DNA of 64,000 nucleotides, from positions 2,480,001-2,544,000 of the forward strand of contig NZ_CP109460.1 of the NCBI RefSeq assembly GCF_036227565.1, written 5' to 3'. Under the pieces are notes generated by a model that was not told the origin of the DNA, did no database searches, and was given only the letters and a program-made list of their open reading frames with translations. Every line of letters starts with the position of its first letter. Position 1 is the first letter of the stretch. The stretch is from Streptomyces sp. NBC_01454 (GTDB lineage Bacteria; Actinomycetota; Actinomycetes; Streptomycetales; Streptomycetaceae). Made by a program: the position numbers and the translations under genes. Below are positions 1-64,000 of this stretch, piece by piece.

Positions 1-275
1 GCGAGCTGAACGGGCAGGAGGCCGAGGACCGTCTCCACGAGGTCGGCATCACCGTCAACCGCAACGCCATCCCCAACGACCCGCGGCCGCCGATGGTGAC
101 CTCGGGTCTGCGTATCGGCACCCCGGCGCTGGCCACCCGCGGCTTCACCGCCGACGACTTCCGCGAGGTCGCCGACATCATCGCCGAGGCCCTCAAGCCC
201 GCCTACGACGCCGACGCCCTCAAGGCCCGGGTCACGGCCCTGGCCGACAAGCACCCCCTCTACCCGTCGCTGTGA
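1..275 (+). CDS. glyA: Serine hydroxymethyltransferase, C-terminal part (5' end outside window)
   Basis: The frame is open from base 3 and gives the last 90 residues of a PLP-dependent serine hydroxymethyltransferase. This enzyme interconverts serine and glycine with tetrahydrofolate in the cytosol. Visible family features are the '[14 protein letters not shown]' segment of the C-terminal small domain and the end '...KHPLYPSL'. The N-terminal and PLP-lysine regions lie upstream of the window. A strong hairpin follows 20 bases after the stop, so transcription probably ends here. sdaA, which deaminates serine, lies next on the same strand, making this a serine/glycine metabolism locus. The family assignment is confident. 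Confidence 0.93.
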
Positions 276-295
276 CGCGTCTCATGCGCTGACCT

Positions 296-325
296 CCCCG
301 GCCCGCCCTCGCCGGCGGGCCGGGG
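296..325 (+). terminator. Hairpin terminator after glyA
   Basis: A perfect 12-bp stem (296-307 with 314-325) has a 6-base loop and starts about 20 bases after the glyA stop. There is no T tract, as is common for Streptomyces terminators. Confidence 0.7.
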
Positions 326-360
326 GGCGACGGGACGGGACGGAGGCCGACGGCTCGGTG

Positions 361-386
361 GAGCCCGGGGCCACCACCCCGGGCTC
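361..386 (+). terminator. Second hairpin after glyA
   Basis: A perfect 10-bp stem, GAGCCCGGGG with CCCCGGGCTC, has a 6-base loop. It probably backs up the first hairpin. A long pyrimidine-rich tract follows on the plus strand. Confidence 0.5.
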
Positions 387-792
387 ACGCCCCGCCCCTC
401 TCCGCCCCCTTGCCCTCCTTCTCTCCCCTCTCCCCCTTCGCCCCCTTCTCTCCGTTCTCCCCCTTCGCCCCCTCTCTCCGTTCTGCGGAATTCCGGGGTG
501 TCCGGCGCCCTGACCGGCCTCCCGGTCCTGCCCCGGCCGACCGACCCCGCCTCCGCGTCCCGGCCGGCCCACCACCGGGGCTCCGACGGCCGGCAGCCGT
601 GCGGGGCCCGGCATCCACCGCGGCTCCGCATCCCTCCCGACACCGGCTGTTACCTCCGGCGACGGATACCCGCCGGCTTCCGTCCGGAGGCAGCGCGTCC
701 GGTCCGCGTTACGCTCGACAATCGGCGCAGAAACGTACCTCCTGCTCCATTGCTCCACCGTCCACCACGAGCAGACAAGGGAGTCCGCCCCC
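387..792. other. Intergenic region glyA-sdaA with pyrimidine-rich tract
   Basis: Bases 387-485 are almost pure C/T on the plus strand, with internal near-repeats of 'CCCCCTTCGCCCCCT' and 'CTCTCCGTTCT'. The rest, up to the sdaA ribosome-binding site (AAGGGAG, 777-783), has no convincing gene. Overlapping open frames here have low-complexity Arg/Pro/Ser translations. I saw no glycine-riboswitch-like core. Confidence 0.5.
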
Positions 793-2178
793 GTGGCCAT
801 CTCCGTCTTCGACCTCTTCTCCATCGGCATCGGCCCCTCCAGCTCCCACACCGTCGGCCCCATGCGCGCCGCGCGGATGTTCGTCGGACGGCTCAAGAAG
901 GACGGCCTGCTCGCCCAGACGGTCAGCGTGCGCGCCGAACTCTTCGGCTCCCTGGGTGCCACCGGCCACGGCCACGGCACCCCCAAGGCCGTCCTCCTCG
1001 GCCTGGAGGGCCACTCCCCCCGCACCGTCGACGTCGAGACCGCCGACGACGAGGTGGAGCGCATCCGCACCACCAAGCGCCTGCGGCTGCTGGGCGCAGA
1101 AATAGGCGGCGCCCACGAGATCGACTTCGATGAGTCGTCGGAGCTGATCCTGCACCGCCGCCGCGCCCTGCCCTACCACGCCAACGGCATGACCCTCTTC
1201 GCCTACGACGGCACCGGCGCCCCGCTGCTGGAGAAGACGTACTACTCCGTGGGCGGCGGCTTCGTCGTCGACGAGGACGCCGTCGCGGGCGAAAACCCGA
1301 TCGTGCCCGACGACACCGCCCTGACCCACCCCTTCCGCACCGGCGACGAGCTGCTGCGGCTCTCCCGCGACACCGGGCTGTCGATCTCCGCCCTGATGCT
1401 CCAGAACGAGAAGGCCTGGCGCACCGAGGACGAGATCCGCACCGGGCTGCTGGAGATCTGGCAGGTCATGCAGTCCTGTGTCACCCGCGGTATGAGCCGT
1501 GAGGGCATCCTGCCCGGCGGCCTGAAGGTCCGCCGCCGCGCCGCCCACTCCGCCCGCCAGCTGCGCTCCGAGGGCGACCACAGCGCCCGCGCCATGGAGT
1601 GGACCACGCTCTACGCGATGGCCGTGAACGAGGAGAACGCGGCCGGCGGCCGGGTGGTGACCGCCCCCACCAACGGCGCGGCCGGCATCATCCCCGCCGT
1701 TCTGCACTACTACGTCAACTTCGTGCCGGGCGCCGACGAGGAGGGCGTCGTCCGCTTCCTGCTCGCGGCCGGCGCGATCGGCATGCTCTTCAAGGAGAAC
1801 GCCTCGATCTCCGGCGCCGAGGTCGGCTGCCAGGGCGAGGTCGGCTCCGCCTGCTCGATGGCCGCCGGCGGCCTGGCCGAGGTCCTCGGCGGCTCGCCCG
1901 CCCAGGTCGAGAACGCCGCGGAGATCGGCATGGAGCACAACCTGGGGCTGACCTGTGACCCCGTCGGCGGTCTGGTCCAGATCCCGTGCATCGAGCGCAA
2001 CGGCATGGCCGCCGTCAAGGCCGTCACCGCCGCCCGCATGGCCCTGCGCGGCGACGGCCACCACCACGTCTCCCTCGACAAGGTCATCAAGACCATGAAG
2101 GACACCGGCGCCGACATGAGCGTCAAGTACAAGGAGACGGCGCGGGGCGGGCTCGCGGTGAACATCATCGAGTGCTGA
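793..2178 (+). CDS. sdaA: L-serine ammonia-lyase, single-chain Fe-S type
   Basis: This 461-residue enzyme deaminates L-serine to pyruvate and ammonia in the cytosol using a 4Fe-4S cluster. The N-terminal '[21 protein letters not shown]' and the cysteines in '[12 protein letters not shown]' and '[12 protein letters not shown]' are typical of the fused beta-alpha SdaA family. The length is normal. The GTG start at 793 has AAGGGAG 9 bases upstream and the protein starts exactly at the conserved N terminus. It lies downstream of glyA but is separated by two hairpins, so it probably has its own promoter. No defects were seen. Confidence 0.95.
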
Positions 2179-2184
2179 GTTGTA

Positions 2185-2228
2185 GGCCCTGAGCAGCGCG
2201 CTTGTGTTTTTGGGCGCTGGTCAGGGCC
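2185..2228. terminator. Terminator between convergent sdaA and the LuxR-type gene
   Basis: GGCCCTGA-CAGCGC arms pair across 2185-2228 with one mismatch; the loop contains a short T run. It sits between convergent genes and could serve both. Confidence 0.7.
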
Positions 2229-2302
2229 TTCCCTGCTCGCACCGCGGAAAGTCCCGCACACGTCCCCGGGACCAGGTGAAAGCCCATGGGCGTCGCGCTC
2301 TT

Positions 2303-4603
2303 TCAGGACCGGTGGGTGGCAACCCAGGCCGCGACCTGAGCGCGTGAGGTGAAGCCCATCTTGGTCAGGATGCGGTCCACGTGCCCTTCCGCGGTGCGTC
2401 GGGAAATGGTCAGCCGGGCCGCGATCTCCTTGTTGGTCATGCCCTCGGCGACCAGGTCGGCGACTTCTCGCTCGCGGCGGGTCAGGGGCGCGGACGCCTC
2501 CTGGGCGGGCGGCGGTGGACCGGACGAAGACGAGTCGTGCAGTGCGTAGGCGACGGCTTGCTCCAGGGTCAGCGCTCGGCCCGCTCGGGTGGCGGCGTCG
2601 AATGCGGCGGCGTCCAGTGCCTTGCGCAGCTGTGCCTCGAACTTCTGGTGGCCCGTCTGGAGATGGCCCAGTCCGGTGAGCGTCGATCCGGCGACCTGCC
2701 ATGCCGCGTCGGCCGCGCCCATCAGCGTCGCGGCACGTTCGTGGAGTCCCGCGGCGGCCGCGCACCACCCCAGTACCTCCAGGCACTGAGCCACTCCGCA
2801 CTGGTCGTAGGACTGGGGCTTGTCCCTCAGGGCATGCCGCACCAGAGTGCCCGTGCGCGGATACAGCCCGCGCCGGTAGTGGTCCAGGCCCTGGGCCCAC
2901 AGCGCATGGGTGCGCGACCACGCGGCGCCGTGGTCGTCGCACAGCGCCAGGAACCGCTCGGCGTGGACGGTGGCGGCGGGGTCGTCGAGACTGACACAGG
3001 CGCTCGTGAGCATGCAGGCGGCGACGGCGGCACTGCCGGCGTCCCCGGCGGCCTGATGCCGGGTGAAGGCCTCCTCGAGCAGCACGCTCGCGCGGGGGAA
3101 ATCTGCTTGGAAGAGGGCCACGAGCCCCTCGAGATGCACCGCGCCCCGGGCCAGCTCCCGCTGTTCTCCCAGGACGGCCGCCATGGCCCGGCACTCCTCC
3201 AGCCGCGTCCGCGCGGCGCGGAGGTCTCCCTGGAGCACGGCCACCAGACCGTCCACGAAGAGTGCCCTGGCCCGGAGGAGGCTGGGCTCGTCATCGAGTG
3301 CGAGGGCTCGGCCGAGCCAGCGGCGGCCCTCGTGGAAGGACCCGTAGCCGAGCGGGTGGCTCCACAGGGAAGCCGCCAGGCCCATCGCGACCTGTGCCTG
3401 ACCCGGCTCGCTCGTGGTGAACGCGAGTGCTGCCTGGAAGTTGGCGTGCTCGATGCGCAGCCGGGTGAACCAGGCCATCTGGTCCGGCCCGAACCATGCG
3501 GTTTCGGCTTGCCCGGCCATCCGGCAGTAGTAGTCCCGGTGCCGTTCACGCAGCACGGTCTCCTCGCCCGAGACGGCCAACTGCTCCCGCCCGTATTGGC
3601 GCAGTGTTTCCAGCAGCCCGTACCGCATGCGCGTGCCCTGCTCCTCGCAGGTCAGCACGGACTTGTCGACCAGGCCGGTGATCAGGGGGAGGACGTCTTG
3701 CCGGTCAATTCCCGCACCGGAGCAGAGCTGTTCGGCCGCTTCCAGATCGAAACCGCCGGACAGCACCGAAAGCCGCGCCCACAGCAGTCGCTCCTGGCGC
3801 GTGCACAGATCGTGGCTCCAGTCGATCGCCGCCCGCAGGGCCCGCTGGCGCGGCGGGGCGGTCCGCGGCCCGGCGCCGAGCAGCCGGAAGCGGTCGTCGA
3901 GACGGCTGAGGATCTGAGGCGCCGACAGGACCCGCATCTGGGCTGCCGCCAGTTCGATCGCCAGCGGCATCCCGTCCAGCCGACGGCAAATCTCCTCGGC
4001 CACCGCGGCGTTCTGCGAGGTGAGCGGGTAATCCGGCCGCACGGCGACGGCACGATCGGCGAACAGGGCCACTGCCTCGCTGTGCTCCGCGGACACCACG
4101 GGAGCGGACAGCGTCATCGGCGGCACCGGGAAGACCCGCTCCCCGCTCACCGTCAGCGCTTGACGGCTCGACGAGAGCACCTGCAGCTCGGGGCTCCGGG
4201 CCAGCAGGGTCGCCACCAGCTCCGCGCAGCCGTCCAGTACATGCTCGCAGTTGTCCAGTACCAGGAGCATCCGCCGGCCCGCTATGTGTTCCACGAGGCG
4301 GGTCAACGGGTCACTCAGCGCCTCGCGGCCAACCCTCAGCCGCGCCGCGACGGTCTGGGCGACCTGTTCCCCGGCCTCCAGCGCGGCCAGCTCCACCAGC
4401 CACACGCCGCCGGGAAAGGACCGCCGTACGTCGGCAGCCAGGCGCAGCGCCAGCCGGGTCTTGCCGATCCCGCCGGGCCCGGTCAGGGTCACCAGTCGGC
4501 CGCGCGAGAGCAACGCCCTGGCCTCGGACAGCTCACGCCGCCGCCCGATGAACCGGGTCATCTCAGCAGGCAGCGTGCCCGCCTCCTGCACGTGACCGCC
4601 CAT
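2303..4603 (-). CDS. LuxR-family transcriptional regulator with N-terminal NB-ARC/AAA ATPase
   Basis: This large (766 aa) regulator has an N-terminal P-loop ATPase: Walker A GPGGIGKT at residues 42-49 and Walker B in 'RRMLLVLDNCEHV'. The middle is TPR-like and helical, and a C-terminal LuxR helix-turn-helix occupies roughly residues 700-766 ('LTRREREVADLVAEGMTNKEIA'). Such proteins are signal-transducing ATPases that activate transcription once ligand- or ATP-bound; the signal is unknown here. The ATG start (complement of 4601-4603) fits the usual N terminus just before 'RFIGRRREL'. An alpha/beta hydrolase gene lies upstream on the same strand across a 232-base gap. A GTATA-N5-TATAC palindrome lies about 50 bases upstream of the start. 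The target genes cannot be told from sequence. Confidence 0.88.
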   Translation of the reverse strand: MGGHVQEAGTLPAEMTRFIGRRRELSEARALLSRGRLVTLTGPGGIGKTRLALRLAADVRRSFPGGVWLVELAALEAGEQVAQTVAARLRVGREALSDPLTRLVEHIAGRRMLLVLDNCEHVLDGCAELVATLLARSPELQVLSSSRQALTVSGERVFPVPPMTLSAPVVSAEHSEAVALFADRAVAVRPDYPLTSQNAAVAEEICRRLDGMPLAIELAAAQMRVLSAPQILSRLDDRFRLLGAGPRTAPPRQRALRAAIDWSHDLCTRQERLLWARLSVLSGGFDLEAAEQLCSGAGIDRQDVLPLITGLVDKSVLTCEEQGTRMRYGLLETLRQYGREQLAVSGEETVLRERHRDYYCRMAGQAETAWFGPDQMAWFTRLRIEHANFQAALAFTTSEPGQAQVAMGLAASLWSHPLGYGSFHEGRRWLGRALALDDEPSLLRARALFVDGLVAVLQGDLRAARTRLEECRAMAAVLGEQRELARGAVHLEGLVALFQADFPRASVLLEEAFTRHQAAGDAGSAAVAACMLTSACVSLDDPAATVHAERFLALCDDHGAAWSRTHALWAQGLDHYRRGLYPRTGTLVRHALRDKPQSYDQCGVAQCLEVLGWCAAAAGLHERAATLMGAADAAWQVAGSTLTGLGHLQTGHQKFEAQLRKALDAAAFDAATRAGRALTLEQAVAYALHDSSSSGPPPPAQEASAPLTRREREVADLVAEGMTNKEIAARLTISRRTAEGHVDRILTKMGFTSRAQVAAWVATHRS

Positions 4604-4654
4604 GCTCCGACCCTAACCGTCCCCGATACGGCGGGCAAACACGTGTACGGGCCG

Positions 4655-4669
4655 GTATATCCGGTATAC
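4655..4669 (-). promoter_or_regulatory. Palindrome GTATA-N5-TATAC upstream of the LuxR-type regulator
   Basis: A 15-bp dyad lies 52-66 bases upstream of the regulator's ATG in an otherwise GC-rich stretch. It could be an operator or part of the -10 region. No direct evidence distinguishes these. Confidence 0.35.
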
Positions 4670-4835
4670 GGCGAGAGGGACGTGCCCTTTCGTGAACCGT
4701 CCCGCTCCGCCTCTCCCGCCCTCCACGGCCGCCTCGCACATGATCCGCAAGCGCCGCTGTACTGACCGCAACCTCTCGCGCGCACGGGCCGCGCCGATGG
4801 GGGCCGCGCCACCGCCGGCCCGGCCCCCATCGGTC

Positions 4836-5630
4836 TCAGGCGCGGTGCTGGTGGAGGAAGTTGGTGATGAGCTGCTGCCACTCCTCGGGCCGCTCGACCA
4901 TGGGCAGGTGGCCGGTGGGGATCTCCGCGAGCTCGGCGCCGGGGATGTTCTCGGCGAGCCGGCGGTGCAGGGCGGGGGGCGCCATGTGGTCGACAGTGGT
5001 GGAGATGACCAGGGTGGGGACGCGGATGCCGGCGAGGTCGTCGCGGACGTCGATCCGGCTGACGAGGTCGGCGTGCTCGACGGTGCCGTCGGCGATGTCG
5101 GCGGCGGCGTAGGCGATGACCTGCTCGAGCTGGTCGGCGGGCATGGCCTCCATGGCCTGGGGGCTGAGGGCGTGCGGGAAGAGGAACTCGCTCACCAGAC
5201 GGCGGTCGCCGGTGGCGGCGAGCTTGCCCCAGACCCTGACGGTGAGGGCCTGCTGGTTGTTGGGGTGGGCCATGGTGGCGGACAGGACGAGGGCGGTGAC
5301 GCGCTCGGGGTGGCGGGCGGCGGCGCGTATCGCGACGGGACCGCCGAGGGAGTAGCCGTGCAGGGCGAAGGTCTCCAGGCCCTCGGCGACCGCTGCGGCG
5401 ACGAGCTGGTCGGCCAGGTCGTCGAGCATCAGCGGGCTGGTGGAGCGGGGGGTGTCACCGCTGCCGGGGTAGTCGACGCCGACCACGGTGTGGTGGGCGG
5501 CGAGGCCCTCGAGGATCGGGCCGTAGGTGCCGGCGATGCTGCTGCCGGCGCCGTGGGCCACGGCCAGGCCCGGGCCGGAGCCGAGGACGGTGCGGGCGAA
5601 GGTCGCCTCGGGGAGGGTGCGTGCGGACAT
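4836..5630 (-). CDS. Alpha/beta hydrolase
   Basis: This 264-residue cytosolic alpha/beta-hydrolase-fold protein has an oxyanion-hole region 'VAHGAGSS' near residue 25. The nucleophile elbow is GYSLGG, the acid probably the Asp in 'ISTTVDHM', and the catalytic His is in 'PTGHLPMVERPEEW'. The complete triad suggests an active esterase, lipase or haloperoxidase-like enzyme; the substrate cannot be inferred. No signal peptide or membrane segment is present. The ATG start is at the complement of 5628-5630. It lies upstream of the LuxR-type regulator on the same strand. The 232-base gap argues against tight co-transcription, though a shared pathway is possible. Confidence 0.87.
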   Translation of the reverse strand: MSARTLPEATFARTVLGSGPGLAVAHGAGSSIAGTYGPILEGLAAHHTVVGVDYPGSGDTPRSTSPLMLDDLADQLVAAAVAEGLETFALHGYSLGGPVAIRAAARHPERVTALVLSATMAHPNNQQALTVRVWGKLAATGDRRLVSEFLFPHALSPQAMEAMPADQLEQVIAYAAADIADGTVEHADLVSRIDVRDDLAGIRVPTLVISTTVDHMAPPALHRRLAENIPGAELAEIPTGHLPMVERPEEWQQLITNFLHQHRA

Positions 5631-6166
5631 GAGTGATCAATCCTTCTGGGGTGGTGGTGCTCAGTGGGGTGGGGGATGGAGGACGGCCGGGGGCGACGGC
5701 AAAGGAACCGTGCGCGGCCCCTGTTGCCGACCCGTCAGCCGCGAGGCGCAGCCGTCGGCCTCCGGGAGCGCACTCCCGAACGGTCCCCTGAACGCCTCGC
5801 CCGGCGTGACCTTCAGGGCACCTTCAAGGCACGGCCCGGTGCCGCGGGACACGGCCGCTCACACGGCCGCTCACACGGCCGCTCACACGGCCGCTCACAC
5901 GGCTGCAGCATGGCGACGACAATCCCCCGTACCTCGATGGGCACTTATGTGGTGTGCCTCCGCGCGGGCGCGGAAGCAGCAGGCCCCACCACTCTCCCGG
6001 TACGCCGCGGTCCTGGGCAGGCGAGAAATACGGGTATCGCTACCTGCTCCGTGCGTACCCGTGCCCCGCATGCCACCAGCGGCGACGTCCATCGGAGGCG
6101 TTGCCCGGCCGGACCGACCGACCGATCACTTCACCATGACGGGAATGAGGAGGCAGCCAACAGGTA
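5631..6166. other. Non-coding interval with 12-bp tandem repeats
   Basis: No convincing gene is present. Open frames on both strands give repetitive or Arg/His-rich translations without recognisable domains. The stretch contains the 12-bp tandem repeat at 5849-5896. It probably holds the promoter of the hydrolase (minus) and of the ATPase gene that follows (plus). Confidence 0.5.
5849..5904. repeat. 12-bp tandem repeat, four perfect copies plus a partial fifth
   Basis: The unit acacggccgctc is repeated exactly at 5849, 5861, 5873 and 5885, followed by a degenerate copy (5897-5904). The period is a multiple of 3, but no credible protein uses it. Confidence 0.85.
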
Positions 6167-6664
6167 GTGGTCTGCGTAGTCTCCGCCTTCTCGCCGCAAG
6201 GCGGGCCTCCTGGCCTGAGAGGCGTTCCACTGCTGCGCCGATCACCCTCGGTGAGGACGATGGAAACCACGCAACAGCTCTCACCGGCGCTCCGGACGCC
6301 GATCCATGCCCCCGGCGACGGCTCTCGCGACGACGATGCTGCCGATTCGGTGGTGCTCATGGTGTCGGAGCTGGTCACGAACGCCGTGGAGCACGCTCAA
6401 CCGCCGCTCGTCCTGCACGTGTCCCGCGAGCACACGGCTCTTCGGGTGTGGGTGGGAGTCACCGATGGCGGCCCCGCGACACGGGAAGGGCCCTGGACGT
6501 CGTCCTGTGCATACGAGGAACACGGGCGCGGCCTGAGCATGGTCAAAGCCCTGGCCAGCGCGCACGGTGCCCACAGTCACGGGGGTGGAACCACTCATTG
6601 GGCCCGCATGCCCGTGGCGTACGGGGAGCTGCTGCTCATGGCCGACGAGTCCGGCGAGTCCTGA
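6167..6664 (+). CDS. Anti-sigma-type ATP-binding protein (HATPase_c, RsbW-like), N terminus divergent
   Basis: The HATPase_c fold of the RsbW/SpoIIAB family is visible: N-box 'VVLMVSELVTNAVEHA', the Asp-Gly in 'VGVTDGGP' and the lid 'HGRGLSMV'. Such proteins bind ATP and sequester or phosphorylate anti-sigma antagonists. The first helix normally seen before the N-box ('ARRxxRxxLxxWG') is not recognisable, so the N terminus is divergent or damaged. I use GTG 6167, which is preceded at some distance by GAGGAGG; ATG 6260 (134 aa) is an alternative. A degraded SpoIIE-type phosphatase follows, and such pairs often form partner-switching modules. The function of this copy is uncertain. Confidence 0.6.
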   Translation: MVCVVSAFSPQGGPPGLRGVPLLRRSPSVRTMETTQQLSPALRTPIHAPGDGSRDDDAADSVVLMVSELVTNAVEHAQPPLVLHVSREHTALRVWVGVTDGGPATREGPWTSSCAYEEHGRGLSMVKALASAHGAHSHGGGTTHWARMPVAYGELLLMADESGES

Positions 6665-6668
6665 CCGG

Positions 6669-6732
6669 CCTTATTCCTTGGCCCCTTCCTTGGCCCCTTC
6701 CTTGCCTATTCCTTGGCCTCTTCCTTGGTCCT
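6669..6732 (+). repeat. Imperfect 11-12-bp repeats (ccttggccccttcc)
   Basis: Five near-copies of 'TTCCTTGGCCCC' lie directly between the ATPase stop and the phosphatase-like sequence. They replace the region where the phosphatase start and N-terminal sensor domain would be expected. Confidence 0.6.
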
Positions 6733-6739
6733 ACGCGGC

Positions 6740-7940
6740 TGTCGGGCGCTCGCGGGCCCGGAGTCCGCACGGAAATCACCCGGGAGCGGACGACGGCGTC
6801 GGCGCTGCAGCGCACCCTGCTGCCGCAACAGCTACCGGCGCTCAGTGCCGTGGAAGCGGCGTCGCGCTACCTGCCGGCCAGGGGCCATACCGAGCTGGGA
6901 GGCACCTGGTTCGACGTGATCCCGCTCTCCGGCGCACGCGTGGCGCTGGTGATGGGAGGTGTGGCCGGGCAGGGCCTGCAGGCGGCGTTGGCCATGGGGA
7001 GGCTGCGCATCGCGTTGCGGACGCTCGCCGATCTCGACCTCGCTCCCGAGGAGTTGCTCACCGTGCTGAACGACCAGATCAACCGGTTCATGGACGAGCC
7101 CGGTCCGGACGCACGGGGCGAAGGGCTCACCGGCGGCGCGGCCGGGAGCACGTGCGTGTATGCCGTCTTCGATCCCCTCTCGCGGCGATGCACCGCTGCC
7201 GTCGCAGGCCATCCCCTGCCCGTGCTGGCGTCGACGGACGGGCAGGCCGTGCTGCTCGATCTGCCCGGTGGGCCTCCCCTCGGCCGCAGCGGAGCCACCT
7301 TCGCGAGCGGCGAGGTGACGCTCACCGACGGAGATGTGCTCGTGCTGTACACCAGGGGCCTGGTGGAGTCCGGGCGGCGAAGCCCCGACACCGGCCTCGA
7401 ACGGCTCCGTGAGCTCCTGTCCGGCCCCGCCCTCACCTCGACCGTCAGGCTCGAACGTGTCTGTGAGGCGGTGGTCAGCCGCCTCCTCCCCGGCAGCCGC
7501 AGGACGACGCCGCTCTGCTGGTCGCACGGGTGCGCGGGCTGGATCCGGACCGGCACGCCACGTGGGAGCTGGCAGCCGAGCCCGAGGAAGTGGGCCGGGC
7601 ACGTGCGCGGGCAACGGCGAAGCTGTCCGAATGGGGCCTGGAGGAGCTGGCGTTCAACACCGAGCTGGTGGTCAGCGAACTGGTCACCAACGCCCTCCGC
7701 TACGGCAGCCCGCCGATCCGGCTACGACTGATCCGCGATCGCACCCTGATCTGCGAGGTGACGGACGGCAGCAGCACGTCCCCCCACGTCCGGCGCGCGC
7801 TGGAGACCGACGAAGGAGGACGCGGCCTCTACATGGTCGCGCAGCTCGCCGAGCTCTGGGGCACCCGCTACCACACCCGTGGCAAAACCATCTGGGCCCA
7901 ACAACCGCTCCCTGACGGTCTCCTCGCGTCCCCGCCGTAG
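6740..7940 (+). pseudogene. SpoIIE-family PP2C phosphatase with C-terminal ATPase domain, frameshifted and catalytically degenerate
   Basis: Frame 1 (about 6740-7497) encodes a SpoIIE/RsbU-type PP2C domain, from 'RERTTASALQRTLLPQQLP' to 'VSRLLPGS'. The continuation 'QDDAALLVARVRGLD' and a complete HATPase_c domain ('TELVVSELVTNALRYG', 'GGRGLYMVAQLAELWG') are in frame 3. One missing C in the run at 7497-7500 would explain the shift. Three metal-ligand motifs are also altered: GGDWFD reads GGTWFD (6904-6906), VGDVxGHG reads MGGVAGQG (6958-6960) and YTDGLVE reads YTRGLVE (7354-7356). No good start codon or N-terminal sensor domain is seen, only a repeat tract. The 3' part could still be translated from an internal start as a lone ATPase. 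Confidence 0.75.
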
Positions 7941-7995
7941 GGCCGTCGGCAGGACCGGTGGTCCCGTCGTCGTGGCCGGCCCGTGCGTCGGTGCG

Positions 7996-8289
7996 CTAGC
8001 GGCCGACTTCCCAGGCGAAGGGTGGGAGTTCCCGGGCCCGGGAGTAGATGTCCAGGGACTGGCGGGCGGGGACGAAGGGGTGGACCCGGGCGCCTTCGAG
8101 ACCGGCGAGCAGGCGGGCGCAGTGGTGGACACAGCCGGCGACCTCCCGGCCGTGGCGGTCGACGATGGTGGCGGCGTCGTGCCGTCCCTCACACGGGGTG
8201 GGGTCCTTGACGGCGGCGGCCGGGCAGCGGGCGGCGGACGCGGCGGCGGCCGGGCGCGGCACGGGGAGGTCGGGCGGCTGGTTCCTCAT
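7996..8289 (-). CDS. Small hypothetical protein
   Basis: This is a 97-residue protein of unknown function. The ATG start (complement of 8287-8289) has a good AGGGGGA ribosome-binding site 6 bases upstream, which supports it as real. The N-terminal third is Ala/Pro-rich; the centre has scattered cysteines and histidines ('CEGRHDAATIVDRHGREVAG', 'CVHHCARLL') that could bind metal. I recognise no family. It lies downstream of the two PAP2 phosphatase genes on the same strand across a 190-base gap and is convergent with the phosphatase pseudogene. Confidence 0.55.
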   Translation of the reverse strand: MRNQPPDLPVPRPAAAASAARCPAAAVKDPTPCEGRHDAATIVDRHGREVAGCVHHCARLLAGLEGARVHPFVPARQSLDIYSRARELPPFAWEVGR

Positions 8290-8479
8290 GGTGGTCCCCC
8301 TGGCGGTGCGGTGGTACGTGCCGTGGGCTGCCGGTGGCGGGTCGGCCGGAGCGCGTCCGCCGTACCGGTGCCCAGGACAGTGCTGCTCGGCGCGGGGGGC
8401 GTCCATGCCGCCTTGGCGAAGACCTGGTCGGATCGTCAGCTCTTCATGGGAATGGCTGGTGCGGGGGCATACGGCCGGG

Positions 8480-9196
8480 TCAGGAGCGGTCCGGGCGGGG
8501 CACGGCGAACGGCTCCAGGAGCAGCGCGAGGCAGAGCAGTACGGTCGCCAGGAGCCAGCCGCCGAGGACATCGCCCGGCCAGTGGACGGCCAGGTAGACG
8601 CGGGTGAGGCCGACACCGGCGGCCCAGAGGGCGAGCACCGTCCACCAGGCACGGGCGGCCGCGGGCCGGACCCGCCGCGCGATGCCCCAGGCGAGGATGC
8701 CGGCCGCCAGCGCCGAGGTGGTGGCGTGGCCGGAGGGGAAGGCGTAGCCGGCGGCGTACCCGGCCCAGTCGGCGGCCGGCGGGCGGGGACGGGCGAGCAG
8801 CTCCATCAGGCCGTAACGGATGCCCTGGCCGACGGCGAGGGCGAGGACGGCGCAGCCCACCGCGCGCAGCCGCCCCCGCGCGCCCCGGGCGGCCAGCAGC
8901 CCGGCGAGCACCGCCATCGCATACGGGACCGGGCCGGTGCCGGTGGCGCTCAGGGCACGGGCGAGCGAGCGCAGTGGCTCCCCGTGGTGCGCGGCGGACC
9001 AGTGGACGGCGGCCCGTTCGGGGGCGAGCGGGGCACCGTGGCGTACGGACACCGTGACGGCGAGAGCGGTGAAGAGCGCCGCGCAGACCGCGGCGACGGT
9101 CAGGAGCGGGCGGGCGCCGGGGCCACGCCGTGCCGCCGGCCCTTCCGGCCCCGGCGGCGGCCCTTCCGGCCCCGGCGGCGGCCCGGGCGCCGTCAC
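8480..9196 (-). CDS. Membrane PAP2-family phosphatase (downstream of pair)
   Basis: A 238-residue integral membrane phosphatase of the PAP2/undecaprenyl-diphosphate phosphatase superfamily. The motifs are RP in 'LMELLARPRPP', PSGH in 'YAFPSGHATTS' and R-H-D in 'TRVYLAVHWPGD'. About five to six hydrophobic segments are visible. The short N terminus before the first segment carries a duplicated 'PGPEGP' unit encoded by a 21-bp DNA repeat (about 9137-9178). The GTG start overlaps the stop of the upstream PAP2 gene by 4 bases, so translation is coupled. Lipid phosphate or isoprenyl pyrophosphate is the likely substrate. The N-terminal Lys of the KX6RP motif is not conserved. Confidence 0.88.
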   Translation of the reverse strand: MTAPGPPPGPEGPPPGPEGPAARRGPGARPLLTVAAVCAALFTALAVTVSVRHGAPLAPERAAVHWSAAHHGEPLRSLARALSATGTGPVPYAMAVLAGLLAARGARGRLRAVGCAVLALAVGQGIRYGLMELLARPRPPAADWAGYAAGYAFPSGHATTSALAAGILAWGIARRVRPAAARAWWTVLALWAAGVGLTRVYLAVHWPGDVLGGWLLATVLLCLALLLEPFAVPRPDRS

Positions 9197-9798
9197 CGGG
9201 CAGCCACCAGGGGACGCAGCCGGGTGGCACGGATCCGTTCGACGGCGGGGCCCGCGTGGCGGGCGAGGGGGGCCAGCAGCCAGGCGAGGAGTGCGCCGAC
9301 GAGCAGGCCGGCGACGACGTCGTGCGGGTAGTGCGCGCCGACCCAGATGCGCGAGGCCGCCATCAGGAGGGCGGCCGGGACCGCGATCCGGCCCAGTTGC
9401 CGGTCGGCCAGCAGCAGGGCGACGGCGGCCGCTGCCGCGATGGCGGAGTGGTTGCTGGGGAAGGACCAGTCGCCGGGGGCGGGGCAGGCCTCGACGGTGA
9501 CGGTGTGCAGCGTCTGACAGGGCCGCTGTTCGTCGAAGAGCGTCTTGACGAGGGAGTTGGCGGCGTAGACGAGGACCACGACGACCGGGGCGGCCAGTGC
9601 GGCGGCCATCGCGCCGGGGGCGCCGCGGCGCGCCCGCCACCAGCCGATCAGCATCAGGACGGCGAAGAGGCCGAGGCCGTAGTCGGTCCCGTAGGAGATG
9701 AGGGTGTTCAGGCCGGACGGGGCGTGCTGCGCCAGGCCGGTGATCCAGGTGTACAGGCCGCCGTCTATCGAGGCGCCGCCGAAGGCGAGGTGGTTCAC
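9193..9798 (-). CDS. Membrane PAP2-family phosphatase (upstream of pair)
   Basis: A 201-residue PAP2 phosphatase with all three motifs: KX6RP in 'KTLFDEQRP', PSNH in 'WSFPSNHSA' and R-H-D in 'SRIWVGAHYPHD'. About five membrane segments are visible. It probably dephosphorylates undecaprenyl diphosphate or another lipid phosphate at the membrane. I chose GTG at the complement of 9796-9798 because AGGAG lies 5 bases upstream; a longer frame to 9894 lacks such a site. It is the first gene of a coupled pair and diverges from a BlaI-type repressor gene. The shared intergenic region has a BlaI-like operator, so repression of this pair by BlaI is possible. Confidence 0.9.
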   Translation of the reverse strand: MNHLAFGGASIDGGLYTWITGLAQHAPSGLNTLISYGTDYGLGLFAVLMLIGWWRARRGAPGAMAAALAAPVVVVLVYAANSLVKTLFDEQRPCQTLHTVTVEACPAPGDWSFPSNHSAIAAAAAVALLLADRQLGRIAVPAALLMAASRIWVGAHYPHDVVAGLLVGALLAWLLAPLARHAGPAVERIRATRLRPLVAAR

Positions 9799-9986
9799 GG
9801 GTGCTCCTTGGCGGTTCAGCGGTGGCACGGTGGTGCGGACGGCGCGGGGCGCACCCCGGGGCAGTGGCCCGGCGCCCGGTGACGTGGCGGGCAACCCCTC
9901 TCACCTGCGGAAGTGCAGTGGCGGCGGCGATGTCGGCGGCCGCTCCCATAATGAGTGACGGGCCTGCCCCACGACCGACCGGCCGA

Positions 9987-10019
9987 CTACAGTCACGTAG
10001 ACGGTCCTCGGAACTGTAG
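9987..10019. promoter_or_regulatory. Candidate BlaI-type operator in the divergent promoter region
   Basis: CTACAGT (9987-9993) and ACTGTAG (10013-10019) form a perfect 7-bp inverted repeat. A nested dyad CTAC-N6-GTAG lies at 9987-10000. BlaI/MecI operators are built from TACA/TGTA half-sites. The element lies 26-58 bases upstream of the BlaI-type gene and faces the PAP2 pair. Confidence 0.55.
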
Positions 10020-10044
10020 ACGACGAAAAGGTGAAGGGCGTTCC

Positions 10045-10473
10045 ATGTCGGAGACAACACCTGCTCAGCGGCGCCCTGCCGGAGAGCTGGAGGCGAGCGT
10101 GCTCGCGGCGCTCTGGGTGGCCGGGAGCCCGCTGAGCCCGGCCGGGGTGCAGAGCGCACTGGGCGGCCGGCTGGCGCGCACCACCGTCACCACCATCCTC
10201 ACCCGGCTGCACGACAAGGGAGCGGTGTCCCGCTCCCGGGCCGGCCGCGGCTTCGTGTACTCACCGATACACGACTCCGCGGGGCTGACCGCCCGGCGGA
10301 TGCGCAGTGAGCTCGACAAACAGGACGACCGCGGCACCGCCCTCGCCCGCTTCGTCTCCCAGCTGACCAGCGAGGACGAGCAGCTGCTGCGGTCCCTGCT
10401 GGAGTCGGCGGAGGACGACGCCCCCGGCCGGCCGCCCGCCGCCGGGCAGCCCGGCTCCGGAGCCGGCCCGTGA
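10045..10473 (+). CDS. BlaI/MecI/CopY-family transcriptional repressor
   Basis: A 142-residue winged-helix repressor: 'RRPAGELEASVLAALWVAG', the recognition helix region 'LARTTVTTILTRLHDKGAV', and the C-terminal dimerisation helix ending 'LARFVSQLTSEDEQLLRSLL'. Members are removed from DNA by a partner M56 metallopeptidase, and that partner gene overlaps this stop by 4 bases. The ATG at 10045 has GAAGGG about 6 bases upstream. In Streptomyces such pairs are common and are not necessarily linked to beta-lactam resistance. Likely targets are its own operon and perhaps the divergent PAP2 genes. Confidence 0.9.
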   Translation: MSETTPAQRRPAGELEASVLAALWVAGSPLSPAGVQSALGGRLARTTVTTILTRLHDKGAVSRSRAGRGFVYSPIHDSAGLTARRMRSELDKQDDRGTALARFVSQLTSEDEQLLRSLLESAEDDAPGRPPAAGQPGSGAGP

Positions 10474-11435
10474 TCATCGCCGTCTGGATCCCGCTGCTGA
10501 TGCCGCTGCTCGCGGTGCCGGCCGCCCGTCGCCTGGCCGAGTCGCTGCCCCCGCGCGCCGCCGCCTGGCTGCTGACCGGCTGCGCCGCCGCGCTCGCCGG
10601 CTGTACGACCGCGGCGCTCGGCCTGCTGCTGGCCGCCGGGGTGCTGCGGCTGCCCCCGGTCGCCGCCCTGGGCCACCTCTCGCTACCGCTGCTCGGCGAC
10701 AGCGGCGACGGTGCCGTGACCGTCCCCGTGGCCGCTGCCGCCGCCGGTCTGCTCGGCGCCTGCGCCCTCGCCGTCGCGCGCCACGCCCGCCGCCACCGCG
10801 CCGAGCTGCGCACCGCCCGGCACGCCACCGGCGCCCACCCCGCCTCCGGCGATCTGGTCGTCCTCCCGGACCCCACGCCCGAGGCCTACGCCCTGCCGGG
10901 CCGGCCGGGCCGGGTGGTGGTCACCGCAGGGATGCTGCGGACGCTGCCCGCGGCCGAGCGGGAGGCGCTGTTCGCCCATGAGCGCGCCCATCTCGCGGGC
11001 CGCCACCATCTGTTCCTGCTCACGGTCACGCTCTCCGCGGCCTGTCATCCGCTGCTGCGCTCGCTGCGCGCGCCCCTGGCGTACGCCCTGGAGCGCTGGG
11101 CCGACGAAGCCGCCGCGTCCCGGGTGGGCGACCGCCGGGTCACGGCCCGGGCCATCGGACGCGCCGCGCTGGCCGCCCGCCCGGATGCCCGGGCGCCGCA
11201 CCGTCCCAGCGGTGTGCTCGCCGCGACGGCCGGCCCGGTGCCGCGCCGGGTCGCCGCCCTGCTGGCCGACGAGCGGGCGACGGGTCACGCCCGGGTACGG
11301 GCCGGCTTCCGGTGCCGCCGGCTGATCGCCGCGGCCCTGCTCGCCTGCGTCGGCTTCTCGGCGGCCGCCGCCCTGGACGCCGCGGCCGATCTGCACGAAT
11401 CGGTGGAGGTGGCCCAGGGGGAGGCGGCGCACTGA
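10470..11435 (+). CDS. M56-family membrane metallopeptidase (BlaR1/MecR1-like)
   Basis: This 321-residue membrane zinc peptidase has hydrophobic segments near residues 1-60, 80-110, 180-200 and 285-305. The zinc motif HERAH (an HExxH form) lies in 'EALFAHERAHLAGRHH', with a downstream Glu in 'ALERWADEAAAS'. There is no C-terminal penicillin-binding domain, so unlike BlaR1 it is not obviously a beta-lactam sensor. The GTG start overlaps the BlaI-type stop by 4 bases. By analogy with BlaR1/BlaI it would cleave or inactivate the repressor in response to an unknown envelope signal. Confidence 0.87.
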   Translation: MIIAVWIPLLMPLLAVPAARRLAESLPPRAAAWLLTGCAAALAGCTTAALGLLLAAGVLRLPPVAALGHLSLPLLGDSGDGAVTVPVAAAAAGLLGACALAVARHARRHRAELRTARHATGAHPASGDLVVLPDPTPEAYALPGRPGRVVVTAGMLRTLPAAEREALFAHERAHLAGRHHLFLLTVTLSAACHPLLRSLRAPLAYALERWADEAAASRVGDRRVTARAIGRAALAARPDARAPHRPSGVLAATAGPVPRRVAALLADERATGHARVRAGFRCRRLIAAALLACVGFSAAAALDAAADLHESVEVAQGEAAH

Positions 11436-11469
11436 GGGCGCCGGGTAGCGGCGGGACCGAGCCGCGGTG

Positions 11470-13017
11470 TCAGGCGCCCCCGGGCTCGCGCCCCGGGTGC
11501 GTCCGGGTGCCGGCGCCGCTCCCCTGTCCCGTGCCGACCGTGAACCCGAACGTGGCGCCGCCGCCCGGGCGGCGGGCGGCGAAGGCATGGCCGCCGTGGG
11601 CGGTCGCGATCTCGCGGACGATGGCGAGGCCGAGGCCGGAGCCGGGCAGTCCGCGGGCGGCAGCGGCGCGGTAGAAGCGGTCGAAGACCCGGGTGAGGTC
11701 CGCCTCGGCGATCCCGGGGCCGCGGTCGAGGACCTCGAAGCGGGCGCCGGTGACCACGACCTCGATCGGCTCCGTGCCGCCCGCGTCGAACTTGGCGGCG
11801 TTCTCCAGCAGATTGGTCAGCGCCCGGTGCAGCGCGGCGGACCGGCCCTCGACCACGGCCGGGCCGGCGGTCCGTACGGTGATCTCGCGGCCGGTGCGGC
11901 GGCGGGCGGAGGCGGCCGCCTTCTCCGCGACCTCGGCCAGGCTCACCTCGGACAGCGGGTCGTCGTCCCGCTGTCCGGCGGCCAGGTCCACCAGCTCGTT
12001 GACCAGATCGCTCAGCTCCCTGGCCTCGCCCGCCAGGTCGGCGAGCAGCTCCTCGCGGGCGTCCGGCGGCAGCTCGTCGAAGCGCTTGAGCAGCGAGATG
12101 TTGGTGCGCAGCGAGGTCAGCGGGGTGCGCAGCTCATGCCCGGCGTCCTGGACGAGGCGCTGCTGGTCCTGGACGGCGCTGGCCAGCCGGCCGAGCATGT
12201 CGTCGAAGGCCCGCCCGAGCCGGGCGACCTCGTCCCGCCCCGCCACCGGGACGGGGACGTCCAGCCGCCCGTGCTCCGCCACGCTCTCGGCGACCGAGGT
12301 CAGCCGCACCAGCCGGCCGGTGATCCGGCGCGCCAGCCACCAGCCGCCCGCCCCGGACAGCGCGATGACCGCGGCGGCCAGCAGGGCGGTGCGCTGCTGG
12401 AGCGCGGAGAGCAGATCCTCGGTCTCGCTGAACTTCTGGGCGACCTGGACCGCCCCGCGGCCGCCGCCGAGCGCGACGGTCGCGACGTGGTAGACGTCGT
12501 CGCCGACGTCCGCCTCCCGCTCCGCGTACCGGCCGGCGTGGGCGTCCCGGGCGATCCGCTGTTCCGCGGGGCCGGCCGGCAGGGCCGGGCTGCCGCGTTC
12601 CACGATCCGGCCGCCGGCGCCCAGGATCTGCACATCGGTGCGGGTGGGCCGGGTGAGGTCGTCGCGCGGCCCGTCGTGGTCGGGGTCGGAGGAGGCGTAG
12701 TCCCCGGGCGCCAGCGGCTTCTCCCGCACCTGGGTGCGCAGATCCCCCACGACCTCGGAGAACACCGATCTCTCGTCCACCCGCACCAGCCGGGCCGCCG
12801 CGTCGTAGCTGAGGAACCCGACGAGGACGGTCACCGCGGCGGCGCCGGCGGCGAAGGCCACCGCGAAGGCGGTGCGCAGGCTGGCCGGCTTACGGGTACG
12901 CAGCCAGGCGGCCTGCCCGCCGCTGCGCCAGGAACGCAGCCGGGCCCGCAGTCGGGACCGCAGCCCCCGGCCGGGCCGGGCGCCCGGACCGCTGCCTCCG
13001 CTGTGGGGCCCGGACAT
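11470..13017 (-). CDS. Sensor histidine kinase (HAMP, HisKA, HATPase_c)
   Basis: A 515-residue membrane kinase. There is one segment near residues 47-68, an extracytoplasmic region to about residue 190 and a second segment ('[18 protein letters not shown]') followed by a HAMP linker. The H-box is '[16 protein letters not shown]', the N-box 'NLLENAAKF', and the G-boxes 'DRGPGI' and 'GSGLGLAI'. It is complete and looks active. The ATG start lies 1 base after the stop of the OmpR-type regulator, so the two are co-expressed and the regulator is its partner. The architecture resembles MprB/CseC-type envelope-stress kinases; the signal is unknown. Confidence 0.92.
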
Positions 13018-13018
13018 C

Positions 13019-13759
13019 TCAGTCCTCCCGCAGGACGTAGCCGACGCCGCGCACGGTGTGGATCAGCGGGCGGCTGCCCGGGACATCGACCTTGCGCCGC
13101 AGATAGCCCACGTACACCGCGAGGTTCTTCGAGCCCGGTCCGAAGTCGTAGCCCCAGATCCGGTCGTAGATCGTCGAATGATCCAGGACGATCCCGGCAT
13201 TACGGGCGAGGAGCTCCAGCAGTTCGAACTCGGTCCGGGTCAGCTCCAGCTCCTGCTCCCCGCGCCAGGCGCGGCGCGAGGGGCCGTCGATCCGCAGGTC
13301 CGCCGCCTCGACGACACCGCTGTCCGCGGCCCGGGCCCCGTCCGCCTCCCCGGCGCCGTCGGCCCCGGCGCCCTCCGTCCCGGCCGGGACCGCCGACGTC
13401 CGCCGCAGCAGCGCCCGCAGCCGGGCGAAGACCTCCTCGACCTCGAACGGCTTGACCACGTAGTCGTCGGCCCCGGCGTCCAGTCCGGCGATCCGGTCGG
13501 CCGTCTCGACCCGGGCGGTGAGCATGAGGATCGGGGTGCGGTCCTGCTCGGCCCGCAGCACCTGGCACACCTGGAGCCCGTCGATCCCCGGCATCATCAC
13601 GTCCAGCAGGATCACATCCGGCCGTTCGCGGTGCGCGGCGGCCAGCGCCTGGATCCCGTCCGCGACGGCGGTGACCTGGTAGCCCTCCAGGGTCAGGGCA
13701 CGCTCCAGCGCGGTGCGGATGGGGCGGTCGTCCTCGGCGAGCAGCACGGAATGGGTCAC
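13019..13759 (-). CDS. OmpR-family response regulator
   Basis: A 246-residue two-domain regulator. The receiver domain has the acidic pair in 'LLAEDDRP', the phospho-acceptor Asp in '[14 protein letters not shown]', Thr in 'LMLTARVE' and Lys in 'DDYVVKPFE'. After an acidic Ala/Gly-rich linker (about residues 123-148) comes an OmpR winged helix ('[15 protein letters not shown]', '[11 protein letters not shown]'). It is partnered with the histidine kinase directly downstream. Upstream lie four spaced heptamers in direct orientation, a typical OmpR-type binding array, which suggests autoregulation. The divergent glycosyltransferase shares that region. Confidence 0.93.
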
Positions 13760-13819
13760 GCGGGCCAGTGTGCCAAGGGCTCGGCGGCGCGGCGGCGGGC
13801 GGCCGGTCCGGCAACGGGT

Positions 13820-13863
13820 TTCTTACCCGCCTCTCACCCGTGGTTCTTACCGGGCTCTCACCC
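13820..13863. promoter_or_regulatory. Four heptamer direct repeats TCT(T/C)ACC upstream of the OmpR-type regulator
   Basis: TCTTACC, TCTCACC, TCTTACC and TCTCACC start at 13821, 13832, 13845 and 13856 (spacing 11, 13 and 11). The larger unit TTCTTACC...CTCTCACCC repeats with period 24. Helical-phased direct repeats are the usual binding pattern of OmpR-family regulators. The array lies about 60-105 bases upstream of the regulator start and 134-177 bases upstream of the divergent glycosyltransferase. Confidence 0.65.
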
Positions 13864-13996
13864 TGGCCACGCCATTGACTTACCCCTTACCGACACGGTT
13901 GCCCCCGTGCCGGACGGACCGGGCGCGACGACCGGGTCGCGAGGGGACCGGACGATCGGAACGACTCGGCACCTCTCGGGGAGAGCACCGCACCGT

Positions 13997-15205
13997 ATGA
14001 AGATCACCCTGCTGCTGCACAACGCGTACGCCATCGGCGGCACCATCCGCACCACCTTCAACCTCGCCGCCGCCCTCGCCGACCGGCACGACGTCGAGAT
14101 CGTCTCGATGCTGCGGCACCGCGAGGTCCCGCGGTTCACCCCGGACCCCCGGGTGCGGCTGATCCCGCTGGTGGACACGCGCGTCGGCAGCAAGGACATG
14201 GCCGAGCCCCTCTTCGGTGAGCCCGCGCAGGACTTCCCGCTCGCCGAGAAGCGCCACCACCAGTACAACCGGCTGGTCGACGTGCGCGCCGCGGAGTTCC
14301 TGCGGACCACGGACGCGGACGTGCTGATCGGCACCCGGCCCGGCATCAACGTCTACCTGGCCCTCTTCGGCCCCCACGGGGCGCTGCGGATCGCCCAGGA
14401 GCATCTGAGACACGACGCCCACAGCAAGCGGCTGCGCGCCGAACTCGCCCGCCACTACAGGTCGCTGGACGCCCTGGTCACCACGACCGAGGCGGACGCC
14501 GCCGTCTACCGGGCGCGGATGCCGCTGCCGGGGGTACGGGTCCTGGCGGTGCCCAACATCGTGCCCGCGCCGGACGGCCCGCCGTCCGAGGGCACCGCGA
14601 AGGTGATCGCGGCGGCCGGCCGGCTGGTCCGCGGCAAGCGCTTCGACCTGCTGATCGAGGCCTTCTCGGCGGTCGCCGCCAAGCACCCCGACTGGCAGCT
14701 TCGGATACACGGCGGCGGCGCCGAGCGGGAGCGGCTCCAGGGGCTGATCGACGGCCTCGGGCTGGGCCGGCAGGCGGAGCTGACCGGGCCGCGCTCGCCG
14801 ATAGAGGCGGAGTTCGCCAAGGCCTCGATCGTCGCCTCGGCCTCGGACGCCGAGTCGTTCGGCATGACCATCGTCGAGGCGATGCGCTGCGGGGTGCCGG
14901 TGGTCAGCACCGACTGCCCGCTGGGCCCCGCCGAGATCATCGACAGCGGCAGGGACGGGCTGCTGGTGCCGCGCGGGGACGGCCAGGCGCTGGCCGGCGC
15001 CCTGCTGGAGCTCATCGAGGCCCCCGAGCGCCGCCGCGAGATGGCCGGGGCCGCGCGGGAGAGCGCGCACCGCTACGACCCACAGCCGATCGCCGAGCGC
15101 TATGCACTCCTCTTCGAGGACCTGCGCTCGACGCGCACCGGCCGGGCCTGGCAGCGGACCCTGGGCCGCGCCCGCAACCGTGTGCGACGGGCGCTGCGCC
15201 GCTGA
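13997..15205 (+). CDS. Family 4 glycosyltransferase
   Basis: A 402-residue GT-B fold glycosyltransferase (GT4-like), probably cytosolic and membrane-associated. The acceptor half begins 'MKITLLLHNAYAIGGTIRTT'. The nucleotide-sugar half has 'AAGRLVRGKRFDLLIEAF' and the E-x7-E motif in 'DAESFGMTIVEAMRCGVPVV'. The C-terminal tail is very basic. The closest style is the Streptomyces transferases for cell-wall polymers or teichulosonic/galactosyl glycans; the exact donor and acceptor cannot be read. The ATG at 13997 is preceded by GGGGAG about 12 bases away. It diverges from the two-component system and shares its repeat-containing promoter region. Confidence 0.87.
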   Translation: MKITLLLHNAYAIGGTIRTTFNLAAALADRHDVEIVSMLRHREVPRFTPDPRVRLIPLVDTRVGSKDMAEPLFGEPAQDFPLAEKRHHQYNRLVDVRAAEFLRTTDADVLIGTRPGINVYLALFGPHGALRIAQEHLRHDAHSKRLRAELARHYRSLDALVTTTEADAAVYRARMPLPGVRVLAVPNIVPAPDGPPSEGTAKVIAAAGRLVRGKRFDLLIEAFSAVAAKHPDWQLRIHGGGAERERLQGLIDGLGLGRQAELTGPRSPIEAEFAKASIVASASDAESFGMTIVEAMRCGVPVVSTDCPLGPAEIIDSGRDGLLVPRGDGQALAGALLELIEAPERRREMAGAARESAHRYDPQPIAERYALLFEDLRSTRTGRAWQRTLGRARNRVRRALRR

Positions 15206-15590
15206 GACGGCCGCCCGCGGACGGTGGACCGGACCACCCGCGTCCACCGGACCCGTCGTCAGTTCAGCCCTTCCGCAAGGAATTTCCCGACCACGATCTG
15301 GCGCCTTCCGGTATCGACATGCTGAACTGCTGGAAACTGCTGGAACGAAACTGAATCGCACGGAAGACGGAACGCTGAATCCCGGCCACACCGCATTGCG
15401 GGAACACAGCAGTTCGGGATCACAGCAGTTCTGGATCACGGCGGCGGCAGCGGACAGGAACACCGGGACACCCGTGCGCCGGGGCACAACGGCGCACAAA
15501 GGCAGGAACTCCACCACCCGTCGCAACACGGTTGCCGCTTCGAGCAGTTGACGCTTCGAATCCGCAGGTCCGATCGGCAGGAGGCCGTTC
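15206..15590. other. Intergenic region with mirrored direct repeats before the GH25 gene
   Basis: No credible gene was found in this 385-base stretch, which is less GC-rich than its neighbours. It holds two copies of AACTGCTGG (15325-15333, 15335-15343) and two of CAGCAGTT (15407-15414, 15423-15430). These are inverted relative to each other and could form a stem or a regulator array. The GH25 ribosome-binding site (AGGAGG) ends the region. Confidence 0.5.
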
Positions 15591-16145
15591 ATGCTGCACG
15601 GTGTCGATGTCAGCTCCTACAACTCCTCATATTCCACCGAGGGGTTGGACTTCGTTTTCATCAAGGCCACCGAAGGCCGTTCCTACCTCAATCCGCACCA
15701 GTCCGCACAGGCGTCCCAGGCCCGTAAGGCGGGCTGTGTGGTCGGTTTCTACCACTTCCTGTGGCCGGGAAATATCGCCGCTCAGGCGAAATACTTCGTC
15801 GAAAAGTGCGCCTCGGTCCAGGGTGATCTCCTGGCCTGCGACTGGGAGCTCACCGGCGAGGGGACGTGTGCCAGCAATGCGCAGAAGGACCAGTTCCTGG
15901 CCGAGGTGAAGCGGCTGCGCCCCACCCACCGCGTGCTGCTCTACTGCAACCGCGAATTCTGGCTCCACCGCGACACCACGTCCTACGCGGCCGACGGCCT
16001 GTGGATCGCCGACTACGTCTCCGCCGGGAACCCACGGATCAAGGCGTCGTGGCGCATCCACCAGTACACCGACTCCCCGCTGGACAAGGACGTCGCGGAC
16101 TTCGCGAGCAAGGCCGCCCTCAAGAAGTGGGCGCACCCGGCATAA
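15591..16145 (+). CDS. GH25-family lysozyme (muramidase) domain protein
   Basis: A 184-residue protein that is a single glycoside hydrolase family 25 domain. It begins 'MLHGVDVSSYNSSY' (active-site Asp strand) and has 'FIKATEGRSY' and the catalytic DxE-like 'ACDWELTGEG'. GH25 enzymes cleave the MurNAc-GlcNAc bond of peptidoglycan. There is no signal peptide or cell-wall-binding domain, which is unusual for a muramidase; export by another route or an intracellular role is possible. The ATG has CAGGAGG about 7 bases upstream. An array of mirrored repeats lies in the promoter region. Confidence 0.85.
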   Translation: MLHGVDVSSYNSSYSTEGLDFVFIKATEGRSYLNPHQSAQASQARKAGCVVGFYHFLWPGNIAAQAKYFVEKCASVQGDLLACDWELTGEGTCASNAQKDQFLAEVKRLRPTHRVLLYCNREFWLHRDTTSYAADGLWIADYVSAGNPRIKASWRIHQYTDSPLDKDVADFASKAALKKWAHPA

Positions 16146-16305
16146 GGTTTCCTACCGGCACGCCCCTTCGCGCCCCCGGGAGGCGCACGCGGCACACACA
16201 CGCTGCGTACGCCTCGCGGAACAGCGCGTCACGCGGGACCCCGTGCCACCGGAACCGTGCGTCACGACAACGGCACGACGCACCACGAGAGACAGAGGAG
16301 CAGCC

Positions 16306-17136
16306 GTGACCGACCCGGCGTCCAAGGCCCTGCAGCAGGAGATCGCGCGGGATCTCCAGGTGACCGCGTCCTTCGACGCCGAGCAGGAGATCGAACGCCG
16401 GGTGGCCTTCCTCACCGCCCGGCTGACCTCCACGGGGCTGCGCGCCCTGGTCCTGGGGATCAGCGGCGGCGTCGACTCCACGACCACCGGGCGGCTCTGC
16501 CAGCTCGCCGTGGAGCGGGCCCGCGCCGCCGGGCACGAGGCGGCCTTCTACGCGATGCGGCTGCCGTACGGCGTCCAGGCGGACGAGAAGGACGCCCGGC
16601 GGGCGCTGGAGTTCATCCGCGCCGACCGGGAGCTGACCGTCGACATCCGCCCGGCGAGCGACGCGGCGCTGCAGGCCGCGATGGACGGCGGGCTCCTCTT
16701 CCGCGACGCCCACCACCAGGACTTCGTCCAGGGCAACATCAAGGCCCGTCAGCGCATGATCGCGCAGTACGCGGTCGCCGGAGCCCACGACGGCCTGGTC
16801 GTGGGCACCGACCACGCGGCCGAGGCGGTCTCCGGCTTCTTCACGAAGTTCGGTGACGGCGCGGCCGATGTGGTGCCGCTCACCGGCCTGACCAAGCGCC
16901 GGGTACGCGCCGTCGCGGCGGCGCTGGGCGCCCCGGCGGAGCTGGTCCACAAGGTTCCGACGGCCGATCTGGAGACGCTCGACCCGGGCAAGCCGGACGA
17001 GGACGCGCTCGGTGTGAGCTACGACCAGATCGACGACTTCCTGGAGGGCGGGCCGGTCGACGCCACAGCCGCCCGGGCCATCATCCGCCGCTACCGCCTC
17101 ACCGAGCACAAGCGCGCCCTGCCGATCGCACCGTGA
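16306..17136 (+). CDS. nadE: NH3-dependent NAD+ synthetase
   Basis: A 276-residue enzyme that amidates deamido-NAD+ to NAD+ with ATP and ammonia, the last step of NAD synthesis. It has the PP-loop 'LGISGGVDSTTT', and 'NIKARQRMIAQYAVA' and 'GTDHAAEAVSGFFTKFGDG', which are diagnostic for the short NadE type lacking a glutaminase domain. The length matches E. coli/B. subtilis NadE. I chose GTG 16306 because GAGGAG lies just upstream. It stands alone, 160 bases after the GH25 gene. No defects were seen. Confidence 0.96.
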   Translation: MTDPASKALQQEIARDLQVTASFDAEQEIERRVAFLTARLTSTGLRALVLGISGGVDSTTTGRLCQLAVERARAAGHEAAFYAMRLPYGVQADEKDARRALEFIRADRELTVDIRPASDAALQAAMDGGLLFRDAHHQDFVQGNIKARQRMIAQYAVAGAHDGLVVGTDHAAEAVSGFFTKFGDGAADVVPLTGLTKRRVRAVAAALGAPAELVHKVPTADLETLDPGKPDEDALGVSYDQIDDFLEGGPVDATAARAIIRRYRLTEHKRALPIAP

Positions 17137-17334
17137 GGCCGCGGCGGCGGGGTCGGGCGGACCGGCGGGCGGGCGGCTGCGCCGTTCGGCCCCGACGGCT
17201 CGCCCCGCCCCGGCCCGCCGCGCCCACCCGTCATGCCCTGGCCAGGGGACCGTCACCGTCCCGGTGCTAAATCGTGGGCCGGAGCGGGCATGCATGCGGC
17301 CATGGGAAGCCGCGAAGTGCGATCGGAAGATCAA

Positions 17335-17357
17335 CTGTCAGTGGGGCCGCCTACGCT
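17335..17357 (+). promoter_or_regulatory. DNA-damage-type (RecA-NDp/PafBC) promoter
   Basis: CTGTCAGTGGG (17335-17345), six bases, then TACGCT (17352-17357) matches the actinobacterial RecA-independent damage promoter TTGTCAGTGGC-N6-TAGGGT at most positions with exact spacing. The ATG of the next gene lies 8 bases downstream of the -10, so the transcript is probably leaderless. Confidence 0.65.
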
Positions 17358-17364
17358 CCGGGGC

Positions 17365-17718
17365 ATGGGTGACGCAAACCTGCGCGAACTCCAGACCGCG
17401 CTGACCACCGCCTCCGACCTGGCCTCGTCCCTGCAGTCCGCGCCGAACCGGCGCGATGCGGACCAACTCGTGCACGTCCTGCGGCAGGCGCTGACCGCCG
17501 CCGGCTCGCTGGGGGCGGAGACCGGCCCGACCGGCTGCGCCATACACCCGCACGGCGCGGTCGACCCGCTGTACGGCGATCCCGAAGACCCCTTGCCGCC
17601 GGGCTACGGCAAGTGCCTGCTGTGCAACGACCGCCGGCGCCGGGCCGACGCCCACCCCCTGCACGCCCGCCCGCACGCCCGGCTCCCCCCGCGCTGGCGG
17701 CGCCGGCTGAACGCCTGA
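17365..17718 (+). CDS. Small zinc-ribbon-like protein, probable DNA-damage regulon member
   Basis: A 117-residue protein of unknown function. It has an N-terminal helical region ('LRELQTALTTASDLASSLQ') and a C-x2-H ... C-x2-C arrangement ('CAIH' and 'CLLC', about 35 residues apart) that could bind zinc. The C terminus is strongly basic. The ATG lies exactly where a leaderless transcript from the damage-type promoter would begin, and this decided the start. dgt follows after 48 bases on the same strand, so both may be induced together. I recognise no named family. Confidence 0.65.
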   Translation: MGDANLRELQTALTTASDLASSLQSAPNRRDADQLVHVLRQALTAAGSLGAETGPTGCAIHPHGAVDPLYGDPEDPLPPGYGKCLLCNDRRRRADAHPLHARPHARLPPRWRRRLNA

Positions 17719-17766
17719 GCGACCACCGGCGGGCCCCGGCCCGGCCCGCCGGACTACCATCCGCGC

Positions 17767-19092
17767 ATGCGACCTGCCAGATACAGCGATGAGGATCTCG
17801 AGCAGCACTCCCTGCGACGGCGGGTGTCCGACGACGGGCAGCGCTCCGGGTTCGAGCACGACGTCGACCGGATCCTGTACTCCACGCAGTGGCGGGCGCT
17901 GGCCGGCAAGAGCCAGGTGGTGGCGAGCGCCGAGCTGGGCGCGTACCACACCCGGCTGACGCACTCGATGAAGGTGGCACAGCTCGGCCGGCGGATGGCC
18001 GAGCGGCTGGAGCGCCAGTACGGCGGCCCGAATCCGGCGCTCGTCGAAGCGGCGTGCATGGCCCACGACATCGGCCATCCGCCCTTCGGGCACGCCGGTG
18101 AGCTGGCGCTGCGCGCCACGATGGACGAACTGCACTTCGCCGACGGCGTGCTGGACAGCTTCGAGGGCAACGCGCAGACCCTGCGGGTGCTGACCTTCCT
18201 CGCCGCCCACAAGTACCCGGGCCATCGCGGGCTGCATCTGACCCGCGCCTGCCTGGACGCCGCCACGAAGTACCCGTGGGAGCGCGCGCCCGTCGACCAG
18301 GATCCGGCGCGCCATGTGAAGTGGGGGGTGTATGTCGCCGACCGGGAGGCGTTCTCCTGGGTGCGGGCCGGCCGTACGGACACCGCCGTCCCGGTCGAGG
18401 AACAGGTCATGGACTGGGCGGACGACGTCACCTACGCCTGTCACGACGTCGAGGACTTCTACCGCACGGGCCTGATCCCGCTGGCCGCGCTGTTCCCGCC
18501 GGACGGCACCGCGGGCGCCGAGACCGAGCGGGAGACCCTGCGCTTCCTGGACTATGTGCAGGCCAAGCGGGCGCGCGCGGGCGAGGCCTTCGACCGGGAC
18601 GCGGCGCTGGTGATGATGGCGGACATCGGCAAGCGGCTGGCGGTGCCCGCGCCGTACAGCGGCAGCCATGAGGACGCGGTCGCGGTCAACCGCCGCACCG
18701 CCGATCTGATCTCGTACTTCACCCGCGGGATCGAGCTGGAGGTGGGCGGCGAGGCCGCGATCCGCTACGGGGCGCAGCTGGTGATCCCGGCGGAGCGGCG
18801 AGACGCCTGCGATCTGCTCAAGGAGCTGGTGTGGTGCTACGTCATCGACCGCCCCGCCCTGGCCACCCAGCAGCACGGCAAGCGGCGGGTGGTCAGCGAG
18901 CTGCTGCGCTGGAGCCATGACGCGCCCGAGCTGCTGCCGCCGGACCGCGCGGAGGAGCTGGCGCTGCACGGCGACCGGCTGCGGGCGGCCGCGGACCATG
19001 TCGCCTCGCTGACCGAGGACCAGGCCCTGGCACTGCACCGCCGGCTGTCCGGCACGGGACTGGGGTCGGTCAACGACAACGTGTGGCTGTGA
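17767..19092 (+). CDS. dgt: Deoxyguanosinetriphosphate triphosphohydrolase-like dNTPase
   Basis: A 441-residue HD-domain dNTP triphosphohydrolase, which splits dNTPs to nucleoside and triphosphate. Metal and substrate residues are visible in 'YHTRLTHSMKVAQLGRRMA', 'ACMAHDIGHPPFGHAGE' and 'VMDWADDVTYACHDVED'. The N terminus 'RRRVSDDGQRSGFEHDVDRI' is typical of the family. The ATG at 17767 is 48 bases after the zinc-ribbon gene. If co-transcribed from the damage-type promoter, its role would be dNTP pool control during repair; this is inference. A GC-rich hairpin follows the stop. Confidence 0.93.
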   Translation: MRPARYSDEDLEQHSLRRRVSDDGQRSGFEHDVDRILYSTQWRALAGKSQVVASAELGAYHTRLTHSMKVAQLGRRMAERLERQYGGPNPALVEAACMAHDIGHPPFGHAGELALRATMDELHFADGVLDSFEGNAQTLRVLTFLAAHKYPGHRGLHLTRACLDAATKYPWERAPVDQDPARHVKWGVYVADREAFSWVRAGRTDTAVPVEEQVMDWADDVTYACHDVEDFYRTGLIPLAALFPPDGTAGAETERETLRFLDYVQAKRARAGEAFDRDAALVMMADIGKRLAVPAPYSGSHEDAVAVNRRTADLISYFTRGIELEVGGEAAIRYGAQLVIPAERRDACDLLKELVWCYVIDRPALATQQHGKRRVVSELLRWSHDAPELLPPDRAEELALHGDRLRAAADHVASLTEDQALALHRRLSGTGLGSVNDNVWL

Positions 19093-19101
19093 GACCGGAG
19101 C

Positions 19102-19137
19102 GGGCCGGGCCGGTGCCGCCGTGTAACGGCCCGGCCC
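19102..19137. terminator. Bidirectional hairpin between dgt and the ccdA-like gene
   Basis: A perfect 11-bp GC stem (19102-19112 with 19127-19137) lies 10 bases after the dgt stop and 16 bases from the end of the convergent gene. Confidence 0.7.
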
Positions 19138-19152
19138 GGCCGCGGGCGGCAC

Positions 19153-20037
19153 CTAGTCGGTGCCGCCCTCCCGCTGCCCGGCCCCGCTCCGTGGCCGCTC
19201 CGCCCCGTCCTGCGGGGGCTTCTTCTCCGGCCGGAGCGCGATCCGGCCCAGCACCGCCGCGACGAGCAGCGCGGCCACCGCGACCAGGGCGTAGTCCGGA
19301 ACGGCGTTCCCGAGCCGCCTGGCCCATTCCTCGACCCGGAATTCGGCGTCCGCGTCGAGGATTCCGGGCAGCGCGCTGGTCCCGTTGAAGCGCAGGAACA
19401 GCACGCCGATGCCGAGGAAGAACACCCCGGACAGCAGCGAGGTGGTGTGCAGCCGCAGCCTGCCCAGGGTGAATTCCCGGCCCCGCAGCCAGCCCCGGGT
19501 GCCGAGCTTGCAGCGGTCCCACAGCAGTGCCAGCACGAACAGCGGCAGCGCCATGCCCAGCGCGTAGACGGCGAGCATCGAGGCGCCGTACACCGGTGAG
19601 CCGCTGACCGCGGTGACCGTCAGCACCGCGCCGAGGATCGGCCCCGCGCAGAAGCCGGCCAGGCCGTAGACGCAGCCGAGCAGAAACGTGGAGACCGCGG
19701 AGCGGGGGGTGATCCGCGCGGCCGCGGCCTGCGCGCGGCGGGAGGCGAAGCCCAGGCCGAGGATCTGGGCGAGGCCCAGGGCGATGACGATCCAGCCGCC
19801 CAGGGCGATCAGCAGCTCCCGGTGTCCGTTGAACAGCCGGCTGGCCGCCGTACTGGCCGCGCCCAGCGGCACCAGCGTCGTGGCCAGCCCCAGATAGAAC
19901 ACTCCGGTACGGGCCACCAGCCGGCCGGGGGTCGAGAGGGAGTAGGCGAAGAACGCCGGCAACAGCAGGGCGCTGCACGGGCTGAGCAGGGCCAGCGCCC
20001 CGCCCAGGAATGCCGCGAGGTAGCCGATGTCGCTCAC
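19153..20037 (-). CDS. CcdA-like membrane thiol-disulfide transporter
   Basis: A 294-residue membrane protein of the DsbD/CcdA family, which moves reducing power across the membrane. Six or more hydrophobic segments are seen. The redox cysteines fall at the expected places in 'LLSPCSALLLPAF' and 'YGLAGFCAGPILG'. The C terminus after the last segment is charged. The GTG start overlaps the stop of the DsbA-like gene by 4 bases, so the two are co-translated and probably cooperate in extracytoplasmic thiol redox. Cytochrome c maturation is one possibility, but no other cytochrome genes are here. Confidence 0.88.
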   Translation of the reverse strand: MSDIGYLAAFLGGALALLSPCSALLLPAFFAYSLSTPGRLVARTGVFYLGLATTLVPLGAASTAASRLFNGHRELLIALGGWIVIALGLAQILGLGFASRRAQAAAARITPRSAVSTFLLGCVYGLAGFCAGPILGAVLTVTAVSGSPVYGASMLAVYALGMALPLFVLALLWDRCKLGTRGWLRGREFTLGRLRLHTTSLLSGVFFLGIGVLFLRFNGTSALPGILDADAEFRVEEWARRLGNAVPDYALVAVAALLVAAVLGRIALRPEKKPPQDGAERPRSGAGQREGGTD

Positions 20038-20816
20038 TTCCCGGCCCCCTTGGCCGCGGGCTGGTGCTTCGCCGCCCGTGCGGCCTCCTCGACAGCCTGG
20101 GAGAAGACTTCGAGGGGCTGGGCGCCGGCCACCGGCCGGCCGTTGACCAGGAAGGACGGGGTGGACTGCACGCCCAGCTGGTAGCCCTCGTCCTGATCCT
20201 TCTTCAGCGCCTTGTCGGCGTCCGCGCTCTTGATGTCCGCACGGAACCGGTCGATGTCCTTGACGCCGCTGCCGCGGGCCAGGTCGACGAGCTTGTCCTC
20301 GGCGAGCGCCGCGCCCTTGCGGGTCTTGGCGTACAGCGCGTCGTGCAGCTGCCAGAACCTGCCCTGCTGCCCCGCGGCCCAGGAGGCGCGGGCGGCCCGC
20401 TCGGAGTCGGCGCCGAAGACGGTGAAGTTGCGGAACTCGATGCGCAGGGTGCCCGCGTCGACATACTTCTTGATCAGCTCGGGCTGGGTCTCGCGGGTGA
20501 AGCGGCCGCAGAACGAGCACTGGTAGTCGGCGTACTCGACCAGCACCACCGGGGCGTCCTTCTTGCCGACGGCCAAGGGGTCGCCGTCCGCGCGGCGGCT
20601 GGTCCGCCGGGCGAGGTCGTCGAACATCTTCTGCTGGGCCGGGTCGTCTCCGGCCTCGGGCGAGGAGCCGGACCCGGGTGCGGCGCCGGAGGCGGTCTCG
20701 CCGCCGCCGGCGGTGGACTTGGCGATGACGACGCCGATGGCGATCACGGCGACCACGAGCGCGAGGACCGCGCCGACGGCGGCCAGTTTGCGGGTGCGGG
20801 AAGCGGAGGCGGGCAT
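20034..20816 (-). CDS. DsbA-family membrane-anchored thiol oxidoreductase
   Basis: A 260-residue protein. An N-terminal anchor (about residues 10-33, 'LAAVGAVLALVVAVIAIGVV') is followed by a Ser/Gly-rich linker and a DsbA/thioredoxin-fold domain. The active site is CSFC in 'EYADYQCSFCGRF', and the cis-Pro is in 'VQSTPSFLVNG'. It likely oxidises or isomerises disulfides outside the membrane, working with the CcdA-like protein encoded by the overlapping next gene. The ATG is at the complement of 20814-20816. The domain is complete. Confidence 0.92.
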   Translation of the reverse strand: MPASASRTRKLAAVGAVLALVVAVIAIGVVIAKSTAGGGETASGAAPGSGSSPEAGDDPAQQKMFDDLARRTSRRADGDPLAVGKKDAPVVLVEYADYQCSFCGRFTRETQPELIKKYVDAGTLRIEFRNFTVFGADSERAARASWAAGQQGRFWQLHDALYAKTRKGAALAEDKLVDLARGSGVKDIDRFRADIKSADADKALKKDQDEGYQLGVQSTPSFLVNGRPVAGAQPLEVFSQAVEEAARAAKHQPAAKGAGK

Positions 20817-20874
20817 GCAAAAGCTCCAGACGTACGGAGGGGGAATTCAAGGCCGGGTGCGTCGGGGCAGCGGC

Positions 20875-21375
20875 CTATATCCGCAGTACGGGCAGGAGCG
20901 AGGTGTCGTCGACGGCGGGTGCGGCATCCGTCGGTGGCCGGGCGAGCGCGTGCTGCGCGGGCAGGTCGGCGGCCCGCGGTCCGGTGCCGGCGGTCGCGGG
21001 GGCGAGCGGCTCACCGCGGTGCGGGGTGGGCAGCGGGGCGGACTCGTCGGTCCCCGGGGCGTGCCGGTTGGAGCAGCGCTTGGGCGCGGCGGCGACGGCG
21101 AGGGGCGCGCGGTCGTCGAGCTGCGGACCGCCGTGGGCGGCGGCCGGGCGCGGCGCGCCGGCCGCGTCCGCCGGACGCGCGGCACCGGGAACCGCACCGG
21201 CGGCGGCGTGGGCACCGTCGGAGGCCACCAGGCCCGTCCGCCAGTGCGCCGCGGCCGTCGCCGCGCGGCCCGCCAGCCAGGCCTGGTCGCCGCCGATCCG
21301 GCACAGCAGCGGCCCGAAGGTGACGGCGAGGAGGAGCAGCAGCGTCAGCGCGGCCGACCGGCGCACAGCGTGCAT
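20875..21375 (-). CDS. Putative secreted or membrane-anchored hypothetical protein
   Basis: A 166-residue protein with an N-terminal signal-like segment ('SAALTLLLLLAVTFGPLLC'). The rest is low-complexity, Ala/Pro/Arg-rich sequence without a recognisable domain. The Cys after the hydrophobic run is not in a good lipobox. The ATG (complement of 21373-21375) has GAGGGG about 7 bases upstream, which supports translation. It lies 58 bases upstream of the DsbA-like gene on the same strand, so it may be part of that redox operon. Function unknown. Confidence 0.6.
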   Translation of the reverse strand: MHAVRRSAALTLLLLLAVTFGPLLCRIGGDQAWLAGRAATAAAHWRTGLVASDGAHAAAGAVPGAARPADAAGAPRPAAAHGGPQLDDRAPLAVAAAPKRCSNRHAPGTDESAPLPTPHRGEPLAPATAGTGPRAADLPAQHALARPPTDAAPAVDDTSLLPVLRI

Positions 21376-21496
21376 GTCCCGTCCCCTCCGTCCCGCGTGA
21401 GCATGAACGGCCCATCCTACGGATCGTCCTCGCACGGGCGGCGCACCGGCCGGGCACGGGGCACGTCGTGGTCCCGGCGGGGGGAACGGCCGGCCG

Positions 21497-22024
21497 TCAG
21501 CGGTCGGCGATCCGTACCTCGAACCAGGTCGTCTTGCCGCGGGGCAGCAGATCCACGCCCCAGCGGTCGGAGAGGGTGTCGACGAGGAAGAGCCCGCGGC
21601 CGCTGAGGTCCATCTCCTGGACCGGCATGAGGCACGGCAGCCCGCGGGAGGGGTCGCGGACCTCGATGCGGATCCAGCCGCGGCGGCGCAGCATCCGCAG
21701 CCCGAAGGTGCGGGCGCCGGTGTGGCGTACGGCATTGCCGACGAGTTCGGAGACGAGCAGGACGGCGTGCTCGGCGAGCTGTGGCGTCAGGGACCACTGC
21801 TTGAGGAGCACGGCGGCGGTCAGCCGGCGGGCGATCCCGGCGGACTGCGGGCGGGAGGGCAGCCGGACCTCACCGAGGGTGGGTTCGGCGGCCGGGTCGA
21901 GAGCGGTGGACACCGGGCCGCGGGGCAGCGGCACCGGTTCACCGTCGCTCCCGGACATGCCCCGGTGTGCGGCGGCCGGATCGTTCCCCGGCCGCGGCTG
22001 CTCCATTTCTTCGAGGCCCGCCAT
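21497..22024 (-). CDS. Anti-sigma-type ATP-binding protein (HATPase_c)
   Basis: An RsbW-like ATPase: helix 'AGIARRLTAAVLLKQWSL', N-box 'HAVLLVSELVGNAVRHT', Asp in 'IEVRDPSRGLP', and the lid 'GRGLFLVDTLSDRWG' ending 'GKTTWFEVRIADR'. All ATP-binding motifs are present. Such single-domain proteins act as anti-sigma or anti-antagonist kinases in Streptomyces partner switching. The start is uncertain. I use ATG at the complement of 22022-22024 (175 aa); ATG at 22115-22117 (206 aa) is in frame but adds atypical codon use and lacks an obvious ribosome-binding site. No partner gene is adjacent. Confidence 0.82.
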   Translation of the reverse strand: MAGLEEMEQPRPGNDPAAAHRGMSGSDGEPVPLPRGPVSTALDPAAEPTLGEVRLPSRPQSAGIARRLTAAVLLKQWSLTPQLAEHAVLLVSELVGNAVRHTGARTFGLRMLRRRGWIRIEVRDPSRGLPCLMPVQEMDLSGRGLFLVDTLSDRWGVDLLPRGKTTWFEVRIADR

Positions 22025-22298
22025 GCCCCCATCATGGCCGCTGTCCGGCGCCCACGGGGGTGGAACCGAGGGAATCCGCTGTCCGGAATCGTCGGTTCCA
22101 TACCCCCGGGTCGACATATGCCAACGGCAGTTAAGGTTCTGGCAGAATCGGCTGACCTGCGACGACATCGGGCGTGCGGGCGAGCGGCCCGATGCGCCAA
22201 CAAGGTTGCCTTAAGGCGCAATTAAGTTTTCCGTCATTCGCCCACAAGGGGCATCGCGCACCGGGCAAACCTCAGTCATCCCGCCAACATCAGTGGTT

Positions 22299-23066
22299 TC
22301 AGCGGAACTTGGCCTTTCCGGGCCCCTCCTCGACGAAGCTGCGCATGCCGGTCTCGCGGTCCTCGGTCGCGAACAGCCCCGCGAACCAGTTGCGTTCGAT
22401 GGTCAGGCCGGTGTCGATGTCCGTCTCCAGGCCCGCGTCGACGGACTCCTTCGCGGCCCGCAGCGCCAGCGCCGGACCGGCCGCCAGCCGCGCCGCCCAG
22501 GCATGCGCCTGCTCGTACACCTCGGCGGCCGGCACCACCCGGTCGACCAGGCCGAGCGTGAGCGCCTCGTCGGCCTTCACCTGACGGCCGGTGAAGATCA
22601 GGTCCTTGGCCTTGGACGGGCCCACCAGCCGCGCCAGCCGCTGGGTGCCGCCGGCTCCCGGGATCAGGCCCAGCAGGATCTCCGGCTGGCCGAGCTTGGC
22701 GCTGTCGGCGGCGATCCGGAAGTCCGCACAGAGCGCCAGCTCACAGCCGCCGCCCAGGGCATAGCCGGTGAGCGCGGCGACCACCGGCTTGGGGATCCGG
22801 GCCACGGCGGTGAACGCGTCCTGCAGGGCCTTGGACCGGACGACCATGGCCGCGTGGTCCATGACCTGCATCTCCTTGATGTCCGCACCGGCGGCGAACA
22901 CCTTCTCCCCGCCCCACAGGACGACGGCGCGCACCTCGTCGCGGCGGGTGACCTCCTCGGCCAGCTCGCGCAGCCGGTCCTGGGTGGCGATGTCCAGGGC
23001 GTTCATGGGCGGACGGTCCAGGCGGATGGTGCCGACGCCGTCGGCGACCTCGAGATTCACAGTCAT
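22299..23066 (-). CDS. Enoyl-CoA hydratase/isomerase family protein
   Basis: A 255-residue crotonase-fold protein. The oxyanion-hole segments are 'FAAGADIKEM' and 'ALGGGCELALCADFRIA', and the catalytic Glu is in 'GQPEILLGLIPGAGGTQRL'. Both oxyanion loops and the acidic residues expected of a true hydratase (EchA/PaaF-like) appear present, so beta-oxidation-type hydration of 2-enoyl-CoA is likely. The ATG (complement of 23064-23066) lies only about 10 bases after a TACTAA -10-like element on the minus strand, suggesting a very short leader. A perfect 12-bp palindrome abuts that element, so it is probably under a dedicated repressor. Confidence 0.92.
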   Translation of the reverse strand: MTVNLEVADGVGTIRLDRPPMNALDIATQDRLRELAEEVTRRDEVRAVVLWGGEKVFAAGADIKEMQVMDHAAMVVRSKALQDAFTAVARIPKPVVAALTGYALGGGCELALCADFRIAADSAKLGQPEILLGLIPGAGGTQRLARLVGPSKAKDLIFTGRQVKADEALTLGLVDRVVPAAEVYEQAHAWAARLAAGPALALRAAKESVDAGLETDIDTGLTIERNWFAGLFATEDRETGMRSFVEEGPGKAKFR

Positions 23067-23075
23067 GCCGGAAGG

Positions 23076-23093
23076 TTAGTACGCGTTAACGCG
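23076..23093 (-). promoter_or_regulatory. Promoter (-10 TACTAA) with palindromic operator CGCGTTAACGCG
   Basis: The perfect 12-bp palindrome at 23082-23093 lies directly upstream of TACTAA (complement of 23076-23081). A repressor bound here would block RNA polymerase at the hydratase gene. Confidence 0.5.
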
Positions 23094-23095
23094 CG

Positions 23096-23132
23096 CGGAC
23101 CCGGTGCACTCGGTCACAGTGCACCGGGTCCG
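23096..23132 (-). terminator. Terminator of the first L,D-transpeptidase gene
   Basis: A perfect 15-bp stem (23096-23110 with 23118-23132) has a 7-base loop. It lies 16 bases after the transpeptidase stop on the minus strand and isolates it from the hydratase gene. Confidence 0.8.
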
Positions 23133-23147
23133 TCCGCCGCGGCCGTC

Positions 23148-24386
23148 CTACCGGCCGGCCTTCCACTTCTCCCAGGAGAGGTTCCAGTCGCTGAAGCCGT
23201 TGTCCGGCTGGATGGTTTCGTCGTGCGAGTTCTTGACGATGACCACGTCGCCGATGACGGAGTTGCGGAAGAACCACGCCGCCGGGGTGGAGCTGTCACC
23301 GCCGCCGCGCTGGTCGAAGAGGCCCACACAGCCGTGGCTGGCGTTGCGGGTGCCGAAGGCGGCCCTGCCCGACCAGTAGTTGCCGTGGATGAAGGTGCCG
23401 GAGTTGCTCAGCCGCATCGCATGCGGCACGTCCTTGATGTCGTACTCGCCGCCGAAGCCCACGGTGTCGCCGTTCATCCGCGTCACGAGGTGCTTCTCGC
23501 TGATGACCATCTTGCCGTTGTACGTCTCGGTGCCCGGTCCGCCCGAGGTGATCGGGATGGTCTTGATCTTCTTGCCGTCGCGGACCACGGTCATCTGCTT
23601 CGAGGCGGCGTCGACCGTGCTCACCTGGCTGCGCCCGACGGTGAAGGAGACTTCCTTGGCCTGGGTGCCGTAGACACCGGGGCGGCCCTCGACGCCGTTG
23701 AGGTTCAGCTTGAGGGTGACCTTGGTGCCGGGCGCCCAGTACGTCTCGGGGCGGAAGTCGAGCCGGTCGTTGCCGAACCAGTGGCCCTCGACCGGCACCG
23801 ACGGCTTCGCGCTGACCTCGATGGCGTCCTCGACGGCCTTGGGGTCGGTGATGCCGCGGGTGAAGTGGAGCGAGACCGGCATCCCGACGCCGACCTGCTG
23901 GCCGTCCTCCGGGCTGTACTGGCCGACGAAGGTGTTCTTGGGGACGAGGGTGGTGAAGCTGGAGTGCTCGGCGGCCTCCTTGCCCTGGCCGTCCACCGCT
24001 ATGGCATCGACCTTGTACTCCGTCGAGGCGCCGAGATGGCCGCTCGGCTGCCACAGGGCGCCGTTGCCCGCCGTCTTCCCCTCGACCTCGTTGCCCTTGG
24101 CGTCCTTGACCTTGACGGACTTGAGCTTGCCGTTGCGGGCGGTCACCTTCAGCGCGCCGCTCGTGGCGACGCCGTCCGCGCCGTCCTTGGGCGCTATCGT
24201 CACGGCCGCCTGCGAGGCGGCCTTGTCCCCGCCGGCCTTGCCGGCCGCCTTCCCCTCGTCACCGTCGCCCCCGCAGGCGGTCACCAGCAGCAGCATCGCG
24301 CCGAGCAGCAACGCGAGCGGGCCACCCCCCTTGTGCGGCAACCGACGCCGGCGAGCCGGCACCCCCGAATTCGGCTGGACGTTCAC
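23148..24386 (-). CDS. L,D-transpeptidase lipoprotein (YkuD domain), copy 1
   Basis: A 412-residue lipoprotein that makes 3-3 peptidoglycan cross-links outside the membrane. The lipobox is LVTAC near residue 38. Two Ig-like domains (about 60-260) precede the YkuD catalytic domain with 'SGTFIHGNYW' and the active-site Cys in 'NASHGCVGLFD'. The C-terminal 'DNGFSDWNLSWEKWKAG' is typical of actinobacterial LdtMt2-like enzymes. The GTG start (complement of 24384-24386) has AAAAGGGG upstream. A paralogue lies directly upstream on the same strand. A TATCTAAC-like -10 and a hairpin at the predicted transcript start precede this gene. Confidence 0.93.
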   Translation of the reverse strand: MNVQPNSGVPARRRRLPHKGGGPLALLLGAMLLLVTACGGDGDEGKAAGKAGGDKAASQAAVTIAPKDGADGVATSGALKVTARNGKLKSVKVKDAKGNEVEGKTAGNGALWQPSGHLGASTEYKVDAIAVDGQGKEAAEHSSFTTLVPKNTFVGQYSPEDGQQVGVGMPVSLHFTRGITDPKAVEDAIEVSAKPSVPVEGHWFGNDRLDFRPETYWAPGTKVTLKLNLNGVEGRPGVYGTQAKEVSFTVGRSQVSTVDAASKQMTVVRDGKKIKTIPITSGGPGTETYNGKMVISEKHLVTRMNGDTVGFGGEYDIKDVPHAMRLSNSGTFIHGNYWSGRAAFGTRNASHGCVGLFDQRGGGDSSTPAAWFFRNSVIGDVVIVKNSHDETIQPDNGFSDWNLSWEKWKAGR

Positions 24387-24425
24387 GACTGGCCCCTTTT
24401 CCCCTCGCACGGCCCGCGGTCCCCC

Positions 24426-24464
24426 GCACGCGGCTGCGCACAGCCGCGTGCTTGGCGTTAGATA
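24426..24464 (-). promoter_or_regulatory. Promoter and 5'-UTR hairpin of L,D-transpeptidase copy 1
   Basis: On the minus strand TATCTAAC (complement of 24457-24464) looks like a -10. About 6 bases downstream begins a perfect 11-bp hairpin with a 4-base loop (24426-24451), so the transcript may start with it. It could stabilise the RNA or end read-through from copy 2. Confidence 0.45.
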
Positions 24465-24561
24465 ACCACACCGCAGTGACAGTGAACTCCCCGCGGAGGT
24501 CACCGTTTAGTCCCAAGTGCGGGGGTGGTGCGGGAGCAGTGCGCCGCCGGGCCGGCGCGGG

Positions 24562-25878
24562 TCAGTGCAGCGCGGACCCGGCCCGCCACGGTCCCCAGGG
24601 CAGGTTCCAGCCGCCGAGGCCGTTGTCGGGTGCGACCGTGCGCTCCGGGGAGTGCTCCACCACCACGGTGTCGCCGACGATCGAGCGGCCGAAGAACCAG
24701 CCGGCCGGGGTGTGCGGGCCGCCGCCCTTGATGTCCCGCAGCCCGACGCAGCCGTGGCTGGTGTTCAGGCCGCCGAAGACCTCGGGCGGCGCCCAGTAGT
24801 TGCCGTGCAGAAAGGTCCCGGACCGGGTCAGGCGCATGGCGTGCGGCACGTCCGGGATGTCGTACTCGCCGCCGAAGCCCACGGTGCCGCCGTTCATCCG
24901 GGTCACCGAATGCCGCTCCAGGATCACCATCGTCCCGTTGTAGGTGGGGTTCTCGTCGTCGCCCGCGGTGACCGGCAGGACGGCCGCCACCCGGCCGTTC
25001 TGCCGCACCGTCAGGGTGTGCCGGGCGGCGTCGATGACGCTGACCTGGTCCCGTCCCACCCGGTAGCGGACGGTCTTGCGCTGGATCCCGTAGGAGCCGG
25101 GGCCGGCCTTCACCCCGCGCAGCCGCAGCTGCACCGTGATCGTGGTGCCCGGCCGCCAGCGCGCACGGGGCCGGAAGTCCAGCCTGCGGTGGCCGAACCA
25201 GTGGGCGGCGACGTCGACGGCGGGCCGGGCGCCGACCGTGACGGCGCGTTCGACGGCCGCGCGGTCGGCTACCGGCCGGTTGAAGACCAGCGAGAAGATC
25301 AGGCCGGTGCCGACCGTGGTGCCGCTCTGCGGTGAGAAGTAGCCGATCAGCCGGCGGTCGGGGGCGGCGGTGGTGAAGGTGGTGTGGCGCAGGGCGCGAC
25401 GGCCCGCGCCGTCCAGCGCGACCGCGTCCACGCTGTACTTCGCCCCGAGTTGCAGGCGGGCGTGCGCCGGCCGCCAGCTCAGCCCGTCCGGCGCGATCCG
25501 CCCGGCGACGGGCCGGCGGCCGGCCGTACCGGTCCGGCTGACCGAGACCCGCTCCAGCCGCCCCTGCGGTACCCGGATCTCGAACCGCCCGTCGGCCCGT
25601 ACGCCGTGCGCGCCGTTGTGCGGGACGACCCGGATCGTCTCCTCCCGGGAGCGCGGCTTGTCGCCGGTGAACACCTCCGCGTCCGCGCAGCCGGCCAGCG
25701 CCGCCGCCCCCGCGAGCCCGGCCAGGGCGGCGAGGGCGAGGCGGACCCGCCCGGCAGGCCGTGCCGCCGTTCCCCGGCCCGCCCGGCGGCGCGTCCGGCC
25801 CGGCACGCGGTCCCGCCCACGGGCTCTGCCGCGGAGGTGCGCTCGGTCCCCTGCTCGGTCCTGCTGATGGGCGGTCAT
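24562..25878 (-). CDS. L,D-transpeptidase lipoprotein (YkuD domain), copy 2
   Basis: A 438-residue paralogue of the next gene. The long basic N terminus (about 50 residues, Arg-rich) precedes a signal segment and the lipobox LAGC near residue 69. Ig-like domains and a YkuD domain follow, with 'SGTFLHGNYW' and active-site Cys in 'NTSHGCVGLRD'. It would form 3-3 cross-links in peptidoglycan. I chose ATG at the complement of 25876-25878; a shorter internal start closer to the signal peptide is possible because the basic extension is longer than usual. The two copies differ mainly in the N-terminal half and the linker after the lipobox. Confidence 0.9.
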   Translation of the reverse strand: MTAHQQDRAGDRAHLRGRARGRDRVPGRTRRRAGRGTAARPAGRVRLALAALAGLAGAAALAGCADAEVFTGDKPRSREETIRVVPHNGAHGVRADGRFEIRVPQGRLERVSVSRTGTAGRRPVAGRIAPDGLSWRPAHARLQLGAKYSVDAVALDGAGRRALRHTTFTTAAPDRRLIGYFSPQSGTTVGTGLIFSLVFNRPVADRAAVERAVTVGARPAVDVAAHWFGHRRLDFRPRARWRPGTTITVQLRLRGVKAGPGSYGIQRKTVRYRVGRDQVSVIDAARHTLTVRQNGRVAAVLPVTAGDDENPTYNGTMVILERHSVTRMNGGTVGFGGEYDIPDVPHAMRLTRSGTFLHGNYWAPPEVFGGLNTSHGCVGLRDIKGGGPHTPAGWFFGRSIVGDTVVVEHSPERTVAPDNGLGGWNLPWGPWRAGSALH

Positions 25879-26040
25879 ATACCGGATTGTGACGGATGAG
25901 GCGCGAGATAGGACGTATGCCGCGTAACGGAATGTCACGGACAGCGTGGGGCGAACGGCAAGCCCCCGCCGCGGGACGCGTGAGGCAACGCCCGGTTGCG
26001 GGAAGAACAACGGGGAGGGCGGGACACCTGCACGGCCGGG

Positions 26041-26072
26041 ACTCCCCCAGCTCACGCTGGGAGGTGCCCCCA
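26041..26072. repeat. REP-like intergenic palindrome
   Basis: 'ACTCCCCCAGCTCACGCTGG' followed by GAGGTGCCCCC is a stem-loop of a kind I recognise as widespread between Streptomyces genes. It lies about 50 bases upstream of glgX in a 241-base intergenic stretch with no other recognised element. Confidence 0.55.
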
Positions 26073-26119
26073 TGCCGGGGCTCCGCCCGACCGAGCCATG
26101 AGCCGCAGGAGGCCGGCAC

Positions 26120-28375
<2,256 letters not shown>

Positions 28376-28486
28376 GGCGCGGGCCCGGCGGCCGGTACGC
28401 GGGCGGCGGGCGGCGCGCAGGCGGCGGGCCGCCGACGGCTCGAAACAGCGGGTCGCGGCGGTGCGCGGCAGAAATCCACATGAGCG

Positions 28487-28509
28487 TTGTCAGTGGGGCG
28501 CCTTACGCT
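28487..28509 (+). promoter_or_regulatory. DNA-damage-type (RecA-NDp/PafBC) promoter
   Basis: TTGTCAGTGGG (28487-28497), six bases, then TACGCT (28504-28509) matches the TTGTCAGTGGC-N6-TAGGGT pattern with exact spacing. The exporter start codon (GTG 28515 or ATG 28518) is 6-9 bases downstream, giving a leaderless transcript. It is the second such site in the window. Confidence 0.72.
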
Positions 28510-28517
28510 CGCGAGTG

Positions 28518-30347
28518 ATGGCCGACACCGCGCAGACGACGAACCCGACCGACCGGACCGACTTACCCCAACGCTCCGCAGTGCGCTCGCTGTTGCGCCT
28601 GTGGCCGTTCATCCGCCCGGTGCGGGCGCGCCTGGGCACGGCCGCGTGCGTGGCGGTGCTCGCCTCGTGCATCAGCCTGGTCATCCCACTGGTGCTCAAG
28701 TGGCTGGTGGACGGGCCGGTGGCGGAGCGCGACCCGGGCGGGGCGTGGCTCGGCGGCGCCTTCCTGCTGCTTCTCGGGCTGGCGGAGGCGCTGCTGTTCG
28801 GGCTGCGGCGCTGGCTGGTGGCGCGCCCGCTGGCCGGGGTCGAGGCGGCGATGCGCGAGACGCTGTACCGCCATGTGCAGCGGCTGCCGGTCGCCTTCCA
28901 CGACCGCTGGCCCTCGGGCCAGTTGCTGTCGCGGGGGACCACCGACCTTCAGCTGCTGCGGATGTTCTTCGCCTTCCCGCTGACATTCCTGCTGGTCAAC
29001 GGGGTGACCATCCTGGTGGGCGCGGTGATCTTGATGGTGCAGCGCTGGTCGCTGGGGCTGGTGCTGCTGGCGCCGGTGCTGCCGCTGATGGTGCTGTGCT
29101 CGGTCTTCGAGTCGAAGTACGGGCGGGCGGCGCGCCGGGCCCAGGACCAGGTCGGCGATCTGACGACCGTGGTCGAGGAATCGGTGCTCGGCATCCGCAT
29201 CATCAAGGGCTTCGGACGCCATCGCAGCCAGGCCCGGGCCTTCCGGGAGCTGACCCGCGATCTGCGGGCCACCGAGCTCGGCAAGGCCCGTCTGCTGGCC
29301 TGGATCTGGGGCTGCATCACCGCCTTTCCGGAGCTGGCGATCGGCGGTGCCCTGGTGTGCGGTGCGGTGCAGGTGGCGGACGGCGAGCTGTCCGCGGGCA
29401 CCCTCGTCGCGTTCCTGTCGACGGCGCTGGCGCTGAGCTGGCCGGTGGACTCGATCGGCTTCCTGCTGGCCATGAGCAACGAGGCGGCGGCGGCCACCGA
29501 CCGGTACTTCGAGGTGATGGACGAGCCGGCGGTGGAGGACGCGCCGGCCCGGGAGGCCGTGGCCCCGGAGGAGGTCGCCGGTGCCTCCGGGGCCGCCGGT
29601 GCCGAGGGGCTGGTCTTCTCCGGTGTCGCCTTCCGCTACCCCGACGCGCCGCCCGGCTCCCCGCCCCTCCTGCGGGACATCACCCTGCACATCCGGCCCG
29701 GCGAGACGATGGCGCTGGTCGGGGCGACGGGCAGCGGGAAGACCACGCTGACGGCGCTGGTGCCCCGGCTGTACGACCCCACCGCGGGCCGGATCAGCCT
29801 CGACGGACGGGATCTGGCGACGATCGGCCGGGACGAGGCCCGCGCCATGGTCGCGGTGGCCTTCGAGGAACCGACCCTCTTCTCGGCCACCGCCGCGGAG
29901 AACGTCCTGATGGGCGGCGAGGGCGTCCAGGACGGCGAGCTGCGGCGGGCGTTGGCGGTGGCCCAGGCCGAGGGCTTCGTCGACGCCCTTCCGGAGGGCG
30001 GCGCGACCCAGGTCGGCGAGCAGGGCCTGAGCCTGTCCGGCGGGCAGCGGCAGCGGCTCGCCCTGGCCCGTGCCGTGGTCGGCCGGCCGCGCTTCCTGAT
30101 CCTCGACGATCCGCTCTCCGCCCTCGATGTGCACACCGAGGCCCTGGTGGAGGCGGCGCTGCGCCAGGTCCTGTCGACCACCACGGCGCTGGTCGTCGCC
30201 CACCGGCCGTCGACGGTCCTGCTCGCCGACCGGGTGGCACTGCTGTCCGGCGGCCGGATCGCCGCCGTCGGCACCCACCACGAACTGCTCCGGGACCACC
30301 CCGAGTACGCCGCGCTGATGTCGGGAGAGGGAGAGGGCGCCCGATGA
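28518..30347 (+). CDS. ABC exporter half-transporter, subunit A (degenerate catalytic Glu)
   Basis: A 609-residue membrane ABC half-transporter: six-helix domain (about residues 30-320), then an ATPase domain. Walker A is GATGSGKTT, the signature LSGGQRQR and Walker B 'FLILDDPLSALD', with Asp where the catalytic Glu normally stands. This is the pattern of the non-catalytic half of heterodimeric exporters. The next gene, overlapping by 4 bases (ATGA), encodes the other half with a normal Glu. The damage-type promoter directly upstream suggests induction by DNA-damaging drugs, so a multidrug or genotoxin exporter is plausible. The substrate is unknown. Confidence 0.92.
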   Translation: MADTAQTTNPTDRTDLPQRSAVRSLLRLWPFIRPVRARLGTAACVAVLASCISLVIPLVLKWLVDGPVAERDPGGAWLGGAFLLLLGLAEALLFGLRRWLVARPLAGVEAAMRETLYRHVQRLPVAFHDRWPSGQLLSRGTTDLQLLRMFFAFPLTFLLVNGVTILVGAVILMVQRWSLGLVLLAPVLPLMVLCSVFESKYGRAARRAQDQVGDLTTVVEESVLGIRIIKGFGRHRSQARAFRELTRDLRATELGKARLLAWIWGCITAFPELAIGGALVCGAVQVADGELSAGTLVAFLSTALALSWPVDSIGFLLAMSNEAAAATDRYFEVMDEPAVEDAPAREAVAPEEVAGASGAAGAEGLVFSGVAFRYPDAPPGSPPLLRDITLHIRPGETMALVGATGSGKTTLTALVPRLYDPTAGRISLDGRDLATIGRDEARAMVAVAFEEPTLFSATAAENVLMGGEGVQDGELRRALAVAQAEGFVDALPEGGATQVGEQGLSLSGGQRQRLALARAVVGRPRFLILDDPLSALDVHTEALVEAALRQVLSTTTALVVAHRPSTVLLADRVALLSGGRIAAVGTHHELLRDHPEYAALMSGEGEGAR

Positions 30348-32245
30348 CCACCACCACGGCCGGACTGCCGTCCGACAACCCCGAGGACCGCGCCGGTCCG
30401 CCCCGGCGGCCGGAGCCGCCCCCGACCGGGCCGGCGCCCGGGGAGCCCCCGGCGGCCGACTCGTTCGCCCGCGATGTGCTCCCCGCTCCCCGGGGCGCCT
30501 CGCGCGCCCTGCTCGCCTCCCTGCTGGCGCCGCACCGGCGCCGCGTCGGGGTGGTGGCCGTCCTGCTGCTGCTCCAGCAGGCCGCCGTGCAGGCCGGGCC
30601 GCTGCTGGTCGCCTATGCGCTCGACCGTGCGGTGCCGGCGCTGCGGGCGGGCGCGCACGGGCCGCTGGTCACCGTGGCGGTGGCGGCCGCCCTGTGCGCG
30701 GTGGCCTCCGGCGCGCTGCAGTTCTGCTTCATCCAGCTCGCCGCGCGCATCAGCCAGGACGTGCTGCTCGATCTCCGCGGCCGGATCTTCCGCCATGCCC
30801 AGGCGCTGAGCCTGGACTTCCACGAGCGCTACACCTCCGGCCGGCTGATCTCCCGGGCCACCACGGACGTGGAGTCGCTGCGCGAACTCCTCGACGAGGG
30901 GCTGCAGGAGCTGATCACGATCGTCCTGTCGACGGTCTACATCACCGTGACCCTGCTCTGGCTGGACCTGGGCCTGGGCGCGGCCGCCCTGGCCTCCGGC
31001 GCCCCGCTCGCCCTCCTCCTGCGCTCCTTCCGGCACCGCTCGCACCGCGTCTACCGCGCCAAGTCCTCGGCCATGGCGAACGTCATCGTGAAGTTCACCG
31101 AGACCCTCAACGGCATCCGCCCGGTGCAGGCGTTCCGCCGGGAGCGCGCCAACGACGCCGCCTTCGCCCGGCTGAACCACCACCACGAGCGGATCAACGG
31201 CGACACCCTCCTGGAACTGGCCCGCTATGTGGTCCGCTCCCGGCTGGTGGCCAATGTCGCGCTCGCCGCGATCGTGCTGTGGGGCGCCTCCCGCGTCGCC
31301 TCGGAGAGCCTCCCGCTCGGCGTGCTGGCCGCCGCGGTGCTCTATCTGCGCCGCCTCTACGACCCGATCGACCGGCTCGGGATGTTCCTCAACTCCTATG
31401 AGTCCGCGGCCGCTTCCCTCCACAAGATCGCCGGACTCCTCGCCCGGCGCCCCTCCGTCCCGGAGCCGGCCGCCCCGGCCGCCCTGCCCCCGGTAGCGGC
31501 CGAGCGGCCGGGCCGCGAGGTCGCCTTCCACGGGGTGGGGTTCGCCTACCGCACGGGCGGCGAGGTGCTGCCGCGCTTCGATCTGACCCTGGCGGCCGGT
31601 GAGACCGTCGCCGTGGTGGGCGCCACCGGCGCCGGCAAGTCCACCCTCGCCAAGCTGCTGGCCCGCTTCTACGACCCCAGCGTGGGCCGGGTGCTGCTCG
31701 ACGGCGTCGATCTGCGCGAGCTGTCCACCGGCACCCTGCGCCGCGCCGTCGTCATGGTCACCCAGGAGGCGTTCCTGTTCTCCGGCACGGTCGCCGACAA
31801 CATCGCGCTTGGCCGCCCGGACGCCTGCCGCGAGGAGGTCGAACGCGCCGCGAAGGCCATCGGCGCCCATGACTTCATCACCGCCCTGCCGGACGGCTAC
31901 GACACCGACGTCCGTAAGCGCGGCGGCCGCATCTCCGCCGGTCAGCGTCAGCTGGTCGGCTTCGCCCGGGCCCTGCTCGCCGACCCCGCCGTCCTGATCC
32001 TCGACGAGGCCACCAGCTCCCTGGACATCCCCGGCGAACGCGCGGTGCAGCGCGCCATGGACACCGTGCTCCGGGGCCGTACCTCCCTGGTGATCGCGCA
32101 CCGCCTCTCCACGGTCGAGATCGCCGACCGGGTCCTGGTCATGTCCGACGGCCGGATCGTCGAGGACGGCCCGCCCGATCGGCTCATCGCGGACCGGGGC
32201 CGGTTCGCGCAGTTGCACCAGGCGTGGCGGGACAGCGTGGGGTAA
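30344..32245 (+). CDS. ABC exporter half-transporter, subunit B (catalytic Glu present)
   Basis: A 633-residue half-transporter with a Pro-rich cytosolic N terminus (about 45 residues), six membrane helices and an ATPase domain. Walker A is GATGAGKST, the signature variant is ISAGQRQ and Walker B is 'VLILDEATSSLD'. The intact Glu makes this the catalytic half of a heterodimer with the preceding gene. The slightly altered signature contributes to the degenerate site in such dimers. The ATG overlaps the upstream stop (ATGA), so the subunits are co-translated. Together they form a drug- or lipid-type exporter of unknown substrate. Confidence 0.92.
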   Translation: MTTTTAGLPSDNPEDRAGPPRRPEPPPTGPAPGEPPAADSFARDVLPAPRGASRALLASLLAPHRRRVGVVAVLLLLQQAAVQAGPLLVAYALDRAVPALRAGAHGPLVTVAVAAALCAVASGALQFCFIQLAARISQDVLLDLRGRIFRHAQALSLDFHERYTSGRLISRATTDVESLRELLDEGLQELITIVLSTVYITVTLLWLDLGLGAAALASGAPLALLLRSFRHRSHRVYRAKSSAMANVIVKFTETLNGIRPVQAFRRERANDAAFARLNHHHERINGDTLLELARYVVRSRLVANVALAAIVLWGASRVASESLPLGVLAAAVLYLRRLYDPIDRLGMFLNSYESAAASLHKIAGLLARRPSVPEPAAPAALPPVAAERPGREVAFHGVGFAYRTGGEVLPRFDLTLAAGETVAVVGATGAGKSTLAKLLARFYDPSVGRVLLDGVDLRELSTGTLRRAVVMVTQEAFLFSGTVADNIALGRPDACREEVERAAKAIGAHDFITALPDGYDTDVRKRGGRISAGQRQLVGFARALLADPAVLILDEATSSLDIPGERAVQRAMDTVLRGRTSLVIAHRLSTVEIADRVLVMSDGRIVEDGPPDRLIADRGRFAQLHQAWRDSVG

Positions 32246-32351
32246 CGGCAGGGGCGGGGCGGGTGCCGGCCCCTCGCATCCCAACTGGCCGACGGACCGG
32301 GCGTGGTGGCCGCGCCCGGCCGGCGCGGCCTGCCATGGAAAGAACGGCCGG

Positions 32352-33023
32352 GTGAACGATCACAGAGCGCCGCCCTCACTGCGCCGGGTCCGCGGAGCGG
32401 CCCGCTGCGCCGTCGCCGCCTTCGCCCTCGCCGGCGGCGCCTGGACGCCCGCGCGCTGTGACAGATCCGGCTCGCCGCATCCGGGATGCCGCCTCCGGGC
32501 CACCGGACCAGGGCGACGGCAGACATCGCCCGCTGAGCGCCCTGGAGAACGGTTACCACCTCGTCAGCGCCCTGGGAGGGGTGGCCACGGTGCTCTGCGC
32601 GCTCACGTTCCTGGCCTGGCTGTGGCGCGTCCGGGACAACGCCCGTGCCCTCTCCGGGCAGCCGCCGCGGCACGCCGGGCCGTGGGTCTACGCGGGCTGG
32701 CTCGTGCCCGTCGCGAATCTGTGGGTACCGCGCGCGATCGTCGCCGACATCCACCGTGCGAGCGCCCCGGGAGAGCGGCTGCCGCGCGCCGTGAACTGGT
32801 GGTGGGGCCTGTGGCTCGCCGGGCTGCTGGGCGAGGTGAGCCTGGGCACCACGGACCACGTCATCGCCCGTGCCTACCAGGACGTACCGCCGCTCCTGGC
32901 CGGCGACGCGGCCTTCCTGGGCGGGCCCTGGCCGGCATCCTCGTCGTCCGCGCCCTCACCGCGGCGCAGCGGCAGCCGGGCCACACCGAATCCCTGCGGC
33001 ACGCCACCGCTCACCCGCGGTAG
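32352..33023 (+). pseudogene. DUF4328 membrane protein, frameshifted
   Basis: The conserved DUF4328 core ('FLAWLWRVRDNARALSGQ', 'WVYAGWLVPVANLWVPR', 'VNWWWGLWLAG') is in the frame that includes 32458. The expected end, 'LAGILVVRALTAAQR', continues in the frame of 32352-33023. The shift near 32927-32935 would be repaired by one extra G in GGGCC. The N-terminal membrane segment 'RCAVAAFALAGGAW' is also in the 32352 frame, implying a second, compensating shift near 32445-32457. Either the gene is decaying or the assembly has errors. The function of DUF4328 proteins is unknown. It lies between an ABC exporter and a DinB-like gene. Confidence 0.55.
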
Positions 33024-33118
33024 CCACCGCCGCCGGCTCCCGCGCCCGCCCGCGCCCACCACGCGACAGTTCCCCGCATGCCTGGACAGGGCACTCACTT
33101 GCTGCCTATCGTCGCGCC

Positions 33119-33649
33119 ATGGTGCAAAGGGTCGATCCGCCGCCGGAACCCCCCGTGACTCTCAGCAGTCCGGCCGAACTTCTCACCGGCTATCTGGATT
33201 TCTACCGGGACGCGGTGCTGCGGAAGCTCGCGGGGCTCTCCGACGAGGAGCTGCGGCACAGCCGTCTGCCCTCCGGGTGGATGCCGCTGGCCCTCCTCAA
33301 GCACCTGGCCTACGTGGAGCTGCGGTGGCTTCAGTGGGGCTTCGCCGGGGAGCAGATCGACGAGCCGTGGGGCGACGTCAAGATCCGTCGCGGTGAGTGG
33401 CATCTCGAACCGGGCGAGACTCTCGAGGAAGTCACGGCGTTCTTCCAGGAGCAGTGTGCCCGGTCGCGCGAAATCGTCGCCGGCGCACGGCTGGAGGGCA
33501 AGGCCGCCACCCTCGGCGGCCGCGTTCCGGCCGAGGAGGACCGCCCGACGCTGATGTGGATCCTCTTCCACCTGCTCCAGGAGTACGCGCGCCACCTCGG
33601 TCACCTCGACATCGCACGGGAACTCGCCGACGGCACCCTCGGCGAATAG
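33119..33649 (+). CDS. DinB-like/DUF664 family protein
   Basis: A 176-residue four-helix-bundle protein of the DinB/DUF664 (mycothiol transferase-like) superfamily. It has the start 'LLTGYLDFYRDAVLRKLAGL', the metal-ligand His in 'LALLKHLAYVELRWL' and the C-terminal 'LFHLLQEYARHLGHLDIARE' with HxxxH-type ligands. Members bind a divalent metal, and several are thiol S-transferases. The ATG at 33119 is followed by an in-frame GTG. TATCGT just upstream could be a -10, which would give a leaderless transcript. The substrate is unknown. Confidence 0.88.
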   Translation: MVQRVDPPPEPPVTLSSPAELLTGYLDFYRDAVLRKLAGLSDEELRHSRLPSGWMPLALLKHLAYVELRWLQWGFAGEQIDEPWGDVKIRRGEWHLEPGETLEEVTAFFQEQCARSREIVAGARLEGKAATLGGRVPAEEDRPTLMWILFHLLQEYARHLGHLDIARELADGTLGE

Positions 33650-33981
33650 GCGGGCAGGCGGGCAGGCAGGCGAACAAGCCGGCAGCAGGGCGGCAGGTCA
33701 GCCGGTCGACAGGCAAACAATCAGCCACCACGCTTTCGGCCGCCGTGCCCGCGACGCCGGCATTGACTAGGGTTTCCGGGACGGACGGACGGACGGCCGG
33801 CCGGGCCGGGCCAAGCCGTCCCGGCGGCGCGCTTCCTCGCGGGTCATCTCTCCACGGGGACCCGCCAGTTGCACCGTGCACACCGCCACGAGTGGTGTCA
33901 CGTCCACCGGCACGACCGGTGCTCACCTGCCTGGATCCCGGCGTCTCCGCAGGACCACAGGGGGAAGAGGGGGACGACGGA
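33650..33981. other. Intergenic region with short simple repeats
   Basis: No gene was seen. The 5' part is a run of GGGCAGGC-like units (33651-33715). Four GGAC tetranucleotides lie at 33779-33794. TTGACTAGGGT near 33765-33775 may be promoter-related. The ABC gene's ribosome-binding site (GGGGGA) ends the region. Confidence 0.4.
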
Positions 33982-35838
33982 ATGACGGAGGACTCGGGGG
34001 GCCCGGCAGGTGCCCGTTGCCACACCGCCGGTCGGTATCTCTGGTGGCTGGTGAGCAGTCAGCGGGGACGGGTCGCGGCGGGCGCGACGTACGGCAGCCT
34101 GTGGATGGTGGGGCTGATGCTGCCGCCCTATGTACTGTCCCGGGCCATCGACGACGGGCTGGTATCCGGCCGAATGCCGGTGCTGCTGGGCTGGGTGGCC
34201 GTGCTGCTGGCGGTCGGGGTGGGCAACGCCTGGCTGGCGGTCATGCGGCACCGCACGATGACCAGGATCCGGATGGACGCCACCTTCCGTACGGTGCGGG
34301 CCGTCGTGGCGCAGTCGTTGCGGCTGGGCGCGGCGCTGACCCGTAAGACGACGGCCGGGGAGGTCGTCACGATCGGGATCGGCGATGTCGCGGTGATCAG
34401 CCAGACCCTGACGATGACGGGGCCCGGCGTCGGCGCGGTGCTGGCGTACGCGGTCGTCGCCGTCCTGCTGCTGGCCGTCTCCCCGCTGCTGGCGCTGGTG
34501 GTGCTGCTGGGAGTGCCGCTGCTCGCCGTGCTGGTGGGGCCGCTGCTGGGGCGGCTCCAGGGAGCCGAGACGCGCTATCGCGAACGGCAGAGCGGGCTGG
34601 CGGCACAGCTGACGGACCTCGTCGGCGGACTGCGGGTGCTCAGCGGCCTGGGCGGCAAGGAGGTGTTCGCCGCGCGCTACCGGCATGCGTCGCAGGCGCT
34701 GCGCGCCGAGGGCTACCGGGTCGGCGCGGTGACGAGCTGGGTCCAGGCACTCGGGGTCGGCCTGCCGACGCTGTTCCTGGCCGCGGTGGTCTGGCTCGCG
34801 GCCCGGATGGCGGCCCAAGGGGAGATCACCGTCGGCGAGTTGGTGGCGGTCTACGGCTATGCGGCGGCGCTGGTGGTGCCGGTGTCGTTCTTCATCGAGG
34901 GCGGCTACGACCTCACCCGGGGAGTGGTGGCCGCCCGGCGGGTCGTCCGGTTCCTGCGCCTGGAGCCGGACACCGCGGACGGCCGGCGGGAACCGGCCAC
35001 GGGCCAGGGCATTCCCGAGGCCCCGGCCGTGCTGCGGGATCCGGCCTCCGGCGTCGAGGTGGTGCCGGGGCTGCTGACCGTACTGGCCGCCGCCCGGCCG
35101 GCCGACTCGGCGGCGGTGGTCGACCGGCTGGGCCGGTTCGCTGACTCGGCGGCGACCTGGGGCGCGGTGCGCCTCGACGAGATCCCACTGCCCCGGATCC
35201 GGGAGCACATCCTGGTCGCGGACAACGAGGCGGATCTGTTCGCCGGGACGCTGCGCGAGGTGGTGGCCGGGCGGCGGGACCGCAGCGACGAGGAGATCGG
35301 CCGCGCCCTGCACACGGCCCTGGCCGAGGACATCGTCCGCGGACTGCCGGACGGGCTGGACGCGCCGGTCGAGGCGCAGGGCCGCAACCTCTCCGGCGGC
35401 CAGCGCCAGCGCCTGCGGCTGGTGCGGGCGCTGCTGGCCGACCCCGAGGTGCTGCTCGCGGTCGAACCGACCTCGGCGGTCGACGCCCATACCGAGGCGG
35501 CCGTCGCGGCCCGCCTGCACACCGCCCGCGCGGGCCGGACGACCGTCGTCACCAGCACCTCGCCGCTGCTGCTGGACCGCGCCGACACGGTGTGCTTCCT
35601 GGTCGACGGTGCGGTCGCCGCGGTGGGCAGCCACCGTGCGCTCCTGGCCGAACAGCCCGGCTACCGGCGGCTGGTGACGCGCGAGGCAGACGAGACAGAA
35701 GAGGTAGAAGGGGTAGAAGGGGTAGAAGGGGCAGAAGGGGTGGAAGGGGTGGAAGAGGCGGATGCGGCCGGGGAGGAGCGCGGCATCGCCCCCGCTCCCG
35801 AAGCAGCCCCGTCCCAGGCGAAGGAGAGCGCGCGATGA
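33982..35838 (+). CDS. ABC exporter half-transporter with no Walker A motif
   Basis: A 618-residue half-transporter: six-helix domain (about residues 20-310), then an ATPase domain that keeps LSGGQ (470-474) but has lost its P-loop. Where Walker A should be (about 360-380) the sequence reads 'VVPGLLTVLAAARPADSAAV'. Walker B is also altered ('VLLAVEPTSAVD'). It cannot bind ATP in its own Walker A. Its intact signature can complete the ATP site of the partner subunit encoded by the next gene (4-base overlap). The acidic C-terminal tail has VEG repeats encoded by a 9-bp tandem repeat. The substrate is unknown. Confidence 0.9.
   Translation: MTEDSGGPAGARCHTAGRYLWWLVSSQRGRVAAGATYGSLWMVGLMLPPYVLSRAIDDGLVSGRMPVLLGWVAVLLAVGVGNAWLAVMRHRTMTRIRMDATFRTVRAVVAQSLRLGAALTRKTTAGEVVTIGIGDVAVISQTLTMTGPGVGAVLAYAVVAVLLLAVSPLLALVVLLGVPLLAVLVGPLLGRLQGAETRYRERQSGLAAQLTDLVGGLRVLSGLGGKEVFAARYRHASQALRAEGYRVGAVTSWVQALGVGLPTLFLAAVVWLAARMAAQGEITVGELVAVYGYAAALVVPVSFFIEGGYDLTRGVVAARRVVRFLRLEPDTADGRREPATGQGIPEAPAVLRDPASGVEVVPGLLTVLAAARPADSAAVVDRLGRFADSAATWGAVRLDEIPLPRIREHILVADNEADLFAGTLREVVAGRRDRSDEEIGRALHTALAEDIVRGLPDGLDAPVEAQGRNLSGGQRQRLRLVRALLADPEVLLAVEPTSAVDAHTEAAVAARLHTARAGRTTVVTSTSPLLLDRADTVCFLVDGAVAAVGSHRALLAEQPGYRRLVTREADETEEVEGVEGVEGAEGVEGVEEADAAGEERGIAPAPEAAPSQAKESAR
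35699..35757 (+). repeat. 9-bp tandem repeat encoding VEG units
   Basis: About six copies of GTAGAAGGG or variants lie near the 3' end of the ABC gene, giving VEGVEGVEGAEGVEGVEE. The repeat lies in frame in the C-terminal cytosolic tail, after the ATPase domain. Confidence 0.85.
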
Positions 35839-37760
35839 CGCCGACGGCCACGAGGTCCCCCTCCCGGATGGCCCCGCCGGACGGCGCCGCGCTGCCGGTC
35901 GCCACCCTGGCCGCCACCCGGCGGGCCGCGCTCCGGCTGATCCGCCTGGACGGGCGGGCGTTCGCCCTGATCCTGGTGCTGAACTCGCTGGCCGCGGGCG
36001 CCGGGCTGGCCGGGCCCTGGCTCCTGGGCCGGATCGTGGACACCGTCCGGGGCGGCGGCGGGGTGCGCACGGTCGACCGGCTGGCGCTGGTCCTCCTGGT
36101 GTGTGCGCTGGTCCAGTTGCTGCTCGCGCGGTATGCGCGCTACGCCGGACACCGCTTCGGTGAGCGGACCGTGGCGCGGGTGCGCGAGCGGTTCGCCGAC
36201 CGGACGCTGGCGCTGCCCGCGGCGACCGTGGAGCGGGCCGGCAGCGGCGATCTGACCACCCGCGGCACGACGGACATCGCCTCGGTCGCCTGGACCCTGC
36301 GGGACGCGGTGCCGGAGGTGTTCCTCGCCTCGACGCAGGTGCTCTTCCTGCTCGGTGCGGTGGTGTTCCTCAGTCCGCTGCTCGGGCTGTGCGGGCTGGG
36401 GCTGCTCGGCGGGCTGCCGGCGGTGCGCTGGTATCTGCGCCGGGCGCACTCCGCGTATCTGGTGGAAGGGGCGGCCACCTCGGCGCTCGCCGAGCAGCTC
36501 GCGGCCACCGCCGCGGGCGCCCGGACCGTCGAGGCCCTGGGACTCCAGGAGCGCCGGCGGGCGGCGGGCGAAGGGGCCGTCGCGCGGTGCCGCAGCACCC
36601 GGGCCCGCACGCTGTTCCTGCGCAGCGTGCTGCTGCCCACGGTCGATGTCGCCTCTCTCCTCCCGTTGGTGGGGGTGCTGCTCGTGGGCGGGGTGCTGCA
36701 GGGGCGGGGCGCGGTCAGCCTGGGCACGGTCGTCTCGGCGGCGCTGTATCTGCGGCAGCTGTCGGCGCCGCTGGAGACGATCCTGTTCCGGATCGAGCAA
36801 CTGCAGAGCAGCGGCGCCGCGTTCGCACGCGTCGAGGGCCTGGGCCAGGCCCCGCGGTCCACCCCGGCCGCCCCCGCGGCGGCCCTCGTCCCCCACCCTT
36901 CCCCGGAGTCCGGCCCGTCCCCCGACGTATCCGCCGTATCCGCCGTGCCTGCCGTGCCTGCCGTGCCCGCCGTGCCCGCCGACGACCGTATCGACGTCAC
37001 GGCGGTCCACTACGCCTACGGCCACGGGCACGACGACGTGCTGCGCGGTGTCGACCTGACCGTCCGCCCCGGTGAACGGCTGGCCGTGGTCGGCCCGTCG
37101 GGAGCCGGCAAGTCCACCCTGGGGCGGCTGCTGGCCGGTGTCGACGCCCCGCGCAGCGGCTCGGTGACGGTCGGCGGGGCGCCGGTCGCGGCGCTGGATC
37201 CGGAGGTGCTGCGCCGGCAGATCGTCCTGGTCACCCAGGAGCACCATGTGTTCCTGGGCACCGTCCGGGACAATCTGCGGCTCGCCGCGCCCGGTGCCGG
37301 GGACGCCGCGCTGCACGCCGCGCTGGCCGCCGTGGGGGCCGACTGGGCCGCGGAGCTGCCGGACGGTCTGGACACCGCGCTGGGCGCCGGCGGGCAGCGC
37401 CTCGACGGTGCGCAGTCGCAGCAACTGGCCCTGGCCCGTGTGGTGCTGGCGGATCCGCACACCCTGATCCTGGACGAGGCGACGGCGCTGCTCGACCCGC
37501 GCACGGCACGGCACACCGAACGCGCCCTGGCCGCCGTCCTGCAGGGCCGTACCGTCATCGCCATCGCCCACCGGCTGCACACCGCCCATGACGCGGACCG
37601 GGTGGCCGTCATGGAGGGCGGCCGGCTGACCGAACTCGGCAGCCACGACGAGCTGGTGGCCGCGGACGGGGCGTACGCCGCGCTGTGGCACTCCTGGCAC
37701 GGCCGGGGCCCGTCCGGGCCACTCACCCCGGGAGCCGGAGCGGGATCCGGACGGCCGTGA
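35835..37760 (+). CDS. ABC exporter half-transporter with degenerate signature motif
   Basis: A 641-residue half-transporter. The membrane domain is followed by a Pro/Ala-rich linker with AVP repeats and then an ATPase domain. Walker A GPSGAGKST (420-428) and Walker B 'LILDEATALLD' are intact, but the signature reads LDGAQ (523-527) instead of LSGGQ. Its ATP site would be closed by the intact LSGGQ of the preceding subunit; the opposite site has neither a Walker A nor a good signature. The ATG overlaps the upstream stop (ATGA), so the two form an obligate heterodimer. The substrate is unknown. Confidence 0.92.
   Translation: MTPTATRSPSRMAPPDGAALPVATLAATRRAALRLIRLDGRAFALILVLNSLAAGAGLAGPWLLGRIVDTVRGGGGVRTVDRLALVLLVCALVQLLLARYARYAGHRFGERTVARVRERFADRTLALPAATVERAGSGDLTTRGTTDIASVAWTLRDAVPEVFLASTQVLFLLGAVVFLSPLLGLCGLGLLGGLPAVRWYLRRAHSAYLVEGAATSALAEQLAATAAGARTVEALGLQERRRAAGEGAVARCRSTRARTLFLRSVLLPTVDVASLLPLVGVLLVGGVLQGRGAVSLGTVVSAALYLRQLSAPLETILFRIEQLQSSGAAFARVEGLGQAPRSTPAAPAAALVPHPSPESGPSPDVSAVSAVPAVPAVPAVPADDRIDVTAVHYAYGHGHDDVLRGVDLTVRPGERLAVVGPSGAGKSTLGRLLAGVDAPRSGSVTVGGAPVAALDPEVLRRQIVLVTQEHHVFLGTVRDNLRLAAPGAGDAALHAALAAVGADWAAELPDGLDTALGAGGQRLDGAQSQQLALARVVLADPHTLILDEATALLDPRTARHTERALAAVLQGRTVIAIAHRLHTAHDADRVAVMEGGRLTELGSHDELVAADGAYAALWHSWHGRGPSGPLTPGAGAGSGRP
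36927..36983 (+). repeat. 9-bp tandem repeat encoding AVP units in the ABC linker
   Basis: Near-copies of GCCGTGCCT/GCCGTGCCC and GCCGTATCC encode (S/P)AV(S/P)AVP repeats. The repeat lies just before the ATPase domain and has the same 9-base period as the repeat in the partner gene. Confidence 0.8.
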
Positions 37761-38158
37761 ACTGCGGCCCCAGTGGTCCCGGGGGCACGGAAGCGGCGTA
37801 AGGGCCGATCACGGGCCGTCCGTCTACCGGACACGGATTTCGAGCAACGGACGGTTTCCGGCCAATTAGTTGAACGGAGCCTGACAACAAGCCGCGTGAG
37901 GTGGGACTCTTCCCCGCAACCGCCGCACGGACCCCCACAGCACCAGCCGCTGCGGCAGAGAATTCCCCAGCACCACCCGTTCCACCGGTACCTCACGTAT
38001 CACCGGTACACCTCGCATCACGCGTACATCACGCAACACCCGTACGTCTCCCCCCACACGCTCCAAGAGTTCTGCCTCGCTCTGCCCGGACGGCCGATGG
38101 GCCGCCCGGTCCCCCTCGGCCGCCCCGTCACGTCGCGGCCACCGCAGAAGGAGTCAGT
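37761..38158. other. Intergenic region with 18-bp iterated repeats before the M4 protease gene
   Basis: Four imperfect 18-bp units starting with CAC(C/G)(G/C)GTAC lie at 37983, 38001, 38019 and 38037. A less GC-rich segment around 37860-37880 (CCAATTAGTTGAAC) may be the promoter. No credible gene was found; open frames across the repeats give His/Tyr- or Thr/Arg-rich translations. Confidence 0.5.
37983..38045. repeat. 18-bp iterons upstream of the M4 protease gene
   Basis: The cores CACCGGTAC, CACCGGTAC, CACGCGTAC and CACCCGTAC are spaced exactly 18 bases apart. They end about 113 bases before the protease start, where a regulator array is possible. Confidence 0.65.
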
Positions 38159-40438
38159 GTGAGACGCACCCCCCATGGACGCGCCGTTGCGACCGGCGCA
38201 CTCGTCGCCGTCACGGCGATGCTGGCCGTCGGTGTGCAGGCCGGCACCGGCACCGCGGCCACCCCGCGGTCGGGCACCACGCATGCCACACCCCGGCCCG
38301 GCGCTCTGCCGGCCAAGCTGTCCCCGTCCCAGCGTGCGGAGCTGATGAGGGCAGCGGGCGCCACCACGGCACGGACCGCCCGGCAGTTGAAGCTCGGCAC
38401 GCAGGAGAAGCTGGTCGTCAAGGACGTCTCGAAGGACGCCGACGGCACCGTTCACACCCGCTACGAGCGCACCTACGACGGACTGCCCGTCCTCGGCGGT
38501 GACCTCGTGGTGCACCAGGCCAAGGGCGGCGCGCTCAAGGGCGTCACCAGGGCCGTCCGCTCCCAGCTCAAGGTCGCGAGCACCACCGCGAAGGTGCACC
38601 CGGCCACCGCCGAGGCGAAGGCCGTGAAGTCGGCCCAGGCGCTCGGGTCGAAGAAGACCGAGGCCGCCCAGGCGCCGCGCAAGGTGATCTGGGTCGCCGA
38701 CGGCAAGCCGCGCCTCGCCTACGAGACGGTGGTCGGCGGACTGCAGGACGACGGCACGCCCAACCAGCTGCACGTCATCACCGATGCCACCACCGGCGCC
38801 AAGCTCTACGAGTACCAGGGCATCGAAAAGGGCATCGGCAACAGCCAGTACAGCGGCAAGGTCACCTTCGGGACCTCGGGCTCGGCCCCGAACTTCTCGA
38901 TGACCGACCCGACCCGCGGCAACCACAAGACGTACGACCTCAAGCACGGTTCGTCCGGGACCGGTTCGCTGTTCACGGACGCCGACGACACCTGGGGCGA
39001 CGGCACCACAGCGAACGCCCAGACGGCCGGTGTCGACGCGGCCTACGGTGCCCAGGAGACCTGGGACTACTACAAGAACGTGCACGGCCGCAGCGGCATC
39101 AAGGGCGACGGCGTCGGCGCCTACTCCCGCGTCCACTACGGCGACAGCTACGTCAACGCCTTCTGGGACGACGGCTGCTTCTGCATGACCTACGGCGACG
39201 GTCAGAACAACGCCGACCCGCTGACCGCCCTCGACGTGGCCGGCCACGAGATGTCGCACGGCGTCACCGCGGCCACCGCGGGACTCAACTACAGCGGCGA
39301 GTCCGGCGGCCTGAACGAGGCGACCTCGGACATCTTCGGCACGTCGGTGGAGTTCTATGCCAACAACCCCTCCGACCCCGGTGACTACTTCATCGGCGAG
39401 AAGATCAACATCAATGGCGACGGCACCCCGCTGCGCTACATGGACAAGCCGTCCAAGGACGGGGCGTCGGCGGACTACTGGTCGAGCACGGTCGGCAACA
39501 AGGACGTGCACTACTCCTCCGGTGTCGCCAACCACTTCTTCTACCTGCTGTCCGAGGGCAGCGGCGCGAAGGACATCAACGGCGTCCACTACGACAGCCC
39601 GACCTTCGACAACCTGCCGGTCCCGGGCATCGGCCGGGCCAACGCGGAGAAGGTCTGGTTCAAGGCACTCAGCCAGTACATGAGCGCCAACACCAACTAC
39701 GCGGCCGCCCGCACCGCCACGCTCCAGGCCGCGGCTGACCTCTTCGGCCAGGGCAGCGCGACGTACAACACCGTCGCCAACACCTGGGCGGCGGTCAACG
39801 TCGGCGCGCGCGTCCCGGACGGCGGCGGGGTCACCGTCACCAGCCCGGGCAACCAGTCCAGCACCGTGGGCCAGCCCGCCAGCCTGCAGATCAAGGCGAC
39901 CAGCGGCACCGCCGGCGCACTGTCGTACGCGGCGACCGGACTGCCCGCCGGGCTGTCGATCAACGCCACCACGGGTCTGATCTCCGGTACACCGACCACG
40001 GCCGGCACCAGCAATGTGACGGTCACGGTCACCGACGCCGCGAAGAAGACCGGAACGGCCGCCTTCACCTGGACGGTCAGCACCTCCGGCGGCGGCAGCG
40101 TCTTCGAGAACACCGACGACGTGGCGATCCCGGACGCGGGCTCGGCGGTCACCTCGCCGCTCAACGTCACCCGCAGCGGCAACGCCCCGAGCACGCTCAA
40201 GGTCGGGGTCGACATCGTCCACAGCTACCGCGGTGACCTGGTCATCGACCTGATCGCCCCGGACGGCACCGCCTACCGGCTGAAGAACGCCAGCGCGTTC
40301 GACTCGGCGGCGAACGTGAAGACCACGTACACCGTCAACGCCTCCTCCGAGAAGGCGAGCGGCACCTGGAAGCTGAAGGTGCAGGACATCTACGCGGAGG
40401 ACTCGGGCTACATCAACAGCTGGAAGCTCACTTTCTGA
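38159..40438 (+). CDS. Secreted M4 (thermolysin-type) metalloprotease with C-terminal Ig-like and P-domains
   Basis: A 759-residue secreted zinc protease. It has a signal peptide (about residues 1-35), FTP/PepSY propeptide (to about 220) and an M4 catalytic domain with HEMSH in 'VAGHEMSHGVTAAT' and the third ligand Glu in 'GGLNEATSDIFG'. An Ig-like putative-binding domain follows ('GLPAGLSINATTGLISGTP', about 560-640), then a P-proprotein-like domain ('HSYRGDLVIDLIAPDGT', to the end). The GTG start has AGGAG 6 bases upstream. A shorter paralogue without the two C-terminal domains follows. It probably degrades extracellular protein. The 18-bp iterons upstream may control it. Confidence 0.93.
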   Translation: MRRTPHGRAVATGALVAVTAMLAVGVQAGTGTAATPRSGTTHATPRPGALPAKLSPSQRAELMRAAGATTARTARQLKLGTQEKLVVKDVSKDADGTVHTRYERTYDGLPVLGGDLVVHQAKGGALKGVTRAVRSQLKVASTTAKVHPATAEAKAVKSAQALGSKKTEAAQAPRKVIWVADGKPRLAYETVVGGLQDDGTPNQLHVITDATTGAKLYEYQGIEKGIGNSQYSGKVTFGTSGSAPNFSMTDPTRGNHKTYDLKHGSSGTGSLFTDADDTWGDGTTANAQTAGVDAAYGAQETWDYYKNVHGRSGIKGDGVGAYSRVHYGDSYVNAFWDDGCFCMTYGDGQNNADPLTALDVAGHEMSHGVTAATAGLNYSGESGGLNEATSDIFGTSVEFYANNPSDPGDYFIGEKININGDGTPLRYMDKPSKDGASADYWSSTVGNKDVHYSSGVANHFFYLLSEGSGAKDINGVHYDSPTFDNLPVPGIGRANAEKVWFKALSQYMSANTNYAAARTATLQAAADLFGQGSATYNTVANTWAAVNVGARVPDGGGVTVTSPGNQSSTVGQPASLQIKATSGTAGALSYAATGLPAGLSINATTGLISGTPTTAGTSNVTVTVTDAAKKTGTAAFTWTVSTSGGGSVFENTDDVAIPDAGSAVTSPLNVTRSGNAPSTLKVGVDIVHSYRGDLVIDLIAPDGTAYRLKNASAFDSAANVKTTYTVNASSEKASGTWKLKVQDIYAEDSGYINSWKLTF

Positions 40439-40724
40439 CCACGGTCGACACCGAAGAGTCACCTTCGTGTGACATAAGCGGGCCGCCAGATCGAGCCACC
40501 TCGCAACAGGCCTGCTGAGCACGGCGATTGGGCGTCGTCCCCGGTTCACCGGGGGCGGCGCCCCACTCCGTTATACGGACCGCGCACACCCCTCTGCGGA
40601 CGATTTTCAGCCAACCTGTGAACTCCCTCATGACATGCACGCGTTCGAATGGCAGTCTTCCCGACGCACGTCACACCCGCATCGCTTTGCACCCCCACCA
40701 CTTGGCAAAGTTGAAGGAGCACGC

Positions 40725-42353
40725 GTGACCCCCCGCATATCTCGCAAGACCCGTGTGACCGGTGGCGCCATCGCCGCCGCAGCTCTCCTGGCCGCCGGCA
40801 TCGCCGGCACCGCGGGAGCCTCCACCGCCCCGGCCCCCACCAAGGACGGTTCACCCCTCGCACTCAGCGGCTCGCAGCGCAGCGAGCTGCTGCGTGACGC
40901 CGGCGCCGCGAAGGCCCAGATGGCCAAGGAACTGGGCCTGGGCTCGCAGGAGAAGCTGGTCGTCAAGGACGTCATCAAGGACGCCGACGGCACCGTCCAC
41001 ACCCGCTACGACCGCACCTACGCCGGCATGCCGGTGCTCGGTGGCGACCTGGTCGTGCACAGCGCCAAGGGCGGCGCGATCAAGAGCACCACCAAGTCGA
41101 CCGACAAGTCGATCAAGGTGGCCTCCACCACGGCGAAGATCGCCCCGGCGGCCGCCGCGCAGTCGGCCCAGGGCACCGCCGTGAAGTCGTTCAGCGCCAA
41201 GAAGGCCGCCGCGCAGACGCCCCAGAAGGTTGTCTGGGCCGCCAGCGGCTCGCCCGTCCTCGCCTACGACACCGTCGTCAAGGGCGTCCAGAAGGACGGC
41301 ACGCCCAGCCGGATGCACGTCATCACGGACGCCGACAACGGCAAGAAGCTCTTCCAGTACGACGACATCCGCACCGGCAAGGGCGAGAGCGAGTTCAGCG
41401 GCACCGTCGACCTGGGCACCTCCAAGGCGGGCAGCGGCTTCACGCTGACCGACGCCGACCGCGGCGGTCACAAGACCGTCAACCTCAGCAACAGCGAGTC
41501 CGGTGAGGGCAAGGCCTTCACCGACGACGACGACAAGTGGGGCACCGGCAAGGCCGACGACCCGCAGACCGCGGCCGTCGACGCCCACTACGGTGCGGCC
41601 GAGACCTGGGACTACTACAAGAAGGTCCACGGCCGCAGCGGCATCAAGGGCGACGGCAAGGGCGCCACCTCGCGCGTCCACTACGGCAACAACTACGTCA
41701 ACGCCTTCTGGGACGACAGCTGCTTCTGCATGACGTACGGCGACGGCGAGGGCAACAAGGCCCCGCTCACCGCGCTCGACGTCGCGGCCCACGAGATGTC
41801 GCACGGTGTCACCGCGGCAACCGCCAAGCTCGAATACAGCGGTGAGTCCGGCGGCCTCAACGAGGGCACCTCGGACATCTTCGGCACCTCGGTGGAGTTC
41901 TACGCCAACAACAAGTCCGACCCGGGCGACTACCTCATCGGCGAGAAGATCAACATCAACGGTGACGGCAAGCCGCTGCGCTACATGGACAAGCCGTCCA
42001 AGGACGGTCAGTCGAAGGACTTCTGGGACTCCAAGACCGGGGGCCTCGACCCGCACTACTCCTCGGGTGTCGCCAACCACTTCTTCTACCTGCTGTCCGA
42101 GGGCAGCGGCCCGAAGGAGATCGGTGGCGTCAAGTACGACAGCCCGACGGCGGACAACAAGAAGGTCGAGGGCATCGGCCGGGACAAGGCCGAGAAGATC
42201 TGGTTCAAGGCCCTGACCGAGTACATGACCTCGAACACCGACTACAAGGCCGCCCGTGCGGCGACCGTCAAGGCGGCCACCGACCTGTACAAGGCCGGCA
42301 GCCCCGAGGTCAAGGGCGTCGAGGCCGCGTGGGACGGCGTCGCCGTCAAGTGA
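40725..42353 (+). CDS. Secreted M4 (thermolysin-type) metalloprotease, short form
   Basis: A 542-residue paralogue of the preceding gene: signal peptide (about residues 1-33), FTP/PepSY propeptide and an M4 domain with HEMSH in 'VAAHEMSHGVTAAT' and Glu in 'GGLNEGTSDIFG'. It ends right after the M4 C-terminal helical domain. Long stretches are near-identical to the first copy ('EKININGDG', 'YSSGVANHFFYLLSEGSG'), so this is a tandem duplication that lost or never gained the C-terminal domains. The GTG start has GAAGGAG upstream. A tight hairpin lies about 30 bases after the stop. Confidence 0.94.
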   Translation: MTPRISRKTRVTGGAIAAAALLAAGIAGTAGASTAPAPTKDGSPLALSGSQRSELLRDAGAAKAQMAKELGLGSQEKLVVKDVIKDADGTVHTRYDRTYAGMPVLGGDLVVHSAKGGAIKSTTKSTDKSIKVASTTAKIAPAAAAQSAQGTAVKSFSAKKAAAQTPQKVVWAASGSPVLAYDTVVKGVQKDGTPSRMHVITDADNGKKLFQYDDIRTGKGESEFSGTVDLGTSKAGSGFTLTDADRGGHKTVNLSNSESGEGKAFTDDDDKWGTGKADDPQTAAVDAHYGAAETWDYYKKVHGRSGIKGDGKGATSRVHYGNNYVNAFWDDSCFCMTYGDGEGNKAPLTALDVAAHEMSHGVTAATAKLEYSGESGGLNEGTSDIFGTSVEFYANNKSDPGDYLIGEKININGDGKPLRYMDKPSKDGQSKDFWDSKTGGLDPHYSSGVANHFFYLLSEGSGPKEIGGVKYDSPTADNKKVEGIGRDKAEKIWFKALTEYMTSNTDYKAARAATVKAATDLYKAGSPEVKGVEAAWDGVAVK

Positions 42354-42381
42354 CGCACCAAGCGGGAACGTGCTGAACGTG

Positions 42382-42400
42382 CCGGGGTGACACACCCCGG
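42382..42400 (+). terminator. Hairpin terminator after the short M4 protease
   Basis: CCGGGGTG and CACCCCGG form a perfect 8-bp stem with a 3-base loop, 29 bases after the stop. Confidence 0.65.
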
Positions 42401-43130
42401 AGCGGGCGGTGTCCGGAGTCTTCCGGGCGCCGCCCTTCCGCGTTTCCGGGGCCGCCGCGGCGTCTCACCCCGGCGCCCCGCCGCGCCGCCCCCGCCCGGG
42501 TGCGCCGCCACCGCCCGGCTGCGCGGACGCCCTCCGGTGTGCCCGCCGCCGGCCCAACCCGCCCCCTCCGCAGGGGTTTTCGCAGGCCGGGCGGAGCCGG
42601 TGCAGGCTACCGCCGCGTCCGCCGATATGGCTGATTCCACCCCCTCATGCGCCCTTGTACGGACTACCTCCTGGGGGGAGGCTGCGAAGTGACGCCGACG
42701 GGCCCGGCGCGGCACCGCACCTTCCGCACACCGCAACTCCGCTGTGATCACACCGAGTTGAGGAGGCGAACCGCGACCGTGTCAGCGCAGCGCCGCACCC
42801 GTCCGTACGGGGGCGAAGGCCCGCCCGCCGGACTGCGGCGCCCCCGCACTGCGGTACCGGCCACCCGCCGGCGGACCTCCCCGGCCCCTCGCGGGAAGGC
42901 TCACCGGGAGTGCCGTGGGGCACCGCCCGCACCCCCGCACCTCGGATCCCTCGGGGGAACCACCGGCCCCAGACGGCCGGAGAGCATCACCCCGCACCGC
43001 CGTGCCATCCGCCAACCGAGTGAAAGCGGACAGGAGCGCCCATGCCCGGACCCGTTCCCCTTGCCTTAAAGCGGATAGAAAGGGCAAACCCTAGAAAACA
43101 TAGCAAAGCACCACAAAACCAGGTGAGCCC
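42401..43130. other. Long intergenic region upstream of glgE
   Basis: Most of this stretch is GC-rich without a supported gene. Notable pieces are TGTGATCACA (a 10-bp palindrome, about 42743-42752), an AGGAGG at 42761-42766 not followed by a convincing start, and a markedly AT-richer segment (43066-43125). The last probably contains the glgE promoter and leader. One 96-codon Arg/Pro-rich frame (42779-43069) looks non-coding. Confidence 0.45.
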
Positions 43131-45134
43131 ATGATCGGTCGCATTCCTGTTCTGGACATCCGCCCGCAGATCGATTGCGGCCGCCGCCCGGCGAAGGCCG
43201 TGGTGGGTGAGACCTTCGAGGTCTCGGCCACCGTTTTCCGCGAAGGGCACGACGCGGTCGGGGCGAATGTGGTGCTGCGCAATCCGGCCGGCCGCTGCGG
43301 CCCCTGGACGCCGATGCGGGAGCGGGCGCCCGGCACCGACCGCTGGAGCGCCGAGGTCACCCCCGCCGTCGAGGGCCGCTGGTCGTTCACCGTCGAGGCC
43401 TGGTCCGACCCCGTGAGCACGTGGCGCCGGCACGCCGCGATCAAGATCCCCGCGGGCATCGACACCGAGCTGGTGCTCGCCGAGGGCGCCGAACTCCACG
43501 AGCGGGCGGCCGCGGAGGTCCCCAAGAGCGAAGGGCGCGAGGCGGTGCTCGCCGCCGTGGACGCGCTGCGCGACCTGGGCCTGCCCGCCGCGACCCGGCT
43601 CGCCGCCGCCCTCGCCCCGCAGGTCACCGAGGTGCTGGCGCGCCATCCGCTGCGCGAACTGCTCACCGTCTCACGCCCGATGCCGCTGGTCGTCGAGCGC
43701 CGCCGGGCCCTGTACGGCTCGTGGTACGAGCTCTTCCCGCGCTCCGAGGGCGCCACCGTCACACCGGACGGCACGGCCGTCGGCGGCACCCTGCGCACCG
43801 CGGCCGAGCGGCTGCCGGCCGTCGCCGCCATGGGCTTCGACGTGGTCTATCTCCCGCCGGTCCACCCCATCGGCACCGCCTTCCGCAAGGGCCCCAACAA
43901 CGCGCTGTCGGCCGGCCCGGACGATGTCGGCTCCCCCTGGGCCATCGGCTCGGCGGCCGGCGGCCATGACGCCCTCCACCCCACCCTGGGCACCTTCGAG
44001 GACTTCGAGCACTTCGTGCGCACCGCCCGTGAACTGCGGATGGAGGTGGCCCTGGACTTCGCGCTGCAGTGCTCCCCCGACCATCCCTGGGTCACTCTGC
44101 ACCCCCAGTGGTTCCACCACCGCGCCGACGGCTCCATCGCCTACGCCGAGAATCCGCCGAAGAAGTACCAGGACATCTACCCCCTGGCCTTCGACGCCGA
44201 CTTCCGCGGGCTGGTCCGCGAGACCGAGCGGGTGCTGCGCTTCTGGATGGCCAAGGGCGTACGGATCTTCCGCGTGGACAACCCCCACACCAAGCCGGTG
44301 GCCTTCTGGGAGAAGGTGATCGGCGACATCAACCGCACCGATCCGGACGTGCTCTTCCTCGCCGAGGCCTTCACCCGCCCGGCCATGCTGCACACCCTCG
44401 CCCAGGTCGGCTTCCACCAGTCGTACACCTACTTCACCTGGCGCAACACCAAGCGGGAGCTGACCGAGTACCTCACCGAGCTGTCCGGCGAGTCGGCGTC
44501 CTATCTGCGGCCCAACTTCTTCGTGAACACCCCGGACATCCTGCACGCCTACCTCCAGGAGGGCGGCCGCCCCGCCTTCGAGGTACGCGCCGTGCTGGCC
44601 GCGACCCTGTCCCCCACCTGGGGCGTCTACGCCGGCTACGAGCTCTGCGAGTCGACCCCGGCACGGCCCGGCAGCGAGGAGTACCTCGACTCGGAGAAGT
44701 ATCAGCTCAGACCGCGCGACTGGGAGGCGGCGGCACGTCAGGGGCACACCATCGCCCCCCTCATCACCACGCTCAACCGCATTCGCCGCCGCCACCCCGC
44801 CCTGCAGCAGCTGCGCAATCTGCACTTCCACCGGGTCGACAACGACGCCGTCCTCGCCTACTCCAAACGCGAGGGGCGCGGCGAGCGGACCGACACGGTC
44901 CTCACCGTGGTCAACCTCGACCCGCACCACACCCACGAGGCGACGGTGTCGTTGGACATGCCGGAACTCGGCCTCGGCCGGCACGAGTCCTTCCCGGTGC
45001 GCGACGAGCTCACCGGCGACACCTACCACTGGGGCAGGGACAACTATGTGCGCCTGGAGCCGGGCAGCTCTCCCGCGCCCGCGCATGTGCTGTCGCTGCG
45101 ACCGTCCTCACCGATCGGAGGGTCACCCAATTGA
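43131..45134 (+). CDS. glgE: Alpha-1,4-glucan:maltose-1-phosphate maltosyltransferase
   Basis: A 667-residue GH13_3 enzyme that extends alpha-1,4-glucan with maltosyl units from maltose-1-phosphate. The N-terminal domain starts '[18 protein letters not shown]'. The catalytic residues are nucleophile Asp in '[11 protein letters not shown]', acid Glu in 'FLAEAFTRP' and Asp in '[11 protein letters not shown]'. '[13 protein letters not shown]' is diagnostic of GlgE. treS begins inside its stop codon, so the two are coupled. TreS and Pep2 supply the maltose-1-phosphate substrate; GlgB branches the product. The leader is AT-richer than its surroundings. Confidence 0.97.
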
Positions 45135-46849
45135 TCGTCAATGAGCCTGTCCCCGACACCTTCGAGGACACCCCGGCGAAGGACCGCGATCCCGACTGGT
45201 TCAAACGGGCCGTCTTCTACGAAGTCCTGGTGCGCTCGTTCCAGGACAGCAATGGCGACGGCATCGGCGACCTCAAGGGCATCACGGCCAAGCTCGACTA
45301 TCTGCAATGGCTGGGGGTGGACTGTCTCTGGCTGCCGCCGTTCTTCACCTCACCGCTGCGGGACGGCGGTTACGACGTCGCCGACTACACCGCGGTGCTC
45401 CCCGAATTCGGAGATCTGGCGGACTTCGTCGAATTCGTGGACGCCGCCCACCACCGCGGCATGCGGGTCATCATCGACATGGTGATGAACCACACCAGCG
45501 ATCAGCACCCGTGGTTCCAGGAGTCGCGCGCCGACCCCGAGGGGCCGTACGGCGACTATTACATGTGGGCCGACGACGACAAGCAGTACGCCGACGCCCG
45601 CATCATCTTCGTCGACACCGAGGCCTCCAACTGGACCTTCGACCCGGTGCGCAAGCAGTACTACTGGCACCGTTTCTTCTCCCACCAGCCGGACCTCAAC
45701 TACGAGAACCCGGCGGTCCAGGAGGAGATGATCTCCGCCCTGCGCTTCTGGCTGGACCTGGGGATCGACGGCTTCCGGCTGGACGCGGTGCCCTACCTCT
45801 ACGCCGAAGAGGGCACCAACTGCGAGAATCTGCCCGCCTCGCACGCCTTCCTCAAGCGGGTCCGCGCGGAAATCGACGCGCACTATCCGGACACGGTGCT
45901 GCTGGCCGAGGCCAATCAGTGGCCGGAGGACGTCGTCGACTACTTCGGCGATTACGGCGTCGGCGGCGACGAATGCCATATGGCGTTCCATTTCCCGGTC
46001 ATGCCGCGGATCTTCATGGCGGTACGCCGCGAATCGCGCTATCCGGTGTCGGAGATCCTCGCCAAGACCCCGGCGATTCCGTCCGGCTGCCAGTGGGGCG
46101 TCTTCCTGCGCAACCACGACGAGCTGACCCTCGAAATGGTCACGGACGAAGAACGCGACTACATGTACGCGGAATACGCCAAGGACCCGCGGATGCGCGC
46201 CAATATCGGCATCCGCCGGCGGCTGGCCCCGCTGCTCGACAACGACCGCAATCAGATCGAGCTCTTCACCGCTCTGCTGCTGTCGCTGCCCGGCTCGCCG
46301 ATCCTCTATTACGGCGACGAGATCGGGATGGGCGACAACATCTGGCTCGGCGACCGGGACGCGGTGCGCACCCCGATGCAGTGGACGCCCGACCGCAACG
46401 CCGGCTTCTCCTCCTGCGACCCCGGCCGGCTCTTCCTGCCGACCATCATGGATCCGGTCTACGGCTACCAGGTCACCAACGTCGAGGCCGCGATGAGTTC
46501 GCCGTCCTCGCTGCTGCACTGGACCCGCCGGATGATCGAGATCCGCAAGCAGAACCCGGCGTTCGGGCTCGGCAGCTACACCGAGCTGTCCTCCAGCAAT
46601 CCGGCGGTGCTGGCCTTCCTGCGGGAGGCACCGGGCACCGGCGGCGCGGACGACGACCTGGTGCTGTGCGTGCACAACTTCTCGCGCTTCGCCCAGCCCA
46701 CGGAGCTGGATCTGCGGGCGTTCAGCGGCCGCCATCCGGTGGAGCTCATCGGCGGGGTCCGCTTCCCGGCCGTCGGGGAGCTGCCGTATCTGCTGACCCT
46801 CGCGGGCCACGGCTTCTACTGGTTCCGGCTGCGCAGAAACTCCGGGTGA
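45131..46849 (+). CDS. treS: Trehalose synthase (maltose alpha-D-glucosyltransferase)
   Basis: A 572-residue GH13_16 enzyme interconverting trehalose and maltose. The start '[20 protein letters not shown]' and active-site residues Asp in '[16 protein letters not shown]', Glu in '[11 protein letters not shown]' and Asp in '[11 protein letters not shown]' are typical. I use the TTG at 45131, which overlaps the glgE stop and has GGAGGG 8 bases upstream; the family N terminus is variable, so GTC/ATG alternatives downstream cannot be excluded. There is no fused maltokinase domain. A terminator pair follows, separating it from pep2. Confidence 0.95.
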
Positions 46850-46851
46850 CG

Positions 46852-46873
46852 CCCGTGCCCGACCGGGCACGGG
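46852..46873 (+). terminator. Hairpin after treS (first of two)
   Basis: CCCGTGCCC and GGGCACGGG form a perfect 9-bp stem with a 4-base loop, 2 bases after the stop. Confidence 0.65.
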
Positions 46874-46884
46874 TGCCCAGAACC

Positions 46885-46924
46885 ACGCCCGTACGCGGCC
46901 ACCTGGCGCGTACGGGCGTTTTTT
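46885..46924 (+). terminator. Strong intrinsic terminator after treS
   Basis: A perfect 13-bp stem (46885-46897 with 46907-46919) has a 9-base loop and runs directly into six T residues (46919-46924). This is the only classical T-tailed terminator noticed in the window. Confidence 0.92.
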
Positions 46925-47174
46925 GACCTTTCGCTCGGGCAGCCTCCCTATTACCGCGCGGGCCGGGTGAGCCTCGTCGGTCCCCCGGCTCGGGAGGGGG
47001 ACACCGCGCAGCGGAGCAGCACGGGCCCACCATCCGCTGCCATAGGGAAGCTCTCGCACGATGGCCTCCCGGACTCCGTCTGGGGGTACCCCCACCGCGC
47101 CGCCGCACAGTCAAGGCCGCATTCCGGGACACTTGGCCCTATATGTCGTGTGCCCGGGGAAAGGACGCGACGCC
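46925..47174. other. Intergenic region upstream of pep2
   Basis: It contains a 14-bp palindrome TGGGGGTACCCCCA (47091-47104), of a type frequent between Streptomyces genes, and presumably the pep2 promoter. No gene was seen; the frame upstream of ATG 47175 is open but has no supporting features. Confidence 0.45.
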
Positions 47175-48686
47175 ATGTCGGACACCGCCTCGACCCGTGC
47201 CACCCGAAACACCCCTGACCGCCGCCCGCTCACCGCCGCACCCGATCTGCTCTCCTCGCTGGCCGCCCTGCTCGCCGCATGGGTGCCACGCCAGCGCTGG
47301 TTCGCCGGCAAGGGACGGATGGTCACCGGCTTCGCGCTGCTCTCGGCGACCGAGCTGCTGCCGTGCACCGCCGAGGGCGGCGCTCCGGGCCTGCTGCATC
47401 TGCTCGTCCGCGCCCAGCAGAGCGCCCCGCCGAGCCGTACCCCGGCCGGCGGCGACTGCTATCAGCTCCTGCTGGGGGTGCATCCGGCGCCGCCGCCGCA
47501 GCTGGCGCCCGCGGCGATCGGGCGCCCCGCCGGCGGCCCGCTCGCCGGCCGCACGGTCTACGACGCGCTGCTCGACCAGCGGCTGTGCGGGCTGCTGCTG
47601 GAGCGGCTGCGGGTACCGGGCCGGCTCGGCGCGCTGCGCTTCTGCCGCGAGCCGGATGCCGTCATCCCCTCCGGGCTGACCGGCCGGCCGATCGCCGTCG
47701 AGCAGTCCAACTCCTCGATCGTGTACGGCGATTCCTTCATCCTGAAGGTCTTCCGGCGGATCGAGCCGGGCATCAACCCGGATCTGGAGCTGCCCCGGGC
47801 GCTGGCGGACGCCAAGTGCGCGCGGGTGCCGGCGCCCGCGGCGTGGTTCGAGGCGCCGGCCGTGGAGGAGGGCGGCGAGGCGACCACACTGGGTGTGCTC
47901 CAGCCGTTCCTGCCCGGCTCGGCGGACGGCTGGCAGCTCGCGCTCAACGCGCTGGCGGTGCGGGCCGACTTCAGCGGCTCGGCGCGCGCACTGGGCCATG
48001 CCACGGCGGAAGTGCACACCGCGCTCGCCCAGACCCTGCCGGTCACCGAGCTGCGCCGCCCGCAGCTCGAAGAGATCGCCGCCCGGATGAACGAGCGGCT
48101 GACGGCCACCGCGCGCGCCGTGCCCGTGCTGCAGCCCTACCGCGCCCGGCTGCGTACCGCCTTCGACGCGCTGGCCACGCTGGGCCGCGACGGCCGCGGC
48201 TGGGCCGCCCAGCGCATCCACGGCGATCTGCATCTGGGCCAGACACTGCGCTCCGCCGACGAGGGGCGCTGGTCGCTGATCGACTTCGAGGGGGAGCCGG
48301 CCCGCCCGCTGGCCGAGCGGCGCCGGCTGCAGCCGGCGGTGCGCGATGTCGCGGCGATGCTGCGCTCCTTCGACTACGCCGCGCGCAGCGGACCGGCCGG
48401 CGGCGACCCCTGGTCGCTGGACTGGGCGCGCCGTACCCGCGACGCCTACTGCCTGGGCTACGCGGAGGCCGGCGGGCTCGATCCGCGCTCCGCACCCGAA
48501 CTGATGCGCGCCTACGAGACCGACAAGGCCGTCTACGAGGTGCTCTACGAGGCCCGGCACCGGCCCGACTGGCTGTCCGTCCCGATGGCCGCCATCCGGC
48601 GGCTGGCCGCGTGCGGCGAGCCGGCCGTGGGGGCGGACGGGCTCCCCGGCGCGTCCCGGTCCGCCGGGTCCGACGGCCGGGGGTGA
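47175..48686 (+). CDS. pep2: Maltokinase (maltose-1-phosphate-forming)
   Basis: A 503-residue kinase with an aminoglycoside-phosphotransferase-like fold that phosphorylates maltose to alpha-maltose-1-phosphate with ATP. An N-terminal cap region ('[13 protein letters not shown]') is typical of Mak/Pep2. Kinase motifs are '[20 protein letters not shown]' (ATP-binding Lys), the catalytic loop '[12 protein letters not shown]' and the metal Asp in '[12 protein letters not shown]'. The ATG at 47175 is preceded by AAAGGA about 10 bases away; the frame is open further upstream, but without conserved sequence. It lies between the treS terminator and glgB, so it is transcribed with glgB rather than with treS. 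Confidence 0.94.
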
Positions 48687-48768
48687 GAGGCCGCCGACGA
48701 ACCGCCGCACCGCTGCCCGTACGCCCCGCCGAGATCCGACCGCTGCCCCGCCCCGAGGAGGCCCTCCC

Positions 48769-51228
48769 GTGACCGCCCGCCCGCCGTCCCCCCCGCACTC
48801 CCCCGACCCCGCGCCCGACCGGGGCGCGACCGACGACCGTACGGCGGGGCTCTCCGGCCGCCCGGCGACGCCCCGCCCGCCGTCCGCCGAAGGTCTGACG
48901 ACCACTCAGGAATCCACCGGCGGCACCCCCGCCGCCCGGCCGCCCCTGGCCCCCCGCACGGCCCCGGCGCCCGGACGGGCCGAGGGCCCCCCGGCCACCT
49001 TCCGCGCGGGGCGGCCGGCGGGCGGCGGGCACGGGGTCCGGGCCGCCGCCCCGCTGTCCGACGAGGACCGCGACCGGCTGCTGGGCGGCACCCATCACGA
49101 CCCGCACGGGCTGCTGGGCGCCCACCCCGTACGCGGCGGACTGCTCATCCGGGTCCTGCGGCCGTGCGCGAAGAGCGTCACCGTTCTGGCCAAGGGCCTG
49201 CGCGCCGCTCTGCACACCGAGGGCGAGGGACTGTTCGCGGGGGTGCTGCCGCTGACCACCGTCCCGGACTACGAGCTGCTGGTCGACTACGGCGACCATG
49301 CCGCGACCGTGCACGACCCCTACCGCTTCCTGCCCGCGCTCGGCGAGCTGGATCTGCATCTGTTCGGCGAGGGGCGGCACGAGCAGCTGTGGCAGGCCCT
49401 CGGCGCGCGGATCATGGACCACCAGGGGGCGTTGGGCACCCGCTTCACCGTCTGGGCGCCCAATGCCCGGGGCGTCCGGGTCGTCGGCGACTTCAACTGC
49501 TGGGACGGCACCGGCCACCCGATGCGGTCGCTGGGCTCCTCGGGCGTCTGGGAGCTCTTCCTGCCGGGCGTCGGCGAGGGTGAGCTGTACAAATTCGAGA
49601 TCACCCGGCCGGACGGCACCAGGACCGTCCGCGCCGACCCGATGGCCCGGCGGACCGAGTGCCCGCCCGCCACCGCCTCGGTCGTGGACGCCGCGCACCA
49701 CCGCTGGACGGACGACGACTGGATGGCCCGGCGCGGCGAGCGGCCCGTGCACCAGGCGCCGTTCTCCGTCTACGAGGTGCATCTCCCCTCCTGGCGGCCC
49801 GGACTGACCTACCGTCAGCTGGCGTTGCAGCTCCCCGCCTACGTCAAGGACCTGGGCTTCACCCACGTCGAGCTCATGCCGGTGTGTGAGCACCCCTTCG
49901 GGGGCTCCTGGGGCTATCAGGTCACCGGGTTCTACGCGCCCACCGCCCGGATGGGCACCCCGGACGACTTCCGGCAGCTGGTCGACGCGCTGCACCGGGC
50001 CGGCATCGGCGTCCTGATGGACTGGGTGCCGGCGCACTTCCCCCGTGACGACTGGGCGCTGGCCGAGTTCGACGGCCGGCCGCTCTACGAGCACCAGGAT
50101 CCGGCGCGGGCCGCGCACCCGGACTGGGGCACCCTGGAGTTCGACTACGGCCGCACCGAGGTCCGTAACTTCCTGGTCGCCAACGCCGTGTACTGGTGCG
50201 AGGAGTTCCACATCGACGGCCTGCGGGTCGACGCGGTCGCCTCGATGCTCTACCTCGACTACTCGCGCGAGGAGGGCGGCTGGACGCCGAACGTCCACGG
50301 CGGCCGGGAGGACCTCGACGCGGTCGCCTTCCTCCAGGAGATGAACGCGACGGTCTACCGCCGCTGCCCCGGTGTCGTCACCATCGCCGAGGAGTCCACG
50401 GCCTGGGACGGCGTCACCCGCGCCACGCATCATGCGGGGCCCGGCGGCTTCGGCGGTCTGGGCTTCGGCCTGAAGTGGAACATGGGCTGGATGCACGACT
50501 CCCTGGGCTATGTCGCCAAGGAGCCGGTGCACCGCAAGTACCACCACGGCGAGATGACCTTCTCCATGATCTACGCCTACTCCGAGAACTATGTGCTGCC
50601 GATCTCCCACGACGAGGTGGTGCACGGCAAGCGGGCGCTGGTGTCGAAGATGCCCGGTGACTGGTGGCAGCAGCGCGCCAATCACCGCGCCTACCTCGGC
50701 TTCATGTGGGCCCACCCCGGCAAGCAACTCCTCTTCATGGGGCAGGAGTTCGCCCAGGGTGCGGAGTGGGCCGAGAGCCACGGACCGGACTGGTGGCTGC
50801 TCGACCCCTCCTACGAGGCGGAGGCGGACCACCGGGGTGTGCGCGATCTGGTCCGCGCGCTGAACCGCCATTACGCCGCCGCGCCCGCGCTGTGGGAACG
50901 CGACACGGACCCGGCCGGCTTCTCCTGGATCGACGGCGACGCGCGCGAGGACAACGTCTTCTCCTTCCTGCGCTTCGCCGCCGACGGCTCCCCCCTGGTC
51001 TCGGTCACCAACTTCTCCCCCGTCGTCCGCCACACCTACCGGCTCGGCGTCCCCGACCACGTCCCCGCCTGGCGCGAGGTCCTCAACACCGACGACCCGC
51101 GCTACGGCGGCAGCGGCGTCACCAACCCCGATCCCCTGACGGCGGAACCGGTCCCCTGGAACGGCCGCGCCGCCTCCGTCACACCGGTGCTGCCCCCCTT
51201 GGCCACCGTCTGGCTACGCCCCCTCTGA
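48769..51228 (+). CDS. glgB: 1,4-alpha-glucan branching enzyme
   Basis: An 819-residue GH13_9 enzyme that makes alpha-1,6 branches in glycogen or the GlgE product. A Pro/Ala-rich, apparently disordered N-terminal extension (about 85 residues) precedes the N1 domain, CBM48 ('[20 protein letters not shown]') and the barrel. Catalytic residues are Asp in '[15 protein letters not shown]', Glu in '[12 protein letters not shown]' and Asp in '[12 protein letters not shown]'. The GTG start has AGGAGG upstream, 82 bases after pep2. The extension makes it longer than E. coli GlgB (about 730). It completes the GlgE pathway set. Confidence 0.97.
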
Positions 51229-51640
51229 GCACTCATGGGCGGTGCTTGTCCGATCCTTCTCCCGCTGCCGCGGCGCCCCCGCCGATCAGATCCGTCACCC
51301 AAAGCGTTATGTCTCATTCCTCCTTGTGCGCGCCCCCACGCCACCGGTCTTCGCCGGCCGCGTTTTCTCTGTCCTCCGTATGGTGACAGGGGGCACTGAC
51401 AATCGACCCGGACCGATAAAACCGCAGGTCAAAGCGGTGTGGGTGGGGGTTTGGCGGGGGGGGCGCGGCGGTGGGACGGCTGCCGCGAAGAAGGGGCGGA
51501 TGCCGCAGCTTGTGGAGGGTGGGCCCTTCGTCGTATCCGCGTCCGTCCGCCGGCTGCCCCGCCAGGTCAAGGGGAACACCGCGGACATGACGAAGGCCCC
51601 GCCCATGCGCCACGGGGGCAGCACACGGACGGGGCAGGCC
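51229..51640. other. Intergenic region with G-rich tract and damage-promoter-like sequence
   Basis: No convincing gene was seen. On the minus strand TTGTCAGTGCC (about 51392-51402) resembles the damage-promoter -35, but the -10 is poor. It is followed by AAGGAGGA and a short frame that runs into the 3' end of glgB. A G-rich tract with four G-runs lies at 51441-51475 (plus strand). This interval marks the edge of the accessory-looking island. Confidence 0.45.
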
Positions 51641-52816
51641 TCAAAGAACCCAGGAGTTGGCCGGGTCGTCCAGCCACACCCTTTCGCCGTCGGCGGTCAC
51701 GGTCAGACCGAACCGCGATGGGTCCGGCCGGCCATGGCCGTCCCACCATCGGAACGCGGCCTCCACGTCGTCCCACAGCCGGCGGGGGCCGAACTGCCAG
51801 ACGCGCGCCGTGTCCCCGTCGCGGAACATGCAGCACGCCCAGGACCGGTCACTCAGGCTGTAGAACCAGACCGGCCGGGCGCCGTCGCTCTTCTCCGCTG
51901 CGAAGTGCCAGCACTGCGACACGCGGAGCCCCAGGGCGAACCGCTCGGGGCCGAATTGCTCCCCGACGAACTCCCTTTCCGTGACGGTCGTGGACGACTC
52001 GTCGCCGTCGGCCACACTGCCCGTGACGTACTCCTTGTGGACCACGGGCGAAATCCGCTGGGACCGGAGCTTCATGAACTCCACGGGCCCGGTGAACTTC
52101 CCGGAGGCGCTCTCTCCGTCCGGCGCTACGACCAGGCGGGCCACCGCGTCACCGTGGCTGTAGTTCGTCCCCCACGGGGCCACGATGACCCCGCCGGGCC
52201 GGCACTGCTCCACCCACGCGAACGGGATGGAGCGGAGGCCGCACGTAGCAATGACCCGGTCATACGGCGCTCCCTCCGGGTAACCCTGGAACCCGTCGCC
52301 GTGGACGACGTGGAGGGGGATTCCCAGCCGCTCCACCGTCGCCATGGCGGTCGTGGCCACCGCCCGGTCCACCTCCACCGTGGTCACGCTCCCTGGCCCC
52401 GCACGGTGGGCCATGAGCAACGCATTCCAGGTAGTGGCCGTGCCGATTTCCAGGGCGTTGTGGCCCGGCTGAAGGTCCAGGTCCTGGAGCATCCGGAACA
52501 CCACGGAGGGCATGGACACGGAGCTGGTGGGAACGTGGCCGGGTTCAGCGCCAGCGTGCTTCCCGTCGTCCCACTGGGTCACGATCGGTACGTCGGAATC
52601 CGCGCACTCCTGCCACTTGGCAGGGTCGTCCGCTTTGGACACGGCCACGCTCCGGCCGGCCGCCATGTCGAATGGCCACATGAGGTCCGGCAACACGGCG
52701 GAACGGGGAACGGCCTCGTACGTGGGGACCCAGTCGGAAGAGAGGGCCCCTGAAGACATGAGGACGCGCCCCAGCCCGTCAAGGCTGGGACGCTCCTTGT
52801 GCGCGTCGGCGGTCAC
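51641..52816 (-). CDS. PIMT-like (protein-L-isoaspartate O-methyltransferase family) methyltransferase with extra C-terminal domain
   Basis: A 391-residue SAM-dependent methyltransferase. The N-terminal two thirds resemble protein-L-(iso)aspartate O-methyltransferase: 'PDLMWPFDMAAGRSVAVSK', SAM motif I 'ALEIGTATTWNALLM', acidic 'VTTVEVDRAV' and 'VIATCGLRSIPFAW'. About 130 C-terminal residues ('WFYSLSDRSWACCMF', 'DDVEAAFRWWDGHGRP') are not in housekeeping PIMTs. In actinobacteria such extended PIMTs accompany RiPP precursors. The GTG start lies 3 bases after the stop of a 40-codon gene, so the two are probably co-translated. No dehydratase, cyclase or ATP-grasp gene is near. The true substrate is unknown. 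Confidence 0.85.
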   Translation of the reverse strand: MTADAHKERPSLDGLGRVLMSSGALSSDWVPTYEAVPRSAVLPDLMWPFDMAAGRSVAVSKADDPAKWQECADSDVPIVTQWDDGKHAGAEPGHVPTSSVSMPSVVFRMLQDLDLQPGHNALEIGTATTWNALLMAHRAGPGSVTTVEVDRAVATTAMATVERLGIPLHVVHGDGFQGYPEGAPYDRVIATCGLRSIPFAWVEQCRPGGVIVAPWGTNYSHGDAVARLVVAPDGESASGKFTGPVEFMKLRSQRISPVVHKEYVTGSVADGDESSTTVTEREFVGEQFGPERFALGLRVSQCWHFAAEKSDGARPVWFYSLSDRSWACCMFRDGDTARVWQFGPRRLWDDVEAAFRWWDGHGRPDPSRFGLTVTADGERVWLDDPANSWVL

Positions 52817-52819
52817 TGC

Positions 52820-52942
52820 TCAGGCAACCTTGGGCGGGTTCGGCTGCCCCGGGCCGCCATCAGGGGACGGAGGCTGATGCGGGCCGGGGTACGGCTCCCC
52901 CGGGAGCTTGTCGCCACCGTCGTTCGCAAAGATCGTGATCAC
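52820..52942 (-). CDS. Small peptide gene (40 aa), candidate RiPP precursor
   Basis: A 40-codon frame with GTG start (complement of 52940-52942) and GGAGG 4 bases upstream. Its stop lies 3 bases before the methyltransferase start. The peptide begins hydrophobic ('VITIFAN'), then is Pro/Gly-rich with two Asp-Gly-Gly sites ('NDGGDK' and 'SPDGGPG') and ends 'PPKVA'. Asp-Gly is the sequence most prone to aspartimide formation, the product expected when a PIMT-type enzyme methylates Asp. There are no Cys, only one Ser and one Thr, so it is not a lanthipeptide precursor. The alternative is an unrelated small protein. The gene is well supported; the function is inference. Confidence 0.6.
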   Translation of the reverse strand: MITIFANDGGDKLPGEPYPGPHQPPSPDGGPGQPNPPKVA

Positions 52943-53048
52943 GTTTCCTCCAGGGTGCTCTCACCGATGGTTGACCCGGCCGGCTGCCGTAGTCCAGGGA
53001 CAGGCGGCCGGGGCCTTACCCGCCCCTGTTCCGGGGGCGGAGTCTGTG

Positions 53049-53300
53049 TCAGTCCGCGGGCGGGCCGTCAAGCTCGCCAGGCTGAGGGTGGGGCAAGCCT
53101 GCCCCCTCGTCGTCATCCGCCGTGGGACCTTCTCCGCTGTTCCCACCGCCCATGCGTCTTTCCCTTTCGCGTCGTTCTGACTTGCTGCCCGCCGGCTTGC
53201 CGTGGATGCGGTCCCGCAGCCGGGCCAACAGGTCGGTCTTTTCGGCTCGTTGCCTGCCCTGGTTTCGGTCGTCCTCGGCCACGGCACCGGTCTGTTTCAC
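53049..53300 (-). CDS. Small charged hypothetical protein
   Basis: An 83-residue hydrophilic protein with a basic middle ('LLARLRDRIHGKPAGSKSER') and an acidic, Gly/Pro-rich tail. No domain is recognised. The GTG start (complement of 53298-53300) lies 10 bases after the stop of the preceding small gene and has only a weak ribosome-binding site, so coupling is likely. It is the third small gene of a minus-strand operon that leads to the 40-aa peptide and the methyltransferase, with a 106-base gap before the peptide gene. Confidence 0.55.
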   Translation of the reverse strand: MKQTGAVAEDDRNQGRQRAEKTDLLARLRDRIHGKPAGSKSERRERERRMGGGNSGEGPTADDDEGAGLPHPQPGELDGPPAD

Positions 53301-53310
53301 TTGGTCCAGC

Positions 53311-53544
53311 TCACGGCATGCCCCGCTTGCGGGCCCGCCGGAGCTTCGCCAGGGCCTGGAGTTGTCGCCCTTCGCGCTCCGTTCCGGGTCGCAGACGGCC
53401 GTACGCCACGTACCAAGTAAGGCCCGTGGGCCGTTCCAGGCCGACCATCAGGCCCTTCACGTCTCGCACCACGGCCACCATGTCGACGTCCCGGTCAAAG
53501 ACGACGCTCCCCGTCGTGATCTGTTCGGGCAACGTGTAGAACAT
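53311..53544 (-). CDS. Small conserved-looking hypothetical protein
   Basis: A 77-residue protein: 'MFYTLPEQITTGSVVFDRDV', then a beta-rich core ('VAVVRDVKGLMVGLERP', 'LTWYVAYGRLRPGTERE') and a basic C-terminal helix ('LAKLRRARKRG'). It resembles small proteins found beside XRE-DUF397 genes in other Streptomyces (recollection, not checked). The ATG (complement of 53542-53544) has GGAGG 8 bases upstream. It lies in a tight minus-strand operon, 20 bases after the preceding gene. Function unknown. Confidence 0.65.
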   Translation of the reverse strand: MFYTLPEQITTGSVVFDRDVDMVAVVRDVKGLMVGLERPTGLTWYVAYGRLRPGTEREGRQLQALAKLRRARKRGMP

Positions 53545-53564
53545 GAGTGGTGCCTCCGTCCTGA

Positions 53565-53765
53565 TCACGCCCGTACCTCCCTTCCGTGCGGGTGGCCCGC
53601 GATCACCCCGTTGAGGCTCCGGACCTCCAGCGAACGGCCCGCCTGCCGGGCCACCTCCCGCTCCTGGCCGCAGGGTTCGCACACGTCGCACCCCGGAACC
53701 GGGACGGGCTCCCCCTTCGGGTCCGCCAGGTCACCGGTGGACGCTGAAGCTGTTCGCTCAGTCAT
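53565..53765 (-). CDS. Small CxxC protein
   Basis: A 66-residue protein with a CDVCEPC cluster near residue 26 and a C-terminal 'LNGVIAGHPHG' with histidines. It could be a small zinc-binding protein. It is the first gene of the minus-strand operon. The ATG (complement of 53763-53765) has GAGGGG upstream. It diverges from the XRE regulator gene across 176 bases, a region that must hold both promoters. Small CxxC proteins of this type are common beside XRE-DUF397 genes in Streptomyces (recollection). Function unknown. Confidence 0.65.
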   Translation of the reverse strand: MTERTASASTGDLADPKGEPVPVPGCDVCEPCGQEREVARQAGRSLEVRSLNGVIAGHPHGREVRA

Positions 53766-53941
53766 CCGAACCCCTCACTCTGTGCGGCTGGTTGGTGACA
53801 AGAGTGGGGGAGACATCGGTACCGTGGGGAGAGATTCAGCGCCCAACCTGGGCGTTGGTCAGGCTGGCATGTGCGCATGCCGTTGACCGGCTTCCACGTC
53901 GCCGCCACCGGGAGTGACCAGGTCAATGGTCAGGGGGAGTT

Positions 53942-54784
53942 ATGGACTCCAACGGAGTCGAAACAGGGGGCGCAGAGGGCGCATACGACCCGCGCCGGCA
54001 GTTCGCCGAGGAGTGCCGGAGCGCTCGGGAGCTGCACCCACAAGGGCCCCTGAACCAGACGCAACTGGCGAAGATGGTCCGCACGTCGAAGAGCACCATC
54101 AGCCGTGTGGAGACATGCGTGGGGCCTATCCCCGCGGACCTCCCGGCCCGGCTGGACCAGGTCTTTTCGACAGACGGACTGTTCAAGCGGCTGTACGAGG
54201 AGATCACCGCCCAATCGTTCCCAGTGCACTCCCGCCGACGGATCGAACTGGAGCCACGCGCGGTCAGCATCTCCGCGTGGTCGCCCACGGTGGTACCCGG
54301 CCTCCTTCAGACGGCGCCTTACGCGCGGGCCCTTCTCCGCGAGGGCGACCCCAGGGCGAGTGATGAAGAAGTGGCCACACTGGTCCGGGCGCGAATGGCG
54401 CGACAGGAAGTGCTGAAGGGCACTTCTCCGCCGGACTTCTCCGTGGTCATCTGTGAGTCAGTGCTCCGGCGGAACGTCGGGGGCCAAGACGTGATGCGGG
54501 AACAGCTCTCCGCGTTGCTCGCCCACGGCTCCCAGCGAACCACCGTGCTACAGGTGATGCCGCTATCTGCGGAGACTCACGGGCTCATGGACGGTTCCAT
54601 GTCCATTCTCACCACCGTGGACGGGCCGCCCGTGATCTACACGGAGGGCATCAGGTCAGGGACGATCATCGATGATCCTTCCACGGTGCGGCTCCTCTCG
54701 CGGTCCTACGATGTACTCACCGCTTCAGCCCTCTCTCGTGACGCGTCCGCCCACCTGATCCGCAAGCTAATGGAGGCATCGTGA
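53942..54784 (+). CDS. XRE-family regulator with DUF5753 domain
   Basis: A 280-residue regulator. The N-terminal helix-turn-helix is 'LNQTQLAKMVRTSKSTISRV' (about residues 38-57), followed by the DUF5753 domain ('SAWSPTVVPGLLQTAPYARA', 'VICESVLRR', 'GLMDGSMSILTT'). It belongs to the large Streptomyces family encoded next to DUF397 proteins (Scr1-Scr2-like pairs). The ATG at 53942 has GGGGGAG upstream. The DUF397 gene overlaps its stop by 4 bases. It diverges from the small-gene and methyltransferase operon and is a likely regulator of it. The helix-turn-helix is slightly divergent but complete. Confidence 0.92.
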   Translation: MDSNGVETGGAEGAYDPRRQFAEECRSARELHPQGPLNQTQLAKMVRTSKSTISRVETCVGPIPADLPARLDQVFSTDGLFKRLYEEITAQSFPVHSRRRIELEPRAVSISAWSPTVVPGLLQTAPYARALLREGDPRASDEEVATLVRARMARQEVLKGTSPPDFSVVICESVLRRNVGGQDVMREQLSALLAHGSQRTTVLQVMPLSAETHGLMDGSMSILTTVDGPPVIYTEGIRSGTIIDDPSTVRLLSRSYDVLTASALSRDASAHLIRKLMEAS

Positions 54785-54990
54785 CCCCCCTGATTCACCC
54801 CTGGGTCAAGTCCAGCTACAGCAGCCAAGACGGTGGCGACTGCCTGGAGTGGTCCCCGGCGCACATATGCGCCCACGGCACCGTTCCCGTCCGAGACAGC
54901 AAGGACCCGGAAGGGCCGGCCCTGATGTTCGAGCCGGCCGCGTGGTCCTCGTTCGTCGCCGGCGTGCGGGCGGGGGACTTCCCCGCGTAA
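54781..54990 (+). CDS. DUF397 protein
   Basis: A 69-residue DUF397 protein: 'WVKSSYSSQDGGDCLEWSP' and 'VPVRDSKDPEGPALMFEPAAW' are the family motifs. It is the usual partner of XRE-DUF5753 regulators; some pairs behave like toxin-antitoxin systems or pleiotropic regulators. The GTG start overlaps the regulator's stop by 4 bases. It has full family length. A 19-bp perfect hairpin follows. Confidence 0.92.
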   Translation: MTPLIHPWVKSSYSSQDGGDCLEWSPAHICAHGTVPVRDSKDPEGPALMFEPAAWSSFVAGVRAGDFPA

Positions 54991-55047
54991 GCACGTACTC
55001 CGGCGGACCGGCCAGAAGTGGCGGAACGGACGCCACGCGTACGGAAA

Positions 55048-55092
55048 CCGGAAGGCGCTGCCACCGATCGACACGGTGGCAGCGCCTTCCGG
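55048..55092. terminator. Long perfect hairpin between the DUF397 gene and dctA
   Basis: A 19-bp perfect stem (55048-55066 with 55074-55092) has a 7-base loop. It lies between convergent genes and probably ends transcription from both sides. Confidence 0.88.
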
Positions 55093-55117
55093 GCCGTCCC
55101 GGTACTGGCACCCGGAA

Positions 55118-56533
55118 TCAGACCGTGGCGGGCGCCTTTTCCGCCCCGCCGTCGCGCGGTCCGACGACGTCGGCTCCGGCGGCGGACCCCGGCCCGGCGG
55201 GGGCCTCGTCGGCCAGCGACTTCTCGTCGAACGGCAGCCTTCCGGCCAGCACCTCCGCCGCCCGGGCGCGGTCGATCTCCTTGGTCCAGGTGCCGATCAG
55301 CACGGTGGCCACCGCGTTGCCCGCGAAGTTGGTCAGGGCGCGCGCCTCGCTCATGAAGCGGTCGATGCCGACGATCAGGCCGACGCCGTCGACCAACTCG
55401 GGGCGGTGCGACTGCAGACCGCCGGCGAGCGTCGCCAGGCCCGCGCCGGTGACGCCCGCCGCCCCCTTCGAGGCGATGACCATGAACACCAGCAGCGAGA
55501 TCTGCTGGCCGAGCGGCAGCGGCTTGCCCATCGCCTCGGCCACGAACAGCGAGGACATCGTCAGGTAGATGGCGGTGCCGTCGAGGTTGAAGCTGTAGCC
55601 GGTGGGGACGGTGATGCCGACCACCGGCTTGCTGATGCCCAGGTGCTCCATCTTCGCGATCAGCCGCGGCAGCGCCGACTCCGAGGAGGAGGTGGACAGG
55701 ATCAGCAGGAACTCCCGGGCGAGGTACTTCAGCAGCAGGAAGATGTTGACGCCGGCGAAGAGCCGGAGCAGCGCGCCGAGCACCACGATCACGAACAGCA
55801 GACAGGTCGTGTAGAAGCCGACCATGATGACCGCCAGCGACTTCAGCGCGTCCAGGCCGGTCTCGCCGACCACCGCGGCGATGGCGCCGAAGGCACCCAC
55901 CGGCGCCACCCACATGATCATGGCCAGCACCCGGAAGACCAGCTTCTGCAGGTGCCCGACCCCGCGCAGCACCGGCTCGCCCGCCGTGCCCAGCGCCTGC
56001 AGCCCGAAGCCCACCAGCAGCGCCACCAGCAGCGTCTGCAGCACCTCACCCTGGGTGAAGGCGGAGACCAGCGTGGTGGGAATCATGCCGAGCAGGAACT
56101 CCGGCAGCGACTCGCCGCCGCCCGAGGTCTGGGCCTGGCCGGCGTGCCGGACGGTCTCGGTCAGATGCAGCCCGGAGCCGGGCTCCAGGATGTTGCCGAC
56201 GACCAGGCCGATGGCCAGCGCGACGGTCGACATCACCATGAAGTAGCCGAGCGCCAGCCCGCCGACCGCGCCGACCTTGGCGGCCTTACGGACCGAGCCG
56301 ACGCCCAGCACGATGGTGCAGAAGATGACCGGCGAGATCATCATCTTGATCAGGTTCACGAACCCCGTGCCCAGCGGCTTGAGCTGGACGGCGACGCCGG
56401 GGGCGGCGAAACCCACGATGATGCCGAGCAGCACCGCCCCGATCACGGCGAGGTAGAGGAAGTGGGTCCGGTCCCGCTTCGCCGGCGCGGTCTCCTCGGT
56501 GGTGCCCCCACGCGGCGGGGTCTGTGCAGCCAC
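55118..56533 (-). CDS. dctA: C4-dicarboxylate:cation symporter (DctA/SdcS family)
   Basis: A 471-residue glutamate/dicarboxylate symporter (DAACS) with eight membrane helices. The re-entrant serine-rich hairpin is 'LLILSTSSSESALPRLI', the cation/substrate motif 'TGYSFNLDGTAIYLTM' and the late segment 'VDGVGLIVGIDRFMSEARA'. It imports succinate, fumarate or malate with cations. The GTG start (complement of 56531-56533) has AGAGGAGG upstream. It diverges from a CitA/CitB-type two-component system, the usual regulator of such transporters. The C-terminal tail is an acidic, disordered extension. It is complete. Confidence 0.93.
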   Translation of the reverse strand: MAAQTPPRGGTTEETAPAKRDRTHFLYLAVIGAVLLGIIVGFAAPGVAVQLKPLGTGFVNLIKMMISPVIFCTIVLGVGSVRKAAKVGAVGGLALGYFMVMSTVALAIGLVVGNILEPGSGLHLTETVRHAGQAQTSGGGESLPEFLLGMIPTTLVSAFTQGEVLQTLLVALLVGFGLQALGTAGEPVLRGVGHLQKLVFRVLAMIMWVAPVGAFGAIAAVVGETGLDALKSLAVIMVGFYTTCLLFVIVVLGALLRLFAGVNIFLLLKYLAREFLLILSTSSSESALPRLIAKMEHLGISKPVVGITVPTGYSFNLDGTAIYLTMSSLFVAEAMGKPLPLGQQISLLVFMVIASKGAAGVTGAGLATLAGGLQSHRPELVDGVGLIVGIDRFMSEARALTNFAGNAVATVLIGTWTKEIDRARAAEVLAGRLPFDEKSLADEAPAGPGSAAGADVVGPRDGGAEKAPATV

Positions 56534-56639
56534 GGCTGCCTCCTCTGGTCTTCGGCTGTGCGCTGATCTGCGGCTCTGTCACACAACAAAGTCCCGGCGA
56601 CTATGCACGCCGTTGTGGCGCCCGTCACCCTTACGTACA

Positions 56640-56655
56640 TTTCGTTCACGCGAAA
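56640..56655. promoter_or_regulatory. Inverted repeat TTTCG-N6-CGAAA between dctA and the kinase gene
   Basis: A 16-bp dyad lies 45-60 bases upstream of the kinase ATG. Nearby CACAAC (56582-56587) and GTTGTG (56612-56617) form another. Either could bind the CitB-type regulator. Confidence 0.35.
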
Positions 56656-56699
56656 GTGACCGTGCAGACGGTTTCGCGGTCTCCGTGCACACTGTTCGC

Positions 56700-58361
56700 A
56701 TGCGACTCCCCCGACCCCGGCCGCCCCGACGACTGCGGGGTCCCCGCAGCCTCGCCGGGCAGCTCTTCGCGATGCAGGTCGTGCTGGTGGCGGTGGCCGT
56801 CATGGGCTGCGCCGTCTTCGCGTACCTCAGCGCCGGCCGGCAGGCGGAGGAGACCGCGCGGCGGCAGGCGACCGCGGCGGCCACCGCCGTCGCCGACTCC
56901 CCGGCGGTCGTCGCGGCGGCCCGGAGCAAGGACCCGACGGCCGCGCTCCAGCCGTACAGCGAGCGGCTGCGGCACGATGCGGGCGTCGACTTCGTGGTGG
57001 TGATGGGCACGGACGGCATCCGCTGGACGCACCCGGAGCCCTCCGCGATCGGCCACACGTACCTGGGACACATCGGCCCGGCGCTGCGCGGCAAGACCTT
57101 CGCCGAGACGCACATGGGCGTGCTCGGCCCGTCGGTGCGGGTCGTCGCCCCGGTCCGTGATCCGCGGCGCGGCGGCCGGATCACCGCGCTGGTCAGCTCC
57201 GGGATCACCATCAAGACCATCAGCGAGCAGCTGCGGGACCAGGTCCTGGCCCTGGTCGGGGTGGCGGCCGCGGCGCTGGCACTCGGCGGCCTGGGGACGT
57301 ATGTGATCAATGCCCGGCTGCGGCGGCACACCCACGGGATGAACGCCGGCGAGCTCAGCCGGATGCACGACTACCACCAGGCCGCGCTGCACGCCGTCCG
57401 CGAGGGGCTCCTGATGCTCGACGGGCAGCGCAGGGTCGCCCTGATCAACGACGGCGGGCGGGAGCTGCTGGGGCTGTCCGGCGACGCGGTGGGCCGCCCG
57501 GTCACGGAGCTGGGGCTGCCCCCGGCACTGACCGAGGCGCTACTGGCGCCCGGCCCGCGGGTCGACGAACTCCAGCTGACCGGCGAGCGGGTGCTGGTCA
57601 TCAACTCCGCGCCGGTCTCCGGCGGTGAGCGCCGCGGCAGCGTGGTCACCCTCCGCGACCACACCGAACTCCAGGCGCTGTCCGGCGAGTTGGACTCGGT
57701 GCGCGGTTTCACCGAGGCGCTGCGCTCGCAGGCCCACGAGGCCGCCAACCGGCTGCACACCGTGGTGTCGCTGATCGAACTGGGACGCTCCGAGGAGGCC
57801 GTGGAGTTCGCGACCGCGGAGCTGGAGCTGGCGCAGGTGCTGACCGATCAGGTGGTCGGGGCGGTCGCCGAGCCGGTGCTCGCCGCGCTGCTGCTCGGCA
57901 AGGCGGCGCAGGCCAATGAGCGCGGCGTCGAGCTGACGCTGACGCCCGACAGCCGGATCGACGACGGGCTCCTGCCGCCCGGGCTGCCGGCCCGTGACCT
58001 GGTCACGGTGCTGGGCAACCTCCTGGACAACGCCATCGACGCCGCGGCCCCGCCCCGGGAGCCCGGCGCCGCCTCCCCGCCGCGGGTGGCGGTCACCGCG
58101 CGGGCGGCCGACGGCGAACTGCTGCTGCGGGTGGCGGACAACGGGCCGGGGGTGGCCGCGGACGCCGCGGACGAGATCTTCCAGCGGGGCTGGAGCACCA
58201 AGCAGGGCGCGGCGGCGCCCGCCCGGGGCCGCGGCCTGGGCCTGGCCCTGGTGCAGCAGGCGGTACGCCGCCACGGCGGTACGGTGACGCTGGACCGGGC
58301 CCCGTCAGGCGGTGCGCGATTCACCGTACGGCTGCCACTGCGGGCGGGGGCGACGGCATGA
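56700..58361 (+). CDS. CitA/DcuS-family sensor histidine kinase
   Basis: A 553-residue membrane kinase. One segment (about 20-44) and a second ('VLALVGVAAAALALGGLGTYV', about 181-201) flank an extracytoplasmic PAS-like sensor domain ('LRHDAGVDFVVVMGTDGIRW'). A cytoplasmic PAS region follows, with the H-box 'SQAHEAANRLHTVVSLIELG', typical of dicarboxylate/citrate sensors, then an HATPase with 'NLLDNAIDAA', 'DNGPGV' and 'GRGLGLALV'. It probably senses external dicarboxylates and controls the divergent dctA through the next gene. The ATG at 56700 has no clear ribosome-binding site, so a leaderless or short-leader transcript is possible. Confidence 0.92.
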   Translation: MRLPRPRPPRRLRGPRSLAGQLFAMQVVLVAVAVMGCAVFAYLSAGRQAEETARRQATAAATAVADSPAVVAAARSKDPTAALQPYSERLRHDAGVDFVVVMGTDGIRWTHPEPSAIGHTYLGHIGPALRGKTFAETHMGVLGPSVRVVAPVRDPRRGGRITALVSSGITIKTISEQLRDQVLALVGVAAAALALGGLGTYVINARLRRHTHGMNAGELSRMHDYHQAALHAVREGLLMLDGQRRVALINDGGRELLGLSGDAVGRPVTELGLPPALTEALLAPGPRVDELQLTGERVLVINSAPVSGGERRGSVVTLRDHTELQALSGELDSVRGFTEALRSQAHEAANRLHTVVSLIELGRSEEAVEFATAELELAQVLTDQVVGAVAEPVLAALLLGKAAQANERGVELTLTPDSRIDDGLLPPGLPARDLVTVLGNLLDNAIDAAAPPREPGAASPPRVAVTARAADGELLLRVADNGPGVAADAADEIFQRGWSTKQGAAAPARGRGLGLALVQQAVRRHGGTVTLDRAPSGGARFTVRLPLRAGATA

Positions 58362-58407
58362 GCGGGGCGTCCGCCCCGGCCGGCCCGGTCACGAGAGGAG
58401 GCCCGCG

Positions 58408-59088
58408 GTGAGCGCCGCCGACATCCGGGTCCTCGTCATCGAGGACGATCCGGTCGCCGCCGACGCGCACGCCCTGTACGTCGGGCGGGTGCCCGGCTTC
58501 ACCGTCTCCGGCACCGTGCACTCCGGCGCCGGCGCCCGCCGCCATCTGGAGGCGCACGGCGTCGATCTGCTGCTGCTCGACCTCTATCTGCCCGACGGCC
58601 ACGGGCTGGCGCTGGTGCGCACGCTGCGCGCGGCCGGGCACACCGCCGACATCATCGCGGTCACCTCCGCCCGCGACCTGACGATGGTGCGCGAGGGCGT
58701 CTCGCTCGGCGTGGTGCAGTACGTCCTCAAGCCGTTCACCTTCGCCACCCTGCGCGACCGGCTCACCCGCTACGCCCGGTTCCGCGCCACCACCGGCGAG
58801 GCCAGCGGGCAGGACGAGGTGGACCGGGCGCTCGCGGCGCTGCGCTCGCCCCAGCCGGCCGCGCTACCCAAGGGGCTGACGGCGGCCACCCTGCGGGCGG
58901 TGACCGATGTGCTGCGAGCCGCCGGCGGCGGGCTGACGGCCACCGAGGCCGCCGCCGACGTGGGAATCTCCCGGATCACCGCGCGCCGCTATCTGGAACA
59001 TCTCGTGGTCGGCGGCCGGGCCGCCCGCGCACCCCAGTACGGCCAGGTCGGCCGGCCCGAATTGCGCTATCGCTGGTCGGGCCATTGA
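58408..59088 (+). CDS. CitB/DcuR-family response regulator
   Basis: A 226-residue regulator. The receiver domain has 'VLVIEDDPVAADAH', phospho-acceptor Asp in 'LLLLDLYLPDGHG', Ser/Thr in 'IAVTSARD' and Lys in 'QYVLKPFTF'. The C-terminal helix-turn-helix 'LTATEAAADVGISRITARRY' is typical of CitB/DcuR. It is the partner of the kinase gene 46 bases upstream. The GTG start has AGAGGAGG. It would activate dctA, and perhaps the sugar ABC operon downstream, though a 63-base gap separates them. It is complete. Confidence 0.93.
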   Translation: MSAADIRVLVIEDDPVAADAHALYVGRVPGFTVSGTVHSGAGARRHLEAHGVDLLLLDLYLPDGHGLALVRTLRAAGHTADIIAVTSARDLTMVREGVSLGVVQYVLKPFTFATLRDRLTRYARFRATTGEASGQDEVDRALAALRSPQPAALPKGLTAATLRAVTDVLRAAGGGLTATEAAADVGISRITARRYLEHLVVGGRAARAPQYGQVGRPELRYRWSGH

Positions 59089-59151
59089 CCGGCTGTGACC
59101 GGTGACTTACTTTCAGCTGGCAGCCCCTCGTGGCCAGTTGGAGGTCGTGCC

Positions 59152-60516
59152 GTGCGCCCCACCGCCCCGCTGATTCTTCTCGCCGCCGCCGTCGTGGCCG
59201 CCGGCACGCTCACCGCCTGCGGCGGCGGGCCGGACGGCGACCGCAACACCGTCAAGGTCGCCTTCATCAAGGACACCAACAGCAAGGTCACCGTCCGGGA
59301 CGACTATGTCCGCCTGGTGGCACGGCAGTTCGAGAAGCAGCACCCCGGGAAGACGGTCCGGCTGATCCCGATCCAGGCCTCGGAGAACGACTACTACACC
59401 AAGATCCAGCAGATGATGCGCTCCCCGCGGACCACACCGGACCTGGTCTACGAGGACACCTTCCTGGTCAACTCCGACATCAAGGCCGGGCTGTTGCGCC
59501 CGCTGGACGCGCAGCTGCGCGGCTGGAAACAGTGGCGGCAGTTCGAGCCGGCCGCGAAGGCCGCGGCCCGGGGGCAGGACGGCAGGACGTACGGCGTCCC
59601 GGACGGCACGGACACCCGCGGGCTGTGGTTCAACAAGAAGATCTTCAAGAAGGCCGGACTGCCCGCGAACTGGCGGCCCCGGACCTGGGACGAGGTGCTG
59701 GACGCGGCCCGGACGGTCCGGCGCAAAGTCCCCGGCGTCATCCCGCTGAACGTCTTCACCGGCAAGGGCGCGGGCGAGGCCGCCGTGATGCAGGGCTTCG
59801 AGATGCTGCTGTACGGCACCGGCGAGAACCAGCTCTACGACCCGGGCAGCGGGAAGTGGGTCACCGGCACCCGGGGCTTCCGCGACAGCCTGGCCTTCCT
59901 CGACACCGTCTACAAGGAGAAGCTCGGGCCCGAGGTGTCCGATGCGCTGAGCCCCAACATCCAGACCAATGTGGCCGCCGAGCTGCTGCCCGAGGAGAAG
60001 CTCGCGATCGACCTCGACGGCTCGTGGCTGGGCCAGCAGTGGCAGCCGACCGGCGGCGGCAACCCCTGGCCCGCCTGGTCGACGACGCTGGGCCAGGCAC
60101 CGTTCCCCACCCAGCACGGCGCCCCGCCCGGCCGGGTCAGCCTGGCCGGCGGCTGGACCTGGTCGGTGCCGCGGCAGGCCCGGCAGCCGGCGGCGGCCTG
60201 GCAGCTGATCAAGACCTTCCAGTCCCGGCAGAACGCCCTCGAATGGTGCGTACGGGGCGCGCAGATCGCGGTGCGCAAGGACGTCGCGGCCGACCCGCGC
60301 TACCTGAAGTCCGTGCCCGGCATCGGCTTCTTCACCGGTCTGGTCCCGATCAGCCGGTACCGGCCCGCGCTGCCCGACTACCCCAAGGTCGCCGCGGCGA
60401 TCGGCGAGGCGATGGAGGCGGTCACCGCCGGTGACTCCTCGCCGGACCGGGCGGCCGGGGACTATGACGCGTCGCTGCCCTCGCTCGTCGGCGGCCGGAC
60501 CGTCGCCAAGCCGTGA
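59152..60516 (+). CDS. Sugar ABC transporter substrate-binding lipoprotein
   Basis: A 454-residue extracellular solute-binding protein (family 1, MalE-like). The signal peptide ends in the lipobox LTAC near residue 23. Family features are 'LIPIQASENDYYTKIQQMM', 'TPDLVYEDTFLV', 'DTRGLWFNKKIFKKAGLP' and 'TWDEVLDAA'. The GTG start has TTGGAGG upstream. The overlapping permease gene (4 bases) and a second permease complete the membrane part, but no ATPase gene follows. In Streptomyces such systems usually share the MsiK ATPase. The substrate is probably an oligosaccharide; its identity is unknown. Confidence 0.92.
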   Translation: MRPTAPLILLAAAVVAAGTLTACGGGPDGDRNTVKVAFIKDTNSKVTVRDDYVRLVARQFEKQHPGKTVRLIPIQASENDYYTKIQQMMRSPRTTPDLVYEDTFLVNSDIKAGLLRPLDAQLRGWKQWRQFEPAAKAAARGQDGRTYGVPDGTDTRGLWFNKKIFKKAGLPANWRPRTWDEVLDAARTVRRKVPGVIPLNVFTGKGAGEAAVMQGFEMLLYGTGENQLYDPGSGKWVTGTRGFRDSLAFLDTVYKEKLGPEVSDALSPNIQTNVAAELLPEEKLAIDLDGSWLGQQWQPTGGGNPWPAWSTTLGQAPFPTQHGAPPGRVSLAGGWTWSVPRQARQPAAAWQLIKTFQSRQNALEWCVRGAQIAVRKDVAADPRYLKSVPGIGFFTGLVPISRYRPALPDYPKVAAAIGEAMEAVTAGDSSPDRAAGDYDASLPSLVGGRTVAKP

Positions 60517-61430
60517 GCGCCCGCGCCGCCGGGGCCGCCCCGCCCGCACCACCGACACCGCGCCGCACCGCGCGGGCCGCCCCTCCGCTGCGCTGGGTCC
60601 CGCTGGTCCCGGCCACCCTCCTGCTGCTGCTCTTCCTCGCCGGGCCGATCGGCTACTGCGTCTGGCTCGCCTTCACCGACACCCAGCTGAGCGGCCAGGA
60701 GTCCGCGTCCTTCGTCGGCCTGGCCAACTTCCGCCATGCGTTCGGAGACCCGGCGTTCCGCAACGCGGTGGCCTTGACGCTGGTGTTCACCGTGGTCTCC
60801 GCGGTCCTCGGGCAGAACACCCTGGGCCTGGCGCTGGCCGGTCTGATGCGCCGCGCCTCACGGCCCGTACGGACCCTGACCGGGGCGCTGGTGATCACCG
60901 CCTGGGTGCTCCCGGAGATCGTCGCGGGCTTTTTGCTCTACACCTTCTTCGCGCGGCGCGGCACCCTCAACGCCCTGCTGGCCTGGCTCCATCTGCCCGC
61001 CCAGAACTGGCTGTTCACCCTGCCGGTCCTCGCGGTGTCGTGCGCCAACGTCTGGCGCGGTACGGCCTTCTCGATGCTGATGTACTCCGCGGCGCTGGCC
61101 CAGATCCCCGAGGAGATCAGCGAGTCCGCCGCGGTCGACGGGGCGGGCGGGCTGCGCCGGCTGTGGCACCTCACACTGCCGATGATCCGCCGCTCGGTCG
61201 GCACCACTCTGATGCTCAACACCCTGCAGACGCTCTCCGTCTTCGGGCTGATCTGGGTGATGACGCGGGGCGGTCCCGGGGGCCGCAGCCAGACCCTGCC
61301 GGTGTTCATGTACGACCAGGCGTTCACGAAGTCCCTGATCGGCTACGGCACGGCGGTGGCGCTGCTGTTGCTGGTGGTGGGCGCGCTGTTCGCGGCCGGC
61401 TATCTGCGCCTGCTGCGCGAGGAGGTGTGA
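60513..61430 (+). CDS. Sugar ABC transporter permease (MalF-type)
   Basis: A 305-residue inner-membrane permease with six hydrophobic segments and the cytoplasmic EAA loop 'EEISESAAVDGAGGLRRLWH' that docks the ATPase. The GTG start overlaps the binding-protein stop by 4 bases. The N-terminal 25 residues are Pro/Ala-rich. It works with the next permease to import the ligand of the binding protein. Confidence 0.92.
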   Translation: MSARAAGAAPPAPPTPRRTARAAPPLRWVPLVPATLLLLLFLAGPIGYCVWLAFTDTQLSGQESASFVGLANFRHAFGDPAFRNAVALTLVFTVVSAVLGQNTLGLALAGLMRRASRPVRTLTGALVITAWVLPEIVAGFLLYTFFARRGTLNALLAWLHLPAQNWLFTLPVLAVSCANVWRGTAFSMLMYSAALAQIPEEISESAAVDGAGGLRRLWHLTLPMIRRSVGTTLMLNTLQTLSVFGLIWVMTRGGPGGRSQTLPVFMYDQAFTKSLIGYGTAVALLLLVVGALFAAGYLRLLREEV

Positions 61431-61433
61431 GCC

Positions 61434-62297
61434 GTGCCGCTCCCCCGCCGTCCCCCCGCCCGCCGGTGGACTTCGAGCCGGCGGACGCGCCACCGGCTGG
61501 CCGCCGATGCCGGACTGCTGGCCGTCGCGGTGGCGTTCGCGACTCCGCTGGTCTGGCTGGTGCTCGCCTCGCTGGACGCGCGGGCGACGCTGCGGGTGCG
61601 GCTGCCCGCCTCCCCGACGCTGGACAACTTCTCGGCGGTCTGGAACGCCGAGATCACCTTCCTCCCGATGCTCAACAGCCTGCTGATCTGCGGTGGGGCC
61701 ACGCTGCTCACGGTGGTCTGTGCGGCGCTCGCCGCCTATCCGCTCTCCCGCTTCCGCGCGCGGCTGGCCCGCCCGTACCTGCTGACGATCCTGTTCTCGA
61801 CCTGCCTGCCGATCACCGCGGTCATGGTCCCGGTCTACGGGCTGTTCGTCCGGGTCGATCTGATCGACACCCGGTACGGCACCGCGCTGTTCCTGGCCGC
61901 CGCCCAACTGCCGTTCGCCATCTGGCTGATGAAGAACTTCATGGACGGGGTGCCCCGGGTGCTGGAGGAGGCGGCGTGGACGGACGGCGCCTCCTGGCCG
62001 CAGACCCTGCTGCGGGTGATCCTGCCGCTGATGGGCCCCGGGGCCGGTGTCGTGGCGATCTACACCTTCCTCATGATGTGGGGCAATTTCTTCGTCCCCT
62101 TCATGCTGCTGCTCTCCCCGGAGAAACTCCCGGCCTCGGTCAGCATCTTCACCTTCTTCGGCAATTACGGCGCCGTCGCCTTCGGTGAACTCGCGGCCTT
62201 CTCCGTCCTGTACTCCACGCCGGTCCTCGCGCTCTACCTGCTGATTTCCCGGCGGCTCGGCGGCGGCTTCGCGCTCGGCGGCGCCGTGAAGGGCTGA
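61434..62297 (+). CDS. Sugar ABC transporter permease (MalG-type)
   Basis: A 287-residue permease with six hydrophobic segments and the EAA loop 'PRVLEEAAWTDGASWPQTLL'. The GTG start lies 3 bases after the upstream permease stop. It pairs with the MalF-type subunit. No ATPase gene or glycosidase follows, so energy probably comes from a shared ATPase encoded elsewhere. Confidence 0.92.
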   Translation: MPLPRRPPARRWTSSRRTRHRLAADAGLLAVAVAFATPLVWLVLASLDARATLRVRLPASPTLDNFSAVWNAEITFLPMLNSLLICGGATLLTVVCAALAAYPLSRFRARLARPYLLTILFSTCLPITAVMVPVYGLFVRVDLIDTRYGTALFLAAAQLPFAIWLMKNFMDGVPRVLEEAAWTDGASWPQTLLRVILPLMGPGAGVVAIYTFLMMWGNFFVPFMLLLSPEKLPASVSIFTFFGNYGAVAFGELAAFSVLYSTPVLALYLLISRRLGGGFALGGAVKG

Positions 62298-62422
62298 GGA
62301 CCGCACGGCCGGCCGGCTCCGCACCGGACCGGGAAACCCGCCGACTGGTAGCTTCCTACGACTTCCCGCCTTGGTCCTCCGCACCATAGGTGCCCCGGCG
62401 CCCCGCCACTTACCGTGTGCCG

Positions 62423-63127
62423 GTGCAGACGCCCGCCGGGGAGCCCCGCCGGCCCCCTTTCGACGCCGCGGCCGCCCGACGGCTCCGCGAGGCCCTCGGC
62501 CTGACCCCCGCCCATGTCGCGTACGGGATCGCCGCCGCCTACGGGATCCGGCTGCCGCCCGCGACGGTGTCGGCCTGGGAAGCGGGCGAACGCACCCCCT
62601 CGGAGGCCGAACTGACCGCGCTGGCCGGTGCCCTGTGGTGCGCGCCCGCCGAACTGCTCGGCACACCGGACACCCTGCGCGCCCACCGGCTGGCGCGCGG
62701 CCTCGCCGCCTCGGACCTCGCGCGCCACCTCGGCATGGACCCGGCCGTCTACGGGCGTCTGGAGGACGGCGGCCGGTGGCGCGGCACCGAGCGGCAGGCC
62801 GCGGCGCTCGCCGCGGCGCTGGCGCTGCCGCTGCCCGCGCTGATCCGCTTCACCGGCCGGGACGCGCGGCTGACCGAGCTGCTGACCGGCGCCGTCACCA
62901 CCCGCTGGCAGGCCGGTGTCCGGCCGGTCGGCACGGTCGTACCGCTGCCCGGGCGGCTGCTGCGCGAGGTGCTGCGGGAGCTGCACGCCGACTACCAGGC
63001 AACGATGGCCGCTACGCTGCACTGGGGCGGCGGGGAGCGTGCCGAGGAGTCCGGCCGGGCGGGGCGCGCCTTTCTCGACGGCATCCTGGCGGAGTTCTGG
63101 GCGCGGGTGGACGCGGCGCACCCGTGA
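62423..63127 (+). CDS. Helix-turn-helix regulator (XRE-like, two HTH regions)
   Basis: A 234-residue cytosolic regulator. The first XRE-like region is 'LRLPPATVSAWEAGERTPSE' (about residues 41-60), and a second HTH-like segment is 'LAASDLARHLGMDPAVYGRL' (about 93-112). The C-terminal half ('TRWQAGVRPVGTVVPLP', 'ELHADYQATMAATLHWGGG') is a conserved-looking effector region of unknown role. I chose GTG 62423 because TACCGT at 62411-62416 could be a -10 giving a leaderless transcript there; in-frame GTGs at 62417 and 62390 are alternatives. It may regulate the ABC gene downstream or the sugar operon upstream; neither is shown. Confidence 0.75.
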   Translation: MQTPAGEPRRPPFDAAAARRLREALGLTPAHVAYGIAAAYGIRLPPATVSAWEAGERTPSEAELTALAGALWCAPAELLGTPDTLRAHRLARGLAASDLARHLGMDPAVYGRLEDGGRWRGTERQAAALAAALALPLPALIRFTGRDARLTELLTGAVTTRWQAGVRPVGTVVPLPGRLLREVLRELHADYQATMAATLHWGGGERAEESGRAGRAFLDGILAEFWARVDAAHP

Positions 63128-63280
63128 ACCGCGGCCCGGCGCCTCGGGGTTCTCCCGTCGGCCAGAGGTCGGAGGGTTGTCCGTCCAGAGGATGACGCCG
63201 GGGGCAGTGGTGGCACTTCCGGCCGGTCGGGCTTTCGGTCCCTGCGGGTGAAGACCGGGATGATCTGCGCATTCGAAAAT

Positions 63281-63304
63281 AAGGACGTCGAAACATCCGT
63301 CCTT
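63281..63304. promoter_or_regulatory. Inverted repeat AAGGACG-N10-CGTCCTT before the MacB-type ATPase gene
   Basis: A perfect 7-bp dyad lies in an AT-richer patch, ending 6 bases before the AGGAG ribosome-binding site. It could be a repressor operator or an RNA hairpin controlling translation. Confidence 0.5.
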
Positions 63305-63319
63305 TTTCCAGGAGTTCCC

Positions 63320-64000
63320 GTGTCCCACGCGGCTGCCTCGCCGGGCTTCCCCGGTTCCCCCGCCTCCCTCCGCACCGCTGCCGTCGCCGCCCGTGCCACG
63401 GACCTGAGCAAGGTCTACGGCCAGGGGGACACCCGGGTGGTCGCGCTGGACTCCGTCTCGGTCGACTTCGGCAAGGCCCAGTTCACGGCGATCATGGGCC
63501 CGTCCGGCTCCGGCAAGTCGACGCTGATGCACTGCATGGCCGGGCTGGACTCGATCTCCGGCGGTTCGGCCCGGATCGGCGAGACCGAACTGTCCTCGCT
63601 CAACGACCGGCAGCTGACGCGGCTGCGCCGGGACAAGATCGGCTTCATCTTCCAGGCGTTCAACCTGCTGCCGACGCTGACCGCGCTGGAGAACATCACG
63701 CTGCCGATGGACATCGCGGCCCGTAAGCCCGACCGGGCCTGGCTGGACGCCGTCATCGACACCGTCGGCCTCTCGGGACGGCTCTCCCACCGGCCCTCCC
63801 AGCTCTCCGGCGGCCAGCAGCAGCGCGTCGCGGTCGCCCGGGCGCTGGCCGCCCAGCCGGAGATCATCTTCGCGGACGAGCCGACCGGCAACCTCGACTC
63901 CCGCTCCGGCGCCGAAGTACTGGGCTTCCTGCGGGAGTCGGTGCGCGCGATGAACCAGACGGTGGTGATGGTCACCCACGACCCGGTCGCCGCCGGCTAC
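63320..64000 (+). CDS. MacB/LolD-type ABC transporter ATPase, 3' end outside window
   Basis: The frame is open to the window end (227 codons). It encodes an ABC ATPase with Walker [11 protein letters not shown]-loop in '[20 protein letters not shown]', signature '[15 protein letters not shown]', Walker B '[13 protein letters not shown]' and the H-loop in 'VMVTHDP'. '[17 protein letters not shown]' is typical of the MacB/LolD/FtsE-like group that works with FtsX-type permeases, probably encoded just downstream. The GTG start has AGGAG 5 bases upstream. The inverted repeat in front suggests local control. The substrate is unknown. Confidence 0.92.

Follow-up and report, generated by a model that had tools for sequence, protein, structure and literature searches.

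A two-gene locus on the minus strand of the Streptomyces genome segment analyzed here (64,000 nucleotides, hereafter the window) is with high probability a type I pamtide (imiditide) locus, in which a 40-residue peptide would be the substrate of the adjacent PAMT and residue Asp28 would be converted to aspartimide and isoaspartate. Homology, the order of the genes, the composition of the precursor, a conserved Asp and the enzyme architecture all support this assignment when compared with the published description of type I, and it upholds the proposal of the preliminary description that the pair is a stand-alone RiPP system of the imiditide type. The class was described in 2023, two of its pairs have been tested, and the locus is best filed as a member of this known class; the pair may already be included in the supplementary list of PMC10787088. 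Two features appear to go beyond the published description, a nearly constant peptide core with a variable N-terminus and an XRE/DUF397 gene pair located divergently upstream.

The precursor peptide gene (52820..52942, minus) consists of 40 codons between a GTG start at 52942 and a TGA stop at 52822-52820, and encodes (V/M)ITIFANDGGDKLPGEPYPGPHQPPSPDGGPGQPNPPKVA. The peptide contains 7 Gly, 11 Pro and 3 Asp (17.5, 27.5 and 7.5%, respectively) and no Cys, as expected from its initial characterization as Pro/Gly-rich and Cys-free. A GGAGGA sequence (52946..52951, minus), located 3 nt upstream of the start, is the likely ribosome-binding site as read from the sequence, and accounts for the good site claimed earlier. 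The peptide stop is followed by a single codon (GCA) and then by the GTG start of the methyltransferase gene, leaving a gap of 3 nt with both genes in the same frame; the earlier placement of a 40-codon gene three bases ahead of the methyltransferase was thus correct in its coordinates.

The methyltransferase gene (51641..52816, minus; GTG start) encodes a PAMT-type protein of 391 residues with a PIMT domain and a C-terminal domain. The protein matched PF01135 (PCMT domain) above the cut-off with 83.7 bits, and scored 285 bits against TIGR04188 (methyltransferase of ATP-grasp maturase systems), below the model cut-off of 380. Housekeeping or repair PIMTs are single-domain proteins of about 210–230 residues that score above their family cut-off; the present enzyme is longer, and its scores against the repair-PIMT models NF001453, NF010549 and TIGR00080 fall well below each cut-off. 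In the predicted structure most blocks have pLDDT of 90–98, the C-terminal part being mostly above 90, and the structure of Thermotoga maritima PIMT (1dl5) aligns with the model over 310 of its 317 residues, spanning both domains, in agreement with the PIMT fold plus extra C-terminal domain noted at the outset. The modelled C-terminal domain corresponds to the extension of more than 100 residues on the PIMT homologue that characterizes type I. The sequence WDGHGRP (51725..51745, minus) conforms to WXXXGXP, a motif named for RiPP-associated PIMTs in the text of PMC13001092 and found in the type I pamtide/imiditide class; the W...G.P pattern is present in 29 of the 31 enzymes of subfamily A (defined below). 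The peptide was not docked on the enzyme in the predicted model and its pLDDT was 28–37, which was weighed against the pamtide assignment.

Type I pamtides are described in the main text of PMC10787088 as two-gene systems with a Gly/Pro/Asp-rich precursor of about 45 residues, a conserved Asp near Pro/Gly and an enzyme with a C-terminal extension, and the length and composition of the present peptide agree with this description. They are equated with imiditides in the review PMC13001092, as far as its text goes, which counts 1414 type I pamtides and gives NmaA of Nonomuraea maritima as the other tested pair. Co-expression of SpaA/SpaM from S. sparsogenes DSM 40356 yielded mostly peptide of unchanged mass plus species of -18 and +14 Da, and in the in vitro reaction and in hydrazine trapping the pair behaved like the other PAMTs, the Asp-to-isoAsp step not being directly confirmed (PMC10787088, main text). 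Compared by description, SpaA-SpaM and NmaA-NmaM share with the present locus the two-gene organization, a linear precursor that is rich in Gly, Pro and Asp, free of Cys and contains a conserved Asp, a PIMT homologue bearing both a C-terminal domain and the WXXXGXP motif, and no other RiPP enzyme in view. The present subfamily differs from them in lacking a basic C-terminal tail, in its almost unchanging core and in the frequent presence of a divergent XRE/DUF397 pair. Most type I precursors carry conserved acidic and basic residues at the N- and C-termini (PMC10787088), and the charged tails are held to be important for SpaA and NmaA (PMC10787088 and PMC13001092, in the parts that treat them); subfamily A lacks the basic tail, although this trait is stated of most precursors and is not strictly defining. 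The view that the precursor is unlike the basic ones known before holds in that it is not strongly basic, but its novelty does not, since the published type I set is itself about 45 residues long and Gly/Pro/Asp-rich.

Other classes with the same enzyme family fit less well. Type II pamtides or cysimiditides (FcaA-FcaM) follow the same two-gene logic, but their precursors have a four-Cys zinc ribbon (CxxCxGxG-D-CxxCxGxG), whereas the present peptide is free of Cys. Graspimiditides (group 13 graspetides with a PIMT homologue) have a related methyltransferase, as indicated by the TIGR04188 match below cut-off, but no ATP-grasp enzyme was found beside the present locus. Among the flanking genes scanned (about 44.1–59.1 kb of the window) neither a lanthionine or ATP-grasp enzyme, as had been stated, nor any other RiPP enzyme was identified, leaving a precursor and a PAMT with no primary enzyme of another RiPP class. 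The scanned neighbors were an alpha-amylase-family protein, maltokinase, GlgB, a DctA-type transporter, a sensor kinase, a response regulator, small ORFs and the XRE/DUF397 pair.

The S. sparsogenes genome that was searched is that of ATCC 25498, which we take to be the same strain as DSM 40356. It gave 15 TIGR04188 matches, eight of which were examined: three are type-I-like pairs, namely a subfamily A member (L008/L036, enzyme 69% identical to the present one), a subfamily B member (L017/L039, 59%) and a more distant pair (L035, 40%); in three others (L033, L034, L040) the enzyme follows an ORF whose end resembles ATP-grasp by eye, and the remaining two were not readable. SpaA/SpaM may be one of these three type-I-like pairs.

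Relatives of the enzyme are abundant. A total of 1490 proteins among the 7997 candidates scored were related at E<=0.001, and those among the 120 matches listed are 63–92% identical, the named ones being from Streptomyces. Of 392 Streptomyces genomes searched, 117 gave a match at E<=1e-60; in a wider survey of the class, 36 of 394 genomes had such a match, and these represent 17 of 137 genera, Streptomyces being counted among them. The search for homologous peptide-enzyme pairs suggested earlier was performed on a set of 122 loci, consisting of 21 loci from the genome contig collection (which gave 24, three distant ones, L022-L024, being excluded), 100 places from the Streptomyces search and the present locus (L025). 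The 100 places were chosen in score order down to 3.7e-92, and one second copy in genome G301 and all weaker places were excluded. A peptide profile built from ten seed peptides of such loci was run on 14,403 ORFs (at least 25 residues, six frames) of the 122 loci, and gave 76 ORF matches at E<=1.1e-3, distributed over 75 loci, with all further rows at E 0.13 or higher; the present peptide scored 5.2e-20, being itself one of the ten seeds. All 76 matches are located upstream of the methyltransferase on its strand (the ten seeds by construction), and the gap between peptide and enzyme varies from -31 to +59 nt, apart from a second copy at +154 in L099. This second copy belongs to two tandem family precursors ahead of a single enzyme (genome G091), one with a PDG core and an A-like tail and the other with PDS and a basic tail. 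After removal of four duplicates, 118 distinct enzymes remained, of which 72 are accompanied by a family peptide and 33 by another Gly/Pro/Asp-rich ORF at that place, while 12 have none by the cut-off and one lies at a contig edge. Among the 33 enzymes at least 60% identical to the present one, 31 have the family peptide, L012 has none and one is at a contig edge. The occurrence of homologues without the peptide, named in advance as evidence against a RiPP pair, was thus encountered in part, in that 12 of the 118 enzymes lack an adjacent precursor by the cut-off, but three of these 12 loci (L136, L150, L163) show by eye a precursor-like ORF below it. A whole-genome search with a 12-row peptide profile in the genomes of eight of the 12 peptide-less enzymes, with at most 150 candidates per genome, found no convincing peptide copy, and recovered the peptides of three positive controls.

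Several individual loci deserve mention. Enzymes of neighboring branches, 55–58% identical to the present one, lack an adjacent precursor in L105, L108, L113 and L117, and all of these four except L117 have a divergent DUF397 motif upstream. Most loci of L135, L138 and L142-L169 encode enzymes of about 45–48% identity accompanied by a different, highly conserved Gly/Asp/Ser-rich precursor without the Pro core, such as GGNPQDDSDSGNKHGGGGSDEGGNTNDG... In L041 (genome G391), a fragment at 20-268 downstream of the whole methyltransferase gene is 82% identical to its last 83 residues and represents a partial tandem copy. The present genome itself contains a paralogue of 41% identity (L026, G000:C1:6096798-6097877) with a small Gly/Asp/Lys-rich ORF upstream; two DUF397 matches lie directly past its end on the opposite strand, and the matched stretch is reported with one internal TGA.

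For analysis of residue conservation, the 72 family peptides were trimmed to 26 residues ahead of the PDG-like motif and then aligned. The predicted modified residue, Asp28 within PDGG (codon at 52859..52861, minus), is Asp in 71 of the 72, and the position after it is Gly in 71. All 72 peptides contain Pro17 and Pro25, whereas Pro14 and Gly15 are present in 71 and Asp11 in 68, position 12 being Gly in 31 and Lys in 27. Both of the DGG sites recognized at first are present in the peptide, but only the second is conserved, Asp8 of the first being Asp in just 28 of 72. The single exception at Asp28 is the L111 precursor (genome G232), in which the otherwise invariant Asp is replaced by Asn to give Asn-Gly. 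An Asn-Gly sequence could reach the same succinimide through deamidation.

By the tail the peptides fall into four subfamilies: A (31 members, including the present peptide, with PDGGPGxPNPPK), B (32 members, mostly basic, such as GDGTHRK), C (two members) and D (seven members). In subfamily A the sequence closes with PGxPNPPK and a few further residues; the THRK/KHRK tail seen in subfamily B is absent. When a tree was built from the 118 enzymes, the smallest clade containing nine tenths of the A members (31 leaves, support 0.74) comprised 29 of the 31 of them together with L011, at a contig edge, and the peptide-less L012. The two remaining A members, L015 and L102, are placed elsewhere; in L102 the peptide is of type A but the adjacent enzyme belongs to a different branch. 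For the 31 A loci, pooled pairwise pN/pS was lowest in the 26-residue core (0.17), intermediate in the enzyme (0.40) and highest in the nine residues ahead of the core (0.81), pS being similar in all three (0.48–0.51; core 0.48), the pairs being non-independent and the values hence descriptive rather than a test. The peptide core is under purifying selection and the N-terminus is variable. Because all the profile matches lie upstream on the methyltransferase strand and the pN/pS of the core is so low, the 40-codon ORF is a real gene, conserved in place as the earlier prediction required and conserved in sequence.

By analogy with the published relatives, the linear 40-residue peptide would be bound as substrate by the adjacent PAMT, which would transfer a methyl group from SAM to the carboxylate in the side chain of Asp28 within P-D-G-G; the backbone amide that follows would then displace methanol to form the aspartimide (succinimide), which would open mainly to isoaspartate. 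The peptide and the enzyme would most likely be produced from one transcript. It is unlikely that the modified residue is Asp11, or Asp11 together with Asp28: Asp11 is indeed kept in 68 of the peptides, but Asp28 is kept in 71 with Gly after it in 71, and Asp11 stands at the border of the variable region before a position shared by Gly and Lys. That the small ORF is merely a translated leader, coupling or regulating translation of the methyltransferase, could be suggested by the 3-nt gap and the shared frame between stop and start; this is very improbable, since the low core pN/pS at a pS of 0.48 means that amino acids are kept rather than DNA, and the gap differs among loci.

A different role for the peptide would be that of a small accessory or inhibitor subunit, the true substrate of the methyltransferase being another protein (isoAsp repair or a dedicated partner). 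The peptide core is almost invariant, and a near-invariant core is unusual for a secreted RiPP; some enzyme relatives also lack a peptide next to them, and none was clearly recognizable at other places among the 150 or fewer candidates scored per genome. Such a subunit is nevertheless quite improbable, because the acidic residue with the strictest conservation is an Asp that precedes Gly in a Pro-containing context, as in the type I precursors of the main text of PMC10787088, and the characterized PAMTs with this C-terminal domain act on their paired peptide according to the relevant parts of PMC10787088 and PMC13001092.

Divergently from the peptide-enzyme pair, the window contains a gene for an XRE-type regulator with DUF5753 (53942..54784, plus; PF19054 above cut-off), a candidate regulator of the locus that scored 128 bits against NF058600 (Sco1979 family), below its cut-off of 350. 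The end of this gene is overlapped by that of a small DUF397 protein (54781..54990, plus; PF04149), DUF397 being the domain of BldB paralogues in the account of PMC10294661. An XRE relative lies divergently upstream in 22 of the 31 subfamily A loci, and many XRE partners are just 28–38% identical to the present one. DUF397 lies divergently upstream in 19 of the 31 A loci against four of the 74 B, C, D and 'other' loci (Fisher 1.9e-9), the present locus being scored as a miss because of its short stored stretch although the gene is present in the window; when motifs were scanned with the present locus excluded, the result was 15 of 30 against four of 74 (6e-7). These counts are to be read with the common ancestry of the A loci, the unequal length of the stretches and the 36 DUF397 matches genome-wide in mind, and the specificity for A is blurred by the peptide-less group outside the comparison, in which seven of 12 loci also have a divergent DUF397. 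By tblastn at any position and strand, DUF397 was detected in 12 of 32 B, one of two C, none of seven D and four of 33 'other' loci (17 of 74 in total); for the XRE protein, 18 of the 32 B loci contained a relative. The XRE/DUF397 company may thus be wider than subfamily A, the divergent layout appearing typical of A. In the present genome, five of 14 PIMT-like places (own included) lie by eye within 6 kb of a DUF397 match, with about 0.5 expected. Within the stretches examined, no glgB or dctA relative was found beside the other A loci, and the cassette therefore sits in different places; this favors the association, as does the low identity of many XRE partners. The locus is a two-gene pair as originally described, but the term "minimal" may be wrong, given the divergent XRE/DUF397 pair at most subfamily A loci.

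Between the XRE gene and a gene for a 66-residue CxxC protein (53766-53941), the sequence TGGTCAGG occurs twice, at 53856 and 53927, as a candidate operator, and the block by the XRE start is largely conserved in L001, L002, L070 and L071 and partly in L077. The 66-residue protein gene (53565..53765, minus; tblastn matches in 10 of 31 A loci, own included) is possibly the first gene of the transcription unit of the pair. It is followed by a small ORF ahead of the peptide (53311..53691, minus; matches in six of 31 A loci, own included), which has 126 residues from its first start, the true start being probably further in. An 83-residue ORF on the strand of the pair (53049-53300), with a Gly/Asp/Pro-rich tail (MGGGNSGEGPTADDDEGAGLPHPQPGELDGPPAD), could be a second precursor, and was seen in just three of the 31 A loci, own included.

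Neither DUF397 nor XRE is mentioned in the main text of the pamtide paper PMC10787088 or of the review PMC13001092. Among the literature matches listed for DUF397 with RiPP or aspartimide, the one paper containing DUF397 was PMC13097080, which reports that graspetides of groups 11 and 13 co-occur with DUF397 and DUF5753 genes. According to PMC10294661, the S. venezuelae regulator WhiJ9, whose gene adjoins that of the DUF397 protein BldB9, activates the neighboring iosA, an inhibitor of sporulation. The iosA-whiJ9-bldB9 locus is similar to the present one, by description, in that genes for an XRE-type regulator and a DUF397 protein adjoin a small effector gene, but differs in that IosA is a predicted 15-kDa protein of pI 10.3 and a methyltransferase is unmentioned in the relevant part of that paper. 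On this basis we propose that the peptide-enzyme pair is the output of an XRE/DUF397 switch; such control is suggested by the neighboring genes, and the company of the regulators is an association only. If the switch were a toxin-antitoxin-like cassette, the XRE/DUF397 pair would control a peptide that restrains growth or development of its producer. The divergent pair in most subfamily A loci and the iosA precedent point in this direction, but 12 of the 31 A loci have no DUF397 in the stretch examined and such pairs occur commonly in Streptomyces, the present genome alone giving 36 PF04149 matches, and the cassette is doubtful.

Returning to the type I pamtide assignment, a fixed core with a drifting N-terminus would be the reverse of an arms-race antibiotic with a conserved leader, and the nearly constant core together with the recurring regulator neighbors hints at a regulatory rather than an antibiotic role. 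We tentatively consider, as a possibility that is still rather doubtful, that the peptide is a conserved intracellular or signaling effector of Streptomyces and not an antibiotic, switched by a WhiJ/BldB-like XRE/DUF397 pair, the aspartimide or isoAsp at the fixed Asp serving as an on/off or maturation step. Linking pamtides and imiditides to a biological function is regarded as the bigger challenge in the review PMC13001092. The regulator pair beside subfamily A is of the type tied to sporulation and antibiotic control, and a subfamily with a near-constant core across many Streptomyces species and a frequent regulator pair provides a concrete and cheap test case for function. If the effector role is true, it would give the aspartimide class a biological role, in the control of development or of secondary metabolism.
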